From Halocatena salina (GTDB taxonomy: Archaea; Halobacteriota; Halobacteria; Halobacteriales; Haloarculaceae): a DNA stretch of 64,000 bases. The translations under genes and the position numbers were made by a program. The stretch is from assembly GCF_023115355.1 (NCBI RefSeq), contig NZ_CP096019.1:2170001-2234000 (forward strand), given 5' to 3'. The number at the start of each line of letters is the position of its first letter. The stretch's first letter is position 1. Below are positions 1 through 64,000 of the stretch, piece after piece. A model generated the notes under the pieces. That model was given only the letters and a program-made list of their open reading frames with translations, made no database searches and was not told where the DNA came from.

Positions 1-759
1 TCAGTGCTGCCGAGACGCGAGCTGTTCGTCGATCCGTTCGAAGTCGGTTCGACAGGGAGGACCGTCCGCGAACGCATACTGATCCCGGCCGTCGCTGTCG
101 ATACGGATGAGTGATGACGACCGAGTGCCAAAGCCGTCGCCGTGGATGCAGACGCCGAATTCGTGGTCCGACAGAGCGTTCGCGACACGCTCGTGCCACC
201 TCTGTGCTGACTCGGCGGGTCGTGGTTGGAGGTGTTCGTAGAGTCGGCGGCCGTTTTCGGCCTGCTGGCGGCTCGCATCGGGACGGGCTGAGTGAATGGC
301 GTACTCCGTGTCGTATCCGACGTTCATGACGACGTGGACGCCCGGTGACAGCGTGGACACTGACGGTCGCCCGTCGTATTCGATGAGAAGTGCGCTGTTC
401 TCGTCGGCGACGAGGAGGTTGAACGCGTCGTACGTCCGGGTGTCCAACTCGCGCTCGACGGTGCGACAAGCAGCAGTCGCGTTCTGTCGTTCGAGTGCAT
501 CACGGACGAGTAGCCCACGAGACCGCTCGCCGTCGAGATCGGCATCGACCCAACCGTTCGTGATGGCGGCCACCACCCCGTTTTCGTTGTACCCGATCCA
601 TGTGCCACCGCTTTCCTCGTCGATCGGTGCGAGCACCTGCGGGTCCCGGTCGATGATCCGTGGTGGGTGTGACGGCCGGTCGTACAGTTCGTCTCGATTC
701 GCCCCGAGGAGGATCGGTGTCTTCTCGAAGACTTGCCACGCGATGATGAGAGTACACAC
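1..759 (-). CDS. NRDE (TANGO2-like) family protein
   Basis: The 252-residue product starts at a GTG codon and opens with M-C-T, followed by the N-R-D-E motif at residues 21-24 that names the NRDE (TANGO2) family. The size fits the family, and the TGA stop lies at the very edge of the window, so the gene is complete. Eukaryotic TANGO2 has been tied to lipid and haem handling; the archaeal function is not known. No signal peptide or membrane segment is visible, so the protein is presumably cytoplasmic. It follows menE by 23 bases on the same strand and may be read through from the menaquinone operon, but its sequence shows no link to quinone chemistry. Confidence 0.85.
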   Translation of the reverse strand: MCTLIIAWQVFEKTPILLGANRDELYDRPSHPPRIIDRDPQVLAPIDEESGGTWIGYNENGVVAAITNGWVDADLDGERSRGLLVRDALERQNATAACRTVERELDTRTYDAFNLLVADENSALLIEYDGRPSVSTLSPGVHVVMNVGYDTEYAIHSARPDASRQQAENGRRLYEHLQPRPAESAQRWHERVANALSDHEFGVCIHGDGFGTRSSSLIRIDSDGRDQYAFADGPPCRTDFERIDEQLASRQH

Positions 760-782
760 GCCTCAACAGAGGTGACGTGGCG

Positions 783-2249
783 TTAAGTCGTGCGCGCCGT
801 CAAGCGTTCGCGAACCGCTTTGCGGTCAATAGTTCCCGATGCGGTTCTCGGGATCGATCCGAATGCGATGATCCGAGGCCGCTTGTGGCTCGACAACCGG
901 GATCGACAGTGAGCATCGATCGCCTGCTTTTTGACGGTGTCCGATCGTTCGAGCAACACGCCGATTCGTTCGCCCCACTCTTCGTCAGCAACGCCGACGA
1001 CTGCCGCGTCGGTGATCGCGGGATGATCACACAACACCCCAACGATCTCGTTGGGATCGACGGTTTCGCCGCCGGTGACGATGCGGTCGTCCACCCGTCC
1101 TTCTATCCACAGCCGGTGGTCCGTGTCGAGATAGCCGATGTCGCCGGTTCGAAACCCGTATTCACAGAACGCCGCCGCCGTCGCTTGTGGATCCTCGTAG
1201 TAGCCGGGCGTAACGGTAGGTCCGGAGACAACGATTTCCCCGCGCTCACCGGCCGGAACCGGGGTACCGCTGGAATCGACCACGGTGACAGCCGTCAGAA
1301 ACAGCGGCCGCCCGACGGTTCCGGGGGTCGCCGTCGCCTCGCTTGGCCGGGCGGTAGTGATCTGAGAGGCAGCTTCGGTCATTCCATACGTCGGACAGAC
1401 CGGGATGTTCCGATCGTCACATCGTCCGATCAGTGCTTCAGTAGCCGGTGCGCCACCGAGGAGGACGCTCCGAAGCGAGTCGGGAAGCGTCCCCGCATCG
1501 AGGAGCCGATCGAGCACGATGGGCACGAGCGAGACGCCGGTGGCTTCGTATTCCGTCAGCGCGTCGAGCAACGGTTCAGGATCCGTCGGGGCGAGCAAGA
1601 GACAGGTTCCATCGATCACTGCTCGGTAGATCGGTGCGAGTCCACCCATATGATGCACCCCGAGCGGGGAACACCACCGATCCGTCGGAAGCACGCCGAG
1701 CCGATCGGCCGAGGCGACGGCGCTCATAAAGATGTTACCGACCGTCAGTACGACGAGTTTGGGGTGTCCGGTCGTCCCCGAGGTGAACAGCATGACGAGC
1801 GGATCATCGAACTGCCACTCGTGGACGTCGATCGGTGCTTGCGGTTCCTCGGCAAGCGCCCGGATCTTTCCGCCCGAATCGACCGATCGAACGGGGACCG
1901 ACGGATCGACGGCAGTGACGAGCTGCTCGGTCGCCCGCTCACAGATGAGACAGTCGGGATCGGCGTGCTCGAACTGCTCTGTAAGCTCCGACTCGGTCCC
2001 ATCGGGGTCGAACGGGATCACGACAGCACCGACGCGCATTGCGGCATGAACGATCCGGACGGCAGCCGATCGGGAGTGGAGTACGATCCCGATGGTCCCG
2101 TCGGTGACAGCGAGTGCTGTCAATCGAGCAGCCAGTTCCTCGACAGCCACATCGAGCGCGGCGTACGTTTCGCTCGCGCCAGTCGTCGACGCGATGAGAG
2201 CTGTCGCATCGGGCGATACGACGGCCCGGTGGGAGAGCCAATCACGCAT
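783..2249 (-). CDS. menE: o-succinylbenzoate--CoA ligase (MenE)
   Basis: This is an AMP-forming acyl-CoA synthetase of 488 residues. The adenylation P-loop is at about residues 154-164 (F-T-S-G-T-T-G-H-P-K), the G-M-T-E-A motif at 289-293, the hinge-region T-G-D-I-G-Y at 368-373 and the R-x-D-D-x-I-x-T-G-G stretch at 385-394. Position in the men cluster identifies it as the ligase that activates o-succinylbenzoate with CoA for naphthoate ring closure. An open frame continues 36 codons upstream, but the ATG at 2247-2249 overlaps the menC stop by only 8 bases, keeps the family start (M-R-D-W-L) and fits translational coupling, so it is preferred. The protein should be cytoplasmic. Confidence 0.93.
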   Translation of the reverse strand: MRDWLSHRAVVSPDATALIASTTGASETYAALDVAVEELAARLTALAVTDGTIGIVLHSRSAAVRIVHAAMRVGAVVIPFDPDGTESELTEQFEHADPDCLICERATEQLVTAVDPSVPVRSVDSGGKIRALAEEPQAPIDVHEWQFDDPLVMLFTSGTTGHPKLVVLTVGNIFMSAVASADRLGVLPTDRWCSPLGVHHMGGLAPIYRAVIDGTCLLLAPTDPEPLLDALTEYEATGVSLVPIVLDRLLDAGTLPDSLRSVLLGGAPATEALIGRCDDRNIPVCPTYGMTEAASQITTARPSEATATPGTVGRPLFLTAVTVVDSSGTPVPAGERGEIVVSGPTVTPGYYEDPQATAAAFCEYGFRTGDIGYLDTDHRLWIEGRVDDRIVTGGETVDPNEIVGVLCDHPAITDAAVVGVADEEWGERIGVLLERSDTVKKQAIDAHCRSRLSSHKRPRIIAFGSIPRTASGTIDRKAVRERLTARTT

Positions 2250-3348
2250 CGGTTGCTTTTGAGCGTCCGACGGAGTTGCCGGTTGCGGTTTCGCCACGGA
2301 CACCGACGCCAGCCGTCTGTGGAACGGCGATCTGTCCCCGTGTAACCGATGGGCCACAGGCGAGATCGGTGTCCAGCAGCTCGCCAGTAGCTAGTCCACA
2401 CGCGGCCACGTTCGGGATGGCAGCCCCGACGTGGATCGCCCCTGCACGGGCGTACGCAGCGTCGATGGTGGTCGTCACGACGGGAGTAACGTCGGCTCGC
2501 ACCGCTCGCGCCAGTCGGGCGGTGGCGTGCGCCCGGTCGACGCCGCCCAGCACCATCGGCTTTATTACCAGTACGTCCGCCGCCCGGGCAGCGAGCACCC
2601 GTGTGATCGATGTGGTCCGCACGGTCTCATCTAACGCCACGCCGATGTCGGTTTCCGTTCGCAGGATGGCGTGGCCCTCGATATCCGTCGAGGCAAGCGG
2701 CTGTTCGACGTAGCTCACACCCGCGTCTTCGAACGCCTCGAGCGCAGTGGTGGCTTGTTTGCGGCTCCACGCCCCGTTCGCATCGCCACGAAGCTCAACC
2801 GTTGGACCGACAGCCGAGCGGACGGCGCGCAGCCGGCTCACATCCTCAGTGACCGAGCGCGCGCCAACCTTACATTTCAAACAGGAGTAGCCACGATCGA
2901 CCGCGTTCTCGGCAGCCGTTACGGTTTCGGCCACCGTTCCGTCACCGATCGTCGCGTTCACGGGCACTGAGTCGATGTGTTCCCGACCACCGAGATACCG
3001 ATACAGCGGCTGTCGTGCCCGCTTTGCCCGGAGATCCAGACACGCGAGCGTGAGTCCGTGACGCGCCGCCGGAGCCGAGCGCAGAACGTCCCCGAACGCC
3101 GCATCGACGGCGTGACTGGATGGACACGTCTCGAACGTCCAGCCGTCTTCGATCCGTTCGAGCGCGGCTCGACAGTCTTCGATCGATTCAGTCCAGCCGT
3201 CAAGCGGCGTCGCCTCTCCGATCCCACATCGCGTTTCGGTTTCGATCCGGACCAAAAACCCCTCCCGACGTGTGATCGTCGCGCTCGCGGTCGTGAGCGG
3301 ATCGGACAGCGCCACCGCGAACCGTTCGAATCGTACTGTACACGTCAT
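2242..3348 (-). CDS. menC: o-succinylbenzoate synthase (MenC)
   Basis: This 368-residue enolase-superfamily member converts SHCHC to o-succinylbenzoate. It carries the K-x-K base at residues 158-160, metal ligands at Asp189 (R-G-D-A-N-G-A-W), Glu215 (E-Q-P-L) and Asp240 (A-L-D-E-T), and the second catalytic lysine at 263 (V-I-K-P). All the catalytic positions I could check are present. The start chosen is the ATG giving M-T-C-T-V-R-F, four bases after the menA stop; an in-frame ATG 17 codons upstream would overlap menA. It overlaps menE by 8 bases, consistent with one transcript. Confidence 0.92.
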   Translation of the reverse strand: MTCTVRFERFAVALSDPLTTASATITRREGFLVRIETETRCGIGEATPLDGWTESIEDCRAALERIEDGWTFETCPSSHAVDAAFGDVLRSAPAARHGLTLACLDLRAKRARQPLYRYLGGREHIDSVPVNATIGDGTVAETVTAAENAVDRGYSCLKCKVGARSVTEDVSRLRAVRSAVGPTVELRGDANGAWSRKQATTALEAFEDAGVSYVEQPLASTDIEGHAILRTETDIGVALDETVRTTSITRVLAARAADVLVIKPMVLGGVDRAHATARLARAVRADVTPVVTTTIDAAYARAGAIHVGAAIPNVAACGLATGELLDTDLACGPSVTRGQIAVPQTAGVGVRGETATGNSVGRSKATDA

Positions 3349-3352
3349 CGTC

Positions 3353-4282
3353 TCACGCGAGCGCAAGCCCGACGGCGAACAGCACGGAGTGGCTTGCAAG
3401 CAGTTTTCCTGTCGTTTCGAGCGCGCGGTTGAGCGCAGGCCCGCTCGTTTCGGTGAGCACGGTCGAGGAGAGCGCTACGGCCAGAGGGGCCGTGAGCAGC
3501 GGTAACAACACCACTACGCTGTTGCCCGAGAGGACGAACCCGATCGGCACGACGTAGGCCAACCCCATCATCGCCAGAAATTCTACGCGGCTCCACCGAT
3601 AGCCGAGCATGACGGCGAGCGTTCGTTTTCCGGTGGCAGCGTCAGTCTCCCGATCTCGGATGTTGTTCACCACGAGGATCGTGGTCGACAACCCGGCAGC
3701 CGGGAGGCTCGCGGCCACCGCGATGGGCGGAACGGTGCCCTCTGGCAACCCGAGCGACAGCGGCGCGGCGAGCGTCGCGGCGGCCTGCACGTAGTACGTC
3801 CCGGTGACGGCCACTAGCCCGAAAAAGACGAACACGAAGAGATCGCCCAGTCCACGGTACCCGTATGGGTAGGGTCCCCCGGTGTAGAGGATGCCCGCCA
3901 CGATCGAGGACAGCCCGACGACGACGATCGGTGCGCCACCGACGTAGACGAGATACACGCCGACGAGGATCGCAGCGACGAACGTGAGATACATCGCGCG
4001 CTTGACTGATTCTGGATCGATGAGTCCCGATTGGGTGACCCGCGTGAACCCCTCGCGGTCGTCGGTGTCAGCGCCCTTCATCGCGTCGTAGTAGTCGTTT
4101 GCGAAGTTCGTCCCGATCTGTATGAGCAGCGCGCCGAGCAGCGCCATACACGCTGGCAGCGGGCTGAACACGTCGCGCTGGAGCGCCAGACCGGTCCCCA
4201 CGATCACGGGTGACGCACCCGCAGGAAGCGTCTGGGGTCGTGCGGCCATCAGCCACGCCTTCGTACTCGACACTTCGGTCAT
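3353..4282 (-). CDS. menA: 1,4-dihydroxy-2-naphthoate polyprenyltransferase (MenA)
   Basis: This is a UbiA-superfamily integral membrane prenyltransferase of 309 residues with about eight or nine hydrophobic segments. The first prenyl-diphosphate/Mg site N-D-Y-Y-D is near residues 62-66, followed by A-D-T-D-D-R-E-G; the second Asp-rich site N-N-I-R-D-R-E-T-D is near residue 205. It attaches the polyprenyl chain to dihydroxynaphthoate, the committed membrane step of menaquinone synthesis. The ATG lies one base after the menB stop, and menC follows after four bases, so it belongs to the menB-A-C-E unit. Confidence 0.93.
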   Translation of the reverse strand: MTEVSSTKAWLMAARPQTLPAGASPVIVGTGLALQRDVFSPLPACMALLGALLIQIGTNFANDYYDAMKGADTDDREGFTRVTQSGLIDPESVKRAMYLTFVAAILVGVYLVYVGGAPIVVVGLSSIVAGILYTGGPYPYGYRGLGDLFVFVFFGLVAVTGTYYVQAAATLAAPLSLGLPEGTVPPIAVAASLPAAGLSTTILVVNNIRDRETDAATGKRTLAVMLGYRWSRVEFLAMMGLAYVVPIGFVLSGNSVVVLLPLLTAPLAVALSSTVLTETSGPALNRALETTGKLLASHSVLFAVGLALA

Positions 4283-4283
4283 C

Positions 4284-5171
4284 TTAGTAATGCCACGGTA
4301 CGTCAGAGAAATCTGGCGCCCGTCCTTCGACGAAGGCGTCCCGCCCTTCCTGTGCCTCGTCAGTCATATACGCCAGTCGGGTCGCCTCACCGGCAAACAC
4401 CTGTTGGCCGACCATCCCATCGGTGTCGAGGTTGAACGCGTATTTCAGCATCCGTATGGCCGTTGGTGATTTGCCGTTGATGGTGTTTCCCCATTCGAGG
4501 GCGGTGTCTTCCAGTTGCTCGTGAGCGACGGCTTCGTTGACCATCCCCATTTCGGCTGCGTCCTGTGCGGAGTACTCCTTACCCAGAAAGAAGATCTCGC
4601 GGGCCTTTTTCTGCCCGACCTGATTAGCGAGATACGCGGATCCAAAGCCGCCGTCGAAACTCGCCACGTCGGGATCGGTCTGTTTGAACCGAGCGTGCTC
4701 GTCGCTTGCGATCGTCAGGTCACAAACCACGTGGAGGCTGTGGCCCCCGCCCACCGCCCACCCCGGCACGACGGCGATCACCGGCTTCGGAATGTGTCGG
4801 ATGAGTCGCTGTACCTCCAGAATATGGAGTCGTCCCGTCGACTGCCCTTCGTCCTCGTCGTCCGTGTACTGGTAGCCGTCTTCCCCTCGGATCGTCTGGT
4901 CGCCGCCGGAACAGAACGCCCACCCACCGTCTTTCGGTGATGGACCATTGCCCGTGAGCAACACACAGCCCACGTCAGTTTGGCGCTTGGCGTGATCGAG
5001 CGCCGTGTACAGTTCGTCGACCGTCCCCGGACGGAACGCGTTGCGAACCCCGGGCCGATCGAATGCGATCCGAACCGTTCCCTGATCGAGTGCTCGATGA
5101 TACGTGATATCCCGAAAGTCGAAGGTGGTGATCTCTTCCCACACCTCCGGATCGAACAGCTCCGAAACCAT
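4284..5171 (-). CDS. menB: 1,4-dihydroxy-2-naphthoyl-CoA synthase (MenB)
   Basis: This is a crotonase-fold enzyme of 295 residues. The first oxyanion-hole segment is C-S-G-G-D-Q (87-92) and the second is G-W-A-V-G-G-G-H (137-144), followed by the conserved S-F-D-G-G-F-G region near 171-177. These features are specific for MenB among crotonases. The enzyme cyclises o-succinylbenzoyl-CoA to DHNA-CoA. The start giving M-V-S-E-L-F-D is preferred over an ATG 18 codons upstream because that extension (rich in S, R and P) does not look like the family. It is the first gene of the menB-A-C-E unit and faces a small divergent gene across 110 bases. Confidence 0.94.
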   Translation of the reverse strand: MVSELFDPEVWEEITTFDFRDITYHRALDQGTVRIAFDRPGVRNAFRPGTVDELYTALDHAKRQTDVGCVLLTGNGPSPKDGGWAFCSGGDQTIRGEDGYQYTDDEDEGQSTGRLHILEVQRLIRHIPKPVIAVVPGWAVGGGHSLHVVCDLTIASDEHARFKQTDPDVASFDGGFGSAYLANQVGQKKAREIFFLGKEYSAQDAAEMGMVNEAVAHEQLEDTALEWGNTINGKSPTAIRMLKYAFNLDTDGMVGQQVFAGEATRLAYMTDEAQEGRDAFVEGRAPDFSDVPWHY

Positions 5172-5237
5172 GACGGATCTCGGAACGGACGGCGCAAAAA
5201 GATTCCTCGTCGCTGATGGTGTCACCCAACCACGACC

Positions 5238-5275
5238 AACAATTGTTTATTTGCTAATTGCTATGGCTAGCATAG
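5238..5275 (+). promoter_or_regulatory. Promoter with two palindromes upstream of the small membrane protein gene
   Basis: A TATA-like stretch (gtttattt, about 5245-5252) lies about 30 bases before the ATG at 5282. It overlaps the perfect 10-base palindrome aacaattgtt (5238-5247). A second inverted repeat, ctatg-gctag-catag (5261-5275), occupies the expected start of transcription. The second repeat contains CTAG, a tetranucleotide that is usually rare in haloarchaeal genomes. The spacing suggests operator sites, but no regulator is identified. Confidence 0.4.
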
Positions 5276-5281
5276 TTAACA

Positions 5282-5515
5282 ATGACGGACGAATGGATGT
5301 ACGTCGTGGCCGTCATCGGCATTGGCGTCGCGTTTCTCGTCGGGCTGTTCTTCAATCAGGCATTGTCGACGCTCATCGTGCTCGTATCGCTGATAAGTTC
5401 GCTGGGCGTTCTGTATCTCGGGTTGCGGTTCGTTCGGGCCGTCGAACGGATTGCCAGTGCGGTCGAACGAGGACCGTCGGACCGTCCGAACGGTTCCGAC
5501 CGAAACCGATCGTGA
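5282..5515 (+). CDS. Small two-helix membrane protein, unknown function
   Basis: The 77-residue product has two hydrophobic helices, at about residues 6-25 (V-V-A-V-I-G-I-G...) and 28-50 (L-S-T-L-I-V-L-V-S-L...), followed by a charged tail rich in Arg, Asp and Ser. It is the only plus-strand gene inside the menaquinone cluster, starting 110 bases from menB and ending 14 bases before the menD stop, so it is convergent with menD. It has its own TATA-like element. The GC-rich third positions and compact fit between genes argue that it is real. No family was recognised; the role could be structural or regulatory in the membrane where menaquinone is used, which is only inference. Confidence 0.6.
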   Translation: MTDEWMYVVAVIGIGVAFLVGLFFNQALSTLIVLVSLISSLGVLYLGLRFVRAVERIASAVERGPSDRPNGSDRNRS

Positions 5516-5529
5516 TCGCGCTCAGCGGC

Positions 5530-7269
5530 TCAGTTTGCAACGTGCTCCGTCACACGTTCGTGGAGTCGCTCGCGGTGGCGGTGGCTCTGTTCGCCGTTGA
5601 TGCCGATCTCGATCACCTGCGTGCCGTCGCTGTCGAGCGATCGTCGGTACGCCGCTCGGAACGCCTCGCGCGAATCGACGCGTTCGAACTCCAGCCCGTA
5701 CAGATCGCCGGTCGGTTCGAAATCTAGTCCGTGGGGTGTGTTGAAGAAGTCGGTAAACGGTGGATCGTACTCCTCGATCGGGAGGAGGTGGAAGATCCCG
5801 CCCCCGTCGTTGTTCACGAGCACGATCGTCGCGTCCACGCCACACCGACCGACCGCGAGCAGTCCGTTCATGTCGTGGTAGTACGCGAGATCACCGATGA
5901 CGAGCACGAACGGTTCGGTGCCCGCGCTTGCCGCGCCGAGCGCACTGCTCGTAATTCCGTCGATCCCGCTGGCACCACGGTTTCCGAGCGCGGCGACCGA
6001 CGCCGGGCGTGGTTTCCCGAACCGATCGAGATCCCGAACTGGCATGCTGTTCGAGACGAACAGCGTGCTCGGATCGGGCGCGAGCGTCGTGACGTCGTAC
6101 AGTATACCGCCCTCGAAGTCGGTCGCTTCCTCGCCGATGAGCGACCAGTAGCGTGCTTCCGTGCGGGTGAATCGGTCGCGCCATGATCGGTTGACGTCCG
6201 TTCGGCTGAGTCGGTCGGTGATCGCTTCGACGAAGCGCGTGGGATCGGCAGTGAGGAGGTCGGTCGCGGTGAACGATGCCTCCGGCCACCCGCCTGCTGG
6301 ATCCACGACGATCTGTCTGGCTGGTGCGTCTCGAAGATACTGGCGCAGCGTTTTCGAGGTGGGTGACGCGCCGAACCGAACGATAACGTCCGGAGCTGTT
6401 TCGAACGCGTCGAGATACGAGTCATACCCTCCACACACCGGGACACGATCGACGTGCGCACCGAACCGATGGCCTGACAGCGGATCGGCCAGCACGGGAA
6501 AGCCGGTCGCTTCTGCGAGCTGGGCCAGCTTCGTTCCAGACAGTGGGCTGTCGGGTCCAGTAACGATCAGGCCGCGCTGGGCGGTTTCGATCGCGTCCGT
6601 GAGCGCGACGATCGTTTCGGGATCGGGCGCGGGTGTAGCGGTCGACACGTCGACGAACGGTCCATCCCGTCCTGACACCGCGAGCGGGTGCTCTTCGACG
6701 AACGCCTCCGAAATGTCGTCAGTCGGAACGGGTTCGAGCGGCTTTTCGAACGGGACGTTGAGATGCACTGGTCCCGGATCCGGACCCATCGCCGTGGCCA
6801 CCGCCCGCGCAATGGCCGTTCGAAGCGATCTGAGCTTTCGGTCGTCAACGGCTGGTTCCGGAAGCGTTCGGTAAGTCCGCACTGCGTCCCCGTACAACCG
6901 CTCCTGATCGACGGTCTGATTCGCCCCGCTGTCTTGCAGCACCCGCGGACGGTCGGCCGTGAGCACCACCATCGGAACGCGGGCCTCGTCGGCCTCGATC
7001 ACCGCGGGGTGGAAGTTCGCCGCTGCCGTGCCGGAGGTACACACCACTGGCATCGGGATGTCTGTGTGTTTCGCCCGTCCGAGCGCGAAAAAGGCTGCCG
7101 AGCGCTCATCGAGGTGTGAGTACGGATCGATCCGCTCGTGCTCGGCGACTGCGACTGTCAACGGCGTACACCGGCTGCCCGGCGCGAGCGACACGGCTCG
7201 TACCCCGGCATTATGAAGCTCATCTGCGATGACGGTTCCCCACAGAGTATTTCGGTTTGAAAAGCGCAT
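5530..7269 (-). CDS. menD: SEPHCHC synthase (MenD)
   Basis: This is a thiamine-diphosphate enzyme of 579 residues that condenses isochorismate with 2-oxoglutarate. The N-terminal Pyr domain has the MenD signature A-P-G-S-R (near residue 30) and the catalytic-type D-E-R-S-A-A-F-F-A-L-G segment. The C-terminal PP domain has the G-N-R-G-A-S-G-I-D-G motif that positions the cofactor diphosphate, and V-N-N-D-G-G-G-I-F. The ATG giving M-R-F-S-N-R-N-T is 14 bases after the menF stop; the frame continues 22 codons further up into menF and is not preferred. menF and menD form one unit separate from menB-A-C-E. Confidence 0.93.
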   Translation of the reverse strand: MRFSNRNTLWGTVIADELHNAGVRAVSLAPGSRCTPLTVAVAEHERIDPYSHLDERSAAFFALGRAKHTDIPMPVVCTSGTAAANFHPAVIEADEARVPMVVLTADRPRVLQDSGANQTVDQERLYGDAVRTYRTLPEPAVDDRKLRSLRTAIARAVATAMGPDPGPVHLNVPFEKPLEPVPTDDISEAFVEEHPLAVSGRDGPFVDVSTATPAPDPETIVALTDAIETAQRGLIVTGPDSPLSGTKLAQLAEATGFPVLADPLSGHRFGAHVDRVPVCGGYDSYLDAFETAPDVIVRFGASPTSKTLRQYLRDAPARQIVVDPAGGWPEASFTATDLLTADPTRFVEAITDRLSRTDVNRSWRDRFTRTEARYWSLIGEEATDFEGGILYDVTTLAPDPSTLFVSNSMPVRDLDRFGKPRPASVAALGNRGASGIDGITSSALGAASAGTEPFVLVIGDLAYYHDMNGLLAVGRCGVDATIVLVNNDGGGIFHLLPIEEYDPPFTDFFNTPHGLDFEPTGDLYGLEFERVDSREAFRAAYRRSLDSDGTQVIEIGINGEQSHRHRERLHERVTEHVAN

Positions 7270-7283
7270 ATTAGATGTACACA

Positions 7284-8645
7284 CTACTGCAGCGCGTCGA
7301 GCACAGGCCGGTATTTCAGTTGCACCTCGTCCCACTCGTCATCGGGATCGCTGTCCGAGACGATGCCAACCCCTGCGAACAACGTCGCCACGTCCCGGGT
7401 TGCAACGGTCGAACGAAGGGCGACCGCGAACGATCCGTTTCCTTCGGTGTCGAACCATCCGACTGGAGCAGCGTACCACCCTCGATCGAACGGCTCGGTC
7501 GTACGGATGGTGGTGAGCGCCCGATCGGGTGGCAATCCACCGACGGCGGGCGTCGGATGGAGTGCCTCCACGAGCGACAGTACGTGTTCATCGCGCGCGA
7601 GCGTAGCTGATAGCGGGGTTTCGAGGTGTTGTACCGTCGCAAGCCGTCTCACTCGCCGGTCGCCGGTGGTGATCTGCCTCGTGAACGGATCGAGTTGTTC
7701 TCGAATGGCGTTTACGACGAGATCGTGTTCGTGGGCGTTCTTCTCGCTCTCCCGCAATGTGCGGGCCAACCGGTCGTCTTCGGTAGGGGTGTTGCCACGG
7801 CCAGTCGTTCCAGCGAGTGCACCAGTATGGACCGATCGCCCTTGGAGCGAGACGAGCCGTTCTGGCGTGGCTCCGAGGAAGTATCGCCCGTCGGTCGCGT
7901 CCACGAGAAACCCGAAACAGTCCGGATACGACTCACGGAGCCGACAGAGGGTATCGGCAACCGAAAGTTCACCATCCAGAGTGGCTCGAAGCGCCTGAGC
8001 GAGAACGACTTTCCTGAGCTCCCCGGCACGGATTCGGTCGATCGACGCCGTAACCGCCGTTCGCCACGTCGATCGATCGGTCAAACGTTCGCGGTGGTGT
8101 ATTCCTGGTGGATCGGCCGTCGGCCCGGTCGCAGACAGTGATGAAACCCACCGGTGTGCCCGTTCGATTCTCGTTTCGAGCGCTGGTGCGTCACCGACTG
8201 CGTTAGTGGTGAGCCACGCAGCGTCATCGCCCCACGTGATCTGAATCCGTGGCAGGACGAACTGCGCGCCCGAAAACCCCGTCCATGGTGGGGCAGGCTC
8301 GTGATCATCGTGGAACGCAAACCCCCCGAACAGCCGCGGACGGGCGGCCCATGTAGTGTCTGTATCACTATCAGCGACCAATGCGTCCGCCTGATTCCGA
8401 ATACGCTCGAACCGAGCCGGCCCATCAGCGCGTAATACGGCTGCTGCGCCGCTCCCGACGATCGTCGGGTCTCGGTCGTTCTCAGTGGATTCGATGCTGG
8501 CGTCGTTCGGTGCAGCCCACACCGTCCGTGGTGCGGGTGCCGCTTGGAGTACAGCCTGAAACGACGGCGGATCGATCGGTATCGAGCGGCTCACTAAGGA
8601 TCCTTCGAACGAAGCCACCGACTCTCCACCACGGAGTCGACTCAT
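7284..8645 (-). CDS. menF: Isochorismate synthase (MenF)
   Basis: The 453-residue protein has the C-terminal chorismate-binding domain: K-V-V-L-A-Q-A (about 217-223), P-E-R-L-V-S-L-Q (about 264), the T-G-A-L-A-G-T-T-G-R-G stretch, the S-E-K-N-A-H-E-H-D metal-binding segment, L-H-P-T-P-A-V-G-G and the final G-W-F-D region. Its place beside menD identifies it as the isochorismate synthase that opens the menaquinone pathway rather than anthranilate or salicylate synthase. A weak TATA-like element (tacaatta on the minus strand, about 8670-8677) lies about 28 bases upstream of the ATG, suggesting a leaderless menF-menD transcript. Confidence 0.92.
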   Translation of the reverse strand: MSRLRGGESVASFEGSLVSRSIPIDPPSFQAVLQAAPAPRTVWAAPNDASIESTENDRDPTIVGSGAAAVLRADGPARFERIRNQADALVADSDTDTTWAARPRLFGGFAFHDDHEPAPPWTGFSGAQFVLPRIQITWGDDAAWLTTNAVGDAPALETRIERAHRWVSSLSATGPTADPPGIHHRERLTDRSTWRTAVTASIDRIRAGELRKVVLAQALRATLDGELSVADTLCRLRESYPDCFGFLVDATDGRYFLGATPERLVSLQGRSVHTGALAGTTGRGNTPTEDDRLARTLRESEKNAHEHDLVVNAIREQLDPFTRQITTGDRRVRRLATVQHLETPLSATLARDEHVLSLVEALHPTPAVGGLPPDRALTTIRTTEPFDRGWYAAPVGWFDTEGNGSFAVALRSTVATRDVATLFAGVGIVSDSDPDDEWDEVQLKYRPVLDALQ

Positions 8646-8746
8646 TGCGCAAAATATAGCCTCCGGAACAGTAATTGTACCGTTTTGACAGCCTCCTGCG
8701 CCTCACTGCGTCCTCAGAACACGAAGCGCTCTCGTCAGGCACCTCC

Positions 8747-9328
8747 CTAACTGTATCTGTTCTCCTGCCACGGGTTTGCGGTGTCCGAATATCCCCGTTT
8801 TTCCCAGTAGCCACGTTCGTGGTCGGTCAGAAACTCGATGCCGGTGACCCACTTTGCGCCCTTGTAGGCGTACTTGTGCGGTGTTACCACCCGAAGCGGC
8901 CCACCGTGTTCTTCGGAGAGTTCCGATCCGTCGAGTGCCCACGCGAACAACACGTCATCCCGCAAGCAATCAGACAACGGTAGCGACGTCGTATACCCAT
9001 CGAGCGCGGTGAACATGACGGATTCGGCAGCGTCAGTTACGCCAGCTCGTTCGGCGATCGTCGGGAATTTGACCCCCGTGAACTCACAGCCGAGGCGGCT
9101 CCACCCCGTCACACAGTGAAAGTCCTGCCGCTGTGTTTCGTGGGGAAGCGATCGAAACTCCGAGAGAGACAGCGATAGCTCGCGCTTGACTGCGCCGTCT
9201 ACGTGAAACTGCCACGTCTCGGGGTCCCACGAAGGAACACCGTCTTTCGAAAGCACCGGAAACGCCTCCGTTTCGCGTTGCCCCGGAGGTAATCGATCAC
9301 CACCGAACTCCTTATGAACCTCCGTCAT
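8747..9328 (-). CDS. Molybdopterin-dependent oxidoreductase, sulfite-oxidase fold
   Basis: The 193-residue protein is the catalytic sulfite-oxidase-type molybdopterin domain alone. The Mo-ligand cysteine is Cys72 in D-F-H-C-V-T-G-W-S-R, and the C-terminal Y-A-Y-K-G-A-K-W motif that contacts the pterin is present. No twin-arginine signal is seen, so unlike MsrP/YedY it is predicted to stay in the cytoplasm. The substrate is unknown. The ATG giving M-T-E-V-H-K is preferred; another ATG five codons upstream is possible. An AT-rich 200-base gap lies upstream with a plausible minus-strand TATA box (gatattttatt, about 9400-9410). Confidence 0.82.
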   Translation of the reverse strand: MTEVHKEFGGDRLPPGQRETEAFPVLSKDGVPSWDPETWQFHVDGAVKRELSLSLSEFRSLPHETQRQDFHCVTGWSRLGCEFTGVKFPTIAERAGVTDAAESVMFTALDGYTTSLPLSDCLRDDVLFAWALDGSELSEEHGGPLRVVTPHKYAYKGAKWVTGIEFLTDHERGYWEKRGYSDTANPWQENRYS

Positions 9329-9489
9329 ATCCGTACACTCCATACCGTCGATACGTCCCGAACACGGGTAGCTGCACCGGATCTGAACCAGACACTAATA
9401 AAATATCCTCGGATCGTTATTATTTAATAAAATTATAAGCAAATAATAAAAATATATTTTTTCGAACCGCAGGTGAGTTTTTGCGGTAG

Positions 9490-9518
9490 GGGGAATATTC
9501 CCCGTCAGAGTTATATAG
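9490..9518 (+). promoter_or_regulatory. Promoter with palindromic operator candidate, RHH gene
   Basis: The perfect 14-base palindrome ggggaatattcccc (9490-9503) is followed 7 bases later by the TATA box ttatatag (9511-9518). The TATA centre is about 30 bases before the ATG at 9544, as expected for a leaderless haloarchaeal transcript. The palindrome covers the BRE-proximal region. The same ten-base core, gggaatattc, recurs upstream of the next gene at 9806-9815, making it a candidate operator for the ribbon-helix-helix protein encoded here. Confidence 0.55.
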
Positions 9519-9543
9519 TCGACTATCAAACCGTCGAATATCT

Positions 9544-9756
9544 ATGCCAAAGATGGAGATCACGATACCGGAACATCTCGAAATGCAGATCACGCAGTTG
9601 GTCGATCAGGGTGAGTTCATTAACCGTGAAGAGGCGATCGAGGATCTGTTGGCAGCGGGCGTACGGGCGTACAAAACGAGCGGTCCGATGGATGAAGACG
9701 ATCAAGGATTCGAAGACGACGGGATGATGGGACACGACGACGAATACGTGTTCTGA
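9544..9756 (+). CDS. Ribbon-helix-helix (CopG/MetJ-type) transcriptional regulator
   Basis: The 70-residue product has a ribbon-helix-helix fold: a beta-strand M-E-I-T-I-P at residues 4-9, a helix around E-H-L-E-M-Q-I-T-Q-L-V-D, the turn G-E-F-I-N-R-E-E (23-30) and a second helix E-A-I-E-D-L-L-A-A-G-V-R-A. The last 25 residues are an acidic tail with many Asp and Glu. Such proteins bind palindromic DNA as dimers through the paired strands. A perfect palindrome just upstream of its TATA box and a second copy before the next gene suggest autoregulation and control of the neighbour. Cofactor or ligand is unknown. Confidence 0.85.
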   Translation: MPKMEITIPEHLEMQITQLVDQGEFINREEAIEDLLAAGVRAYKTSGPMDEDDQGFEDDGMMGHDDEYVF

Positions 9757-9805
9757 CATGATGGCTCTCGAAGCGGTGGTGAATCGTTCCACGGGTGGTG
9801 TCCCA

Positions 9806-9829
9806 GGGAATATTCGAGGTAACGTTTAA
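9806..9829 (+). promoter_or_regulatory. Promoter with second copy of the gggaatattc motif
   Basis: The ten-base sequence gggaatattc (9806-9815) repeats the core of the 9490-9503 palindrome. A TATA-like gtttaag lies at about 9824-9830, roughly 28 bases before the ATG of the UPF0058 gene at 9855. The motif sits about 9 bases upstream of the TATA box here and 7 bases upstream in the RHH promoter, so the geometry is almost the same. Confidence 0.5.
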
Positions 9830-9854
9830 GCCCACAACGCGATTTATTTCACCC

Positions 9855-10133
9855 ATGCATAAAGACGAGCTTCTTGAGTTACACCAGCAGATGGTGATTA
9901 TCATGGAGTATTTCCGTGGACAGGAGGGCATCAACAGCGCGCTGTTCGATCCGTACGATGGTCTCGATGTCTCGCCCGATGACGTTCACAAATCGAAAAG
10001 CGAGCACAAACACGCCGTATTCGTCCTCGGGAACGCGCTTGCGACTGCGATGAGCGAAGACGAGTTTTCGAGCGCGGGACGGATCGGTAAGCGGATGCAG
10101 GAGCTCGCGGACGACGCCGAGCGGAAATTGTAG
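9855..10133 (+). CDS. UPF0058 family protein
   Basis: The 92-residue product begins M-H-K-D-E-L-L-E-L-H-Q-Q-M and is predicted to be all alpha-helical. It matches the archaeal UPF0058 family, whose members are about 90 residues long and have no established function. The frame remains open 20 codons upstream, but the ATG at 9855 fits both the family start and the TATA box at about 9826. The gene is preceded by a motif shared with the upstream RHH regulator, so the two may be co-regulated. Confidence 0.85.
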   Translation: MHKDELLELHQQMVIIMEYFRGQEGINSALFDPYDGLDVSPDDVHKSKSEHKHAVFVLGNALATAMSEDEFSSAGRIGKRMQELADDAERKL

Positions 10134-10201
10134 CCACCTTTTTCGTGCGTTCGATCACGCCGGCCGACAGGGTTTTGGTAGCGTCGCAAGCACTCTCCGT
10201 A

Positions 10202-10915
10202 ATGTATCACAGACATGATGCGGAGTCATATCAGGAGATCGACCGATGGGAACGAGGCGTCGGTTGGATCGCCCATCCCGAAGAGGATGGGGTGCGGGCA
10301 AGCCACGCGATCGTCGGGAACGACGGTGACGTGTGGGTGATCGATCCCCTCGACGCGCCGGGTGTAGACGAGTTACTCGGTGAGCTTGGGGCGGTTGCGG
10401 GCGTGGCAGTGTTGTCGAACTATCATGCACGGGATGCTGGTGTCGTTGCGGCTCGTCACGACGTGCCGGTGTATCTTCCTCAGTGGATGGATCGTGTCGC
10501 AGAGCGGGTCGATGCACCCATCGAACGCTACGCTCAGACGCTCGGAAGTTCCGGCTTCGTCGTCCACCGATGCAGTCCGCTACCGGGATGGCAAGAGGGG
10601 ATCGCCTACCGTCAGTCCGACCGGACGCTGTACGCGCCCGACGTGCTCGGAACTGGTACTGACTGGACAGTGGGCAGAGAACGGATCGCGCTGTTCCTCC
10701 TCGCCCGGTTGTTTCCCCCGACTGTGTTGGAGCAGTTCGCTCCCGAGCGGGTGCTCGTCGGTCACGGAGTGGGTGTTTTCGAGGACGCGTCGGTTGCACT
10801 CGAGGATGCGCTCACTGGGGCACGCCGTCGGTTCCTGACTGCTCTTCGGTCGTCGGGCATCAAACAGCTCCGGGCGCTGGTCGGGGCGTGGAGGAGGTCA
10901 AATCCGATGGTTTGA
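10202..10915 (+). CDS. Metallo-beta-lactamase-like protein with degenerate metal site
   Basis: The 237-residue product starts at the ATG giving M-Y-H-R-H-D (the open frame extends 19 codons further but without support). Strand-turn patterns such as S-H-A-I-V-G-N-D-G-D-V-W-V-I-D-P-L and V-A-V-L-S-N-Y-H-A-R-D-A resemble the metallo-beta-lactamase fold, where the second segment would normally read H-x-H-x-D-H. Here only part of that motif is present (N-Y-H-A-R-D-A). A later V-L-V-G-H-G-V-G matches the family's C-terminal histidine region. It may have lost metal-dependent hydrolysis. It is followed closely by an unknown gene on the same strand. Confidence 0.6.
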   Translation: MYHRHDAESYQEIDRWERGVGWIAHPEEDGVRASHAIVGNDGDVWVIDPLDAPGVDELLGELGAVAGVAVLSNYHARDAGVVAARHDVPVYLPQWMDRVAERVDAPIERYAQTLGSSGFVVHRCSPLPGWQEGIAYRQSDRTLYAPDVLGTGTDWTVGRERIALFLLARLFPPTVLEQFAPERVLVGHGVGVFEDASVALEDALTGARRRFLTALRSSGIKQLRALVGAWRRSNPMV

Positions 10916-10951
10916 GTGTGTGTAGCGAGTACGGCCGCCAAGAAGATCGGT

Positions 10952-11323
10952 ATGGTTACAGAACGTATCACGGACGGTCGTCGGATCGGGGAGTTGCTGT
11001 CGAGCGAACTGAGCGCCCGGAGTGACAGTCCGCTGTCAGTGCTGTCCGTTACGGACGCCGATACGGACGCCGAGGCAAGCGAGGCAGGGACGTACGCCTA
11101 CGCCATCACTCGCGAGGACGACGCGACACGACTCGCGGAAGCGTTCGTGCATCCCGACCGTCTCCGGCTCGAATTCCGAACCGAGCTTGATGCCGTTTCG
11201 ACGGCCGTCTCATCGACACCACTCCGCGCACGCCCGAAAGACGATCCGCCACGGCTGCTCGTGTTCCTCTCTGACGGTGCTGCCGTCAAACACGTCCTCC
11301 CAGCCGTTGCCGCGGCCGTATAA
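10952..11323 (+). CDS. Conserved haloarchaeal hypothetical protein
   Basis: The 123-residue product from the ATG at 10952 (M-V-T-E-R-I-T-D-G-R-R-I-G-E-L-L) is acidic and mixed alpha/beta, ending in a hydrophobic segment V-L-P-A-V-A-A-A-V. I did not recognise the family. The first half pairs an N-terminal helix with the strand L-S-V-L-S-V-T-D-A-D; the C-terminal half has R-L-L-V-F-L-S-D-G-A-A-V-K-H. It lies 36 bases after the MBL-like gene and 59 bases before pyrF, all on the plus strand, but nothing in it points to pyrimidine metabolism. Confidence 0.6.
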   Translation: MVTERITDGRRIGELLSSELSARSDSPLSVLSVTDADTDAEASEAGTYAYAITREDDATRLAEAFVHPDRLRLEFRTELDAVSTAVSSTPLRARPKDDPPRLLVFLSDGAAVKHVLPAVAAAV

Positions 11324-11382
11324 CCGACAGCAGCGCCGCCCGAGACAGAAAGCCCCTAATCACCACCGACGAAAGTCGGGGT

Positions 11383-12171
11383 ATGTTCTTCGACCGTCTC
11401 CGCGAGCGCATCGACACGATCGACAGTGTTGTCTGTGTCGGGCTGGATCCGGATCCCGGACGACTCCCCGATCACCTGCGCGACCACGAGCTACCCAGAT
11501 GGGCGTTCAACCGGCGGATCATCGACGCCACCCACGAACACGCAGCCGCCTACAAGCCCAACGCGGCCTTCTATGAGGATTCCAAGGGCTGGCGAGCGCT
11601 CATCGAGACGATCGCGTACGCCCACGGAAAGGACGTTCCTGTCGTGCTCGACGCCAAACGGGCGGATATCGGCAACACTGCGCGGCAGTACGCCACGCTA
11701 CTCGACGATGCCGACGCCATCACGGCGAACCCCTACATGGGCCGAGACTCCGTCGAGCCGTTCCTATCCCGGGCTGACAAGGGAGTGTTCCTCCTCTGTC
11801 GGACGTCAAACACGGGCGGTACGGATCTCCAAGCGCTGGAACTCGCCGGTGGCGAAACGGTGTACGAGCGGGTTGCGACGCTCGCAGACGAGTGGAATGA
11901 GCACGACAACGTCGGTTTGGTCGTCGGGGCGACCGCACCGGAAGAACTAGAGGCGTTGCGTTCTCGGGTTCCGGCGCTTCCGTTTCTCGTTCCCGGCGTC
12001 GGTGCTCAGGGCGGCGACGCACAAGCGGCCGTCGAGTTCGGACTGGCCGACGGCGCGGGACTCGTCAATTCCTCGCGGGGCATCATCTTCGCCGGTGAGG
12101 GCGAAGCGTTCGCGGACGCCGCTGGCAACGCCGCGAAACGACTCAAGCGTCGGTTGAATCAACACCGGTGA
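11383..12171 (+). CDS. pyrF: Orotidine 5'-phosphate decarboxylase (PyrF)
   Basis: The 262-residue TIM-barrel enzyme catalyses the last step of UMP synthesis. It has the V-G-L-D-P-D-P start of the barrel, a lysine at Y-K-P-N-A-A-F-Y-E, and the catalytic D-A-K-R-A-D-I-G-N-T array, with the Asp-Lys-Asp charge network intact. The C-terminal P-G-V-G-A-Q-G-G phosphate-binding loop and the N-S-S-R-G-I-I-F motif are present. The length and motifs match the longer (pyrF type 2) class rather than the roughly 215-residue archaeal class. It converges with a small zinc-finger gene 10 bases downstream. Confidence 0.95.
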   Translation: MFFDRLRERIDTIDSVVCVGLDPDPGRLPDHLRDHELPRWAFNRRIIDATHEHAAAYKPNAAFYEDSKGWRALIETIAYAHGKDVPVVLDAKRADIGNTARQYATLLDDADAITANPYMGRDSVEPFLSRADKGVFLLCRTSNTGGTDLQALELAGGETVYERVATLADEWNEHDNVGLVVGATAPEELEALRSRVPALPFLVPGVGAQGGDAQAAVEFGLADGAGLVNSSRGIIFAGEGEAFADAAGNAAKRLKRRLNQHR

Positions 12172-12181
12172 GAACGCCGTA

Positions 12182-12373
12182 TCACACCCGATACGTATCG
12201 ACGTCGTCGGGTTGGCGTGTGTCGTCGTCGGTCGGTTCGACCTCCGTGAGACAGTCCGTACAGAACCCCGACGCCTCGTCGTAATGGCGCTCACAGACGA
12301 GTCGACCACACCGATCACAGCCGTCGACGATCTCGTTTTGGGTACACAGTTCACACAGCCCGGACACACTCAT
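12182..12373 (-). CDS. Small zinc-finger protein
   Basis: The 63-residue protein has eight putative zinc ligands: Cys7/Cys10, Cys19/Cys22, Cys27/His30 and Cys38/Cys41. The spacing (C-x2-C, x8, C-x2-C, x4, C-x2-H, x7, C-x2-C) could hold two zinc ions in a cross-brace arrangement like B-box or AN1-type fingers. The C-terminal third is acidic and probably disordered. Haloarchaea encode many such small zinc-finger proteins, mostly of unknown function. It is divergent from the membrane J-domain gene across 56 bases and convergent with pyrF. Confidence 0.8.
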   Translation of the reverse strand: MSVSGLCELCTQNEIVDGCDRCGRLVCERHYDEASGFCTDCLTEVEPTDDDTRQPDDVDTYRV

Positions 12374-12429
12374 GCGACTAGGTAGCAGCTATCACGATAA
12401 GTACTCACCGCTGCTCATTCGCTGCGATC

Positions 12430-13029
12430 ATGTCATATAACTTGGAAAAACCGAAAGTGAGAACGGTCATCAGCGAATACGAGGCGGTAGTGGAGCGTAA
12501 TCAGCTCGTTATGGGGCTTGCGATCGTGTTTGCGGGGTTAGCCGTAATAGTGGCGTTAGCTGCGATCGCTCACGCCCCGGTCGTCGGCATCCTCGCGTTG
12601 CTGTTCGGTACGGTCGCGTATTTCATGTGGTATCAAGCGTCCGGGCGACTCACACGGCGGCTCTACCGGACGGTCGAGAATCGGGCGCGCTCCAACGACG
12701 GACGTGCAGAACGCGGTGGATTCGGTGCTGGTCCCCGAGAGACTCGGCGTGGACGAACTCGCGGTGGCTTTGGCCGGAGTCGGCGACGAAGGACGGACGA
12801 CCGCCGCAGGCACAACCGGACGAGAGACAACCGTGCTGATGTCGTGAACCAGTCGGGCCTGACGAACGCCCAAGCCTACGATATCCTCGATATCGATCCC
12901 GACGTCGAAGAGTCAGCGGTCAAGGAGGCCTACCGCGAGAAGGTCAAAGACGTTCATCCGGACACGGAAAACGGGAGTGAAGAAGCATTCAAACGAGTGA
13001 ACGAGGCGTACGAACGGCTCACGAACTGA
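12430..13029 (+). CDS. Membrane-anchored J-domain (DnaJ-like) protein
   Basis: The 199-residue protein has two hydrophobic helices at about residues 27-48 and 50-70, then a strongly basic Arg/Gly-rich linker (about 80-138). A C-terminal J domain covers about 144-199 with the H-P-D motif at 176-178 (V-H-P-D-T). The H-P-D triad is what stimulates the Hsp70 ATPase, so this should recruit DnaK to the membrane. The Gly/Phe and zinc-finger regions of a full DnaJ are absent. The J domain at the C-terminus behind the membrane anchor and the Arg-rich linker is an uncommon arrangement. Confidence 0.88.
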   Translation: MSYNLEKPKVRTVISEYEAVVERNQLVMGLAIVFAGLAVIVALAAIAHAPVVGILALLFGTVAYFMWYQASGRLTRRLYRTVENRARSNDGRAERGGFGAGPRETRRGRTRGGFGRSRRRRTDDRRRHNRTRDNRADVVNQSGLTNAQAYDILDIDPDVEESAVKEAYREKVKDVHPDTENGSEEAFKRVNEAYERLTN

Positions 13030-13074
13030 ACCACGTATCAACGTCTTCTTCGGGGAATACGAGCTACGTCCAGT

Positions 13075-13746
13075 ATGCAAGCATTGGCAATCGACATCGA
13101 CGGCACACTGACACGCGCTGACGGGTCGCTCGATCCGCGGGTGATCGATCCGCTCCGGACGTGGCCCGATCCGGTCGTCGTTGCGACTGGGAAAGCCCTC
13201 CCGTATCCGGTCGGTCTCTGTGAGTTCGTCGGCATTCCCGTCCGCATCATCGCGGAAAACGGGGGTGCGGTGTATCTCGCAGACGACGATTTGCTTGAGT
13301 TCACCGGTGATCGAGAACGCGCCCAGCGAGTGATCAAGCGATACACCGACGAAGGCCACTCGCTAGGGTGGGGATCGGTGGATTTCGTGAACCGGTGGCG
13401 AGAGACCGAACTCGCGGTCAACATCGACCAGCAACTCGAACCGCTAGAGGAGATCGCAACCGATGAGGGAATGCGGGTGTTCGATACGGGATATGCCTAC
13501 CACGTGACGGCACCGACCGTCGACAAAGGGGTGGGGTTACGGACGGTGGGCACGCGGTTGGATATCGATCCGTCATCGTTTGCGGTGATCGGTGATTCGG
13601 AAAACGACGCCGCGATGTTCGATCTCGCTGGCGTGTCCTACGCCGTGGCCAATGGCGACGACACGGCCAAGGCAGCGGCCGATCACATCACTGAAGCGAC
13701 GTACGCTGACGGAATGCTCGAAGCGCTCGAAGCACTCCGTGAATGA
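13075..13746 (+). CDS. Phosphoglycolate phosphatase, archaeal HAD type
   Basis: The 223-residue HAD-superfamily protein has motif I D-I-D-G-T-L-T at residues 7-13 (nucleophile and general-acid Asp), motif II A-T-G-K near residue 38, and motif IV G-D-S-E-N-D-A-A-M-F near residue 169. The cap type (IIB) and length match archaeal phosphoglycolate phosphatases related to the Thermoplasma enzyme and to sucrose-phosphate phosphatases. The expected role is removal of 2-phosphoglycolate, though other sugar phosphates are possible. It is 45 bases behind the J-domain gene and ends before a hairpin that also marks the next promoter. Confidence 0.85.
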   Translation: MQALAIDIDGTLTRADGSLDPRVIDPLRTWPDPVVVATGKALPYPVGLCEFVGIPVRIIAENGGAVYLADDDLLEFTGDRERAQRVIKRYTDEGHSLGWGSVDFVNRWRETELAVNIDQQLEPLEEIATDEGMRVFDTGYAYHVTAPTVDKGVGLRTVGTRLDIDPSSFAVIGDSENDAAMFDLAGVSYAVANGDDTAKAAADHITEATYADGMLEALEALRE

Positions 13747-13752
13747 ACGTAT

Positions 13753-13788
13753 GGTTTCCCACGGCCCACGGGCGGGAAACCTTTTATT
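13753..13788 (+). promoter_or_regulatory. Inverted repeat over the BRE/TATA of the GTPase gene (or a gph terminator)
   Basis: Arms ggtttccc (13753-13760) and gggaaacc (13774-13781) are perfect 8-base inverted repeats separated by 13 bases, and are followed by ttttatt. The ttttatt is about 25-30 bases before the ATG at 13812 and so reads as a TATA box with the second arm as its BRE. The same hairpin plus T-run could also end the upstream phosphatase transcript. Both readings fit the sequence. Confidence 0.45.
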
Positions 13789-13811
13789 CGATCGACCGTT
13801 AGCAGCTATCA

Positions 13812-15413
13812 ATGACCCCTGACCGGGCCGCGCTCGATCGAGCACTTGAGCGCGGAGAGCAGGAGGGCGGCAGCATCGAGTTCAAGGAACGGCTCACGCG
13901 GGAGGTACATCTCGCTGACGGTCGACTCGAAAGTCTCGTCGCACAACTGCGCCACCGCGTTCTTTCTGGTGATGGGAAAGCGACGTATGTGGTCGGTGCG
14001 ACTGACGATGGCGGTCTCGCTGGTATCGCTCCGGAGACGTTTTCCGAATCGATGGACGTGCTTTCATTGCTCGCCGAGGAAGCCGGAGCGCACATCGAAG
14101 ACGTACAGACGTGGGGTGTCGGCGATGAGGGTCGGGTCGGCATCGCCACGATACGGGAGGGTGCGATGCTCGATACTGACGACGAGCACATCGTGGTCGG
14201 CACTGCAGGCCACGTCGACCACGGCAAAAGCACGCTCGTCGGATCGCTCGTCACGGGACGCCCCGACGACGGTGACGGTGATCGACGGAGCTTCTTGGAC
14301 GTTCAACCCCACGAGGTCGAGCGCGGGCTGTCGGCAGATCTGTCGTATGGCGTCTACGGATTCGATGAAGACGGGCCGATACGGACGGACAACCCCCACC
14401 GGAAGCAGGACCGCGCGCAGGTCGTCGGAGCCGCAGACCGATTGGTGTCGTTCGTCGACACAGTGGGTCACGAGCCGTGGCTCCGGACGACGATTCGTGG
14501 TCTCGTCGGCCAGAAGCTCGATTATGGACTGTTGACGATCGCGGCCGACGACGGTCCGACCAAAACGACGCGTGAACACCTCGGCATTCTGCTTGCAACC
14601 GAGCTACCGACAGTCGTTGCCATCACGAAGGCCGACATCGTCTCCGAGGACCGCGTTCGGGAGGTCGAACGCTCGGTTGAGCGGCTGTTGCGAGACGCCG
14701 ATCGCTCGCCGCTATCGATCGAACGCCACGGCGTCGAAGCAGCGATCGAGGAAATCTCCGAAACGGTGGTGCCTATCGTTACGACCAGTGCTGTCACCAT
14801 GGACGGTCTCTCTGTACTCGATGAACTGTTCGAGCGGCTGCCCAAAACCGCAGACGGGACCGGCGAGTTCTCGATGTATATCGATCGCACGTACAAAGTT
14901 ACGGGTGTCGGAGCCGTCGTCTCCGGAACGATCCGATCTGGAACTGTCGCCGCAGGCGACGAGCTTCAGATCGGACCGATGACTGATGGTTCGTTCCGCG
15001 ACGTCGAAGTTCGATCGATAGAGATGCATTACCACCGCGTCGACGAGGTTGATGCGGGTCGTATCGTCGGGATCGCGCTCAAAGGCATCGACGAGAGCGC
15101 GATCAAACGCGGGATGGTACTGCTGCCGCGGACTGCCGATCCGACACCAGTCAGGGAGTTCGATGCTGAAGTGATGGTGTTAAACCACCCGACGCGCATC
15201 AACGACGGCTACGAACCTGTCGTCCACGTCGAAACGGTGAGTGAAGCGGCTGCGTTCTACCCCTCGGATCGCCAACTGCTTCCAGGCGACACCGGTCAGG
15301 CGCGCGTGCGATTCAAATTCAGACCGTACGTGATCGAAGAAGGCCAACGGTTCGTGTTCCGTGAAGGTCGGAGCAAAGGTGTGGGAACGATCACTGACGT
15401 GTCTGAAGGTTAA
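13812..15413 (+). CDS. GTPBP1-like translational GTPase
   Basis: The 533-residue protein has an N-terminal extension of about 125 residues and then an EF-Tu-type GTPase domain. G1 is G-H-V-D-H-G-K-S-T at about 133-141, G3 is D-T-V-G-H-E near 218 and G4 is T-K-A-D near 275. Two beta-barrel domains follow (G-A-V-V-S-G-T near 370 and the C-terminal Q-A-R-V-R-F-K-F region). This architecture matches the GTPBP1/GTPBP2 family found in archaea and animals rather than EF-1A or SelB. Animal relatives act in ribosome rescue and mRNA decay; the archaeal role is not settled. It stands alone with its own promoter. Confidence 0.85.
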   Translation: MTPDRAALDRALERGEQEGGSIEFKERLTREVHLADGRLESLVAQLRHRVLSGDGKATYVVGATDDGGLAGIAPETFSESMDVLSLLAEEAGAHIEDVQTWGVGDEGRVGIATIREGAMLDTDDEHIVVGTAGHVDHGKSTLVGSLVTGRPDDGDGDRRSFLDVQPHEVERGLSADLSYGVYGFDEDGPIRTDNPHRKQDRAQVVGAADRLVSFVDTVGHEPWLRTTIRGLVGQKLDYGLLTIAADDGPTKTTREHLGILLATELPTVVAITKADIVSEDRVREVERSVERLLRDADRSPLSIERHGVEAAIEEISETVVPIVTTSAVTMDGLSVLDELFERLPKTADGTGEFSMYIDRTYKVTGVGAVVSGTIRSGTVAAGDELQIGPMTDGSFRDVEVRSIEMHYHRVDEVDAGRIVGIALKGIDESAIKRGMVLLPRTADPTPVREFDAEVMVLNHPTRINDGYEPVVHVETVSEAAAFYPSDRQLLPGDTGQARVRFKFRPYVIEEGQRFVFREGRSKGVGTITDVSEG

Positions 15414-15593
15414 TTTTACTGTGTTCGGCAGGCAAGCGGCTGTAACTGGACCCGAATAACGCGCCGTTTCACGCGCGATTTGGGGTCGTATCGGACTAAG
15501 ACAGCCGTATATGACGATTTGATAGAATGGTGAGAACCGTTATTCGCTTACAGCCACACAAAGGAGTACAGAGCACGCTCCGAATGCGGTGCA

Positions 15594-15614
15594 CTCACGA
15601 CCTGATGTCGTGAG
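15594..15614. repeat. Perfect hairpin in the 253-base gap before the HTH_10 gene
   Basis: Arms ctcacgac (15594-15601) and gtcgtgag (15607-15614) are perfect 8-base inverted repeats around a 5-base loop. No run of T follows, so it does not look like a terminator. A TATA-like gtatatgac lies about 90 bases upstream near 15507-15515. The gap 15414-15666 holds no convincing ORF; the longest, starting at 15529, is 28 codons. Confidence 0.4.
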
Positions 15615-15693
15615 ATCGGCTGTGACGTCGTTATGAGCCGCGTGCTGGGAACTGAGTCGGTGTAACGTGTTCGGATTGATTGCCAACCAAATT

Positions 15694-16542
15694 ATGACTC
15701 AGAAATACCAAAATGATAACACGTCGCCGAACGCACCCAAAGAGCGCGCGACACTCGTCACGGCGCACCTCCCCGCCGAGGAGATCGCGCTCCGAGAAAC
15801 GTTTTCGGCCGTTCCAGACCTCTCATTCGAGTGCGTTCAGATCGTTGCATCGGGCAACCAAACGGTATTACCGTTGTTGTGGCTCACGACGGATGACTAC
15901 CCGGCTCTCAATACCGCCTTGGAAGACGACCCGAGTGTCGTATCAGCCCGAGAGTTGCTTCAGGCCGACGGCCGGCGACTCTATCGGTTCGAATGGAGTG
16001 ACGACGTGTGTTTGACGTTCCGGGTGCTTCTTGATGTGGAGACAGTGCTTCTCGATGGATACGGTGATGATAGTCGCTGGACGTTCGAACTGCTGTTTCC
16101 TACACGGGATGCGCTTGGACGCACCTGCGATCGCTGTCAGCTGTACGATGTCACCTATTCGATTGAACGCATTCAAGGGATCGAAAACGACGACGGCAAC
16201 ACCCCCCGTCCGACCAATCTCGGACTCACGGCCCAACAGTACGAAGCGATCGCAACGGCCTACGAACACGGCTATTTCACGGTTCCCAGACAGATCACGC
16301 TCGACGAGCTCGCAACACACCTCGACATCTCCCATCAAGCGCTGTCGGAACGACTCCGGCGAGCGCACGATACACTCATCGGCGAAAGTCTCAGAAACCC
16401 TTGTCTCGGATTCGGTCTCTCTCCAGACATGGCTACCAACGCCAGTAGCGAGACGATCGAGCATCGTTCCGAAGAAGGTGCAAATTCTGCACCCGATTCG
16501 GAACGGCCAGAGACACCCATCTCGGATCGCTTCCGATCGTAG
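15694..16542 (+). CDS. HTH_10 (bacterio-opsin activator type) regulator
   Basis: From the ATG at 15694 the product has 282 residues (an upstream start at 15667 adds nine). An N-terminal region of about 165 residues resembles the ligand- or signal-binding half of Bat-type regulators. The C-terminal HTH_10 domain spans about residues 185-240: L-T-A-Q-Q-Y-E-A-I-A-T-A-Y-E-H-G-Y-F, then I-T-L-D-E-L-A-T-H-L-D-I-S and Q-A-L-S-E-R-L-R-R-A. The final 50 residues are low-complexity and probably disordered. A C-R-C-pair (C-D-R-C-Q-L) lies mid-protein. The target is unknown; the next gene on the same strand encodes an acyl-CoA synthetase with its own promoter. Confidence 0.82.
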   Translation: MTQKYQNDNTSPNAPKERATLVTAHLPAEEIALRETFSAVPDLSFECVQIVASGNQTVLPLLWLTTDDYPALNTALEDDPSVVSARELLQADGRRLYRFEWSDDVCLTFRVLLDVETVLLDGYGDDSRWTFELLFPTRDALGRTCDRCQLYDVTYSIERIQGIENDDGNTPRPTNLGLTAQQYEAIATAYEHGYFTVPRQITLDELATHLDISHQALSERLRRAHDTLIGESLRNPCLGFGLSPDMATNASSETIEHRSEEGANSAPDSERPETPISDRFRS

Positions 16543-16655
16543 GAACGCCGGGCGATTTTCTGCACGATCCGAACACTGTTATCCGACACCGAAACGGACG
16601 ATACTCCACCAAGCAATCGCATAAACGAGAATAGTATGGCTTTTCGTTTTAGCCG

Positions 16656-16665
16656 GGTATATACC
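16656..16665 (+). promoter_or_regulatory. TATA box inside a palindrome, acyl-CoA synthetase promoter
   Basis: The sequence ggtatatacc (16656-16665) is a perfect 10-base palindrome whose centre is the TATA box. Arms gccgg and ccggc extend it with one unpaired base. Its centre is about 27 bases before the ATG at 16688, which supports that ATG as a leaderless start. Confidence 0.5.
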
Positions 16666-16687
16666 GGCAGTGATGTAGATGGTGAAT

Positions 16688-18676
16688 ATGGATTCCACAC
16701 CCGATTGGCTTGCGGCGGAACAAGAGTACACTGACGAAGTTATCGGTGCGAACACTGTTTCCCAACTGTTCGCAGAAAGCGCATCACGACACGCCGATCG
16801 GATCGCCCAGCAGTACAAAGGAGGGATCTACGATCGGTCACTATGTGCTCGTGATATCATCGACACTGCTCCATCGGGTGAGTACAGGGAGCTGACCTAC
16901 GAGGAAATGCATTCGATCGTGATGAACCTCGCGGGTGGATTCCGTGACATCGGCGTCGATCGGGATGATCGGGTGGCGATCCTCGCAAACACGCGCATGG
17001 AGTGGGCCCACACCGACCTCGCGCTGTTGGCGGCTGGTGCGGTTGTGACGACGGTGTATACGGAATCCTCGCCGTCACAGGTTGCGTATCTGCTCGATGA
17101 TCCCGATGCGAAGGGTGTCATCGTCGAAAACGAGCAGTTGCTAGAGCGAGTTCTCGACATGGAAGCGGAGTTGGATCTCGAGTTTATCGTCGTCATGGAT
17201 ACGATCACGGGGTACGACGACCGGGACGACATCCTCACCCTCGGTGAGCTGTATGAACGTGGCGTCGAAAACGGCGTCGAGGGGGATTACGAGGCGTGGA
17301 TCATCGGTCGCAAACCCGACGATCTCGCGAGCCTCATTTACACCTCGGGAACGACGAGCAAACCCAAGGGGGTGAAGCTCACTCACCGAAATTTTCGAGC
17401 GAACATCAATCAGATCAGAAAACGGCTCGGTCCCCGTTCGGACCGGGACGACGACGCTTCGACGCTCGGTCCCGAGACCACTGCGTTGTCCTTTCTCCCA
17501 CTCGCCCACGTGTTCGAGCGGACCACTGGGCATTTCCTGATCTTCGCTGTCGGAGGCACCGTCGCCTACGCCGAATCTCCCGACACGGTGACGGAAGATC
17601 TGTCTCTCGTCGAACCCACGTCCTTAACGAGCGTCCCACGCGTGTACGAGCGGGTGTACGACACGATGCGCGAGGAGGTTCGTGGCTCGACGGTCAAAGA
17701 ACGGATGTTCGACTGGGCGATCGACATCGCCCAAGAGTACACTCAGGCGGCCGATCCGGGGAAGCGGCTCCGGATGAAACGAAAGCTGGCTGATAAGATG
17801 GTGTACAGTGACGTCAAAGAGCAGCTGGGCGGTAATCTTGAGCTGCTGATCAGTGGTGGCGGAAGCCTCTCAACGGATCTCTGTCAGATGTTCCTCGGAA
17901 TGGGCTTGACGATCATCGAGGGGTACGGTCTCACCGAAACGGCCCCCGTGGTGTCCGTGAACCGACCCGAGGACATCCAGCCGGGGACGCTCGGGCCGCC
18001 GCTGGCTGGGATCGATGTGGCGCTCGATGAGGGCGTAGTCGGTCCCGACCAACGAGAGAAAGCCACCGGGGACATCGGTGAGTTGCTCGTTCAGGGATCG
18101 AACGTCACGAGCGGCTACTGGAATAACGAGGAAGCGACCGAGGACGCGTTCACGACGATCGATGAATCAGAATCGGACGACGAATGGTTCCGAACCGGCG
18201 ACATCGTCGAACAGACGGCAACGGGGAGCCTCATCTACCACGACCGCCTCAAACAGTTGCTCGTGCTCGATACGGGCAAGAACGTCGCGCCGGGACCGAT
18301 CGAGGAGTCGTTTGCCACCAGCGACCGCATCGAACAGGTGATGGTGCTCGGAGACGACCAGAAGTTCATCAGTGCGCTCGTCGTGCCGAACTTCGAGGCG
18401 ATCACGCGTTGGGCCGAGAAAAACGACGTCGATCTCCCCGACGATCAGGAAGCGATCACCACCGACGATCAGGTGCGGGGATGGGTCGGCGAAGAGATCG
18501 AACGCGTGAACGAGTCGTTTGCCAAACACGAGCGGATCAAGGAGTTCGAACTGGTGCCCTTGGAGTGGACACCGGAAAACGACATGCTCACCTCCTCGAT
18601 GAAACTCAAACGACGGAACATCACCGAGCGGTTCGACGATCGCATCCAGCGGATCTACGGCGATACCGACGACTAA
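16688..18676 (+). CDS. Long-chain acyl-CoA synthetase (AMP-forming)
   Basis: The 662-residue enzyme belongs to the long-chain fatty-acid--CoA ligase family (FadD15-like, about 600-660 residues). The P-loop I-Y-T-S-G-T-T-S-K-P-K-G lies near residue 216, G-Y-G-L-T-E-T-A-P near 413 and the W-F-R-T-G-D-I motif near 500. It activates fatty acids with ATP and CoA in the cytoplasm. The ATG at 16688 (M-D-S-T-P-D-W) is chosen over one three codons upstream because the TATA box predicts a leaderless start there. Haloarchaea use such enzymes for fatty-acid degradation or uptake since their lipids are isoprenoid. Confidence 0.92.
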   Translation: MDSTPDWLAAEQEYTDEVIGANTVSQLFAESASRHADRIAQQYKGGIYDRSLCARDIIDTAPSGEYRELTYEEMHSIVMNLAGGFRDIGVDRDDRVAILANTRMEWAHTDLALLAAGAVVTTVYTESSPSQVAYLLDDPDAKGVIVENEQLLERVLDMEAELDLEFIVVMDTITGYDDRDDILTLGELYERGVENGVEGDYEAWIIGRKPDDLASLIYTSGTTSKPKGVKLTHRNFRANINQIRKRLGPRSDRDDDASTLGPETTALSFLPLAHVFERTTGHFLIFAVGGTVAYAESPDTVTEDLSLVEPTSLTSVPRVYERVYDTMREEVRGSTVKERMFDWAIDIAQEYTQAADPGKRLRMKRKLADKMVYSDVKEQLGGNLELLISGGGSLSTDLCQMFLGMGLTIIEGYGLTETAPVVSVNRPEDIQPGTLGPPLAGIDVALDEGVVGPDQREKATGDIGELLVQGSNVTSGYWNNEEATEDAFTTIDESESDDEWFRTGDIVEQTATGSLIYHDRLKQLLVLDTGKNVAPGPIEESFATSDRIEQVMVLGDDQKFISALVVPNFEAITRWAEKNDVDLPDDQEAITTDDQVRGWVGEEIERVNESFAKHERIKEFELVPLEWTPENDMLTSSMKLKRRNITERFDDRIQRIYGDTDD

Positions 18677-18714
18677 CGGATGTAGCTGTTCCATCGCCGT
18701 TCTGCTGTCACGGA

Positions 18715-19389
18715 TTACTCCCACGACGTATGGATGAGATCAGTCAGTGAATCGAGAACGTACTGGGGCTGTGGTGTTGGTGTCATCCCGTCAGCTCGGA
18801 GCCATGCGGATCGCATCCCAGCTGCGTCCGCTCCTCTGACGTCGGCTTCGAGTGAGTTTCCGACGTGCACCGCGTGGGCGGGATCGACATCGAGTCGAGA
18901 GAGCGCGTCCACGAACGGTTCGGGATCGGGTTTTGATGGCGCGTCAAAACCCGCGTAGATCACGAGTTCGAACTCCGTTCGGAGATCGAGCGCCGCTAGT
19001 TTTTCTGACTGTGTTCCCGGGGGTCCGTTCGTTATAAGTGCCAAGGGGTAGTCCGCGAGCGCATCGAGAGTCTCGCGCATGCCGTCGATCGGTTCGACGT
19101 TCCGGTGATCGCGTAGTTCCTCGAACGCGAGCGCGACCCGGCGGCCGTCCGCGGAGGTATGCCCGTTTTCCACCGCGAGATCAGCGAAACAGTGTTCGCG
19201 GAGCTCAGTCATCGTATCACACCCGTCGGTGTATCGATCCATCGACTCATGGTATGCGGCCGCAGTGAACAACGGATCGAGATCGGTGCGCTCGAACGCG
19301 AGCGCGAGGACCTCAGCCGTGGATTGTCGGTATCGACAGAGCGTACCGTCGAGATCGAACGTGAACGCTTCAACCGGTGTAGCTGCCAT
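18715..19389 (-). CDS. HAD-superfamily hydrolase
   Basis: The 224-residue protein has motif I F-D-L-D-G-T-L at residues 10-16, motif II L-I-T-N-G-P-P-G near residue 124, the motif III lysine in P-S-K-P-D-P-E-P near 156 and motif IV with V-G-N-S-L-E-A-D-V near 181. An alpha-helical cap (about 18-90) places it in HAD subfamily I, near phosphoglycolate phosphatase and haloacid dehalogenase-like phosphatases. The exact substrate cannot be read. It is the last gene of the minus-strand run thiamine-binding protein-mch-157-residue protein-HAD and lies 28 bases after its neighbour. Confidence 0.85.
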   Translation of the reverse strand: MAATPVEAFTFDLDGTLCRYRQSTAEVLALAFERTDLDPLFTAAAYHESMDRYTDGCDTMTELREHCFADLAVENGHTSADGRRVALAFEELRDHRNVEPIDGMRETLDALADYPLALITNGPPGTQSEKLAALDLRTEFELVIYAGFDAPSKPDPEPFVDALSRLDVDPAHAVHVGNSLEADVRGADAAGMRSAWLRADGMTPTPQPQYVLDSLTDLIHTSWE

Positions 19390-19417
19390 ATATTTATCAA
19401 TAATGGAGGGGAAGAAA

Positions 19418-19891
19418 TCAATTGTGATAGCCGTCGGTGGTCCGTTCTGTGTGACCGAATTCGACCGCCCACTCTAGGAGTCGACGCACGCGTTCGTACC
19501 ACACCTCTTCCCAGTCTTGGCGGCGGTTGCGCTCCCACTGGGGGATCTCCGTGCGCACGCGTTCGAACACCTCGGCTGTCTCCAGTGGCTCCCCGCTGTC
19601 CTCGACCGTCTGGATCACCGTCTCGGCCGCGTAGACGCGTTCCCGGAAGGCGCCCGCGACGTCGTCAACGGGATCTCGTCGCTGGTAGTATTTCCCGTCG
19701 GCTTCGGCAACCTGTCCGAGCGCACGCAGGAACGTGATCCACTCGCGGGCCACATCACGACTGTCAATGCCGGTGTCGGCCATGAGCAGTCCACAGCAGT
19801 CGTCCTCGCTGCTCGGAACCAGTGGGAGTGTCCGTGTGGCCGTCTCGATGAACGACTGCTGCCGTAGCTCAGGAACGACTTTGAATCTCAC
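19418..19891 (-). CDS. Conserved haloarchaeal protein downstream of mch
   Basis: The 157-residue product is mainly helical. It shows no signal peptide. The C-terminal part (E-V-F-E-R-V-R-T-E-I-P-Q-W-E-R, then V-W-Y-E-R-V-R-R-L-L-E-W-A-V) looks like a winged-helix-type or helical protein-interaction domain. I did not recognise a characterised family. Its ATG overlaps the mch stop by four bases (19888-19891), a strong sign of translational coupling and a shared role with mch. Confidence 0.65.
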   Translation of the reverse strand: MRFKVVPELRQQSFIETATRTLPLVPSSEDDCCGLLMADTGIDSRDVAREWITFLRALGQVAEADGKYYQRRDPVDDVAGAFRERVYAAETVIQTVEDSGEPLETAEVFERVRTEIPQWERNRRQDWEEVWYERVRRLLEWAVEFGHTERTTDGYHN

Positions 19892-20856
19892 AGTCCGAAC
19901 GACTCCACCAGAATCTCCTCGTTCACGCTGCCGAACGACCGGGTCGGTCCCCCGACGACGTCGACGGTCACCTGTGCCGGTGCGAACACCGACGCTGGAA
20001 GCTCTTCGAACGCCCAGTCGACCTCATCAAACACGGTTTCGAGGGGAGTGCCGTATTCTTCGGGTGCGCTTGAAACCAGTTTCGAGAACAGCTCCGATCC
20101 GGCGTCAGATTCGACGGTAAGATGCACCTGACCGCCGTAAACGAGCGCGTCGTTCGTCCGGGCGATCGATCGCTCTTCGCTCTCTGCGACGGGCGCAACG
20201 GGTGCCCGTGACGACACCGATAGGATGTCGAGCGGGTCGTACCCCAGTTCGAACGCCCGGAACGTCGCAAGCTCTCCCGCCCGCGCGGCCATCGTTACAC
20301 TCCCCGCGATGCTCGCGGTCGAAGCGGTGGGAAGAAACACCTGTCCCGCCTCCGTGTCGCACATAGTCGCTACGTGGGCCGCGACAGCCGGCGTCGGCAG
20401 CGAATCGGATTCGATCGCCAACACCGCGAAATCGAACGCGTCGGCGTACGCCAACTGGCGAAACTCCTCTTCTGTGGCGACGAGTGCACGGGCAGGACCA
20501 CTCCCGAGTCCTTCATACACTGTCTCATCAGCGTCAGACGCCGATTCATCACCGATCGACAGCTCCCATCCCGCCTTCTGCGAGCAGAGCAACGAGAACG
20601 CAGGGTGGTCCGTCGAGAGATCGACTACCGGTCTGGGCGTTCCGCCAATCTCGCTGATTGACGAACTCACGGTTGCCAATCCGGCGGTTTGGATCTCTGT
20701 GAGCAACAATCCAGCTTCGGTCCCGCCGATCGCCTCGACACCGAAATCGAGCACGGTCGTCCCCGATTCGAGTTCGTAGGCGTCGATCGCCAACTCGTCG
20801 GTGAATTCGAGGGCCTCGTCCACGAGCTCGGTCGCCATCCGATTGAGACTCTCCAT
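19888..20856 (-). CDS. mch: Methenyltetrahydromethanopterin cyclohydrolase (Mch)
   Basis: The 322-residue protein matches Mch, which interconverts methenyl- and formyl-tetrahydro(methano)pterin. It begins M-E-S-L-N-R-M-A and contains family stretches such as G-V-E-A-I-G-G-T-E-A-G, S-Q-K-A-G-W and P-T-A-S-T-A-S-I-A-G-S-V. Haloarchaea do not make methane, so the enzyme is expected to serve one-carbon metabolism. An upstream in-frame ATG 18 codons earlier encodes a basic stretch that is not family-like. It lies 50 bases after the MTH1187-type gene and is coupled to the next gene by a four-base overlap. Confidence 0.93.
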   Translation of the reverse strand: MESLNRMATELVDEALEFTDELAIDAYELESGTTVLDFGVEAIGGTEAGLLLTEIQTAGLATVSSSISEIGGTPRPVVDLSTDHPAFSLLCSQKAGWELSIGDESASDADETVYEGLGSGPARALVATEEEFRQLAYADAFDFAVLAIESDSLPTPAVAAHVATMCDTEAGQVFLPTASTASIAGSVTMAARAGELATFRAFELGYDPLDILSVSSRAPVAPVAESEERSIARTNDALVYGGQVHLTVESDAGSELFSKLVSSAPEEYGTPLETVFDEVDWAFEELPASVFAPAQVTVDVVGGPTRSFGSVNEEILVESFGL

Positions 20857-20906
20857 GTGTACACCTTCGGTGGGGGTGATAAACCGGTTGTTGGTCCGTC
20901 CGCGGC

Positions 20907-21218
20907 TCACCGCTCGCTCGACGCTTCCCGTCCCAGATGGCGCTCGACGCTTTCGACCTTCTCGCTTGCCGATTGATCGACCGTCCGTTTGTCGTCGATC
21001 TTCAACACGGTGCTCACGCGGTCCCCATCGACGGCCGTGTGAGCCGCCTCAACCGCCTCGAACAGTTCGCTCACATCCTCCGCCTCGATCACAGTCCCCA
21101 TCGGGTTCGTCTCGTACGACACGTCGAACCCTTCTAGAACCTCCACGGCGTTGGCTATCTCCTCGCTCATACTCCCTTCCTGTACCGGAGCGACACTCAA
21201 TAGCGCGATCACGGACAT
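20907..21218 (-). CDS. MTH1187-type thiamine-binding (UPF0045) protein
   Basis: The 103-residue ferredoxin-fold protein matches the MTH1187/YkoF-like family that binds thiamine or a related pyrimidine. The signature G-F-D-V-S-Y-E-T-N-P-M-G-T-V-I-E is at about residues 29-44, and V-S-T-V-L-K-I-D-D-K-R near 68-78. Being the first gene of the mch operon, it could bind a cofactor or supply intermediate for the pathway, but that is inference. It is divergent from the DUF4349 lipoprotein gene across 167 bases. Confidence 0.88.
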   Translation of the reverse strand: MSVIALLSVAPVQEGSMSEEIANAVEVLEGFDVSYETNPMGTVIEAEDVSELFEAVEAAHTAVDGDRVSTVLKIDDKRTVDQSASEKVESVERHLGREASSER

Positions 21219-21342
21219 GGTACTCCGTTACTCCCCCAACGGCCGTAAGCGTACTGCGTCGTGACAACCGCTCGTGTTCATCGGACTTGTCACACACTTG
21301 TCTCTGACTACGCTGTCGAACCCAACACAGAGCGATCAATCA

Positions 21343-21358
21343 CAAAACATTTATAATA
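21343..21358 (+). promoter_or_regulatory. BRE/TATA of the DUF4349 lipoprotein gene
   Basis: The sequence caaaacatttataata has a clear haloarchaeal BRE (caaaac) followed by the TATA box tttataata. The TATA centre is about 32 bases upstream of the ATG at 21386, implying a very short leader. Confidence 0.6.
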
Positions 21359-21385
21359 TTATTTATTGTCATTAAGATATGGAAT

Positions 21386-22246
21386 ATGACTCGTAAGCGT
21401 GTTATTATTATATTCGTGGTGCTAGTTATGTTGACGGGATGTTTCGGTACGGATCTCGCGGGAATCGAGAGCGATGACAGTGGCGAGCCGTCGCTGGAGC
21501 GCCAAGGTGGTGCCCCAAGCTCCGAGGACCAACGTGCGTCTGGGGATTCAGCGGAGACGAACCCGCCGGTCCAGCGCGCTGTGATCCGGAACGGCACCGT
21601 TCATAGTCAGGTCCCGGATTTCGACAGCGCACGGCAGAACCTTACTGCGGTGATCCGCGAGCAGGGCGGTTACGTGAGTGACTCGACCGAGTACACGAGC
21701 GGCTCAACCGAGACTCGACACACCAATGGTCGGATCGTGTACCGCGTTCCTGCGAAGAACTTCACGGTCGCGCTCGACCGCGTCAAGCGAGAGGGTGAGG
21801 TGATCCGATCGCACACGAACACGACGGACGTGACCGATCGAATCGCCGATCTCGACGCCCGGTTGAAGAATCTGCGCGCCCAGCGCAACCGAACTCGAAC
21901 GCTGTACGAGCAAGCCAACGACACGGAGGACGTGCTCGCGGTCGGTGAGCGACTCTCCTCGGTCCAAGAGCGGATCGAACGGCTTGAAGCCCGTCAGCAG
22001 GCGCTCGAGGACCGGGTTAGCTACGCGACCCTCACCGTCAGGCTCGAGGAGCCGGTTCCGACGGACGACGCGCCGCGTGCGTGGTATGAGACGGGCGTTG
22101 TGGACGCCTTTCTCGGCTCCGTCGGCGGCGTCGTGGTTGCGGCGCGTGCCCTCCTCGTCGGGACGGCGTACGCCCTCCCATATCTCATCGCGTTCGGACT
22201 CCCGCTGGTCGGTCTCGGCGTCTTACTCCGGCGGTGGCGGGACTAA
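21386..22246 (+). CDS. DUF4349 lipoprotein
   Basis: The 286-residue protein has a signal peptide with a lipobox (M-L-T-G-C, Cys at residue 18), so it should be lipid-anchored outside the cell. A Ser/Asp-rich linker leads into the DUF4349 domain with the coiled-coil segment at about 150-210 (L-D-A-R-L-K-N-L-R-A and V-Q-E-R-I-E-R-L-E-A-R-Q-Q). A C-terminal hydrophobic helix lies at about residues 250-280 and ends in R-R-W-R-D. DUF4349 proteins occur widely in bacteria and archaea without a known biochemical role; the coiled coil suggests assembly or interaction at the membrane. Confidence 0.88.
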   Translation: MTRKRVIIIFVVLVMLTGCFGTDLAGIESDDSGEPSLERQGGAPSSEDQRASGDSAETNPPVQRAVIRNGTVHSQVPDFDSARQNLTAVIREQGGYVSDSTEYTSGSTETRHTNGRIVYRVPAKNFTVALDRVKREGEVIRSHTNTTDVTDRIADLDARLKNLRAQRNRTRTLYEQANDTEDVLAVGERLSSVQERIERLEARQQALEDRVSYATLTVRLEEPVPTDDAPRAWYETGVVDAFLGSVGGVVVAARALLVGTAYALPYLIAFGLPLVGLGVLLRRWRD

Positions 22247-22344
22247 CGCCTTACTTACGCCCGATCAGCCACACTCAAGCGAGAGACGCGATACCACCGC
22301 TTGAAACGAACGACAGTAATGAACCAACAGGAAAATGAAACCAG

Positions 22345-22415
22345 TGCGCTGGCTGGGATTTGAACCCAGGTTGTGACCATGGCAAGGTCACGTGATACCA
22401 CTACACTACCAGCGC
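22345..22415 (-). tRNA. tRNA-Gly (anticodon GCC)
   Basis: Read on the minus strand, the 71-base gene has a 7-base acceptor stem (gcgctgg paired with ccagcgc) and discriminator A. The anticodon stem tgacc/ggtca encloses the loop ttgccat with anticodon GCC, and the T-arm contains ggttcaaatcc. The 3' CCA is not encoded, as is usual in haloarchaea. No intron is present. No repeat of its 3' end was noticed nearby, so there is no sign of an integrated element. Confidence 0.96.
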
Positions 22416-22550
22416 CCTCGACACTCTAACTCACAACGCTCACCAATAAAAACGTACCGGACTACGGCCGTCGTGTCACCGATTCTCGAAGAGAGGATAA
22501 CACGATACTGTTGTGTGTTGGTGTCTCAGCCCTGCGTCGAAGCGCTATGC

Positions 22551-22556
22551 TTTTAT
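22551..22556 (+). promoter_or_regulatory. Likely promoter of the SPOUT/ribosomal-protein run
   Basis: A TATA-like ttttat (22551-22556) would start transcription near 22580, leaving about 30 bases of leader before the ATG at 22612. A gtgagg sequence about 18 bases before the ATG could also act in ribosome binding. No other clear promoter was seen before uL3, so the ribosomal operon may be driven from here. Confidence 0.4.
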
Positions 22557-22611
22557 GAGCGTATCCAGAATCTTGGGCACAGTCTAGTGGACAGTGAGGA
22601 AGCGAATCGGC

Positions 22612-23550
22612 ATGACAGTAACTGTACTCGTGCCGTCATCGCTGGTCCGGGAAGCCCGAGACAAGCGGGAGGCGACCCGCAAGCTCGGGTATGTCGCCCG
22701 CGCGGCGACGGTGTTCCGGGTCGACCGCCTTGTCGTATACCCCGATTCGGAGGGGGAACGGAGGTGGGGTGGCGGGTTCGTTCGCACCGTCTTGGCCTAC
22801 GCGGCCACACCCCCGTACCTTCGAAAGGAGGTGTGGGGACGGCGCGACGAACTGGAGTACGTTGGTGTGTTGCCACCGCTCCACGCTGTCGCACAGACCG
22901 GCTCCGGATCGAACGGTTCGGGGTCGTTAAGACAGGGAATCGTGACCGAGGTCGGATCTGACGGGCGCGTCCGGGTCAATTGCGGCCTGCAACACCCGAT
23001 CTCCCTTCTCGTACCGCCATCTCGGACGGTCGAAGAGGGAGAACGCGTTACTATCAGAATCTCTTCGAGACAGCCTCTGCGTGCGCGGATCGTCGACGAC
23101 GAACCGCCCGGAGTGAATGTCGAACAAGCGGAGTTAGACGAAGTCCTCGCCCGCTCCGATAGCGGATTCCGTATCGCGTCATCGCGGTACGGCGAGGTCC
23201 TCACGCTCTCGTTGCTCGGTGATCTTCGCCAGCGGCTAGTTGACACCGAGTCTACGACGGAGTCGGGCGACGATACCGATACCGATACCGATACCGATGC
23301 TGGTGCTGGTGGCCGAAAGGAGACTGGCAAGCGGACGTACACGGTCGCATTCGGTGCACCCGAGCGGGGGCTACCGGAGATCTGTGGCATCGACCCAACA
23401 GCGGTCGGCCAGCGAGACACGTCGGACGATACACGACCGGACAGGTCCCGGTTCGACCTCTGGCTTAATACGGTTCCGAATCAGGGCAGCGAGACGGTGC
23501 GAACGGAGGAAGCGATGTTCGCAACGCTTGCCTGTCTCAATCTGGAGTGA
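22612..23550 (+). CDS. SPOUT-superfamily RNA methyltransferase (COG2106 type)
   Basis: The 312-residue protein begins M-T-V-T-V-L-V-P-S-S-L and belongs to the archaeal/eukaryotic SPOUT1-type methyltransferases with a knotted SAM-binding fold. About residues 95-165 form an OB-like insertion (G-I-V-T-E-V-G-S-D-G-R-V-R-V-N). The C-terminal half holds G-A-P-E-R-G-L-P-E and the knot region N-T-V-P-N-Q-G-S-E-T-V-R-T-E-E-A. A linker at about 220-235 contains a tandem Asp-Thr repeat. It precedes uL3 by 10 bases, so it probably modifies rRNA and is made with the ribosomal proteins. The relevant nucleotide is not known. Confidence 0.85.
   Translation: MTVTVLVPSSLVREARDKREATRKLGYVARAATVFRVDRLVVYPDSEGERRWGGGFVRTVLAYAATPPYLRKEVWGRRDELEYVGVLPPLHAVAQTGSGSNGSGSLRQGIVTEVGSDGRVRVNCGLQHPISLLVPPSRTVEEGERVTIRISSRQPLRARIVDDEPPGVNVEQAELDEVLARSDSGFRIASSRYGEVLTLSLLGDLRQRLVDTESTTESGDDTDTDTDTDAGAGGRKETGKRTYTVAFGAPERGLPEICGIDPTAVGQRDTSDDTRPDRSRFDLWLNTVPNQGSETVRTEEAMFATLACLNLE
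23272..23295 (+). repeat. Four tandem copies of gatacc
   Basis: Four perfect copies of the hexamer gatacc lie in frame in the SPOUT methyltransferase gene and encode alternating Asp-Thr. Gain or loss of a unit would change the linker length by two residues without shifting the frame. Confidence 0.8.
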
Positions 23551-23560
23551 GTGTTGAACT

Positions 23561-24577
23561 ATGCCAACGCCAAGCAGACCACGAAAAGGCTCGATGGGCT
23601 TCAGCCCGCGTGTCCGTGCTTCGAGCGAGGTGCCTCGAATCAGCACCTGGCCCGACGACGATGGACAGGTGGGGGTACAGGGGTTTGCCGGCTACAAGGC
23701 CGGTATGTCCCACGTCGTGATGATCAACGACGAGCCTGATTCCCCACAGGAGGGGATGGAAGAGACCGTTCCTGTAACGGTCGTTGAGACCCCGCCGATG
23801 CGCGCGGTCGCCGTTCGAGCCTACGAGACGACGCCGTACGGCCAGCGTCCGCTCACGGAGATCTGGACCGATGAGGTCCACGACGATCTTGCACGCGCAG
23901 TCGATCTCCCTGAGGAGCGCGACGACGGCCAGCAGCGAGAACAGACCGTTCGGGACGCGCTCGAATCGGGCGATCTCGGTGGTGTGCGTTTGATCACCCA
24001 CACCCTGCCGGGAGCGCTTTCGAGCGTTCCGAAACGAAAGCCAGACGTGATGGAGACGCGCGTCGGAGGTAGCACCCTCGAAGAGCGTCTTGAGTTCGCC
24101 TTGGAACTGCTCGGTGATGGCGGCGAACACACCGTTTCGGACGTGTTCCGAGCGGGCGAGTACGCCGACATCGCTGGCGTTACCAAGGGAAGCGGGACGC
24201 AAGGACCCGTCAAGCGCTGGGGTGTCCAAAAGCGCAAGGGCAAACACGCCCGACAAGGGTGGAAACGACGGATCGGGAACCTCGGTCCGTGGAACCCCTC
24301 ACGAGTGCGCTCGACGGTCCCACAGCAAGGTCAGACGGGATATCACCAGCGGACTGAACTCAACAAGCGCATCATCTCTATCGGTGATGAGGACGTGACG
24401 CCGGAGGGTGGATTCATCAACTACGGCGATGTTGATGGTGAGTACGTCCTCGTCAAGGGATCGGTGCCCGGTCCGAAACAGCGCCTCATCCGGTTTCGTC
24501 CCGCGGTGCGGCCGAACGACCAACCGCGCCTCGATCCGGAGGTTCGATACGTCTCTACGGAGAGTGACCAAGGATGA
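23561..24577 (+). CDS. rpl3: Ribosomal protein uL3
   Basis: The 338-residue product starts M-P-T-P-S-R-P-R-K-G-S and has the archaeal/eukaryotic uL3 layout, including G-Y-K-A-G-M-S-H, K-G-S-G-T-Q-G-P-V-K-R-W-G and the tip region around H-T-V-S-D-V. uL3 binds domain VI of 23S rRNA and reaches toward the peptidyl transferase centre. It is the first ribosomal gene of the run. Its stop overlaps the start of uL4 by four bases. Confidence 0.98.
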   Translation: MPTPSRPRKGSMGFSPRVRASSEVPRISTWPDDDGQVGVQGFAGYKAGMSHVVMINDEPDSPQEGMEETVPVTVVETPPMRAVAVRAYETTPYGQRPLTEIWTDEVHDDLARAVDLPEERDDGQQREQTVRDALESGDLGGVRLITHTLPGALSSVPKRKPDVMETRVGGSTLEERLEFALELLGDGGEHTVSDVFRAGEYADIAGVTKGSGTQGPVKRWGVQKRKGKHARQGWKRRIGNLGPWNPSRVRSTVPQQGQTGYHQRTELNKRIISIGDEDVTPEGGFINYGDVDGEYVLVKGSVPGPKQRLIRFRPAVRPNDQPRLDPEVRYVSTESDQG

Positions 24578-25317
24578 ACGCAACAGTACGCGATCTCGAC
24601 GGCAACGAAGCGGGGGAGATCGAACTTCCCGGCGTGTTCGAGACGACACACCGTCCCGACCTCATCGAGCGTGCGGTGCGTGCCGCACGGGCCAATCGCT
24701 CCCAGGATTACGGTGCAGACGAACACGCTGGTATGCGCACCCCGGCAGAATCGTTCGGCAGCGGCCGGGGCATGGCCCACGTTCCGCGCCAGAACAGCGT
24801 CGGTCGGCGCGTCCCACAAACCGTTGGCGGTAGACGGGCACACCCCCCGAAAACCGAAACGGATCGTGGCGAGAAGATCAACGACAAAGAGCGCACCCTC
24901 GCGATCGAAAGTGCGCTCGCGGCGACGACCGACTCCGAACTCGTCGCCGAGCGAGGCCACCAGTTCGAGGATATCGACGTCCCGGTGATCGTAACCGATG
25001 AGTTCGAGGATCTCGTCAAAACCAAAGCGGTCGTCGAACTGCTCGAAACCCTCGGGCTGCACGACGATATCGAGCGCGCCGAGGACGGCATAAGCGTTCG
25101 TGCTGGCCGTGGCACCACTCGCGGACGGAAGTACAAACGGCCGAAGTCGATCCTCTTTGTGACGAGTGAGGAGCCATCAAAAGCGGCCCGCAACCTCGCG
25201 GGAGCGGACGTGGCGACCGCACGCGAGGTCAACGCTGAAGATCTCGCCCCCGGTGGCCACGCCGGACGGCTCACCATCTTCACCGAAAGCGCGATCGAGG
25301 AGGTGAACAAACGATGA
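24574..25317 (+). CDS. rpl4: Ribosomal protein uL4
   Basis: The 247-residue archaeal uL4 includes the long internal loop rich in Arg and Gly (G-S-G-R-G-M-A-H-V-P-R-Q-N, about residues 63-78) that lines the exit tunnel. R-G-T-T-R-G-R-K-Y-K-R-P-K lies near 175-187. The start overlaps uL3 by four bases and the stop overlaps uL23 by four. The gene is part of the S10-type cluster. Confidence 0.98.
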   Translation: MNATVRDLDGNEAGEIELPGVFETTHRPDLIERAVRAARANRSQDYGADEHAGMRTPAESFGSGRGMAHVPRQNSVGRRVPQTVGGRRAHPPKTETDRGEKINDKERTLAIESALAATTDSELVAERGHQFEDIDVPVIVTDEFEDLVKTKAVVELLETLGLHDDIERAEDGISVRAGRGTTRGRKYKRPKSILFVTSEEPSKAARNLAGADVATAREVNAEDLAPGGHAGRLTIFTESAIEEVNKR

Positions 25318-25577
25318 CATCAACGACGAACATCATCCGTCATCCGAACGTGACCGAGAAGGCGATGGACAAGATGGACTTCGAGAACAAACTGGAGTTC
25401 GTCGTCGCTCTCGACGCCTCGAAGCCGGAAATCAAGTCGGCGCTCGCAGAGCAGTTCGATATCGCCGTTGAGGACATCACGACACAGGTAACGCCTAATG
25501 GAACGAAAAAGGCCACTGTGCGCCTGTCGGACGACGACGACGCACAGGAGGTCGCTTCACGTATCGGGGTGTTCTAA
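25314..25577 (+). CDS. rpl23: Ribosomal protein uL23
   Basis: The 87-residue protein matches uL23, which sits at the exit of the ribosomal tunnel and docks SRP and the translocon. It has the N-terminal I-I-R-H-P-N-V-T-E-K and the central L-E-F-V-V-A-L-D-A-S-K. A strong GGAGGTG ribosome-binding site lies before its ATG, inside uL4. Two bases separate its stop from the uL2 start. Confidence 0.97.
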   Translation: MTSTTNIIRHPNVTEKAMDKMDFENKLEFVVALDASKPEIKSALAEQFDIAVEDITTQVTPNGTKKATVRLSDDDDAQEVASRIGVF

Positions 25578-25579
25578 CG

Positions 25580-26308
25580 ATGGGACGACGCATTCTCGGA
25601 CAGCGGCGTGGTCGCGGGACACCGACGTTCCGCGCGCCGTCACACCGATACAAAGCGGATCTCTCCCATCGAAACGAGGAGACGGACGATGATGTCATCT
25701 CCGGGACGATCGTCGATATCGAACATGATCCGGCGCGCTCTGCGCCCGTCGCGGCCGTTGAGTTCGAGGACGGCGACAAGCGACTCGTGCTCGCTCCCGA
25801 GGGGATCACTGTCGGCGAGGAGATCCAGATCGGTATCAGCGCGGAGATCGCACAGGGGAACACGCTCCCGCTCAGGGAGATCCCGGAGGGCGTTCCGGTG
25901 TGTAACGTCGAGCGCCAGCCCGGTGACGGCGGCAAATTCGCCCGTTCGTCGGGCGTGAACGCGACGTTGCTCACCCACGACCGCAACGCTGCGGTCGTAC
26001 AGCTTCCCAGCGGCGAGGTCCGACGGTTGTCACCCGACTGTCGCGCCACGATCGGTGTGGTCGCAGGCGGTGGCCGAACGGAAAAGCCGCTAGTGAAAGC
26101 CGGAAAGCAGTACCACAAGATGCGTGCGCGTGGCACCAAGTGGCCGCGCGTTCGCGGGGTAGCGATGAACGCAGTCGATCACCCGTTCGGTGGCGGTGGT
26201 CGTCAACACCCCGGTCGACCGAAAAGCGTCTCTGGGGACGCACCGCCCGGCCGAAAGGTCGGTGACATCGCGTCCCGGCGTACCGGTACAACCGGCAAAG
26301 GGAAATAA
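25580..26308 (+). CDS. rpl2: Ribosomal protein uL2
   Basis: The 242-residue protein is archaeal uL2, essential for peptidyl-transferase structure and subunit joining. It starts [13 protein letters not shown] and contains the conserved loop [11 protein letters not shown] near residues 194-204, which includes the histidine placed near the catalytic centre. The C-terminus ends in the usual basic [10 protein letters not shown]. Confidence 0.98.
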
Positions 26309-26313
26309 CAACC

Positions 26314-26745
26314 ATGTCGAATTCGGACTACCAGATCGGCCGCGACTCCGATGAGGAGTTTACCTATCGTGGCCACACGCTGTCAGAACTCCGGGAGATG
26401 GAGCTTTCGGAGTTCGCGGAACTGCTCCCCGCACGGAAGCGGCGAACCATCGAACGCGGTCTGACCACCGAACAGCAGAAGCTGTTCGAGAAGGCGACTG
26501 AGCGCGACGTTGAGGAGTCGGCGAACCGACCGCTCCGGACCCACCTGCGTGACATGCCGATTCTGCCGGAGTTCGTCGAAAAGACGTTTGCCGTATACGA
26601 CGGCGAGGAGTTCGAGCGGGTGTACGTCGAACCGGAGATGCTCGGTCATTACTTGGGTGAGTTCGTGCTGACCCGACAGTCTGTCGAGCACGGTCAGGCC
26701 GGTATCGGCGCGACACGCTCCTCGAAGTTCGTGCCACTCAAATAA
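26314..26745 (+). CDS. rps19: Ribosomal protein uS19
   Basis: The 143-residue protein is the long archaeal/eukaryotic form of uS19, with an N-terminal region carrying [11 protein letters not shown] and the core [14 protein letters not shown]. The C-terminal basic segment [12 protein letters not shown] contacts the head of the small subunit. It sits 5 bases after uL2 and 1 base before uL22. Confidence 0.97.
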
Positions 26746-26746
26746 C

Positions 26747-27208
26747 ATGGGAATCAGCTACAGTGTCGACGCGGATCCGGACACCACGGCGAAAGCGATG
26801 CTCCGGGAGCGTCACATGAGCCACAAGCACAGCAAGGAGATCGCCCGCGAGATCAAAGGAATGACCGCTGGCGACGCGATCGAGTACCTCGAAGCCGTGA
26901 TCGCCGGTGAGAAATCCGTCCCGTTCAAATCCCACAACAGCGGCGTGGGGCATCGAAAGGACATCGACGGCTGGGACGCTGGTCGCTACCCCGAAAAGGC
27001 GACCAACGCGTTCCTCGATCTGTTGGAGAACGGCGTTTCGAACGCCGATCATCAGGGATTCGACGGCGAGGCGATGGAGATCGATCACGTCGCAGCGCAC
27101 AAGGTGGGCGAAAGTCCCGGTCGACAGCCCCGAGCGTTCGGTCGCGCGACCGAATGGAACACGCCCCAGGTCGATGTCGAACTCGTCTTGAGTGAGGTGA
27201 CTGAATAA
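26747..27208 (+). CDS. rpl22: Ribosomal protein uL22
   Basis: The 153-residue protein matches archaeal uL22, which has a globular part on the surface and a hairpin in the exit tunnel. It has R-E-R-H-M-S-H-K-H-S-K-E and the hairpin region F-K-S-H-N-S-G-V-G-H-R-K, then P-G-R-Q-P-R-A-F-G-R-A-T. Its last base is shared with the first base of the uS3 start. Confidence 0.97.
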   Translation: MGISYSVDADPDTTAKAMLRERHMSHKHSKEIAREIKGMTAGDAIEYLEAVIAGEKSVPFKSHNSGVGHRKDIDGWDAGRYPEKATNAFLDLLENGVSNADHQGFDGEAMEIDHVAAHKVGESPGRQPRAFGRATEWNTPQVDVELVLSEVTE

Positions 27209-28140
27209 TGGCAGATGAACAACAATTCATCGAGAACGGTATCCAGCGGACCCAGATCAACGAGTTCTTCCAGGAAGAACTCGATCGAGCGGGATACGGC
27301 GGCATGGAGGTCGCTCAGACCCCGATGGGGACCCAGATCGTTCTGAAAGCCGAAAAGCCCGGAATGGTCATCGGGAAGGGCGGAAAGAACATCCGGAAGA
27401 TCACCTCGGAACTCGAAGAGCGCTTCGATCTCGACGATCCACAGATCGACGTTCAGGAGGTCGATGAGCCTGATCTGAACGCCCAGATCGTTGCTGATCG
27501 GCTTGCAAACGCGCTCGAACGCGGGTGGTACTTCCGGAAGGCGGGCCACACCACGATCGATCGGATCATGGATTCGGGTGCGCTCGGCGCAGAAATCGTC
27601 CTTTCGGGGAAAGTCACGGGTGCTCGCTCTCGCGTCGAGAAGTTCAACCGTGGCTATATCAAGCACAACGGCGAGCCAGCTGACGACATCGTCGACGACG
27701 GACAGAGCGTCGCGGTGATGAAACTCGGTACGATCGGTGTGACGGTGAAGATCATTCCACCCGAAGCCGAGTTACCCGACGACTTCCAAGTTCACGAGGA
27801 CGTCGACGTTTCCGACTACGTCGTCGAACCCGAAGAGGAGGGCGTTGAGGAGTTGCTCGCTGGCGAGGAGGACACCGCTGCTGAGGCTCAAGCTGCCGAA
27901 GACGCCGAAATCACCGAAGCGTCGACGACAGAAGCCGAGACGGAATCGACCGACGTTCCCGAAGAAGTAATCGAGGAGGCCGTCCCGGACCAAGAGGTTC
28001 AGCAACCGGAGTCCGACACGGAGATCGAAGAAGAACTCGACGAACTCGACGAGGAGGTCGAAACCGAAGCCGAGGAGCTGCTGTCCGAGATGGAAGACGA
28101 AGACGAAGACGAAGGCGAAGACGAGGAGGTGCAAGAGTAG
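27208..28140 (+). CDS. rps3: Ribosomal protein uS3 with long acidic C-terminal tail
   Basis: The 310-residue protein has the N-terminal KH domain (G-K-G-G-K-N-I-R-K near residues 48-56) and the S3 C-terminal domain (R-G-W-Y-F-R-K-A-G-H-T near 107-117, G-V-T-V-K-I-I near 179). From about residue 205 to the end there is a 100-residue tail dominated by Glu and Asp. The core binds mRNA at the entry channel. Long acidic tails on uS3 are a haloarchaeal habit, probably an adaptation to high salt, and this one is unusually long. uL29 begins immediately after the stop codon. Confidence 0.97.
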   Translation: MADEQQFIENGIQRTQINEFFQEELDRAGYGGMEVAQTPMGTQIVLKAEKPGMVIGKGGKNIRKITSELEERFDLDDPQIDVQEVDEPDLNAQIVADRLANALERGWYFRKAGHTTIDRIMDSGALGAEIVLSGKVTGARSRVEKFNRGYIKHNGEPADDIVDDGQSVAVMKLGTIGVTVKIIPPEAELPDDFQVHEDVDVSDYVVEPEEEGVEELLAGEEDTAAEAQAAEDAEITEASTTEAETESTDVPEEVIEEAVPDQEVQQPESDTEIEEELDELDEEVETEAEELLSEMEDEDEDEGEDEEVQE

Positions 28141-28356
28141 ATGGCGATCTACCGCGCCGAAGAGTTGCGAGACATGACGCCCGCCGAGCGCCAGAACGCA
28201 CTGGACGATCTCGAGACGGAACTGCTCAACGATCGTGCCGTCCAAGCGACGGGTGGAGCGCCCGACAACCCAGGACGGATCAAGGAGATCCGCCGGACGA
28301 TCGCGCGGATCAAGACGATCCAGCGAGAGGAAGGCGACTTCGAAACAGACGAATAG
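28141..28356 (+). CDS. rpmC: Ribosomal protein uL29
   Basis: The 71-residue protein is uL29, a helical hairpin next to the exit tunnel that helps recruit SRP. It has the family start [13 protein letters not shown] and the [14 protein letters not shown] motif. The ATG follows the uS3 stop with no gap, and Rpp29 starts 6 bases after the stop. Confidence 0.95.
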
Positions 28357-28362
28357 ACGACA

Positions 28363-28647
28363 ATGCTAACTGCCGAGACTCTCCCACGACACGAACTCAT
28401 CGGCCTGCGCGTGCGGGTCGTCGAGTCGTCGGACCCGACCCTAGTCGGGTGTGAGGGGACCGTCGTCATGGAGACGACGAACATCCTCACCGTTAGAGCA
28501 GGGTCTCGGACGCGACAGGTGCCAAAGGCCGTCGTGACGTTCGAGTTCGCGCTCCCGGACGGTGAGTACGTCACCGTCGACGGCGAGCGTCTACTCGCCC
28601 GCCCGGCCCGACGCACCGAACGCACTGGAGGTTCACAATGGCAATAG
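28363..28647 (+). CDS. rnp1: Ribonuclease P protein component 1 (Rpp29)
   Basis: The 94-residue protein matches archaeal Rpp29/Pop4, a Sm-like barrel subunit of RNase P that partners Rpp21. It has H-E-L-I-G-L-R-V-R-V-V, the G-T-V-V-M-E-T-T-N strand pair and V-T-F-E-F. In archaea the gene regularly lies between uL29 and uS17, as here. Its last 10 bases overlap the uS17 start, so the RNase P subunit is made with the ribosome. Confidence 0.93.
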   Translation: MLTAETLPRHELIGLRVRVVESSDPTLVGCEGTVVMETTNILTVRAGSRTRQVPKAVVTFEFALPDGEYVTVDGERLLARPARRTERTGGSQWQ

Positions 28648-28988
28648 GACTCGACGTAGCACAACCGCCGGAACCCGAGAATCCGGAGGACTACGATTAC
28701 GAAACGTGCCCGTTCTACGGTAGCTTGTCCGTTCGCGGACAAGTGATCGAGGGACAGGTCGTTTCGACGGAGATGCAACGCACCGTCATCGTCGAGCGGG
28801 AGTACGAGGTCAAGGTGCCGAAGTACGACCGCCAGATGAAGCGACGATCGCGCATTCCGGCCCACGTGCCGGAAGTGCTCGAACCGCTCTCGACTGGCGA
28901 TGATGTGAAAATAGCCGAAACGCGACCGCTCTCGAAGACGAAATCCCACGTGGTCGTAGAGGTCACCTCCGAGGGAGGTGAGGACTGA
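28638..28988 (+). CDS. rps17: Ribosomal protein uS17
   Basis: The 116-residue protein is the long archaeal form of uS17 with an OB fold. It has [12 protein letters not shown] near residue 24, [13 protein letters not shown] and the C-terminal [12 protein letters not shown]. The ATG lies inside the end of the Rpp29 gene and the stop shares one base with the uL14 start. Confidence 0.97.
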
Positions 28989-29386
28989 TGCGTGCGCTCA
29001 ATGCGGACGTAACTCAAGGTCTAGAAAAGGGTTCGCTCGTTACGTGTGCGGACAACACGGGCGCGCGTGAATTGAAGATCACCAGCGTCGACGGCTACGG
29101 TGGCACGAAAAACCGCCATCCGAAGGCCGGACTTGGTGATCTCGTTACTGTCTCGGTTACCAAGGGGACCCCGGAGATGCGCCGGCAGGTGCTCAAAGCA
29201 GTCGTCATTCGCCAGCGGAAGGCGATCAGACGCCCCGACGGGACCCGCGTGAAGTTCGAAGACAACGCGGCGGTCATCGTGGACGAGAATCACGATCCCC
29301 GGGGGACCGAGATCAAAGGACCGATCGCACGGGAGGTCGCAGAACGGTTCGGAAGTGTCGCCAGTACGGCGACGATGATCGTGTAG
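28988..29386 (+). CDS. rpl14: Ribosomal protein uL14
   Basis: The 132-residue protein matches uL14, which forms an intersubunit bridge. It has [11 protein letters not shown] near residue 20, [13 protein letters not shown] near 75 and the C-terminal [11 protein letters not shown]. The gene touches uS17 upstream and is 6 bases from uL24 downstream. Confidence 0.98.
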
Positions 29387-29392
29387 AGAACC

Positions 29393-29752
29393 ATGACTCG
29401 ACAACCACACAAACAACGACAAAATCAACGGCGCGCACCACTGCACGAGCGTCACAAACAGGTTCGTGCACCACTCTCGACGGAGCTGCGCGAGGAGTAC
29501 GGTCAGCGGAGCGTCCGGGTCAATTCGGGTGACACCGTCGAGGTGATGCGGGGTGATTTCGCGGACGAAGACGGCGAGGTCGTTGACGTGAATCTGCGCG
29601 ATGCGACCGTTACGGTCGAAGATATCACGCTTGAGACCGCCGACGGCGAGGAAATCGCCCGTCCGTTGGATGCGAGCAACCTCCGCGTAACCGACCTCGA
29701 CCTGTCCGACGACGTTCGGGAGGCGCGCCTTACGGAGGACAACGATGAGTAA
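29393..29752 (+). CDS. rpl24: Ribosomal protein uL24
   Basis: The 119-residue protein is archaeal uL24, an assembly initiator of the large subunit. It has the basic start [11 protein letters not shown] and the KOW motif region [16 protein letters not shown]. The C-terminus is acidic. The stop overlaps the eS4 start by eight bases. Confidence 0.96.
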
Positions 29753-30482
29753 GCATCAAAAGCGACTCTCGGTACCGAAAACGTGGCCGATCGCCCGCAA
29801 AGAACAACAGTACACCGTCAAAGCCGACGCGGGTCCCCACGGTGAGGAGGGGGTCCCGCTGTTGATCGTGCTTCGAGATGTACTCGGCTACACCGACTCG
29901 AAAAAGGAGGCGACGTACGCGCTCGATCAGGGAAGCGTCCTCGTCAACGGTGACGTTCCCTCGGACGTACGTCGACCGGTCGGGATGTTCGACATCATCT
30001 CATTCATTGAGCGCGAGGAGTATTACCGCGTCTTCCCCGATGAGGGTGGACGGCTCGCGTTGACGCCGATCGACGCCGAAGACACGGACGGGAAGCTTGG
30101 AAAAGTGACGAACAAGCGTCATGTTTCCGGTGGTCAGATCCAGATCGGACTCCACGACGGTCAGACGTTGTTGACCGAGGACTCCTCGATCAGCCCGAAC
30201 GATTCCATCGTTGTCGGGACCGACGACGAGGAGATCCTCGCTCATTTCCCCTATGAAAAGGGGTCGCTGGTCACGGCCGTCAAGGGACGACACGCCGGAG
30301 AAATCGGAACGATCGAGGAGATCTCGGTTACTCCTGGCAGTTCGCCCAACGGCGTCACCGTAGATCAGGACGATGAGGGCTTCGAAACCGTCGAGGAGTA
30401 CGTCGTCGTCATCGACGAGAACTTCCTCCAAGAGTCCGACGACACCGACTCGCCGGAGGAAACGGAGGTGAGTGAATCGTGA
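29745..30482 (+). CDS. rps4e: Ribosomal protein eS4
   Basis: The 245-residue protein is eS4, specific to archaea and eukaryotes. It has the S4-type RNA-binding segment ([18 protein letters not shown] near residues 50-67), the central R-V-F-P-D region and a KOW-like [10 protein letters not shown] near 187. The C-terminal 20 residues are acidic. Its stop overlaps the GTG start of uL5 by four bases. Confidence 0.97.
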
Positions 30483-31009
30483 GCAGTGAATCCGATGTCG
30501 CAAACGAGTTCCACGAGATGCGTATGCCGGTCGTCGAGAAAATCGTCGTCCACATGGGCATCGGCACGGGCGGCCAGAAGCTCGCAGACGCAGAGGAGAT
30601 CTTAGCGGAGATCACCGACCAAGAACCGGTACGGACGGTTGCAGAACAGACCGTTCCGGATTTCAACATCCGTGAAGGTGATCCGATCGGTGCGAAAGTG
30701 ACTCTTCGAGGTGACCGTGCCGAAGCGTTCCTCGAAACGGCGCTGTCGTTCGTGGATATCGAACGGTCGCAGTTCGACGAGACGGGGAACTTCAGCTTTG
30801 GCATCGAAGAGCACACGAACTTCGAAGGACAGGAGTACGATCCGAACATCGGGATTCACGGATTGGACGTGACGGTAAACCTCGTCCGTCCCGGTTATCG
30901 GGTCCGAAAGCGAGACAAGGTCAACCGACAGATCCCAGCTAGCCACCGGCTTACCGTCGAGGACGCCATCGCGTTCCTCGAAACCCGGTTCGATCTGGAG
31001 GTACAGTAA
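30479..31009 (+). CDS. rpl5: Ribosomal protein uL5
   Basis: The 176-residue protein starts at a GTG codon that overlaps the eS4 stop. It has [16 protein letters not shown] near residues 10-25 and the F-G-I-E-E-H region near 105, as in archaeal uL5 that binds 5S rRNA. Three bases separate its stop from the uS14 start. Confidence 0.97.
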
Positions 31010-31012
31010 TTC

Positions 31013-31201
31013 ATGAGCGAAAGTGAACAACAAGAGCGGACCCCGGAGACGGGCGAGCACGGCACGAAGCGTACAGACCAGATTCAGGAGTGCCAGCGCT
31101 GCGGTCGCAAGCAAGGGCTGGTCGGAAAGTACGATATCTGGCTTTGTCGGCAGTGTTTCCGTGAGATCGCCCGCGAAATGGGATTCAAAAAGTACAGCTA
31201 A
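31013..31201 (+). CDS. rps14: Ribosomal protein uS14 (zinc-binding)
   Basis: The 62-residue protein has the zinc ribbon C-Q-R-C (residues 28-31) and C-R-Q-C (46-49) with K-Y-D-I-W-L and M-G-F-K-K-Y-S at the end. The first 25 residues form a hydrophilic extension compared with thermophile homologues. It joins the head of the 30S subunit. It is in the normal place between uL5 and uS8. Confidence 0.96.
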
Positions 31202-31204
31202 ACT

Positions 31205-31597
31205 ATGGCGGACAACGATCCACTCAGCAGCGCGCTCTCGGGGCTTGACAACGCCGAGGGCGTGGGGCATCTCACCCACACGGTATCGCCCGCCTCGAAC
31301 ATCATCGGCAGCGTGCTCGAAGTGTTCTATGACTTCGGGTACATCGACGGCTTCCAGTACGTCGATGACGGCAAAGCCGGTCAGTTCGAGGTTGATCTAA
31401 AAGGTGCAATCAACGAGTGCGGTCCCGTGACGCCCCGATACGCCGCGGGCGTCGACGAGTTCGAAAGATGGGAAAAGCGGTATCTTCCCGCGCGAGATTA
31501 CGGGGCGCTCGTCGTGACCACCAGCAGCGGCATCATGAGCCACTATGAGGCCCGCAAACAGGGCATCGGTGGCCAAGTAATCGCATACGTCTACTGA
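31205..31597 (+). CDS. rps8: Ribosomal protein uS8
   Basis: The 130-residue protein matches archaeal uS8. The C-terminal half has R-Y-L-P-A-R-D-Y-G-A-L-V-V-T-T-S and I-M-S-H-Y-E-A-R, which bind helix 21 of 16S rRNA. The start lies 3 bases after the uS14 stop, and its last base is shared with the first base of uL6. Confidence 0.97.
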   Translation: MADNDPLSSALSGLDNAEGVGHLTHTVSPASNIIGSVLEVFYDFGYIDGFQYVDDGKAGQFEVDLKGAINECGPVTPRYAAGVDEFERWEKRYLPARDYGALVVTTSSGIMSHYEARKQGIGGQVIAYVY

Positions 31598-32142
31598 TGG
31601 ACATGACTGTTGAAACCGAAATCGAACTACCGGACGACGTTACCGGGTCGCTGGACCATCTCGATCTCACGATCGACGGCCCACAAGGCACGGTGACGCG
31701 ACGGCTGTGGTATCCAGACGTCCGTGTCACCGTCGAAGATGGCACGGTACGGATCGAAACCGACGAGAACGATGCGAACACGCAATCGACCGTCGGCACG
31801 TTCGAGAGCCACATCCGGAACATGATCCACGGCGTGACCGAGGGATGGACCTACGAGATGGAAGTGCTGTACTCACACTTCCCGATGCAGGTGAGTGTCG
31901 ACGGCGGCGATGTGATCATCTCGAACTTCCTTGGTGAGCGATCCGACCGACGGACTCCGATCCACGGCGACACTGACGTCGCCGTCGACGGTGAGGAGAT
32001 TACCCTTTCGGGTCCCGACATCGAGGCCGTCGGGCAGACCGCCGCGGATATCGAACAGCTGACACGCGTGACAGACAAGGATCCCCGTGTTTTCCAGGAC
32101 GGGGTGTACATCACCCAGAAACCCACACGAGGTGAAGCCTGA
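31597..32142 (+). CDS. rpl6: Ribosomal protein uL6
   Basis: The 181-residue protein has two repeated uL6 domains; the second carries [10 protein letters not shown] near residue 76 and [10 protein letters not shown] near 163. Either of two ATGs (31597 or 31603) could start it; the first shares a base with the uS8 stop. uL6 lies by the sarcin-ricin loop. The stop shares one base with the start of eL32. Confidence 0.97.
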
Positions 32143-32867
32143 TGGCTGAACACGAGGACGAAACTGACGAATCGGACCCGCGATCGATGACCGATGTGAG
32201 CGGCATCGGTGAAACAAAAGCTGAAGCCCTTCAGGAGGCCGGATACGAATCAGTCGACGATCTGCGTCGAGCCGATCAGGATGATCTGTCGGAGGTCGAC
32301 GGCATCGGCAACGCGCTGGCCGCGCGTATCAAAGCCGACATCGGCGATCTAGAAATCGAAGCGGATACCACCGCCGAGATCGAAGAGGAAGGCGAACAGC
32401 CCGAGCCAGACGAAGCCACCGAGACGGAACTCCGCCCGCGGGGTCACGCGGACAAAACCCCGGATCTCGACGAGGAGACCGAGCGACTGCTCGCACAGCG
32501 AGCGAACGAAGGGTCGCCCGAGTTCAACCGTCAAGATCATCACAAGAAAAAGCGGACACCCGCGTCGTGGCGACGCCCTCGCGGCAACCTTTCGAAGCAA
32601 CGTCGGGGCGTGAAGGGCAAAGGACAGACGGTCGAAGCTGGCTTTCGGACGCCGGCCGCGGTGCGTGGCCGACACCCGAGCGGTTTCGAAGAAGTACGGG
32701 TGTTCAACACCGACGATTTGGAGGGAATCGATGGCGAGACCCACGCTGTCCGCATTGCGTCCTCGGTCGGCGCGCGAAAACGGGAGCGCATCGAGGAGAA
32801 AGCCGAAGACGCTGGCATCCGGGTACTCAATCCGACGTACGTGGAGGTAGCTGTCAACGATGAGTGA
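32142..32867 (+). CDS. rpl32e: Ribosomal protein eL32 with N-terminal helix-hairpin-helix extension
   Basis: The 241-residue protein is about 100 residues longer than eL32 of most archaea. The core (about 125-240) contains [19 protein letters not shown] and H-P-S-G-F-E-E. The N-terminal part (about 12-75) has two helix-hairpin-helix motifs, [12 protein letters not shown] and [12 protein letters not shown], followed by an acidic linker. Such an extension is known in haloarchaeal eL32 and may bind nucleic acid. The gene overlaps eL19 by eight bases. Confidence 0.96.
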
Positions 32868-33303
32868 TCTGAAAAATCAGAAACGACTCGCAGCGGACGA
32901 GCTGGACATCGGGAAAAACCGTGTCTGGCTCGATCCCGAAGCACAGGGCGAGATCGCCGACGCGATCACCCGAGAGGACATCCGTGATCTGATCGACCGC
33001 GACATCATCCAGAAAAAGCGGGAGAAGACGTCGAACTCTCGGGGTCGCGTGCGAGAGCGCAACGAAAAGCGCGCCTACGGTCACCTGAAGGGACCCGGCT
33101 CCCGGAAGGGGAAAGCTGGCGCACGGCAGGATCGAAAGAACGAGTGGGAAAGTCACATCCGCGCACAACGACGTCGACTGCGCGAACTCCGGGATTCGGG
33201 AGAAATTTCCCGTTCCCAGTACCGCACGCTGTACGATAGAGCCAGCGGTGGCGAATTCGACAGCGTGGGCGATCTCGAACGATACATAGAAGAGGACACA
33301 TAA
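32860..33303 (+). CDS. rpl19e: Ribosomal protein eL19
   Basis: The 147-residue protein is eL19, found only in archaea and eukaryotes. It has [19 protein letters not shown] near residues 8-26, the basic [11 protein letters not shown] linker and the R-R-R-L-R-E-L-R helix. It forms an intersubunit bridge. uL18 follows after two bases. Confidence 0.96.
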
Positions 33304-33305
33304 TC

Positions 33306-33860
33306 ATGGCAACCGGACCACGATACAACGTGCCGATGCGGCGTCGCCGCGAGGCACGCACGAACTACCATCAGCGGTTGCGCCTGTTGAAATCCGGCAA
33401 GCCACGCCTCGTTGCTCGCAAGAGCAACAAGCACATCAGGGCGCAGCTGGTGAGCACAGGCCCAGAGGGGGATCGGACAGTAGCGAGCGCACACTCTTCG
33501 GATCTAGAGGCGTTTGGCTGGGAGGCTCCGACAGGGAACCTCCCGGCGGCGTATCTGACGGGAATGCTCGCCGGCAAGCGTGCGCTTGCCGAAGGACTCG
33601 ATAGAGCAGTGCTCGACATCGGACTCAACACCGCAACACCCGGAAACAAGGTGTTTGCGATCCAAGAGGGTGCGATCGACGCTGGTCTCGAGATTCCCCA
33701 CAGCGAATCGGTGTTCGCCGACTGGGACCGAACCCGCGGTACACACATCGCGGAGTACGCAGAATCCCGCGATGAACCGCTGTATAGCGGTGATTTCGAT
33801 GCAACGACGCTTCCGGAACACTTCGATGACGTACGCGAACGACTGGAGGATGAGCTATGA
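33306..33860 (+). CDS. rpl18: Ribosomal protein uL18
   Basis: The 184-residue protein is the archaeal uL18 that binds 5S rRNA. It has [13 protein letters not shown] near the start, [11 protein letters not shown], and [12 protein letters not shown] near residue 80. The last 40 residues are acidic. The gene overlaps uS5 by four bases. Confidence 0.96.
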
Positions 33861-34483
33861 GTAACGGTTGGGAACCACAAACCCGGCTTGGAAAACAGGT
33901 CGCCGAAGGTGACATCACCTCGATGGATCAGGCGCTTGCGACGGGACTGCCGTTGAAAGAGCCGGAACTCGTCGACCAACTCTTGCCGGATCTCGAGGAC
34001 GACGTGCTTGACATCAACATGGTACAGCGGATGACTGACTCGGGTCGCCGGGTCAAGTTCCGTTGTGCCGTCGTCGTCGGCAATCGGAACGGCTACGTCG
34101 GCTACGCCGAGGGTCGAGACGATCAGGTCGGTGGTGCGATCCAGAAGGCGATCGACATCGCCAAGCTGAACATCATCAACGTCGAGCGCGGCAGCGGTTC
34201 GTGGGAAGACCGCGCGGGTGGCTCACACTCGCTTGCCCGCAAGACGTCCGGAAAGGCTGGCAGTGTCACTGTCGATCTCATGCCAGCCCCGCTCGGACTG
34301 GGGCTTGCAGCCAGTGAGACCGTTGGAAGCGTGCTCGAACTCGCTGGCGTTCAGGACGCCTGGACCAAAAGCCACGGCAACACTCGGACGACGATCAACC
34401 TCTCGAAGGCGACGTACAACGCCTTGAAGAATTCGGCCCAAGCCCGTGGCCCGCGCCCGGAACAACGTGAGGTGGCCGAGTGA
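33857..34483 (+). CDS. rps5: Ribosomal protein uS5
   Basis: The 208-residue protein matches archaeal uS5. The N-terminal double-stranded RNA-binding-like domain has [12 protein letters not shown] near residue 57-68 and G-Y-V-G-Y-A-E-G; the C-terminal domain has [13 protein letters not shown] near 142. It helps keep decoding accurate. The ATG overlaps the uL18 stop. Confidence 0.97.
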
Positions 34484-34944
34484 TGCAAGCGCTTGTACAA
34501 CTCCGCGGTGAGATCGACATGAGTCAAGGTGTCGAGGACACCATGTCGATGCTCAACCTCGGGCGCGTTAATCATTGTACATTCGTGCCTGAGAACGAAA
34601 CCTACCGTGGAATGGTGACGAAGGTCAACGACTGGGTCGCACACGGTCAACCCAGCGTTGACACCGTCGAGCTGGTGTTAGCAACCCGTGGCGAGTCCCT
34701 CGATGGTGACGCGATCGACGAGGAGTGGGTCGCCGGGAACACCGAATACGACAGTATCGATTCGCTGGCCGAAGCTCTCATGAGCGAAGAGACGACGCTG
34801 CGCGAGCAGGGTATTTCGCCGACACTCCGGCTCCACCCGCCGCGTGGCGGTCACGACGGTCTCAAACATCCGACGAAAGAGGGCGGCCAGCTTGGCAAAC
34901 ACACGACCGAGGAGATCGACAGCCTCCTCACAACGATGCGATGA
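34483..34944 (+). CDS. rpl30: Ribosomal protein uL30
   Basis: The 153-residue protein starts at the ATG at 34483, which shares its A with the uS5 stop codon; a GTG one codon earlier is less likely. It has the uL30 start [10 protein letters not shown] and M-L-N-L-G-R-V-N-H-C, and the archaeal C-terminal extension with H-P-P-R-G-G-H-D-G-L-K. It overlaps uL15 by four bases. Confidence 0.96.
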   Translation: MQALVQLRGEIDMSQGVEDTMSMLNLGRVNHCTFVPENETYRGMVTKVNDWVAHGQPSVDTVELVLATRGESLDGDAIDEEWVAGNTEYDSIDSLAEALMSEETTLREQGISPTLRLHPPRGGHDGLKHPTKEGGQLGKHTTEEIDSLLTTMR

Positions 34945-35432
34945 CTAGTAAAAAGAAACGACAGCGCGGCTCTCGCACCCACAGCGGCGGAACACACAAA
35001 AACCGTCGTGGTGCTGGCCATCGTGGCGGACGTGGGCGCGCGGGTCGCTCCAAACACGAGTTTCACAACTACGAATCGGTCGGCAAACACGGCTTCAAGC
35101 GCCCAGAAAAGGTCAAAGAGACCGTCGAAACGATCGACGTTCGAACGCTCGATGAGAACGCGCCGCTGTACGCTGCCGAAGGGGCAGCCGAAGAGACTGA
35201 GGACGGCTACGCGATCGACGTGCGCGATGTCGTCGAGACGAGCACGGGCACCGATGTAGTGAAGGTGCTCGGTGGCGGACAGGTTCGGTCCACCCTTGCG
35301 GTGACTGCCGACGCCTTCTCCGACAGCGCGACCGAACTCATCGAGAGTGAAGGCGGGCGCACGATCCTCACCGAGCGCGGTGAAAAACGTCAATCCCAAC
35401 TGGAGGACCAAGAGGACGAGGACGAGGAATAA
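34941..35432 (+). CDS. rpl15: Ribosomal protein uL15
   Basis: The 163-residue product starts at the ATG overlapping the uL30 stop (an open frame 72 codons upstream is an artefact of GC-rich DNA). The basic N-terminus has K-K-K-R-Q-R-G-S-R-T-H and G-A-G-H-R-G-G-R-G-R-A-G, as uL15 needs to thread into 23S rRNA. The C-terminus ends in a short Glu/Asp run. Its last base is shared with the first base of secY. Confidence 0.97.
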   Translation: MTSKKKRQRGSRTHSGGTHKNRRGAGHRGGRGRAGRSKHEFHNYESVGKHGFKRPEKVKETVETIDVRTLDENAPLYAAEGAAEETEDGYAIDVRDVVETSTGTDVVKVLGGGQVRSTLAVTADAFSDSATELIESEGGRTILTERGEKRQSQLEDQEDEDEE

Positions 35433-36904
35433 TGAGTTGGAAGGAGACCGCCGCCCCAGTCCTCACCCGGATGCCGACCGTCGCCCGTCCGGAGGGCCAC
35501 GTCCCGTTCCGCCGAAAGCTCGGATGGACGGCCGGCGTGCTCGTGCTGTATTTCTTCCTCACGAACGTCTACCTGTTCGGGACTGGTGGTCAGGGTAGTG
35601 GTGACCCTTACGGACAGTTCCGGTCGATCCTTGCGGGCGGGCAAGGAACCGTCTTGCATCTGGGGATCGGACCGATCGTGACCGCGAGCATCGTGTTGCA
35701 GCTGTTGGGCGGGGCGAACCTGCTCGGGTTGGACACATCGAACCCGCGCGATCAGGCGCTCTATCAGGGGCTACAGAAGCTGCTCGTGGTCGTGATGATC
35801 TGTCTGACCGGCCTGCCGATGGTGTTCATGGGGGGAATGATCCAGCCGAATACACAGCTCGGCGCGCAGCTCGGCGTTGGAGTTGTCGGTGTCCAGTGGC
35901 TGATCTTCGCTCAGCTGTTCGTCGGCGGTCTCCTCGTCCTGTTCATGGACGAAGTCATCAGCAAGTGGGGTGTCGGGAGTGGTATCGGGCTGTTCATCAT
36001 CGCTGGCGTCAGCCAGCGGCTCATCGGCGGTCTGATCCGGTGGCCAGGACTCGGTTCAGGTAGTGGGACCGGGTTTTTCGTCGCGTGGTTTAAGATCCTG
36101 ACCGGAGAAATCCCGATCGGCCCACCGCTCTCCCCACAGGGATTGGAGGCCATCTTCATGGATCCTGGACAGATCGTTGCGCTGTTCACGACAGTGTTGA
36201 TCTTCGTGATCGTCGTGTACGCCGAGAGCGTCCGCGTCGAGATTCCCCTGAGCCACGCCAAGGTGCGGGGCGCACGCGGCCGCTTCCCGGTGAAGCTCAT
36301 CTACGCGAGCGTCCTGCCGATGATCCTCGTCCGAGCGCTACAGGCCAATATCCAGTTCATCGGGCGGATCCTCTACGGACAGATCGGCGGGCAGATGCCC
36401 AACTGGTTGGGAACGTATCAGACCACCCAGGCAGGGCTACAGCCTACTGGTGGGTTGTTTTACTATTTCGCTCCGATTCGGTCTCAGAACTGGATTGGAG
36501 CGCTCTCGACACAGCCCGGAGAGATCCTGCTTCGGATTGGGGTCGACCTCTCGTTCATGGTGCTCGGCGGTGCGTTGTTCGCCATGTTCTGGGTCGAGAC
36601 GACGGATATGGGTCCGGAAGCCACCGCAAAACAGATTCAAGATTCGGGGATGCAGATCCCCGGCTTCCGGCGCAACCCCGGCGTGATGGAGAAGGTGCTC
36701 GAACGGTACATTCCCCAAGTGACGGTGATCGGCGGGGCGCTAGTCGGTCTACTCGCCGTCGGTGCGAACATGCTCGGAACGATCGGCGGCGTTTCGGGGA
36801 CCGGGCTGCTCTTGACGGTCTCGATCACCTACAAGCTGTACGAGGAGATCGCAGAAGAACAGTTGATGGAGATGCATCCCGTGATGCGGGACATGTTCGG
36901 TTGA
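35432..36904 (+). CDS. secY: Preprotein translocase subunit SecY
   Basis: The 490-residue protein is the channel subunit of the Sec translocon with about ten membrane helices. It begins M-S-W-K-E-T-A-A-P-V-L and includes the family segment G-T-V-L-H-L-G-I-G-P-I-V-T-A-S-I near residue 72 and R-V-E-I-P-L-S-H-A-K-V-R-G near 268. It partners SecE and Sec61-beta, which are not in this window. Placement at the end of the spc-type cluster, sharing one base with uL15, is typical. A T-rich stretch about 25 bases after the stop is the likely terminator. Confidence 0.97.
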   Translation: MSWKETAAPVLTRMPTVARPEGHVPFRRKLGWTAGVLVLYFFLTNVYLFGTGGQGSGDPYGQFRSILAGGQGTVLHLGIGPIVTASIVLQLLGGANLLGLDTSNPRDQALYQGLQKLLVVVMICLTGLPMVFMGGMIQPNTQLGAQLGVGVVGVQWLIFAQLFVGGLLVLFMDEVISKWGVGSGIGLFIIAGVSQRLIGGLIRWPGLGSGSGTGFFVAWFKILTGEIPIGPPLSPQGLEAIFMDPGQIVALFTTVLIFVIVVYAESVRVEIPLSHAKVRGARGRFPVKLIYASVLPMILVRALQANIQFIGRILYGQIGGQMPNWLGTYQTTQAGLQPTGGLFYYFAPIRSQNWIGALSTQPGEILLRIGVDLSFMVLGGALFAMFWVETTDMGPEATAKQIQDSGMQIPGFRRNPGVMEKVLERYIPQVTVIGGALVGLLAVGANMLGTIGGVSGTGLLLTVSITYKLYEEIAEEQLMEMHPVMRDMFG

Positions 36905-36921
36905 CCTACTATTCTTTTATC

Positions 36922-37051
36922 CCCACTTTTTTTACGCTCGGGTGAGCTTCGCTCACCACTCACGTAAAAAACCTGGACTAAAAAACGCCGCTCGCTGCGC
37001 TCGCGGTACTGCGTCTTTTCCGCTTCCGCACCGCCATCGTTCCGCCTCCGC
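36922..37051 (+). repeat. Left copy of gene-3'-end element
   Basis: This copy starts with cccac and a run of seven T 17 bases behind the secY stop. A 7-base-stem hairpin follows (ggtgagc-ttc-gctcacc, 36941-36957), then aaaaaacctggactaaaaaacgcc in two parts, the inverted motif cgctcgctgcgctcgcgg and a tail of about 50 bases. The right copy at 37785-37912 matches it in reverse complement over nearly its whole length. Confidence 0.85.
36927..36933 (+). terminator. T-run terminator of the ribosomal protein-secY transcript
   Basis: Seven consecutive T lie 22 bases after the secY stop. A T-rich run alone is enough for intrinsic termination in archaea. The hairpin comes after the run, not before it, so this is not a bacterial-type terminator. 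Confidence 0.55.
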
Positions 37052-37202
37052 GCGTTACGATTCCTGTCAATCATCGATGTTTGGTGTGCCAGCCCCGTCG
37101 ACGACTCGTACTAGCTCAGGACAGTGCTGACGAAACCCAGAGAAAGCGCCGCGTTAGCGGTACTGGCAGTGGGTCACCAGCATTGTGACCAGACAGACGG
37201 TC

Positions 37203-37411
37203 GCGCGCGCTGTGTCAGTGTCTCGATCATCTCGGTTAGTTCACGGGAATCGTCGGGAGTAAACACCGATTGGATCACGTCTCCATCACGCTGCTCGTGA
37301 ATTCACAGCCCGCGTCGTTGTCGAACCAGCATTCCACGATCGTCTCACCAACAGCGCAGTAACGCGTGAACCGCACAATACTCAGCAACTCGTTGTACCC
37401 TCCCGCTGTGG
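37203..37411 (-). pseudogene. Frameshifted small gene remnant
   Basis: On the minus strand a frame reads Y-N-E-L-L-S-I-V-R-F-T-R-Y-C, then V-G-E-T-I-V-E-C-W-F-D-N-D-A-G-C-E-F and M-E-T, then a stop near 37275. A single frame change restores V-I-Q-S-V-F-T-P-D-D-S-R-E-L-T and E-M-I-E-T-L-T-Q. The two pieces look protein-like and together would make about 65 residues. No start codon fits cleanly and I do not recognise the family. It may be a decayed gene, or a real one with a sequencing error. Confidence 0.35.
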
Positions 37412-37784
37412 AGCAAGCCCAGCTGGCGCTTACTCGATCTGGGTGGCGTGGGCACTACCGGCGGATCGGCATGGTCTACACCAGGTCCCATCGGCTACGT
37501 CGATCACCTGGTACAATTCGGCTTTCGCAATCACCTTCCGATTCTCGATGGTCGGGCTGTTCACCGACTCGCCCTGCCGATTCCAGAACCGAAACAGTGG
37601 CAGGGTCATCTTGCTCTCTCCGCGAACGAAGTGAACGGCCTATCGTTGACTTCCCCACCACACATAAATACACTTATTGAACAGAAATATTATAGTCCAC
37701 CAATAACCCGTTTTTCCAGCGATTGTTCGGAGAGTACTAACGAGCCACTGGAAATCGGGCGTTGTTGTCGAGATTGTACCGGTA

Positions 37785-37912
37785 GCGGAGGCGGAGCGAT
37801 GGCGGTACGGAAGCGGAAAAGACGCAGTACCGCGAGCGCAGCGAGCGGCGTTTTTTAGTCCAGGTTTTTTGCGCGAGGGTAGCTCCGCTACCCGAGCGTA
37901 AAAAAAAGTGGG
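37785..37912 (-). repeat. Right copy of gene-3'-end element (inverted)
   Basis: Read on the minus strand, this copy begins cccac, eight T, acgctcgg directly after the carA stop. Its hairpin is gggtagc-gga-gctaccc (37877-37893), which pairs perfectly although its stem differs from that of the left copy. From aaaaaacctggac onward it matches the left copy closely. The two copies are inverted with respect to each other and each lies behind its gene in the same orientation. Confidence 0.85.
37900..37907 (-). terminator. T-run terminator of carA
   Basis: Eight A on the plus strand (eight T in the carA transcript) begin 8 bases after the carA stop. The run is part of the repeated element. Confidence 0.55.
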
Positions 37913-37915
37913 TGG

Positions 37916-38980
37916 TCAGTCCGCCGAAACGGTCGGTTTCGAATCGACCATCCCCAGCACATCATCGAAAAAGTCGAGCGTATCGTGTGGTCCGGGATTC
38001 GCTTCGGGATGGTACTGGCGAGTTTTGATGTCGAGGTCGTCGCTGTCTAACCCTTCGGGTGTGTCGTCGTTGACGTTGATCTGTGTGACATCGAGCTCGC
38101 CGGGATCGGAGACAGTGTAGCCGTGATTTTGGGTCGTCATCACGACCTGCCCGGTTTGAAGGTCCCGTACCGGTTGATTGACGCCCCGGTGGCCGAACGT
38201 CATTTTCTCCGTGTCGCCGCCCAGCGTATCGGCGATGACCTGCTGGCCCAAGCAGATGCCAGCCAGCGGGATCTCGCCCGCGTACGTTTCGACGAGATCA
38301 CCAGCGGCGTCGAAGTTCTTCGGATCGCCTGGACCGTTCGAGACGAAAAGGAGATCAGGAGACAGCTCCTCGATCGTCGCTTCGGTCGTGTCGTAGGGGA
38401 GCACGTGAACGGTGGCATCGCGGTCGATCAACGACGTGACGATCGAATCCTTCGCACCACAATCGATGAGGGCGACCGACGGTCCTTCTCCGTCGCGGTT
38501 GTACGTCACCGGACTATCGACTGACACCTGTGCTCCGATGTCGGTGTGATCGCTCATCGCCTCACACTGTGCGAGCTCTTCGAGCGCGTCGTCAGGGGTG
38601 ACGTCGTCGCCAGCGACGACGCCACACTGCATTGCGCCTTCCTCGCGGATGCCAATAACCAACTCGCGCGTGTCGAGGTGATCAACCGCAGGGATGTCTT
38701 CTTCGGTTAGCCACGACGCCACATCGTCGGTGAGTTCACGGGCCACGACGGCACGGGGATGAACCCGATCCGATTCGAACCGCTCGGATCGGACACCGTA
38801 GTTCCCGATGAGTGGATACGAGAACGTGAGCACTTGCTCCTCGTATGAAGGATCAGTGAGGCTCTCCTCGTAGCCGGTGTAAGCTGTCGTGAACACCAGT
38901 TCGCCGCGCGTACGGCCGGGGGCGCGAGCGCGCGCAGAAACGACCCGCTCACCCTCCAGCGCCACGTAGGCGTCCGTCAT
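37916..38980 (-). CDS. carA: Carbamoyl-phosphate synthase small subunit (CarA)
   Basis: The 354-residue protein has the N-terminal CPSase small-chain domain and a class I glutamine amidotransferase domain. The nucleophile is Cys243 in G-I-C-L-G-Q-Q, and the H-P-E of Y-H-P-E-A-N-P-G-P near residue 328 completes the triad. The usual G-I-C-L-G-H-Q has Gln in place of His, a change outside the catalytic residues. It provides ammonia to CarB, which is not nearby in this window, for pyrimidine and arginine synthesis. Two palindromes in the divergent promoter region suggest control by the neighbouring Lrp-type regulator. Confidence 0.95.
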   Translation of the reverse strand: MTDAYVALEGERVVSARARAPGRTRGELVFTTAYTGYEESLTDPSYEEQVLTFSYPLIGNYGVRSERFESDRVHPRAVVARELTDDVASWLTEEDIPAVDHLDTRELVIGIREEGAMQCGVVAGDDVTPDDALEELAQCEAMSDHTDIGAQVSVDSPVTYNRDGEGPSVALIDCGAKDSIVTSLIDRDATVHVLPYDTTEATIEELSPDLLFVSNGPGDPKNFDAAGDLVETYAGEIPLAGICLGQQVIADTLGGDTEKMTFGHRGVNQPVRDLQTGQVVMTTQNHGYTVSDPGELDVTQINVNDDTPEGLDSDDLDIKTRQYHPEANPGPHDTLDFFDDVLGMVDSKPTVSAD

Positions 38981-38993
38981 TACGAAGAACGTA
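38981..38993. promoter_or_regulatory. TACGA-N4-CGTA motif at the carA start
   Basis: The sequence tacgaagaacgta (38981-38993) lies directly before the carA ATG on the minus strand. In a leaderless transcript this would cover the transcription start, so a bound protein would block it. It shares the pattern tacga-N4-cgta with 39033-39045. Confidence 0.4.
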
Positions 38994-39032
38994 TTCGACT
39001 ATCGCCTTAACCATTGCTATTCGAAACGAGGC

Positions 39033-39045
39033 TACGATTTTCGTA
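39033..39045. promoter_or_regulatory. TACGA-N4-CGTA palindrome in the carA-lrp divergent region
   Basis: The sequence tacgattttcgta is a palindrome with arms tacga and tcgta and a 3-base centre. It is about 53 bases upstream of carA and 38 bases upstream of the Lrp-type gene, a suitable place for a regulator acting on both. Confidence 0.45.
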
Positions 39046-39082
39046 ATCGCCAAGTGGGTGGGAACGATAGTCATGATCCTCA

Positions 39083-39502
39083 ATGGAAATGGATAGTCTC
39101 GATCGGGAGATACTCAACGTCCTCCGACGCGATGCCCGGACTCCGTACACGGAGATTGCAACGATCGTCGGCACTTCGGAGGGGACGGTTCGCAATCGAG
39201 TCGAACGATTAGAAGACACGAACGTGATCGAACGCTTCACCGTGTCGACGCGTACCGGAAACGTAAAGGCGATGGTCGAGATCAGCGTTGCAGTCGATGT
39301 AGACACGACTGCGGTTTCTGAGTGTATGGCCGAATGGAACGAGGTCGATTTCGTCTGGCAGGTCAGCGGTGAGGAAGACATCGTGCTCGTCGTTGACGCT
39401 GCGGACACCCGAGGTGTGAACGATCTCATCACGAAGGCCCGGTCCTTAGAAGAAGTCAAAAGCACCAAAACCCGCTTGATTCTCGAAGAACGGCTCGGGT
39501 GA
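39083..39502 (+). CDS. Lrp/AsnC-family transcriptional regulator
   Basis: The 139-residue protein has an N-terminal winged-helix domain (L-D-R-E-I-L-N-V-L-R-R-D-A-R-T-P-Y-T-E-I-A, then G-T-V-R-N-R-V-E-R-L near residues 34-43) and a C-terminal ligand-binding RAM-like domain ending near 137. Such proteins sense amino acids. Being divergent from carA, it may respond to glutamine, arginine or a pyrimidine. Two tacga-N4-cgta sites lie in the 102-base gap. The idi gene follows on the same strand. Confidence 0.9.
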   Translation: MEMDSLDREILNVLRRDARTPYTEIATIVGTSEGTVRNRVERLEDTNVIERFTVSTRTGNVKAMVEISVAVDVDTTAVSECMAEWNEVDFVWQVSGEEDIVLVVDAADTRGVNDLITKARSLEEVKSTKTRLILEERLG

Positions 39503-39555
39503 GGTATCGAACGACGAGTCGAAGAGTCCTTATGAACCACCACCGAGGACTGAGT

Positions 39556-40140
39556 ATGCACACCGATGATCTCCCCCCGTCGGGAGCGTCGGGAGATAGC
39601 TCCCGCCACGAGAACGCAGCACAGGATGTCATTGCCGTCGACGCAGACGACAACGAACAGGAAGTCGTCAACCGGCTAGTGGCTCATACCGGTGATGGAA
39701 TCCGCCATCGAGCGTTCACGGCGCTCGTGTTCGATGGCGATGGCCACATCCTCCTCGCACAGCGCAGCCCCGACAAACGCCTGTGGGATACGTACTGGGA
39801 CGGCACTGTCGCCTCTCATCCAGAACGAGGACAGACACAGGTCGAAGCGACCGAACAACGACTCGAAGAGGAACTCGGAATCACACCGAGCCAATACGAG
39901 GATCTCCGGGTGACGGACAAGTTCGAATACAAGCGATACTACCTCAACAACGGCATCGAACACGAGGTGTGTACCGTCTTGAAATGCACGCTCGATACGA
40001 CCGCTCTCGATCCCGATCCCGAGGAGGTCGGCGGGTATCTGTGGATTCCGTACGAACATCTTCACGACAATCCCCGGCTGTACCGCCAGCTCCGACTCTG
40101 TCCGTGGTTCGAGATCGCGATGCGTAGAGATTTTAATTGA
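39556..40140 (+). CDS. idi: Isopentenyl-diphosphate delta-isomerase, type I (Idi)
   Basis: The 194-residue NUDIX-fold enzyme converts IPP to DMAPP for archaeal lipids, carotenoids and the menaquinone side chain. It has H-R-A-F-T-A-L-V-F near residue 51, the active-site region W-D-G-T-V-A-S-H-P (Cys of the bacterial motif is replaced here by Ala-Ser, a possible difference) and E-Q-R-L-E-E-E-L-G. The later Y-N/Y-L-N-N-G-I-E-H-E-V-C segment carries the second catalytic glutamate. The ATG at 39556 is preferred; two further in-frame starts lie 8 and 19 codons upstream. Confidence 0.9.
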   Translation: MHTDDLPPSGASGDSSRHENAAQDVIAVDADDNEQEVVNRLVAHTGDGIRHRAFTALVFDGDGHILLAQRSPDKRLWDTYWDGTVASHPERGQTQVEATEQRLEEELGITPSQYEDLRVTDKFEYKRYYLNNGIEHEVCTVLKCTLDTTALDPDPEEVGGYLWIPYEHLHDNPRLYRQLRLCPWFEIAMRRDFN

Positions 40141-40187
40141 TATTCGAAGGGCGCACCTGACATTCCGGTGAGTAACAATTGTCGGTG

Positions 40188-40194
40188 TTTATTA
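40188..40194 (+). promoter_or_regulatory. TATA box of the Yip1-type gene
   Basis: The sequence tttatta is centred about 27 bases before the ATG at 40218, so transcription should start at or next to that ATG. This decides the start against an in-frame ATG at 40179. Confidence 0.55.
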
Positions 40195-40217
40195 CTGATA
40201 CAGTTGATGTTTGTGTA

Positions 40218-40877
40218 ATGGCACTGAGTGATATACTCACCGATCCAGATTCGTTTTTCGACCAACAAGCTACGGAACCGTCATGGTTCATCCCGATCGT
40301 ACTAGTTATGACAACGTCTTTTCTGGCGGCGATCGCGGCGTCTCCAGGAGCAGAACTGTCCGGAGAGGCCATGTCGATGGTGGTCGATCACCAGACACAG
40401 GACGCCAACCAAACCCTCCAGAACGTATTCGCAACGGGAACGATGGTCATTGCCGTCGGCTGGACGTTCATCGAAACGCTCGCCGGCTGGTTGTTGTATG
40501 CGGTCGCGTTTTATGCGATCGCTCACTTCGGATTCGAGGGATCTGGGACTTTTACTGATACGATCGCGCTGACCGGCTGGGGCTACGTTCCAGCGGTGGT
40601 TAATCAGACGATTGCCGCCGTGGCCTCCTACACAGTGTTCGGTGGCGTTTCACTTCCAGAGTCGCCTTATGCAGCCCAGGAGACGGTCGCCGAACTCCAG
40701 TCCGACCCGATTCTCCTCGCTTCGGGAATCATCGGTCTCGCGCTGTTGGCGTGGAGCGGCGTCATCTGGACCTACGCGATGGCCAAACTCCACGATCTAT
40801 CCCGGCGTGACGCCGCCATCACTGCTGGAATTCCCGTCGCGTTCATCATGCTCACGCGGATCAACGGAATCGTGTAG
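40218..40877 (+). CDS. Yip1-domain membrane protein
   Basis: The 219-residue protein starts M-A-L-S-D-I-L-T-D-P-D-S-F-F, the usual opening of archaeal Yip1 proteins, with five hydrophobic segments (at about 25-45, 80-100, 102-120, 135-160 and 175-215). The G-W-G-Y-V-P motif lies near residue 128. Eukaryotic Yip1 proteins act in membrane traffic; the archaeal members have no known role. The gene is next to idi but has its own promoter. Confidence 0.85.
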   Translation: MALSDILTDPDSFFDQQATEPSWFIPIVLVMTTSFLAAIAASPGAELSGEAMSMVVDHQTQDANQTLQNVFATGTMVIAVGWTFIETLAGWLLYAVAFYAIAHFGFEGSGTFTDTIALTGWGYVPAVVNQTIAAVASYTVFGGVSLPESPYAAQETVAELQSDPILLASGIIGLALLAWSGVIWTYAMAKLHDLSRRDAAITAGIPVAFIMLTRINGIV

Positions 40878-40982
40878 GAGCGCTCTGATTTCGTTTTTTC
40901 CGGTTCGACGATTTGCTCACCACAGCGATATTTTTCGGTCAGTTCGGGCCACACGACCGGAACAATCGTTTGTCGGCAGTAG

Positions 40983-40990
40983 AAATATAA
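40983..40990 (+). promoter_or_regulatory. TATA box of the membrane-protein cluster
   Basis: The sequence aaatataa is centred about 32 bases before the ATG at 41019. It is the best promoter for the three-gene run 41019-43246, whose members are spaced by at most 3 bases. Confidence 0.6.
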
Positions 40991-41018
40991 GGATCGACTC
41001 ACAACGAGATGTAGTACC

Positions 41019-41501
41019 ATGATCGTGACTACCAATCTAGCGAGCGCCGTTCTGATGGGGGTGTTCCTGGTGGCGGTCGTCGGTGTCGTCATCCGTCTTC
41101 GAGCCAATCGCGGTGAGCCGACGCGCCAAGCCACGGTGGCAGACCTTCCACAGACTGCCGTGGAAACGCCTCGTTCGACCGCCGAATCCGGGCCTGATGT
41201 CGGTTCGTCCGCTACACCGATCGGGTGGGTCATCGGTTTTCTTGGATTGGTAGCTATCGCCGGTGGTGGTGCAGTCGCTTTCATCGCCGGAAACGCGCCG
41301 TCAGGCATTGGACCACAGGCCATTGGTGCGGTGCTCGTCGTCGTCCTCGGAGGGTTGCTCTGTAGCTATCTCTTTTCGGGCATCTACCTTTCGTTGCGGA
41401 GCCACGGCCGCAAGAGTGCGGAAGCGACCGGTGTGGCGCTGTGGCTGCTGGGATTGCTCGTCGTCGTCGTGATCGCCACACGGCTCGTGTTTCTCGCGTA
41501 A
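41019..41501 (+). CDS. Small membrane protein, first gene of an uncharacterised cluster
   Basis: The 160-residue product has four hydrophobic segments at about residues 5-26, 68-90, 93-125 and 140-159, separated by a polar loop rich in Thr, Ser and Glu (30-65). No signal motif or family was recognised. It is followed by the large membrane protein after 3 bases and is preceded by a good TATA box, so it looks like the first gene of a co-transcribed membrane cluster. Confidence 0.65.
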   Translation: MIVTTNLASAVLMGVFLVAVVGVVIRLRANRGEPTRQATVADLPQTAVETPRSTAESGPDVGSSATPIGWVIGFLGLVAIAGGGAVAFIAGNAPSGIGPQAIGAVLVVVLGGLLCSYLFSGIYLSLRSHGRKSAEATGVALWLLGLLVVVVIATRLVFLA

Positions 41502-41504
41502 TCG

Positions 41505-42899
41505 ATGGTAACAGATCGTCCGGTTTGCTCTGACGGTACTACGTATCTCGTTCGCAGTGTGCTCTGGTCGTGTGGTGTCTGGCTGTTCGTCGGATCTGCC
41601 GTAGCCGCCACCGGTTCGATGGATCTATCGAGCGAGCCTGTTTCGGTGCCGTGGTGGCTGGTGCTATCGACGGGCGGGGGCGTCATCGGCGCGTCGTTTC
41701 TTATCACCTCGTTCGTTACCGACCGCGAGACGATCCGATCGGTTACTGCCTTGCAATGGTTTGTTCCTAGATGGCTAGTGCCTCGCTTTCTGAGCAGCGC
41801 CATCCGGCTGGCGAGCGTCGTGGTGCTCGTCATCGTCGTGGGCTGTGCCATTAGAACATCGTCTGTGATCTCTGAATTCGCTATTCTGTTCGTGTGGAGT
41901 GGCTGGTGGGCAGGATATACGATGTCAGTGTATCTCGTGGGCAACACGTGGCCGACGCTCAATCCGTGGCGGACGATCGCCTCGGTCGTCACCGACTGGG
42001 TCTCGATCGACCGATCGCTTCCCCAGCGGCTTGGCGTGTGGCCAAGCGTCGGTGGACTGCTTGGATCGGTGTGGCTGACGATGGTCACTCCCGTGACGAC
42101 ATCGCCACGACTGCTTGCGGCCGTGATCATCGTGTACTCACTGCTTACCATCGCCGGTGGTGTGGTGTATGGAGTGGCGTGGTTTCGGTGGGTCGACCCG
42201 ATCGCCCGTCTCTTTCGTGCGTACGGGCGCGTGGCACCGTTTCAACGCGTGTCGTCCGGTATCGAACTCACGATACCCGGAAGCGAACTCACCGAGGGTG
42301 AGCGTGGACGGGGCGAACCCACGTTCATCATCGCTGTGCTGTGGGTGACGACCTACGACGGACTCGTCTCGACACCACTGTGGCGCGAGCTAGTGCAGGC
42401 GGCCATCGCCGTCGGCATCCCACCGGCGATGGTGTACGCCCTCGGAATGGGGGGTGGCTTCGGGGCGTTTCTGTTCGTCTATCGGGCTGGTGTACGGTCT
42501 GCCCGCCGAACCGGCCGGACGTACGTCACCGTTCAGGTCATCGAACAGCGGTTTGCCCGCTCGCTGCTCCCGATTGCCGTGAGCTACCACTTCGCGCACT
42601 ATCTCGGCTCCGTTCTGGGGTTGTTGGCGGTGCTCGCTGGGGTTCTCTCACAGCCGTTCGGTGGTCTGATCACCCTGCTACCACGGCCGTCGTGGTTCGG
42701 ACCGTTACAATTGCTGTCTATCCTCTGTGGACATCTGCTCGCGGTCTGGGTGGCCCACACCACTGCGTTCGACCTCTTCACCGGCAGATTTCAATCAATA
42801 CGGAGTCAGTATCCCTTCATCCTCATGATGATCGCTTACACCATGATTGGTATGTGGATCGTTCTCCAACCGTCCGTTCGACCCCCAGTCGTCACATGA
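41505..42899 (+). CDS. Polytopic membrane protein resembling the fenitrothion-hydrolase-annotated family
   Basis: The 464-residue protein has about ten to twelve hydrophobic helices. Notable segments are N-T-W-P-T-L-N-P-W-R-T-I near residue 146, S-L-L-P-I-A-V-S-Y-H-F-A-H-Y-L near 354 and C-G-H-L-L-A-V-W-V-A-H near 405. From memory, this set of motifs resembles a family of actinobacterial membrane proteins annotated as fenitrothion hydrolase; I could not test this. The paired histidines inside helices could bind haem or a metal, which is inference. The family's real role is not established. Its stop overlaps the next gene by four bases. Confidence 0.6.
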   Translation: MVTDRPVCSDGTTYLVRSVLWSCGVWLFVGSAVAATGSMDLSSEPVSVPWWLVLSTGGGVIGASFLITSFVTDRETIRSVTALQWFVPRWLVPRFLSSAIRLASVVVLVIVVGCAIRTSSVISEFAILFVWSGWWAGYTMSVYLVGNTWPTLNPWRTIASVVTDWVSIDRSLPQRLGVWPSVGGLLGSVWLTMVTPVTTSPRLLAAVIIVYSLLTIAGGVVYGVAWFRWVDPIARLFRAYGRVAPFQRVSSGIELTIPGSELTEGERGRGEPTFIIAVLWVTTYDGLVSTPLWRELVQAAIAVGIPPAMVYALGMGGGFGAFLFVYRAGVRSARRTGRTYVTVQVIEQRFARSLLPIAVSYHFAHYLGSVLGLLAVLAGVLSQPFGGLITLLPRPSWFGPLQLLSILCGHLLAVWVAHTTAFDLFTGRFQSIRSQYPFILMMIAYTMIGMWIVLQPSVRPPVVT

Positions 42900-43246
42900 G
42901 TATGTCAACAAAACCCGTCCCCGATGGATCGACCGAAACCGACGAGCACAGCCGACGATCGATCGCCGAGCGAGCGAACGAACGAGTCCCGACGGCGATT
43001 CCCGACGACGATACACCAGCTGCTCGCTGTCCCTACTGTACCCGCCCGTTCGCCACTGAGCAGCTGTGTGTGCTCCACCTCGGCGAACGTCACCGAGAGC
43101 AATGGACCGACGAGCAACGCGAACGCTATGAACGCGCCTACGACGCCGAATCAAACGAGTTGTTCGTCTTTCACTTGAAAGTGATCGGCGCGCTCGTCGG
43201 TACCTTCTTCGCGTTCACATACACCTACGCGTTCGTTTGGAGCTGA
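42896..43246 (+). CDS. C2H2-type zinc-finger protein with C-terminal membrane helix
   Basis: The 116-residue protein overlaps the previous gene by ATGA. It has one classical finger C-P-Y-C (residues 44-47) with H-L-G-E-R-H (60-65), preceded by a polar tail and followed by an acidic-basic helix. One membrane helix lies at about 95-114 (V-I-G-A-L-V-G-T-F-F-A-F). A finger tied to the membrane is unusual; it might serve protein contact rather than DNA binding. It is the last member of the three-gene cluster and is convergent with an SLC13 transporter. Confidence 0.75.
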   Translation: MSMSTKPVPDGSTETDEHSRRSIAERANERVPTAIPDDDTPAARCPYCTRPFATEQLCVLHLGERHREQWTDEQRERYERAYDAESNELFVFHLKVIGALVGTFFAFTYTYAFVWS

Positions 43247-43256
43247 TCGACGGCCG

Positions 43257-44870
43257 TTACCAGAGCACGACCGGCCAGACGAACGTGAACAACACCCAGA
43301 TAAGACCAGTGAGAACGATCGTCATGAGGAGGTTGAGGACGATGCCGGCTCGCATCATGTGTCGCTGTTCGAGATAGCCACTGCCGAAAACGATGGCGTT
43401 GGGCGGTGTGGCAACCGGTAGTGCGAACGCATAACTTGCGGCGATCGCACCGCTGACGGCGAGGAAGATCCCGGCGGCCAGTTGTGACAGTCCGAGCGTG
43501 GCGGCGAAGGCCCCGCCGATACTGATGAGCAAGGGGATGATGATGGTCGCTGTTGCGGTGTTCGAGGTCATTTCCGTGAGGAAGATGATCAACAACACGA
43601 CTGCGCTGACAACGACGACGATCGGTGCGCCGGTCAATCCGCCGAACACGGTTTCAGCGATCCACTTCGTCGCACCACTGTCTGCGAGGGCGTTTGCGAG
43701 CGCGATTCCGCCACCGAACAGCAAGATAACACCCCAGTCGATATCGACGAGTTCCTCCCACTCCATCGTGTCTGCGAGGACGAGTGCGGGAATAGCGTAC
43801 AGACCGACCATCACGTAATAAAGCAGTCCTTGATGCCCGCTGACGCCGAGGAAGGTCGTCCCCTCACCACCGTACAGCACTGTTGCCCACACGTCGGGAA
43901 GATACGGGGTGACGAACCGGTCAAGTCCACCGATCACCCACAGCAACGCGGTGATCGTGAAGATGTACACTACGCGCCGCCCCCGGACGGGGAGTGTGCC
44001 CTCTTCGCGGAGGTATTCACGAGCTTGTTCTCGGGCAGCTCCCACGTCGTCGATCTCGGGGGGATACAGCCAATACGTGAGGAAATACCACACGAGTGGC
44101 AAGGTTACGACGACGATCGGGAGACCGATGATCAACCACTGAGCGAAGCCGATTTCGTAGCCGAGAATTGCATCAAGTTGGGAAGCGAGTATGGCGTTCG
44201 GTGGGGTTCCGATCAGCGTTCCGACGCCGCCGACGCTCGCGGCGTAAGCCGTCCCGAGCAACATCGCGATCTGGATGTTGGTAAACCCATCGCCGATCTC
44301 TGCGAGTCCTCCATCCGTGGCGAGTTCGGTCTCCTCCTCCCGGTGATCGGCTCTCGATGCGATCTCTTCACGACCGATGATCTGGGTGAGCACCCCGAGC
44401 GCAATCGGCGTCATCATCGCTGCCGTTGCCGTGTTCGACACCCACATCGAGAGGAACGCGGTCGCGATCATGACGGCCAAAATCAACCATCGGGGAGATG
44501 TCCCCATCCGTACCATCAGATACAGCGCGATCCGGCGATCGATGTTGTATTTTTGTAACGCGTTTGCGAGCATGAAGCCCGCGATGAACAGGAAAATAAC
44601 GTGATCGGCAAACCCCGAGAGCGCCTCGTCCAAACTCGGATACACGCCGAACCCGGTCAGAAGGATCGGTATTGACAACGCCGTTACAGCGAGTGGGAGC
44701 ACGCCGGTTACCCAAAGAACGCCAGCGAAGTACATCGTTGCCAACGCGTACTGTCCCTGCACCGGCAAACCGGACGGCGTCGGTAACCCCGCGATGACCA
44801 TGGCTCCGAACAGGGCGATGGCGAACACCCCGATCCGTCCGTGAACGTCCGAGATCCGACCGCGTATCAT
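43257..44870 (-). CDS. SLC13/DASS-family anion transporter
   Basis: The 537-residue protein has about eleven to thirteen membrane helices and two inverted repeat halves, each with an S-N-T motif: S-N-T-A-T-A-A-M-M near residue 145 and T-S-N-T-A-T-A-T near 439. These bind sodium and a carboxylate or oxyanion in the family. The substrate may be a dicarboxylate, citrate, sulfate or phosphate and cannot be chosen from sequence alone. It is a single gene between the zinc-finger/membrane cluster and the cox operon. Confidence 0.9.
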   Translation of the reverse strand: MIRGRISDVHGRIGVFAIALFGAMVIAGLPTPSGLPVQGQYALATMYFAGVLWVTGVLPLAVTALSIPILLTGFGVYPSLDEALSGFADHVIFLFIAGFMLANALQKYNIDRRIALYLMVRMGTSPRWLILAVMIATAFLSMWVSNTATAAMMTPIALGVLTQIIGREEIASRADHREEETELATDGGLAEIGDGFTNIQIAMLLGTAYAASVGGVGTLIGTPPNAILASQLDAILGYEIGFAQWLIIGLPIVVVTLPLVWYFLTYWLYPPEIDDVGAAREQAREYLREEGTLPVRGRRVVYIFTITALLWVIGGLDRFVTPYLPDVWATVLYGGEGTTFLGVSGHQGLLYYVMVGLYAIPALVLADTMEWEELVDIDWGVILLFGGGIALANALADSGATKWIAETVFGGLTGAPIVVVVSAVVLLIIFLTEMTSNTATATIIIPLLISIGGAFAATLGLSQLAAGIFLAVSGAIAASYAFALPVATPPNAIVFGSGYLEQRHMMRAGIVLNLLMTIVLTGLIWVLFTFVWPVVLW

Positions 44871-44943
44871 TGATACATGCTCCCATATTGAGATATGGAG
44901 TTAACTATTTCGATCTGTTGACGGTCCATCACCATGGCTCCGC

Positions 44944-45189
44944 TCAGAAATGCTCAACGATAGCGGTGACCTGTTCCGGTGAGAGTTCGGCCGCATACAG
45001 TTCGAGGAGCGTCTGTCGTCGCCGATTTGACAATGCTCGGGAGCCGCTTTCGAGCATCGAAATGTGCGCCTGTAGGATATCGTCCAGTTCGCGTTCGACA
45101 GCCCGCTGTTCGTACCCGGCGGCTATCCGGAGCAAACGCCACGCGAGCGGAGAGAGATCAGTCGGTTCGATCGATCCCGGTGCCGTCAT
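44944..45189 (-). CDS. Small HTH-like protein next to the cox operon
   Basis: The 81-residue protein is all-helical. The region Y-E-Q-R-A-V-E-R-E-L, H-I-S-M-L-E-S-G-S-R-A-L and R-R-R-Q-T-L-L-E-L-Y resembles an XRE-type helix-turn-helix, with S-M-L-E-S-G-S-R in the place of the recognition helix and its turn. It may be a regulator. It follows the subunit IV-like gene of the cytochrome oxidase operon by 94 bases on the same strand, so it could control or be expressed with it. Confidence 0.65.
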   Translation of the reverse strand: MTAPGSIEPTDLSPLAWRLLRIAAGYEQRAVERELDDILQAHISMLESGSRALSNRRRQTLLELYAAELSPEQVTAIVEHF

Positions 45190-45283
45190 CGATCGAATGA
45201 GATGTGGGACGGATCATAAAACGCGTGGTCACCCGCGTTGCAGGTGCGGTAGCGCCTGACGTGGTCGGCACGCCGATCCGGAA

Positions 45284-45547
45284 TCAGGTGATCGAGTACG
45301 ACGCCGCGAAGGTCAGCGCAATGGCCGTCACGAGGCCGGAGGCCACGACGTACACCACCGATCGTGGCTCGTACAGTAGGTGCTGATAGTACCCAGCCAC
45401 CAACACCGCTTTGATCACTGACAACAGTAAAATTCCCGCTACGATGATTTCATAGCCGATACCGCTGAGTCCCTCGATCGCTACTTGAACGGTCGCGAAC
45501 ACGAACAACACGACGTATATCACGGTGTACAGTTTTGTTGATGTCAT
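45284..45547 (-). CDS. coxD: Cytochrome oxidase subunit IV-like protein
   Basis: The 87-residue protein has three hydrophobic helices (at about 7-27, 32-52 and 62-85) and a family-typical K-A-V-L-V-A-G-Y-Y-Q-H-L in the middle. It matches the small prokaryotic cytochrome c oxidase subunit IV group. The ATG lies 4 bases after the fused subunit I-III stop, so it is the third gene of the operon coxB-coxAC-coxD. Confidence 0.85.
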   Translation of the reverse strand: MTSTKLYTVIYVVLFVFATVQVAIEGLSGIGYEIIVAGILLLSVIKAVLVAGYYQHLLYEPRSVVYVVASGLVTAIALTFAASYSIT

Positions 45548-45551
45548 TGTT

Positions 45552-48062
45552 TTATATTATGTAGAACAGTGGGAATAGGAACAGCCAGACGATGTCGACG
45601 AAGTGCCAGTACAGTCCGAAGTACTCGACGGGACGCTCATCATTCAGGTACGCGCCGTTGATGGCTCTCGGGATGAGATACACCAGTATCAACAGCCCGA
45701 GAATCACGTGCAGCGCGTGTAGTCCAGTCGTGAGGAAAAACGTCGAGGCCTGAACGTCACTCGACAACCAGACTCCCTGATGGAACAGTTCGACCCACTC
45801 GATGCCCTTGTTTATCAGAAAGCCGATCCCGAGCAACAGCGTCGTGCTCAGGCCGGCGATGAGTCCCCATCTGCTGTTTTTCTCTGCCGCGACCAGCGCC
45901 AACACGATACAGAAACTGCTCGTCAGCAGAATGTACGTGTTGATCAGTCCCGGAATCGGATCGTGGGGGACGAGCGTCCAGTCGGTCCAGCCGTATCCGA
46001 CCCGGAGGAAGACGTACGATCCGATGAACGCCCCGAACAGCACGACATCCGAGGCGAGGAAGATCCAGACACCGAGTTTCCCGTTTTCGATCCCTTCGAA
46101 CGGCCACCGTTCCCCCCGTTCTGGTTCCGTTACGGAGAACGATTCCAGCCCGAACCCGATCATCGACACCGCGCCGAACACGACGCCGAGGACCGTGAGG
46201 ATCGGGTAGATCCCGCCAGTGGTGATGCCCGACAACCCGAGGAAAAACACCAACGACGCGATGCCGATGAAGAAGGGCCACGGACTCGCGTGGCTGTCGT
46301 GGTGGTCAGGGGTCGTGCTCTCAGGACCGTCACTGCTCACTGTGGTCCCGCCGTCAGTCGACGTCTCCGGTGTGTCGTCGTCACGAAACGCCAACGAACC
46401 GCTCTCGTAGTTTGGAACGCCGGGGAAGTTCTCGAGTGGCGGTGGTGAGGGAATGGCCCATTCCGCGGTGGTCGAATGCTTCCATGGGTTACCGTCGACG
46501 GGCTCACCGCGCCAGAGACTCCAGTAGCAGTTCCAGATCACGAGAAGAAAGGCGATACCGAGCAAGAACCCACCGACTGTAGCGAGTTGATGCCATGGGG
46601 TGAACGCTGCCGGATACTCGAACACCCGGCGGGGCGTTTCCCAAGCGATGAACATCGGAAAGTACAACAAATTAAATCCAATGAAAAATATCCCGAATGT
46701 GGCCTTTCCGAGCCGTTTGTTGTACATTCGGCCTGTAAACTTCGGATACCAGTAGAATATGCCTCCCACGAGTGCCATCACTCCGGACACCATTACGTAG
46801 TGGAAGTGGGCGACGACCCAGTACGTCCCTCGCAGTTGGTAATCGAGCACGACAGCCCCCAAAAATACGCCCGTGATCCCGCCGATGATGAACACCAACA
46901 GAGCTCCGAACGTGAACAGGAACGGCGTCGTGAACCGGATCCGTCCTTTCACCATCGTGTAGATGAGTGAAAACACCATCAGATCGAACGGCAGCGAGAT
47001 ACCGATCGTGGTCACCATGAACAGCGTTTTGATCTGGAGATTGATACTCGTGAGAAACATGTGGTGCATCCAGACGAGGAAGCTCTGGAGTGCCACCAGT
47101 ACCATCGCAAGGATGAACCACTTGCGGCCGACGAGCCGCCGACCGGTGAACGTCTGGAACGTTTCGGCCATCACACCTATCGCCGGGAAGAACACGATGT
47201 ACACCTCCGGATGACCGAAAAACCAGAACAAGTGCGTCCAGAGCAGCGACCCGGGCGTCCCCTCGGCTGTGAAGTACGTCGTTCCGAGGATCCGATCGGA
47301 GCTCAGGATCAACAGGGCCGCGAGCAGTGCTGCGAACGCGAACAGCATCATCCACACCGTCAGCAGGATCGACCACGTGAACAGCGGCATCCGAAACAGC
47401 GTCAGCCCCTTCGCACGCATCCTGTGGAGGGTGGTGAGAAAGTTCACCGACGACACCGTCACGGAGATCACGAACAACATTAGCGCCAACACGGTGGTCG
47501 TCGATCCGATGTTCGGCATGTAGGTCGGGACGTTGAGCGGAGCGTACATCGTCCACCCCCCTTCGAAGCTCCCGCCTTGGAAGAAGGAAATCCCGAGCAG
47601 TATTCCCGAAAAGAGGTATAGCCAGTAGCTCAAGGCGTTGAGCCGTGGAAACGCGAGATCCTTTGCGCCGATCTGCAGGGGAATCACGTAGTTGGCAAAA
47701 CCGAACGCGAACGGCGAAAGAAACCAGAAGATCATTATCAGTCCGTGCGTCGAGACCGCTTGGTTGTATCCCGTTGCACTCAGTATATTTCCGACCGGCG
47801 TCAGCAACTCGATTCGCATCAACAACGCCAGAACGCCACCGAACACGAGAAAGAATAGGGATGTGATAAGATAGAGGATGCCCACGTCCTTGTGGTTCGT
47901 CGTGAGTAGCCAGTGTCGTACCGTACCGATCGGCGGGAGCTCGTCCCGCGTAAAAAACCGCCGGAGCTGCGACACCGGGGTGTTCTCGGCTGCCGACCCG
48001 CCACGCGGGTCACCGTCGAACTGTACTGCATGATCGTCGTGTGTCTGTTGATCCTCGGTCAT
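45552..48062 (-). CDS. coxAC: Fused cytochrome c oxidase subunits I and III
   Basis: The 836-residue protein joins a 12-helix subunit I (about 25-570) to a subunit III (about 600-836). Subunit I keeps the haem ligand in S-T-H-G-L-I-M-I-F-W, the CuB-side W-T-H-L-F-W-F-F-G-H-P-E-V-Y with the cross-linking Tyr, the M-H-H pair and A-H-F-H-Y. The H-P-E-V-Y places it in the type A haem-copper oxidases. A charged, Ser/Thr-rich linker joins the subunits. It reduces oxygen and pumps protons in the membrane. Its start overlaps the coxB stop by four bases. Confidence 0.95.
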   Translation of the reverse strand: MTEDQQTHDDHAVQFDGDPRGGSAAENTPVSQLRRFFTRDELPPIGTVRHWLLTTNHKDVGILYLITSLFFLVFGGVLALLMRIELLTPVGNILSATGYNQAVSTHGLIMIFWFLSPFAFGFANYVIPLQIGAKDLAFPRLNALSYWLYLFSGILLGISFFQGGSFEGGWTMYAPLNVPTYMPNIGSTTTVLALMLFVISVTVSSVNFLTTLHRMRAKGLTLFRMPLFTWSILLTVWMMLFAFAALLAALLILSSDRILGTTYFTAEGTPGSLLWTHLFWFFGHPEVYIVFFPAIGVMAETFQTFTGRRLVGRKWFILAMVLVALQSFLVWMHHMFLTSINLQIKTLFMVTTIGISLPFDLMVFSLIYTMVKGRIRFTTPFLFTFGALLVFIIGGITGVFLGAVVLDYQLRGTYWVVAHFHYVMVSGVMALVGGIFYWYPKFTGRMYNKRLGKATFGIFFIGFNLLYFPMFIAWETPRRVFEYPAAFTPWHQLATVGGFLLGIAFLLVIWNCYWSLWRGEPVDGNPWKHSTTAEWAIPSPPPLENFPGVPNYESGSLAFRDDDTPETSTDGGTTVSSDGPESTTPDHHDSHASPWPFFIGIASLVFFLGLSGITTGGIYPILTVLGVVFGAVSMIGFGLESFSVTEPERGERWPFEGIENGKLGVWIFLASDVVLFGAFIGSYVFLRVGYGWTDWTLVPHDPIPGLINTYILLTSSFCIVLALVAAEKNSRWGLIAGLSTTLLLGIGFLINKGIEWVELFHQGVWLSSDVQASTFFLTTGLHALHVILGLLILVYLIPRAINGAYLNDERPVEYFGLYWHFVDIVWLFLFPLFYII

Positions 48063-48901
48063 TGTTGTAGCGTGGTGACGACGCGCTGTATCGACGCCGC
48101 TGAACTATCGTTCGCGGTCCGGTCAGCCGGGGTCGAACCGGCGTCCGACGGGTTGCCTGTGGCTGCCGTGTTGGTTCCGGATCCCGTTTCCGCGTACCAT
48201 TGCTCGAACTCGGTCGGTTCCATCACGATCACGTCTGATTCCATCACGGAATGGCCCGACCCACACAGCTCGAAACACTGTGCTTGGTAGGTGCCGGTTT
48301 CGTTGGGACGGAACCACCGCTGGGTCGTTTGGCCGGGGATCGCGTCCGCCTTCAGATCGAACGCCGGAATCCCAAAGGTGTGGAATACGTCACCCGACGT
48401 GACAGTGAGCGTCACCGCCCGATCCTCGGGAACCCGCAGCGTGTTGGTCGTATGGCCGTTGGGATACTCATACTGCCACGCGAACTGAATGCCCTCGACC
48501 TCGACTTCGAGCGGGTCCGCAGATGGGGAGGGACCTGCCTCTACGTCGACGAGCAACACGTACGCCCATCCGATGAGAGCGACGACGATGATCGCGCTGA
48601 TCGTGAGTGAGATAGCCAGTTTCTTCCCGTCCCCACCGCCTTGTGGTAGCTCTCCCAACTGGAGCGGATCTGCCATTGGCTCTTCGTGACCGTCCCGTTC
48701 GCGGTACTTGTACGCATTGTACACCATATAAGAGATAACGACGATACCGACGACGGTTCCCAAGATGAGGAATACACCAAAGAGTGTCGAGAAAATATCG
48801 TTAATCGTCCGTCCGTTTGTCTGTAAGACGACATATATATGTTGATTGTTCACTGTAACCACCTGACTAGTGAGTCCATGCATCACGGACATCGATGGCA
48901 C
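48059..48901 (-). CDS. coxB: Cytochrome c oxidase subunit II (CuA)
   Basis: The 280-residue product has two N-terminal membrane helices (at about 42-65 and 96-118) and an outside cupredoxin domain. The CuA site is present: C-F-E-L-C-G-S-G-H-S-V-M near residues 209-220 with the earlier His in the H-T-F-G-I-P segment. It takes electrons from a blue copper protein or cytochrome. GTG at 48899-48901 opens the frame, but ATG at 48890-48892 (M-S-V-M-H) could also be used. It is the first gene of the operon. Confidence 0.93.
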   Translation of the reverse strand: MPSMSVMHGLTSQVVTVNNQHIYVVLQTNGRTINDIFSTLFGVFLILGTVVGIVVISYMVYNAYKYRERDGHEEPMADPLQLGELPQGGGDGKKLAISLTISAIIVVALIGWAYVLLVDVEAGPSPSADPLEVEVEGIQFAWQYEYPNGHTTNTLRVPEDRAVTLTVTSGDVFHTFGIPAFDLKADAIPGQTTQRWFRPNETGTYQAQCFELCGSGHSVMESDVIVMEPTEFEQWYAETGSGTNTAATGNPSDAGSTPADRTANDSSAASIQRVVTTLQQ

Positions 48902-48917
48902 GGATCATGATTATTTC

Positions 48918-48933
48918 ATAGATACTTATCTAT
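48918..48933 (-). promoter_or_regulatory. cox operon promoter with a 16-base palindrome
   Basis: The sequence atagatacttatctat has perfect 7-base arms, atagata and tatctat, around ct. It is centred about 25-35 bases before the two candidate coxB starts, where the TATA box should be. A regulator binding here would compete with TBP. The gap 48902-49026 also carries the promoter of the aldehyde dehydrogenase. Confidence 0.5.
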
Positions 48934-49026
48934 TTCGCTGCCGGCGGTGGTATGACGACAGCTCTTGATCATATACTGACGGTACGGTGCGGTTATGTAC
49001 AGGACGTGACGCGAATACATTAGTAA

Positions 49027-50427
49027 ATGCGGACAGTGACGAAGACCATGGAACGCGTCAACCCTGCGACCGAAGCCGTGCTGGATCCGATCGACGAACA
49101 CACCGACACGGCGATCGAAGCGGCGATCGATCGATCGGTCGATACGTATGAGACGTGGCGAGATCGGTCGTTATCCCAACGCAGGAGGCTGTTGGCGGCG
49201 GCTGGGGATGAACTTCGAGAGAACACGATGGAGTACGCCGAAATCGCAACCCGGGAGATGGGAAAGCCGATCACGGAGGCGATCGCGGAGATCGAGAAGT
49301 GCGCATGGGTGTGTGACCACTACGCCGAGCAGGCGGATTCGTATCTGGCTGATGAAGTGATCCGAAGCGAGCCCCACGCCAAGACGTTCGTTTCCCACGA
49401 GCCGATCGGTCCGGTGCTCGCGGTCATGCCGTGGAACTACCCGTTTTGGCAGGTGTTTCGGTTCGCTGCACCCGCGCTGACCGCCGGCAACACGGGACTG
49501 TTGAAACACGCTTCGAACGTTCCGGGCTGTGCGAAAGCCATCGAACGGGTGTTCGAGCGTGCCGGCTATCCCAGGGGCGTTTTTCAGAGTCTGATCGTCG
49601 GCTCCGACGCCATCGAGGGGATCATTGAGGACGATCGAATCCGGGGGGTAACACTCACCGGCAGCGAACGCGCAGGCCGTGCTGTCGGTGGGGCTGCCGG
49701 GCGGGAACTACTTCCCTCAGTGCTCGAACTCGGCGGTAGCGATCCGTTTATCGTACTCGACGACGCTGACGTCGAGACGGCGGCCCGCGTCGGTACGCGA
49801 GCGCGCACGCTCAACTCCGGCCAGTCCTGTATCGCTGCCAAGCGATTCATCGTCCACGAGGCGGTGTACGACGCGTTCGTCGATGCGTTCATCACGGAGA
49901 TAGAGTCGTTGTCTATCGGTGATCCGACGGACGAATCGACCGACATCGGCCCACAGGCCCGCAAGGATCTCATGGACGATGTCCACGAACAGATCCAGCA
50001 GACTCTCAGAGCGGGTGGAACGCTCGAAACGGGGGGTGAGCCTCTCGACCGGGAAGGGTACTTCTACCCGCCCACCGTCGTGACTGACGTTCCGCACGAT
50101 TCGCCGATGGGTCGTGAAGAGGTGTTCGGTCCTGCGGCGGCGGTTTTCTCCGTCCCGGATGAAGACACGGCCGTCGAGGTAGCTAACGACTCCACGTACG
50201 GGTTGGGTGGCTCGATCTGGACGGAGGATCTCGATCGTGGTGAGCAACTCGCACGTCGGATCGAATCCGGCTGTGTGTTCGTCAACGAACTCACGAAGTC
50301 CGATCCCAGACTTCCCTTCGGTGGCGTCAAGCAGTCCGGATATGGACGGGAGCTGTCCGAACACGGCATTAAATCGTTCGTCAACGAGAAAACCGTCTGG
50401 GTCCAATCGGCGGACGCCCAGGAGTGA
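49027..50427 (+). CDS. NAD(P)-dependent aldehyde dehydrogenase (succinate-semialdehyde type)
   Basis: The 466-residue protein has P-W-N-Y-P-F-W near residue 136, the general base in L-E-L-G-G-S-D-P-F near 236 and the catalytic Cys in N-S-G-Q-S-C-I-A near 268. Its length and R-E-M-G-K-P-I segment are close to the E. coli Sad/YneI succinate-semialdehyde dehydrogenases. The substrate is therefore likely to be succinate semialdehyde or a similar short aldehyde, but this is not certain. A second ATG at 49048 (M-E-R-V-N-P-A-T) is also a possible start; a TATA-like gttatgtac near 48992-49000 favours the first. Confidence 0.87.
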   Translation: MRTVTKTMERVNPATEAVLDPIDEHTDTAIEAAIDRSVDTYETWRDRSLSQRRRLLAAAGDELRENTMEYAEIATREMGKPITEAIAEIEKCAWVCDHYAEQADSYLADEVIRSEPHAKTFVSHEPIGPVLAVMPWNYPFWQVFRFAAPALTAGNTGLLKHASNVPGCAKAIERVFERAGYPRGVFQSLIVGSDAIEGIIEDDRIRGVTLTGSERAGRAVGGAAGRELLPSVLELGGSDPFIVLDDADVETAARVGTRARTLNSGQSCIAAKRFIVHEAVYDAFVDAFITEIESLSIGDPTDESTDIGPQARKDLMDDVHEQIQQTLRAGGTLETGGEPLDREGYFYPPTVVTDVPHDSPMGREEVFGPAAAVFSVPDEDTAVEVANDSTYGLGGSIWTEDLDRGEQLARRIESGCVFVNELTKSDPRLPFGGVKQSGYGRELSEHGIKSFVNEKTVWVQSADAQE

Positions 50428-50460
50428 GCGGACGACGTTTCCGAGTCGGAGTCAGGTCAC

Positions 50461-50466
50461 TTATAC
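50461..50466 (+). promoter_or_regulatory. TATA box of the helicase gene
   Basis: The sequence ttatac is centred 27 bases before the ATG at 50490. It supports the M-T-Q-T-R start and a leaderless transcript, against a reading frame that opens 22 codons upstream. Confidence 0.55.
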
Positions 50467-50489
50467 TGTTGGGTGCCTTGTCACCCTCA

Positions 50490-52319
50490 ATGACTCAGAC
50501 GCGTGTGACCCGGTTGTTCGGTGGACCGGGATGTGGGAAAACGACAGCGCTTCTCGATCGGGTCGACGAAATGCTGGATTCCGGCGTACGGGTCGAAGAT
50601 ATCCTCATCGTTTCGTACACCCGTGCAGCGGCGGCCGAGGTTCGAGAGCGGCTCGCAGAACGTCTCGACTGTAGCCCCCGGTCGCTCAAGGGAAACGTTT
50701 GTACGATGCACGCCAAAGCCTACGAGCTGTTGAATCTCTCTCGCAACGACGTCGTGGGCGAATCTGACAAACAGGAGTTCTGTGAGGAGTACGGACTCGA
50801 TTATGAGGACGAGTACGATTCTTCGCGGCGGCGCTCTTCCCGATCGACGACGATCGGCAACAAGATCATCGCGACGAGCCAGTGGCTCCAACGAACAAGC
50901 CGCGATGTCGCACAGTGGCACGCCGTTCCGTTCCAGTGGGACGTCGAAACGGTTCGTCTCCCACCGGAGATCGATCCCAACGCCCAGACAGGAAACAAGT
51001 ACACGCCGACGTGGCCGAGCGACGACGACCGCATCGACGTTCCACAGACGATCCGAGCATGGCGGGGGTATAAGGGTGAGAACGATCTCGTCGGGTTCGC
51101 CGACATGCTAGAGCGGGTACAACAACGATCGCTCGTTCCGTCCGTCGATTACCTCGTTATCGACGAGTTTCAGGACATCACGACGCTTCAGTACGCCGTC
51201 TACGAGGAGTGGAAACCCCACATGGACCAAGCGCTCATCGCAGGCGACGACGACCAGGTCGTGTACGCGTGGCAGGGGGCCGATCCGACGTTGCTCCTCG
51301 AAGAAGGTGGGGAGAACGTCGTTCTCGATACGTCGTATCGATTGCCCTCCCGGATCCTCAACGTCGTCAACCGCGAGATCGATCACGTCGCCGAACGCCA
51401 AGAAAAGGACTTCCAACCCCGAACGGATGGCGGGCGGGTCGAGGCCGTGAGCAATCCTTCCATGTACGATCTGATGCGCAACGTTCGCGCGACGATCGAA
51501 GAGAGCGACGGCAGCGTCATGGTGCTCTTTCGTGCACGCTACCAGATGTTCCAATTCATGGATGAGTTCATCGATCAGGGTATTCCGTTCCGGACGATGA
51601 CTGACCAGCGAATGTGGACCGACCGGCTCGCTGACTACATCCGGGCGGTCGAAGCGCTCGACGACGAGACACCACTCACTGGACTCCAAGCCCGTCGGTT
51701 GGCAGAGATGCTCGATTCGGCTGCGTTCGGTACCGGATCGCGCGATGAGATGTTTACGGCCATCGAGGACCGACAGGACGCGCGCGACGTCGACGATCTC
51801 ACCGATCTGGAGATCGAGCCGTCGTTCATCAAAGAGTACGCTCCCTTCGCTCCAACCCGATCGAGCGCGGCAGACATGGCGCACAAGGTAACGAACTATC
51901 AGAAGCGCTCGATGGGAGCGTACTTCGGCGGTCCATACCAGGACGTCGATCGGGCTCGCGTTCGGATCGGGACTATCCACAGCGCGAAAGGCCGTGAAGC
52001 CGATCACGTCTTCGTCGCAACCGATCTGACCGAGAAGGTCGTCGAACAGATGGTTGCGACCGTCGAGGACCCTACGGCGGTACCGACCGTCGAGGAGTTC
52101 ACGAAACACACCGATCCCGTTCCCGTCCTGACCGACAACGAACGACGCGTCTTTTATGTCGGGATGTCTCGTGCACGCAAGCGGCTTGTCCTGCTTGAAA
52201 ACCTCGTTGACGGTGCTCCGACGCTTCCCATCGATGTGTTGCTCAACGATCGACCGTCAGACCACACGCTCGAAGAACTCATCGCCGAAGCGCAGGAACC
52301 GCCCGTCACGGCCAAATAA
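50490..52319 (+). CDS. Superfamily 1 (UvrD/Rep-like) DNA helicase
   Basis: The 609-residue protein has all SF1 motifs: I G-G-P-G-C-G-K-T-T (residues 10-18), Ia S-Y-T-R-A-A-A-A-E-V near 41, II D-E-F-Q-D near 228, III G-D-D-D-Q-V-V-Y-A-W-Q-G near 252, IV T-S-Y-R-L-P near 283, V T-I-H-S-A-K-G-R-E-A-D near 494 and VI F-Y-V-G-M-S-R-A-R-K near 554. It should be a 3'-5' translocase acting in repair or recombination. It is shorter than bacterial UvrD (about 720) and lies alone, so the partner is unknown. Confidence 0.9.
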   Translation: MTQTRVTRLFGGPGCGKTTALLDRVDEMLDSGVRVEDILIVSYTRAAAAEVRERLAERLDCSPRSLKGNVCTMHAKAYELLNLSRNDVVGESDKQEFCEEYGLDYEDEYDSSRRRSSRSTTIGNKIIATSQWLQRTSRDVAQWHAVPFQWDVETVRLPPEIDPNAQTGNKYTPTWPSDDDRIDVPQTIRAWRGYKGENDLVGFADMLERVQQRSLVPSVDYLVIDEFQDITTLQYAVYEEWKPHMDQALIAGDDDQVVYAWQGADPTLLLEEGGENVVLDTSYRLPSRILNVVNREIDHVAERQEKDFQPRTDGGRVEAVSNPSMYDLMRNVRATIEESDGSVMVLFRARYQMFQFMDEFIDQGIPFRTMTDQRMWTDRLADYIRAVEALDDETPLTGLQARRLAEMLDSAAFGTGSRDEMFTAIEDRQDARDVDDLTDLEIEPSFIKEYAPFAPTRSSAADMAHKVTNYQKRSMGAYFGGPYQDVDRARVRIGTIHSAKGREADHVFVATDLTEKVVEQMVATVEDPTAVPTVEEFTKHTDPVPVLTDNERRVFYVGMSRARKRLVLLENLVDGAPTLPIDVLLNDRPSDHTLEELIAEAQEPPVTAK

Positions 52320-52324
52320 CGCGA

Positions 52325-52585
52325 TCAGGATTCGTTTTTGTTGTCCGTCCGTCCGTCGTCCGTGGTCGTGATGGAGCCGACGACCCGCTGGGCGGCGATC
52401 GCCGGTAGATCGCTCGGTGTCGTGATGTACTCCTCGGCGATGATCATCAACGCGGCGATACCGATGAACACACTACCGAGTAGGAGTTGCTCCGACAGCA
52501 GAAACTGCACTCCGAACATCCCGACCGGGAGAGCAAACGCGACCGTGATTGCGAGCGTGATCGTGTCGATGATCCCTTTGGGCAT
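52325..52585 (-). CDS. Small two-helix membrane protein
   Basis: The 86-residue protein has membrane helices at about residues 8-28 (I-T-L-A-I-T-V-A-F-A-L-P-V-G-M-F) and 31-51 (L-L-L-G-S-V-F-I-G-I-A-A-L-M-I-I), then the segment E-E-Y-I-T-T-P-S-D-L-P and a charged tail. No function is known. It ends 5 bases from the helicase stop and is convergent with that gene; the next minus-strand gene starts 78 bases upstream. Confidence 0.7.
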   Translation of the reverse strand: MPKGIIDTITLAITVAFALPVGMFGVQFLLSEQLLLGSVFIGIAALMIIAEEYITTPSDLPAIAAQRVVGSITTTDDGRTDNKNES

Positions 52586-52663
52586 CCTGTTAGTGATGTT
52601 GGCAGCTATCCGTTAAGTGTCTATGGAACCCGCTTGAACGGAGTGCCACGTTCGGTATCCGTT

Positions 52664-53254
52664 TCAATTTCCCTCGATCGCGTCGATGACCATCGCAGCC
52701 GCAACGATCGCCTCCCTCGGGACATCGGACCCGTCGTCGACCGTGACAGTGTACCGATCCTTGATCGAGAATTCCCCCTGAACGGATCCGATGCGGTTCT
52801 CCTCCGCGTCGGTGATCTCGTATTCGTGGGGGATGAGATGGAACAGTCCACCGACGTACGGAAGATGGCGAAGCACGTCCACGATCTTGCTGGCGGATCC
52901 GATCGTTGCGATGACCGCCTCGGTGTCGGGATCGCGTAGCTTCCATTGGTGGGTGAACATGGTCCAGTTCTTATCGAGAACGATCACCGGTTCGTCCGTC
53001 ACGTCGTCGGTGAGCACGTAGTTACCGGCGACATCGAAAACTCCGCCCGCTTGGACGGTGAACGCCGGATTGCCATCACCGTCGAGAAACGGGAATTCCT
53101 CTTTGAGCTTGAACATCTTCTGTTTGCCTTGGAGGACGAGATCGCCGTTCGCGTCGTATGCCTTGTACTTGTTCCGGACCAACGACTGAACGACCGTGTA
53201 TTCGGAATCTTGCAGTTCGACTCCTTCTATGGCGTCATCAGTACCCGTTGACAC
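52664..53254 (-). CDS. LURP-one-related (tubby/scramblase-like) protein
   Basis: The 196-residue protein matches the LURP-one-related fold, a 12-stranded beta-barrel round a central helix shared with tubby and phospholipid scramblases. It has Y-T-V-V-Q-S-L-V-R-N-K-Y near residue 19, F-K-L-K-E-E-F-P-F, and the later E-Y-E-I-T-D-A-E-E-N-R-I-G. The C-terminal helix A-A-M-V-I-D-A-I-E-G-N fits the central helix. No binding partner is known. It lies on the minus strand between the helicase and uvrA. Confidence 0.75.
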   Translation of the reverse strand: MSTGTDDAIEGVELQDSEYTVVQSLVRNKYKAYDANGDLVLQGKQKMFKLKEEFPFLDGDGNPAFTVQAGGVFDVAGNYVLTDDVTDEPVIVLDKNWTMFTHQWKLRDPDTEAVIATIGSASKIVDVLRHLPYVGGLFHLIPHEYEITDAEENRIGSVQGEFSIKDRYTVTVDDGSDVPREAIVAAAMVIDAIEGN

Positions 53255-53486
53255 ACTCGATCACTATGGGTATGATCTCGAACTGATGTGGTAAATGTAA
53301 CTATCGCGTCTGCACTGGTAGGGCCGACCAGCGAACGAGGACATCCGCGCGACACCAGCTTTCGTTCACCTTCACTTTCACTCCGGTAGCGCATCGTTCA
53401 ATACAGTGGCGGGAGCGAGATCCGTATGAACACGCATCGGAACCGAGACCGACAGCGTTTCCCGATAACGGGTCGTTCAAAACACA

Positions 53487-56444
53487 ATGAGTGAGTTCAT
53501 CGAGGTCCGAGGAGCCGAAGAGCACAATCTCAAGGACATCGATGTGTCCATTCCTCGCGAGTCGTTCACGGTGGTGACGGGGTTGTCTGGCTCGGGCAAG
53601 TCGTCGCTGGCGTTCGAGACGGTGTACGCCGAGGGCCAACGCCGATACATCGAGAGCCTGTCAGCGTACGCCCGGAACTTCCTCGGGCAGATGGACAAAC
53701 CACAAGTCGAGACGGTCGAGGGACTTTCTCCTGCGATCTCGATCGATCAGAAAAACGCCGCCAACAACCCGCGCTCGACCGTCGGAACGGTGACGGAACT
53801 GCACGACTACCTCCGGTTGCTGTACGCCCGCATCGGAACGCCACACTGTCCGGAGTGTGGGCAAGAAGTCGGCGAGCAGAGCGCACAGACTATGGTGCGT
53901 CGGCTGTTCGATCTTCCCGAACGAACGCGAGCGAAGATCGCTGCGCCCGTCGTGCGCGACCAGAAAGGTGCGTTCGCGGATCTGTTCGAGGAACTCGTCT
54001 CGGAGGGGTACTCCCGTGTCGAGGTGGACGGAACCGAGTACGATCTCACCGTCGAGACGCCCGAACTGGACGAGAACTTCGATCACACGATCGATGTCGT
54101 CGTCGATCGCGTCACGATCACCGAGGACGCCCGCTCGCGCATCACCGACAGCGTCGAGACGGCACTCACCGAAGCCGATGGCGTGTTGAAGGTGATCATT
54201 CCGGATCCACCCGAGAACGCCGAGTTGGGCGCAATAGCGCGCTCGACAGGGGATCTCTCGAACGCTGACATGGCCTCTGAGCCTGCCGACGCGGATCGGC
54301 TCGTCGCGGAGTTCTCCGAGGAGCTTGCGTGTACGCGGTGCGGGATCGATCTGCCCGAGATCGAAACGCGGAGCTTCTCTTTTAACAGCCCTCACGGTGC
54401 GTGTCCGGAATGTGAGGGCATCGGCGAGACCAAAGAGATAGACGAGGATCTCGTGATCCGGGACCCATCGAAGCCGTTGCGCGATGTCTTCGAGCCGTGG
54501 AGCTACAACCGTTCGTACTACCAGACCCGGCTCGATTCGGTTGCGGCGCACTTCGACGTGAGCCTCGACACACCGTTCGAAGAGACCGAGCCAGAAATTC
54601 AACAGGCGTTTCTGTACGGTACCACTGAAGATGTCGTCTTCAAACGCCGGACGAAAAACGGTATCCGGCGGAAGGAACAGCCGTTCGAGGGAATCATTCC
54701 GAATCTCGAACGCCGGTACGTCGAAACCGACTCCCAGAGCACGCGCGAGCATATCGAGGAGTATATGGCGACCACGACGTGCCCAGCGTGTGAGGGCACG
54801 CGGCTCAAACCTGCGAGCCGAGCGGTGCTGGTCAATGACACGGCGATCACGGAGATCAACCGAATGAGCATCGGCGACGCGCTCGACCAGTTCGAAGGGT
54901 GGGAGACGCAACTGACCAAGCGCGAGCGCATCATCGCCGAAGAGATCTTAAAGGAGATCCGCGATCGGTTGGGCTTCATGTGTGAGGTCGGTCTCGATTA
55001 CCTCACGCTCGATCGGGAGGCCTCGACGCTCTCCGGTGGAGAGAGCCAGCGGATCCGGTTGGCAACCCAGATCGGTTCCGGGCTGGTCGGCGTGCTGTAC
55101 GTGCTCGATGAGCCATCCATCGGCCTGCACCAACGCGATAACGACCGTCTGCTCAACACGCTCGAAGAGCTACGAGATCTGGGTAACACGCTGCTCGTCG
55201 TCGAGCACGACACCGAAACCATGCGGCGGGCGGACAACGTCATCGACATGGGACCGGGACCCGGAAAGCGCGGCGGTGAGGTCGTGGTCAACGGCGATAT
55301 CGAAGACGTGATGGCGACTGAAAAGAGCATTACCGGCGATTATCTCGCGGGCCGGCGACAGATACCGGTTCCCGACACACGGCGCGATCCGAGTGGGCAG
55401 CTGACAGTTCGTGGCGCACGCCAGCACAACCTCCGAGATCTCGACGTGTCGATCCCGCTCGGGACGCTCACGACGATCACGGGCGTTTCCGGCTCGGGAA
55501 AATCGACGCTGTTGCACGACGTGTTGTACAAAGGTCTCGTCCGGCGGATGAACGACACGGACGTCCATCCCGGTGATCACGACGACATCGAGAACGTCGA
55601 GCTCGTTGAAACGGTGCGCCTCATCGATCAGAGTCCGATCGGACGCACCCCGCGGTCGAATCCGGCGACATACACCGGCGTTTTCGACTACATCCGCGAA
55701 CTGTTTGCGGAAACAGCGCTGGCCAAACAGCGCGGCTACGAGAAGGGTCGGTTTTCCTTCAACGTCAAAGGAGGACGGTGTGAGGCGTGTGGCGGACAGG
55801 GAACCGTCAAGATCGAGATGAATTTCCTGTCAGATGTGTACGTTCCCTGTGAAGAGTGTGAGGGGGCACGGTACAACGACGAGACTCTCGATGTGACGTA
55901 TAAGGATCGGACCATCGCCGACGTGCTCGATATGAGCGTCGAGGAAGCACACGACTTTTTCGAACACGATCCTCGCATCGGGCGCCGGCTCCAGTTGCTC
56001 CGGGATGTGGGGCTCGATTACATGAAACTCGGACAGCCTTCCACGACGCTATCGGGCGGGGAAGCCCAACGGGTCAAACTCGCAGAAGAACTCGGTAAAC
56101 GGAACAGTGGCGACACGCTGTATCTCCTCGACGAACCGACGACCGGCTTGCATCCCGAAGACGAACGGAAACTCATCGATGTGCTCCAACGCCTCGTGGA
56201 TGAAGGCAACACGGTCGTCGTCGTCGAACACGAGTTGGATCTCGTGAAAAACGCCGACCACATCGTCGATCTCGGTCCCGAGGGTGGGGAACACGGTGGC
56301 GATCTCGTGGCGACGGGATCTCCCGAAACCGTCGCCCGGAGCGACGACTCCCACACCGGGCGCTACCTGCGCGATCTCCTCCCGGACGTAGAACTTGAGG
56401 GGCCACGAACGGAGACGATACGAGCGGCTGTAGGCGACGACTGA
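53487..56444 (+). CDS. uvrA: Excinuclease ABC subunit A (UvrA)
   Basis: The 985-residue ABC-type damage sensor has two Walker A motifs, G-L-S-G-S-G-K-S-S near residues 31-39 and G-V-S-G-S-G-K-S-T near 666-674. Two L-S-G-G-E motifs lie near 512 and 850. Zinc-binding C-x2-C pairs occur near 117-120, 276-279/310-313 and 753-756/779-782. It finds bulky DNA lesions and loads UvrB. uvrB and uvrC are not in the window, so it stands alone. A 232-base gap with no visible gene lies upstream. Confidence 0.97.
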
Positions 56445-56456
56445 ATCGCGTCACTG

Positions 56457-57962
56457 TCACGACCGCCAGAACGCCCGAGTGAACAGCGTCAGAACGGGGA
56501 TGATCTCGACACGACCGATCCACATCAGTAAGACCATCGCCGTCTTCGTCGTCGCAGGAAACGCGTGGTAGCTCCCGTAGGGCCCCGCCGAGCCGAACGC
56601 CGGGCCGATGTTGAGAAACGTCGAAGCGGCTGCGCTCATCGCTTCGAACTCCGACACCCGAAGACCGACGCGGGCGGCATCGACCACGACGAAGACAGTC
56701 AGTCCGAACGCGAGCACGAGGCTGAGCAACACGAAGCCATAGATGTCCTGGACGGTACTCTCGTCCACTGGGTCGTCGCTGACGCGGATGGGACGGACGG
56801 CCGACGGATGAATAGCAGTGAACAGCTCGCGATAAAACGCCTTGAGGACGACGAGCCACCGCAGCGTTTTGATCGAACAGGTCGTGCTCCCGACCATCCC
56901 ACCGAGGAACATGCAGGTAAACAGCACGTGTTTCGCTGCGGGAGACCAGAGGTTGAAGTCCGTGCTGGCGTATCCGGTCGTCGTGACGATCGAGACGGTG
57001 TTGAACACGGCGTGTCTGATCGTCTGTTCGAGGTTCGGATCGATCGACGGATCGAACGTGAGCGCGGCAGCGACCAGTCCTGCCGCGACGGCGGTCCCAC
57101 CCAGATAGAAGCGAAGCTCCTCGTTGCTGCGGAGGCGTTGGAACTCAGCCTCGGTGAGGACGGCGTAGATGAGACCGAAGCTCGTCGCGCCGATAAGCAT
57201 ACACGCGACGAGCACCCATTGGGCGATGGGTGAGAACGCACCGGCGCTTGCCGGTTCGGGAGAGAATCCCGCCGTTGCAACGGACGTGAGAGCGTGGGCG
57301 ATGGCGTTGTACAACGTCATGTTGGGGGCCAGTCCCACGAGAAAGAGAACGTACAATACGACCACTGCGAGCGCGGTAATGGCGGCGTACAGGCCGAGAA
57401 GGATGCGTGCCGTTTCGGCGATGCGTGGCGTGAGCTTGTGGACCGTTGTGGTCCACGTCTCCGATTCCATGAGCTGTGCCCCACCCACGCCCACTTCCGA
57501 GAGGATCGCCGTTGCGAGAATTAGAATACCGAGTCCGCCGAGCCACTGCTGGACCTGCCGCCACATCATGATCGAGCGCGTGTGAGCGTCGAAATCCAGC
57601 ATGACTGTTGCTCCCGTCGTCGTGATACCACTCATCGACTCGAACAGTGCGTTCACCGGATGAGCAGTCACCCCATCCCCAGCGACGAGAAACGGGATCG
57701 CCCCGACGACCGCAACGAGCAACCAGATGAGTGAGACGGCGAGAAATGCTTCACGAGCACCCAGATCGCCCTCGACCGAAACGGTGTTCAGTCCGAACGC
57801 GAGCACGAGCGTGACTGCGATGGTTACGAGAAACGGTCCGATCGGCTCTCCGTAGTAGAGCGCAATCGCCACGGGAAACAGTAACGGAATCGTGAGATAC
57901 GAAAGTACAGTCCCCGTGAGTCCGAGGCTGATCCGCCAATCGACACGAATCCGCACCGTCAT
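56457..57962 (-). CDS. trkH: Potassium uptake protein TrkH
   Basis: The 501-residue membrane protein has the four P-loop repeats of the Trk/Ktr K+ channel fold: S-G-I-T-T-T-G-A near residue 111, A-T-A-G-F-S-P near 237, T-T-T-G-Y-A near 347 and V-G-S-T-T-C-S-I near 399. The gating-loop region lies around the third repeat. It imports K+, vital in haloarchaea that keep molar potassium inside. It is 83 bases after trkA and has its own TATA-like aaaatatat (58020-58032), so the two need not share one transcript. Confidence 0.93.
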   Translation of the reverse strand: MTVRIRVDWRISLGLTGTVLSYLTIPLLFPVAIALYYGEPIGPFLVTIAVTLVLAFGLNTVSVEGDLGAREAFLAVSLIWLLVAVVGAIPFLVAGDGVTAHPVNALFESMSGITTTGATVMLDFDAHTRSIMMWRQVQQWLGGLGILILATAILSEVGVGGAQLMESETWTTTVHKLTPRIAETARILLGLYAAITALAVVVLYVLFLVGLAPNMTLYNAIAHALTSVATAGFSPEPASAGAFSPIAQWVLVACMLIGATSFGLIYAVLTEAEFQRLRSNEELRFYLGGTAVAAGLVAAALTFDPSIDPNLEQTIRHAVFNTVSIVTTTGYASTDFNLWSPAAKHVLFTCMFLGGMVGSTTCSIKTLRWLVVLKAFYRELFTAIHPSAVRPIRVSDDPVDESTVQDIYGFVLLSLVLAFGLTVFVVVDAARVGLRVSEFEAMSAAASTFLNIGPAFGSAGPYGSYHAFPATTKTAMVLLMWIGRVEIIPVLTLFTRAFWRS

Positions 57963-58045
57963 CGTGCCGTCTCGGGAACAGAAGCGACAATCATTATCGG
58001 ATCACCAACCGGCTGCGTTTCATACATATATTTTATCACACATCA

Positions 58046-59383
58046 TCACGACATTGCGGTGATGTCGTCGGCGAAATCGGCTTCGACGAACACCACCACG
58101 TGATCACCGGGTTCGAGAACGGTGTCACCCCGTGGAGTGATGAACGTATGATCGCGGGTAACCGCACCGATGACGGTGCTCTTGGGCAACTCCGCGATCA
58201 GTTCGCGGATAGGCCGACCGACCAACTGGCTGTCTGGACTCATCTCTAATTCCAGCACTTCGGCCAGATCTTCTTCGAGGACAGCGATGTTCTCTGCGAT
58301 CCCCTCGTGAGTGAATCGGGTGATCTCTTCGGCCATCACGAATCGCGGATTGATGGCAACATCGATGCCGATCTCCTGGAACAGCTCGATGTACTCACGG
58401 GTATCGACCACCGTGATGATCCGATCGACCCCGATGCGTTTGGCAAGCACCGACAGGAGTAGATTTTTCTGATCGCTGTCGAGCGTGGCAACGACCGCGT
58501 CGGCATCATCGATGTGCTCGCGGGCGAGAAACTCCGTGTCGGTGGCGTCGTGTTCCATCACGAGCGTGTTCGGCAGTTCTTCGGCGAGTTCGCGGGCACG
58601 GGCGTCGTCTTGTTCGATGAGCTTTGGGTGCAGCCCTCGTTGTTCGAGCAGGCGGGCGGTGTGATAGCCGATTTCGCTGCCACCGACCACAACCAGATCG
58701 TCGGTTCGATCGGGCGTCTGGGCCGGGACGATGGACGAAGCAAACTCCTGAACGCTTTCGGGACTCCCGATGACGACTACGTTATCACCGGCTCGGATCG
58801 GCGTCTCTCCACTGGGGAGTTCGAAGCGGTCCGCCCGGAAAATGGCGGCAAACGTGAGCGAATCGAACCGGTCGGCCTCAGCGACAACCTGTCCGGCTAT
58901 CGGGCTGTCCGGTAGTATCTCGAACTCGGCCATCTGAACGAGACCGCCAGCGAACGGACCGACGTTGACTGCCGCTGGCAGCCCGACCACCTCAACGATG
59001 TTCTTGGCGGTCTGGAGATCCGAGCACACCATGAAATCGACGCCGTATGCGCTTTCGGACCCCTCCCACGAACGGAGATATCTGTGGCTTTTCACCCGAG
59101 CGATCGTGAACGGGTCGCTCTCCGTCTTGGCGGTGGCACACGCCACCAGATTTATTTCATCGTCGTCGGTACTGGCGATGACCATGTCGGCCGTGTCGAT
59201 GTCGGCTTCCCGGAGCACATCGATGTCGGTCCCATCGCCTGTCAGAGTGAGCACATCGAGATCATAGGCCAACTGCTCGGTCCGATCCTCATCGATATCA
59301 ACGACGATGACATCGTGAGTCGATGATAGGCTCGCCGCGATGTTCGTTCCGACCTGACCAGCCCCGATGACGAGCACGCGCAT
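58046..59383 (-). CDS. trkA: Trk potassium uptake regulatory subunit TrkA
   Basis: The 445-residue protein is the two-lobed TrkA: each half has a Rossmann-type RCK-N domain (V-L-V-I-G-A-G-Q-V-G at 3-12 and L-V-V-V-G-G-S-E-I-G near 231) and a TrkA-C domain (near 140-220 and 370-445). It binds NAD(H) or ATP and gates TrkH. The stop region carries the inverted repeat catcac / gtgatg near 58035-58056. It is upstream of trkH on the minus strand and downstream of the Bat-like regulator. Confidence 0.93.
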   Translation of the reverse strand: MRVLVIGAGQVGTNIAASLSSTHDVIVVDIDEDRTEQLAYDLDVLTLTGDGTDIDVLREADIDTADMVIASTDDDEINLVACATAKTESDPFTIARVKSHRYLRSWEGSESAYGVDFMVCSDLQTAKNIVEVVGLPAAVNVGPFAGGLVQMAEFEILPDSPIAGQVVAEADRFDSLTFAAIFRADRFELPSGETPIRAGDNVVVIGSPESVQEFASSIVPAQTPDRTDDLVVVGGSEIGYHTARLLEQRGLHPKLIEQDDARARELAEELPNTLVMEHDATDTEFLAREHIDDADAVVATLDSDQKNLLLSVLAKRIGVDRIITVVDTREYIELFQEIGIDVAINPRFVMAEEITRFTHEGIAENIAVLEEDLAEVLELEMSPDSQLVGRPIRELIAELPKSTVIGAVTRDHTFITPRGDTVLEPGDHVVVFVEADFADDITAMS

Positions 59384-59477
59384 ACTGAGTATACAGTAAG
59401 TACCCTTCTGTGTGGTAAGTCGATTTCTATGTCTATGGCACCCCGTCTCGTTGGCGCTTCATACCGTACCGATGGGT

Positions 59478-62324
59478 TCACGAAGGGACGGACGGCAGCC
59501 CTTGCTCGTCGAACACCGTCGTGAACAGCTTCCGTTGGACGGTTCGAATGTGCTGGTAGAACGCTGGTGGCGAGATGCCAAGCGTTTCCGCGATCTCTTC
59601 GCCCGTTCGTTCGCGGGGAGATTCGAAGAAGCCGCTGTAGTATGCGGTTTGTAACACTTCGAGCTGTCTGTCGGTAACCCGGTCGAGAAATCGTGAATAG
59701 ACGTTCTGCGTCGCGGATTGATCGATCGTCCGCTTCGATCGAAGTTCCACGTTTCTGAACGTATCCGTCACGAGATGAGTAATGTGGCGGCTGTCGATGG
59801 TCTCGGGAATGTCGATCACGAGCGTCGTCGTATCCGCATCGACCGACGCTCGTCGTAAGATGGCCCCGTGATCGGCCAATTCCAAGGCAAGAAATTGATC
59901 GGGAAGCCGAATCCGGAGCACGCCTCCGGTGTTGTCTGTGTTGATCGGGTGGACGTCATCGATAGCGACTAGCTCCGTTGCAGCCCGCTCGACGGCGTCC
60001 ATCGACGCGCCCTCGACAGCGACGAAGAGATAGCTACCGTCTGTCGTCTGTCTGACACCGCCGTGATACGTAAGTGTACAGCCAGCCATTCGTGCGATCC
60101 GAGTCAGGACGAACAGTGGATCGTCGACCATGAACCGAACCCGTGTGATCGACGTGGTGAGCAGTGCATTTTTCCGTTCGATGGCGCTCACCGCGGAAGC
60201 GATCGTTTCACCGAGTTCTGCGAGCACCGCTTGAGCGGTTTCATCGAAGGCGTTCTGTGTTTCTGCATACACAGTCAACACGCCGTACGTGAAATCATCG
60301 TATGCAATCGGGACGCTGAGGATCGAAAGGAAGTTCCGCGATAATGCCTCTTTTCGCCACGACTCCTGTCGAAACCGATCGGCGACGTTCGTGATTCGTG
60401 TCACTGTCTGGGTGGCCTCCGCCCGGCCCGATGGTTCGGTTTCTGACTCACCGATCGGGAACGAGAGACTGTCGAGATAGCCCTGTTCCACACCAGCCCA
60501 CGCCCGCGGGGTTATCGTGCCGGTTGCGGCGTCCTCGATGCCGATCCACGCGAATGCGAACCTGTCTTCAGCTGTGAGCCGCTGACAGACGGCGTGTTCG
60601 ATCTCTTCGCGCGTTTCCGCTTGGACGAGCGCCTGATCGATGTCTCGAATGATCTCGTTGACCCGGTTGAGTGCCGTGAGTTCGGTGTTTCGATGCTGTA
60701 GCTCGCGCTCTTGCTCGCGCAAGCGCCGTTCCCGTCTGATGCGGTCGAGGGCGGCCTCAGCCGTGGCAGCGAGTAGGTCGGCAAGTTCACGAGTGACGGC
60801 GTCGAACTGTCCGACATCGGACGAGCCAGCGATAAAGACGCCGTGATCGCCGAGCGGAATGTATGCTCCACTCCGAACGTCGGTCGCTTGATTGTCGAGG
60901 CGAGGCGAGTCGTGTACGTCCTCGAAAAAGAGCGCGTCGTCCTCGACGAAGCTGTAGCTGGGGAGCGTTTCAGCGTCGGCCGGCACCGTCGGAAGCGGGC
61001 CGTTCAGCCGTTCCATCGGGGACGACTGGGCGATCGGTTCGAGCACGTTCCGGTCGGGATCGAACTGATAAACAGCGCTCGCTTCGACATCGAGCACGCT
61101 GGGAACGTCATCGACGATGTGATGAGCGATCTCTTGGGGCGTCTCGGCGTACAGAAAGTCCCGCGTCGTCTCTTGGAGGGTCGCTAATGCCTCCTCACGT
61201 TGTTTTCGCTTCGTGATATCCCGGCAGCTGTACAACCGAGTGCCGTCTTGGATCGAAACGGCCCGAACGTTGACCAACAGGGTGTGTTCCTGTCCGGCTT
61301 TGTCCGTGGTCGTACACTCGATGTTTTTCAAGACGCCCGATTTTTCGAGTTCGTCGGGATCGAACAGGTCTTCGCCGAGGAGTTCATCGATCGTGCCGAA
61401 ATCACGGATCTCCGCTGCGGTGTAGCCGAAGATGAAATGGACGTTCGGACAGATGTACGTGAACGCTCCGTCGTCGTCAGTCACCAACACCGTGTCGGTC
61501 ATATTGTTGAGCGTTACTCGGTGAAGCACCTCGGAGGAACGAAGCTCCCGGTAGAGCGAGGCTCGTTCGGTGACGTCGTCTCCCTCGACGACGATACCAG
61601 CAAGCTCGTTCTCCGGGGCTTGCACTGGGAGCGCGGAGAGTTCGATGATCCGTTCATCGCCAATGGTGGTGACGAGCCGTTCGGTCGTCCGATCGTCGAT
61701 GACCGAGCGAACGAGCTGCTCGATGGGGAACTGAGACCGGTCCATCCGCGACCACCAGGGGAGATCCCAGAATCGTTCTCCGATGAGGGTGGATCCATCG
61801 GGATCGATCATTTTGAGGGCCGTCCTGTTTGCTCGCTGTAGCCGTCCCTCCGGATCGAGCACCCACGTCGCCGTTTGTGTGTTCTGAAACACCGCCTCGA
61901 ACTGGCGGGAACGCTCCTGCCGCGTTTCCGTTCGCCACGCATCGCGTACGGCCCGTGACAGCCGCTCGATGAGCTCATCCACTGGAAGGGACGATGGATC
62001 GGAGACGGCGATATAGTCGACAGCACCTGCCGCCATCGCCTTGCTGGCGATCTGCTCGTTCCCCGAAGCAGTGCATACGACGATCGGCGTGGTCGTCTCC
62101 ACTGCTTGGAGCAAGTCGATTCCCGTTCCGTCGGCGAGTTCATATCCGGTCAGGACACAGTCGAAGGTGGCAACGGAGCGTTCTCTCGTCGCTTCGATCG
62201 TCCGCAGACGCCGAATTGACGCGTCAGTGACGGCCGTGAGCGTCGCCGCGAGATCATCCATCCACTCGGCTGTTCCAACCACTACCACGTCTGTCGTCGG
62301 TAGGGTAGTCGTCGAGGACGCCAT
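59478..62324 (-). CDS. Bat-like multidomain sensor-regulator with pseudo-receiver
   Basis: The 948-residue protein has an N-terminal receiver-like domain (about 10-125), two PAS domains (about 145-260 and 285-390), two GAF domains (about 400-540 and 580-730), a bacterio-opsin-activator domain (about 735-870) and a C-terminal HTH_10 domain (about 880-940). In the receiver the acceptor aspartate is missing: V-L-T-G-Y-E-L has Gly60 where V-x-x-D-Y is usual. No histidine kinase is present, so it is a one-component-type DNA-binding sensor. It is upstream of trkA-trkH on the same strand with 94 bases between, which suggests but does not prove control of potassium uptake. Confidence 0.88.
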   Translation of the reverse strand: MASSTTTLPTTDVVVVGTAEWMDDLAATLTAVTDASIRRLRTIEATRERSVATFDCVLTGYELADGTGIDLLQAVETTTPIVVCTASGNEQIASKAMAAGAVDYIAVSDPSSLPVDELIERLSRAVRDAWRTETRQERSRQFEAVFQNTQTATWVLDPEGRLQRANRTALKMIDPDGSTLIGERFWDLPWWSRMDRSQFPIEQLVRSVIDDRTTERLVTTIGDERIIELSALPVQAPENELAGIVVEGDDVTERASLYRELRSSEVLHRVTLNNMTDTVLVTDDDGAFTYICPNVHFIFGYTAAEIRDFGTIDELLGEDLFDPDELEKSGVLKNIECTTTDKAGQEHTLLVNVRAVSIQDGTRLYSCRDITKRKQREEALATLQETTRDFLYAETPQEIAHHIVDDVPSVLDVEASAVYQFDPDRNVLEPIAQSSPMERLNGPLPTVPADAETLPSYSFVEDDALFFEDVHDSPRLDNQATDVRSGAYIPLGDHGVFIAGSSDVGQFDAVTRELADLLAATAEAALDRIRRERRLREQERELQHRNTELTALNRVNEIIRDIDQALVQAETREEIEHAVCQRLTAEDRFAFAWIGIEDAATGTITPRAWAGVEQGYLDSLSFPIGESETEPSGRAEATQTVTRITNVADRFRQESWRKEALSRNFLSILSVPIAYDDFTYGVLTVYAETQNAFDETAQAVLAELGETIASAVSAIERKNALLTTSITRVRFMVDDPLFVLTRIARMAGCTLTYHGGVRQTTDGSYLFVAVEGASMDAVERAATELVAIDDVHPINTDNTGGVLRIRLPDQFLALELADHGAILRRASVDADTTTLVIDIPETIDSRHITHLVTDTFRNVELRSKRTIDQSATQNVYSRFLDRVTDRQLEVLQTAYYSGFFESPRERTGEEIAETLGISPPAFYQHIRTVQRKLFTTVFDEQGLPSVPS

Positions 62325-62430
62325 CTGGTCGATACTTACCTCTCCGTGTGGGTCAATCTACTGGAGACGCGGTGACCGAACGAGCGTGGTCGTCCCGCCT
62401 CGAAGGCTCACGGTTGCGAGTCGGTAGCCA

Positions 62431-62437
62431 TTTTTAT
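62431..62437 (+). promoter_or_regulatory. TATA box of the first glycosyltransferase
   Basis: The sequence tttttat is centred about 26 bases before the GTG start at 62460. The leaderless geometry supports the GTG. Confidence 0.55.
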
Positions 62438-62459
62438 TCGGGATCGCGTTGCTGGGATC

Positions 62460-63512
62460 GTGCGCGTTCTCAATCACCTTGAACTGGAATCCCGCCTCGA
62501 TCGGAGCGGTATCGAAACGTCCGTTAGCCACCAGCGCGCCGCGCTCGCACGAACGGACGTGTCGGTCGTCACGTCGCCGTGGAACGGGGGATCGATCCCG
62601 CGGGCGCTCGAACGCACAGTCGACGGTGATGGGCCGATCGCGTCGATCGATTTGGCACACTGTAACATGATCGGACCGGGATCGGTGGCGATCGCTCGAT
62701 ACGCTCGCCACGAGGACGTACCGTTAGTCCTCCATGCCCACGTCACCCGTGAGGATTTCGCCGAAAGCTTTCGTGGATCGACGGCGATCGGACCGGCGCT
62801 CGAACGGTATCTCCGGTGGTTCTATTCCCAGGCCGATCTCGTTCTCTGTCCGAGCCAGTACACAAAGGGGGTGCTCGAATCCTACCCAGTCGATGCCCCG
62901 ATCCGTCCGATCACGAACGGAATCGACATCGATGCCTTATCGGGCTTTTCTTCGCTGCGATCGACGTATCGACAGCGGTACGATCTCGACGGGATGGTCG
63001 TGTTCGCACTCGGGAGCGTGTTCGAACGGAAGGGGGTGACGACGTTCTGTGAACTCGCCCAAGCGACAGACCACGAGTTCGCGTGGTTTGGTACCTACGA
63101 CACGGGACCACAGGCCTCGACGACGGTGCGTCGATGGACGAGCGACCCGCCTGAAAACGTCACCTTCACCGGCTGGATCGACGACAAGCGCGGCGCGTTC
63201 GCGGCCGGAGACGTGTATCTGTTTCCCGCGAAGGTCGAAAACCAAGGACTCGTGGTACTCGAAGCGATGGCGTGTGGAAAGCCGGTCGTCCTACGGGACA
63301 TCCCCGTCTTCGAGGAGTATTACACCCACGGCGAGGACTGTCTCATGTGCGATACGATTGATGAGTTCCGGGATGCACTCACGGAACTCGCATCGGATCC
63401 GGAACTCCGTGACCGACTCGGTGAGAACGCGAGAGAGACCGCCCGCGAGCACAGCCTCGATCGAGTCTCCGAAGAGTTGCTCGATGCCTACCAAGAAGTC
63501 ACAACCGTTTAG
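62460..63512 (+). CDS. Glycosyltransferase family 4
   Basis: The 350-residue GT-B enzyme starts at GTG (M-R-V-L-N-H-L-E-L-E). The N-terminal half holds the acceptor side (D-L-V-L-C-P-S-Q-Y-T near 132). The C-terminal half has the nucleotide-sugar site, including S-V-F-E-R-K-G near 181, N-V-T-F-T-G-W near 230 and the E-x7-E motif E-N-Q-G-L-V-V-L-E near 260. It should transfer a sugar from a nucleotide donor to a lipid or glycan. It is 26 bases before a second glycosyltransferase, so the pair probably acts in glycolipid, surface glycan or protein glycosylation. Confidence 0.9.
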   Translation: MRVLNHLELESRLDRSGIETSVSHQRAALARTDVSVVTSPWNGGSIPRALERTVDGDGPIASIDLAHCNMIGPGSVAIARYARHEDVPLVLHAHVTREDFAESFRGSTAIGPALERYLRWFYSQADLVLCPSQYTKGVLESYPVDAPIRPITNGIDIDALSGFSSLRSTYRQRYDLDGMVVFALGSVFERKGVTTFCELAQATDHEFAWFGTYDTGPQASTTVRRWTSDPPENVTFTGWIDDKRGAFAAGDVYLFPAKVENQGLVVLEAMACGKPVVLRDIPVFEEYYTHGEDCLMCDTIDEFRDALTELASDPELRDRLGENARETAREHSLDRVSEELLDAYQEVTTV

Positions 63513-63538
63513 CCATTCCCCCGATTCTGAACGACCAG

Positions 63539-64000
63539 ATGCGCCCAACGGTCGCAGCGTTCACAGATACGTATCTCCCAACAGTCAATGGAGTAACGTA
63601 TACGGTCAAGACGTGGCGCGACCACTGGCACCGCCGTGGTGGTCGGATGGAGATCGTGTATCCAAAGAGTGACCACACACCCCAGTCAGGCGAACACCCC
63701 GTTTCAAGCGTTCCGTTTCCGTTTTACGAAGGGTTTCGAATGGGGTTTCCTCGAATTCCCGATGCGGTTCGTAAATCGGATATCGACATCGTTCACGCAC
63801 ACACGCCGTTCGGTGTGGGCCTCAGCGGACTTCGGGTAGCAAACCGCGCGGATCTCCCGGTCGTCATGTCCTATCACACGCCAGCCGAAGAGTACGCCAC
63901 CTATCTCACCGGTGCGCTCTCGGGGCGGCTCGTCAGCGTGGCGACCGCGTACGAGGAATGGTTTCTCGACCGTGCAGATCACATCATCGTGCCCAGCGAG
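63539..64000 (+). CDS. Glycosyltransferase family 4, N-terminal part (cut by window end)
   Basis: The frame is open from ATG at 63539 to the window edge and gives 154 residues. It begins M-R-P-T-V-A-A-F-T-D-T-Y-L-P-T-V-N-G-V, the classic donor-domain start of PimA-type family 4 glycosyltransferases. It continues with D-I-V-H-A-H-T-P-F-G near residue 89, S-Y-H-T-P near 112 and D-H-I-I-V-P-S-E at the edge. The relatives include diacylglycerol or archaeol glucosyltransferases, so a role in archaeal glycolipid synthesis is plausible. It follows the first glycosyltransferase after 26 bases. Confidence 0.88.
   Translation, partial: MRPTVAAFTDTYLPTVNGVTYTVKTWRDHWHRRGGRMEIVYPKSDHTPQSGEHPVSSVPFPFYEGFRMGFPRIPDAVRKSDIDIVHAHTPFGVGLSGLRVANRADLPVVMSYHTPAEEYATYLTGALSGRLVSVATAYEEWFLDRADHIIVPSE

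Follow-up and report, generated by a model that had tools for sequence, protein, structure and literature searches.

A decayed copy, between secY and carA, of a dispersed Halocatena element whose intact members are probably led by an RNA switch

What are the two almost identical sequences of about 130 bases that lie in opposite orientation at the ends of the convergent genes secY and carA in Halocatena salina? Upon analyzing the window, i.e., the whole stretch of 64,000 nucleotides, we found these inverted arms to be real and located where the original prediction had placed them, with 96% complementarity over 93 nt (36959-37051 and 37785-37877) and a perfect 17-nt outer block common to both (36927-36943 and 37890-37906). 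The locus reads as follows.

35432..36904, plus strand: secY, the left flanking gene (Pfam SecY, 1.9e-68)
36922..37051, plus strand: left arm, with outer end CCCACTTTTTTT, a covarying hairpin, AAAAAACCTGGACTAAAAAA, and an inner palindrome, lying 3' of the ORF2 pseudogene
37070..37609, minus strand: ORF2 pseudogene of a 183-aa family, starting MTLPLFRFWNRQGESVN (profile match E 7.6e-35; three TGA and two TAA codons in frame)
37610..37650, minus strand: deletion scar, where leader RNA and ORF1 are missing relative to copy L165 of genome G005 (about 5283-5529)
37650..37790, minus strand: promoter-side remnant, with 76% identity to the region that precedes the L165 leader
37668-37664, minus strand: TATA-like TTTAT in the promoter-side remnant, read from the sequence
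37785..37912, minus strand: right arm, with outer end AAAAAAAAGTGGG, lying 5' of the ORF2 pseudogene
37916..38980, minus strand: carA, the right flanking gene (Pfam CPSase_sm_chain and GATase)

The spacer between the arms holds an ORF2 pseudogene, which bears out the suggestion of a degraded insertion, some 990 bases long, that the arms delimit. A fuller copy, with the leader and a near-complete ORF2, occupies the same site in the related species G005 ('Halobacteriales archaeon YIM A00010', genus Halocatena), and the window matches this copy, L165, at 70% across the left arm and ORF2, at 76% on the promoter side, and at 80% across the right arm and the carA end. The L165 stretch that holds leader and ORF1 is deleted from the window copy, in which a covariance model found no leader RNA; as the leader has been lost, no switch action is possible there. 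The window copy is a fossil, a decayed element, the arms of which may still work as boundaries. The element is present between secY and carA in G000, G004, and G005, and it is lacking in G001 and G006, where an unrelated spacer separates the two genes.

The window element belongs, in decayed form, to a dispersed family that extends through Halocatena. Searching the genome for further copies of the arm, as originally proposed, yielded about 30 matches, clearly exceeding chance, every one of them on contig C1 (2.53 Mb) and none on the other four contigs, with E-values from 1.6e-79 (self) and 5e-44 (partner arm) down to 3e-4. Of the six further Halocatena genomes, four held many more. A profile of the arm core located mostly inward-facing pairs, with ORF2, in either orientation, in most of the spacers. 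The inner end points toward ORF2 in all but 2 of 128 arms: arm orientation is set by the ORF of the element and not by the host genes. Neighboring genes at other copies are divergent or co-directional as well, and the arms of L046 and L052 abut the start-codon sides of divergent genes, others abutting stop codons, so that a terminator-linked repeat at gene 3' ends does not hold as a rule. The proposal that the hairpin stems differ and still pair through compensatory change was confirmed: across 92 arms from five genomes, the stem halves were copy-specific, with a score of 20.3 for matched versus 15.3 +/- 0.35 for swapped halves (0/300 permutations). Paired arms occur in the clade of G000, G004, and G005; in G001 and G006, copies mostly have a 3' arm only or no arm at all, and at the sole G003 copy no arm is detectable. 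In our genome, an extra arm sits between ORF1 and ORF2, splitting the overlapping pair, at L046, L047, L050, L051, L060, and L135.

An intact unit comprises, in order, a TATA box, 31-32 nt, a structured leader RNA, ORF1, ORF2, and one or more arms whose outer ends point outward. ORF1, which was revealed by the armless G003 copy as a second small gene directly upstream of ORF2, encodes 47 aa with a CxxC zinc-finger-like motif, and its stop is overlapped by the start of the 183-aa ORF2 through ATGA (gene models in the loci came from a simple codon-usage script). The invariant ORF2 residues include W43, C44, C47, C52, and H54, i.e., C44-x2-C47-x4-C52-x-H54, a motif on the basis of which zinc binding and a corresponding fold are putative. 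The ORF2 family occurs in 7/7 Halocatena genomes, with 14 intact copies in our own, and is essentially absent from the other sampled Halobacteriales, the weak profile matches in G071 and G220 resembling chance or short remnants; the nearest named relatives of the protein are in H. pleomorpha. Searches of ORF2 against Pfam, NCBIfam, and PHROGs returned no match, and hence no transposase, and Pfam likewise matched it neither to a RAYT (Y1 HUH) protein nor to SWIM (CxCx(n)CxH), in place of whose CxC it has CxxC. Viral, phage, and plasmid searches gave nothing convincing, a PDB sequence search gave noise only, and AlphaFold models of four H. pleomorpha proteins of the family had a pLDDT of 40. G001 and G006 each hold two ORF2 subfamilies (L175-L212; about 48% and about 40% identity to the ORF2 of our genome), one with a 3' arm and the other armless. 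As a separate observation, a palindromic mini-element of ~51-55 bp (TCGCC-hairpin-GGCTGCTAACC-hairpin-GGTGATG) breaks up ORF2 at one and the same codon (WC|RPC) in two species, with five copies in each, namely L173 (4660-4715), L213, L214, L174, and L088 in H. pleomorpha and L166-L170 in G005; its stems differ but pair, and a similar sequence adjoins an arm of our genome at C1:1736934.

Copies, of which a Halocatena genome holds up to about 35, often occupy conserved sites. At least one flank is shared with a G005 element locus at 19 of our 21 loci, and both flanks at 9 of those 19, secY-carA among them. In an ORF2 tree, however, the 26 G005 copies formed one clade (99*) and the copies of G000 and G004 another (100*); in the close pair G001 and G006, orthologous copies often grouped together. 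Since sites are shared yet copies cluster by species group, the family has undergone concerted evolution, that is, homogenization within each genome, probably via gene conversion, which is plausible because haloarchaea are polyploid and convert genes. Constraint on the proteins is strong (dN/dS within genomes 0.04-0.15). The left and right flanks of a single element of our genome match two different G005 elements in two instances (L053 versus L144 and L159; L136 versus L156 and L157), and one-sided flank matches suggest rearrangements with break points at elements.

Upstream of ORF1, intact copies carry a conserved leader that folds as a four-way junction of P1, a variable hairpin, P3, and P4. 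Among 91 leader copies, 98.1% of cells were paired and 8 pairs were changed on both sides, above the shuffle and slide controls, in an alignment fitted to the model, which favors the structure; a first alignment not fitted to the model contained 7 pairs with compensatory changes. In P1, 4/7 pairs were changed on both sides and 99.4% of cells were paired, again with lower values for the shuffle and slide controls. A TATA-like box stands 31-32 nt before P1 in 90/90 copies, from which we infer that transcripts probably begin near P1. The P1 3' strand has two complementary partners, the P1 5' strand and a strand just before the start codon, and both helices were copy-specific in Halocatena and in 20 loci outside the genus (0/300 permutations), with a weaker covariation of the start-codon helix within Halocatena (13.42 versus 12.87 +/- 0.19) than outside it. 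Most of the predicted folds favored P1 alone. As the two helices are mutually exclusive, the arrangement has the design of a translational switch, and on these sequence grounds we infer that the leader would turn translation on and off. At the gathering cut-off, no Rfam covariance model matched the leader, and five loci outside the genus gave none at E<=1. The P4 loop of 6-7 nt had 56% identity between orthologues versus 95% for the remainder of the leader. It differs between near-identical orthologues, e.g., L181 versus L195 and L188 versus L211, yet identical loop words turn up in copies that are distant from one another. A fully random loop was rejected, as the hexa- and heptaloops follow a soft pattern with U common at position 2 and a purine at position 6, a pattern that does not favor a guide role. 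Divergent leader matches also occur in Halocatena away from ORF2, at G000 C1:1968624-1968741, 2149299-2149413, and 2292104-2292219 and at L265 (G003).

The leader extends well beyond the genus. Our home-made covariance model, with E-values that are rough, located it in 98 of 392 sampled Halobacteriales and in 40 of 95 genera, and nowhere beyond Halobacteriales in a phylum-wide sample. In the forty loci that we read outside Halocatena, the leader usually ends at, or close before, the start of a gene for a small cysteine-rich protein; behind it lie genes for SWIM proteins (Pfam SWIM 1.8e-6 at L257), genes for CxxC proteins, or the first gene of an operon that combines a Csm3-like Cas7 with another RAMP-like gene. 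Such Cas7/Csm3-like operons follow the leader in G238, G083, G230, G029, and Haloarcula halobia, the last with an HNH nuclease gene as well. An array-less, CRISPR-derived RAMP system of haloarchaea is known as HRAMP (PMC8730458, PMC12669027), and we apply the label by resemblance to the array-less systems of these review papers, the matches being Csm3 in PADLOC at 1.4e-5 and Pfam RAMPs at 0.029, below the cut-off. One protein query found no HRAMP-like Cas7 in Halocatena. In Halobacterium salinarum and Natrinema pellirubrum, the model stayed below threshold, yet the region preceding the first gene folds alike and has an overlapping start-codon helix. At L253, L259, L264, L286, L288, L287, and L289, a switch-like leader precedes HRAMP-like (Cas7/Cas5) operons, among them, to judge from the sequence, one on a plasmid of Halobacterium salinarum.

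We consider it likely that the window holds a decayed copy of a dispersed, genus-wide element whose intact unit is led by an RNA switch before ORF1 and ORF2. Transcription would begin at P1, and the leader would act as a translational switch: while P1 closes the four-way junction, the strand next to the start codon of ORF1 would be free and both proteins would be made, and once the 3' strand of P1 re-pairs with this strand, neither would be. The trigger could be a metal ion, some metabolite, or the unit's own proteins, and our leading guess is protein feedback or a metal signal, because most genes behind the leader encode small cysteine-rich proteins. The arms may serve as unit boundaries or terminators, and gene conversion would keep the copies alike. 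A bolder extension, which we regard as rather improbable, is that the leader, with its P4 loop hypervariable among copies and among orthologues, is the RNA component of haloarchaeal RNA-protein systems, with HRAMP effectors in some genera and zinc-protein partners (SWIM, CxxC, ORF1/ORF2) in others, and that Halocatena multiplied chromosome-wide modules of this kind.

An ordinary transposable element, with the arms as terminal inverted repeats, ORF2 as an unrecognized transposase, and the window copy as a dead insertion, would account for the many copies, for arms oriented as termini, for solo copies made of an arm only, and for the G001/G006 spacer as an empty site. Against it, and equally against the MITE-like sequence that had been proposed, we saw no target-site duplication by eye in the outer flanks of 13 arm pairs, ORF2 matched no transposase, and positions are common to several species. 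Moreover, copies lie nearly exclusively on the main chromosome despite large further replicons (G005, 0/31 elsewhere; G006, 22/23 on C1), most are intact at a dS of 0.6-1.2, and arms are undetectable throughout one G001/G006 subfamily as well as at the lone copy of G003. We therefore judge this explanation unlikely. A REP-like palindrome, in which the ~130-nt arm itself is the unit and has spread to gene 3' ends as a bidirectional terminator, would fit the outer T-run, which is at most about 25 nt away from the stop codons of secY and carA, the terminator-like hairpin and T7 at the inner end of an intact arm, and the few solo arms behind stop codons (L058, L059). It is very unlikely given that arms are found some 40 nt ahead of start codons as well (L046, L051, L052, L054, and L060), that their orientation tracks ORF2, and that a terminator scan found no terminator-like site in the window arms. 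That one terminator was duplicated and inverted locally between secY and carA would explain why the window arms are each other's best match within the genome, which gene conversion explains too; the genome-wide matches, the copies in four congeners, and the coding remnant within the spacer, which is common to the family, refute such a single event, to which we assign almost no likelihood.

The preferred reading, a decayed copy of a switch-led unit, resembles riboswitches and protein-responsive leaders in its conserved, structured 5' leader, apparently at the transcript start, in the competition of P1 with a start-codon-blocking helix, both covarying, and in the repetition of the RNA before several gene families; it differs in that the leader falls outside the Rfam families, has a hypothetical ligand or protein partner, and carries a P4 loop unusually variable between orthologues. 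What the element has in common with REP/RAYT and MITE/IS systems is scattered palindromic DNA whose oriented ends enclose or neighbor an ORF, but it shows neither transposase signature nor target-site duplication and keeps to conserved, nearly chromosome-restricted sites. Outside Halocatena, the same RNA precedes some haloarchaeal SWIM zinc-finger genes, and ORF2 has a similar C..C....C.H, although with CxxC versus the SWIM CxC and with no Pfam match. The same kind of leader precedes RAMP-gene operons outside Halocatena, whereas the Halocatena leader precedes zinc-protein genes.

To our knowledge, few natural riboswitch-like leaders are known from archaea. The leader would constitute a new and testable class of archaeal structured RNA with sharp predictions, namely two competing helices and a fixed start site. 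Its place before zinc-protein genes and before HRAMP-like operons points to a candidate RNA partner or regulator of HRAMP. Overall, the Halocatena family offers a natural case of dispersed genes that, at conserved sites, evolve in concert within each genome.
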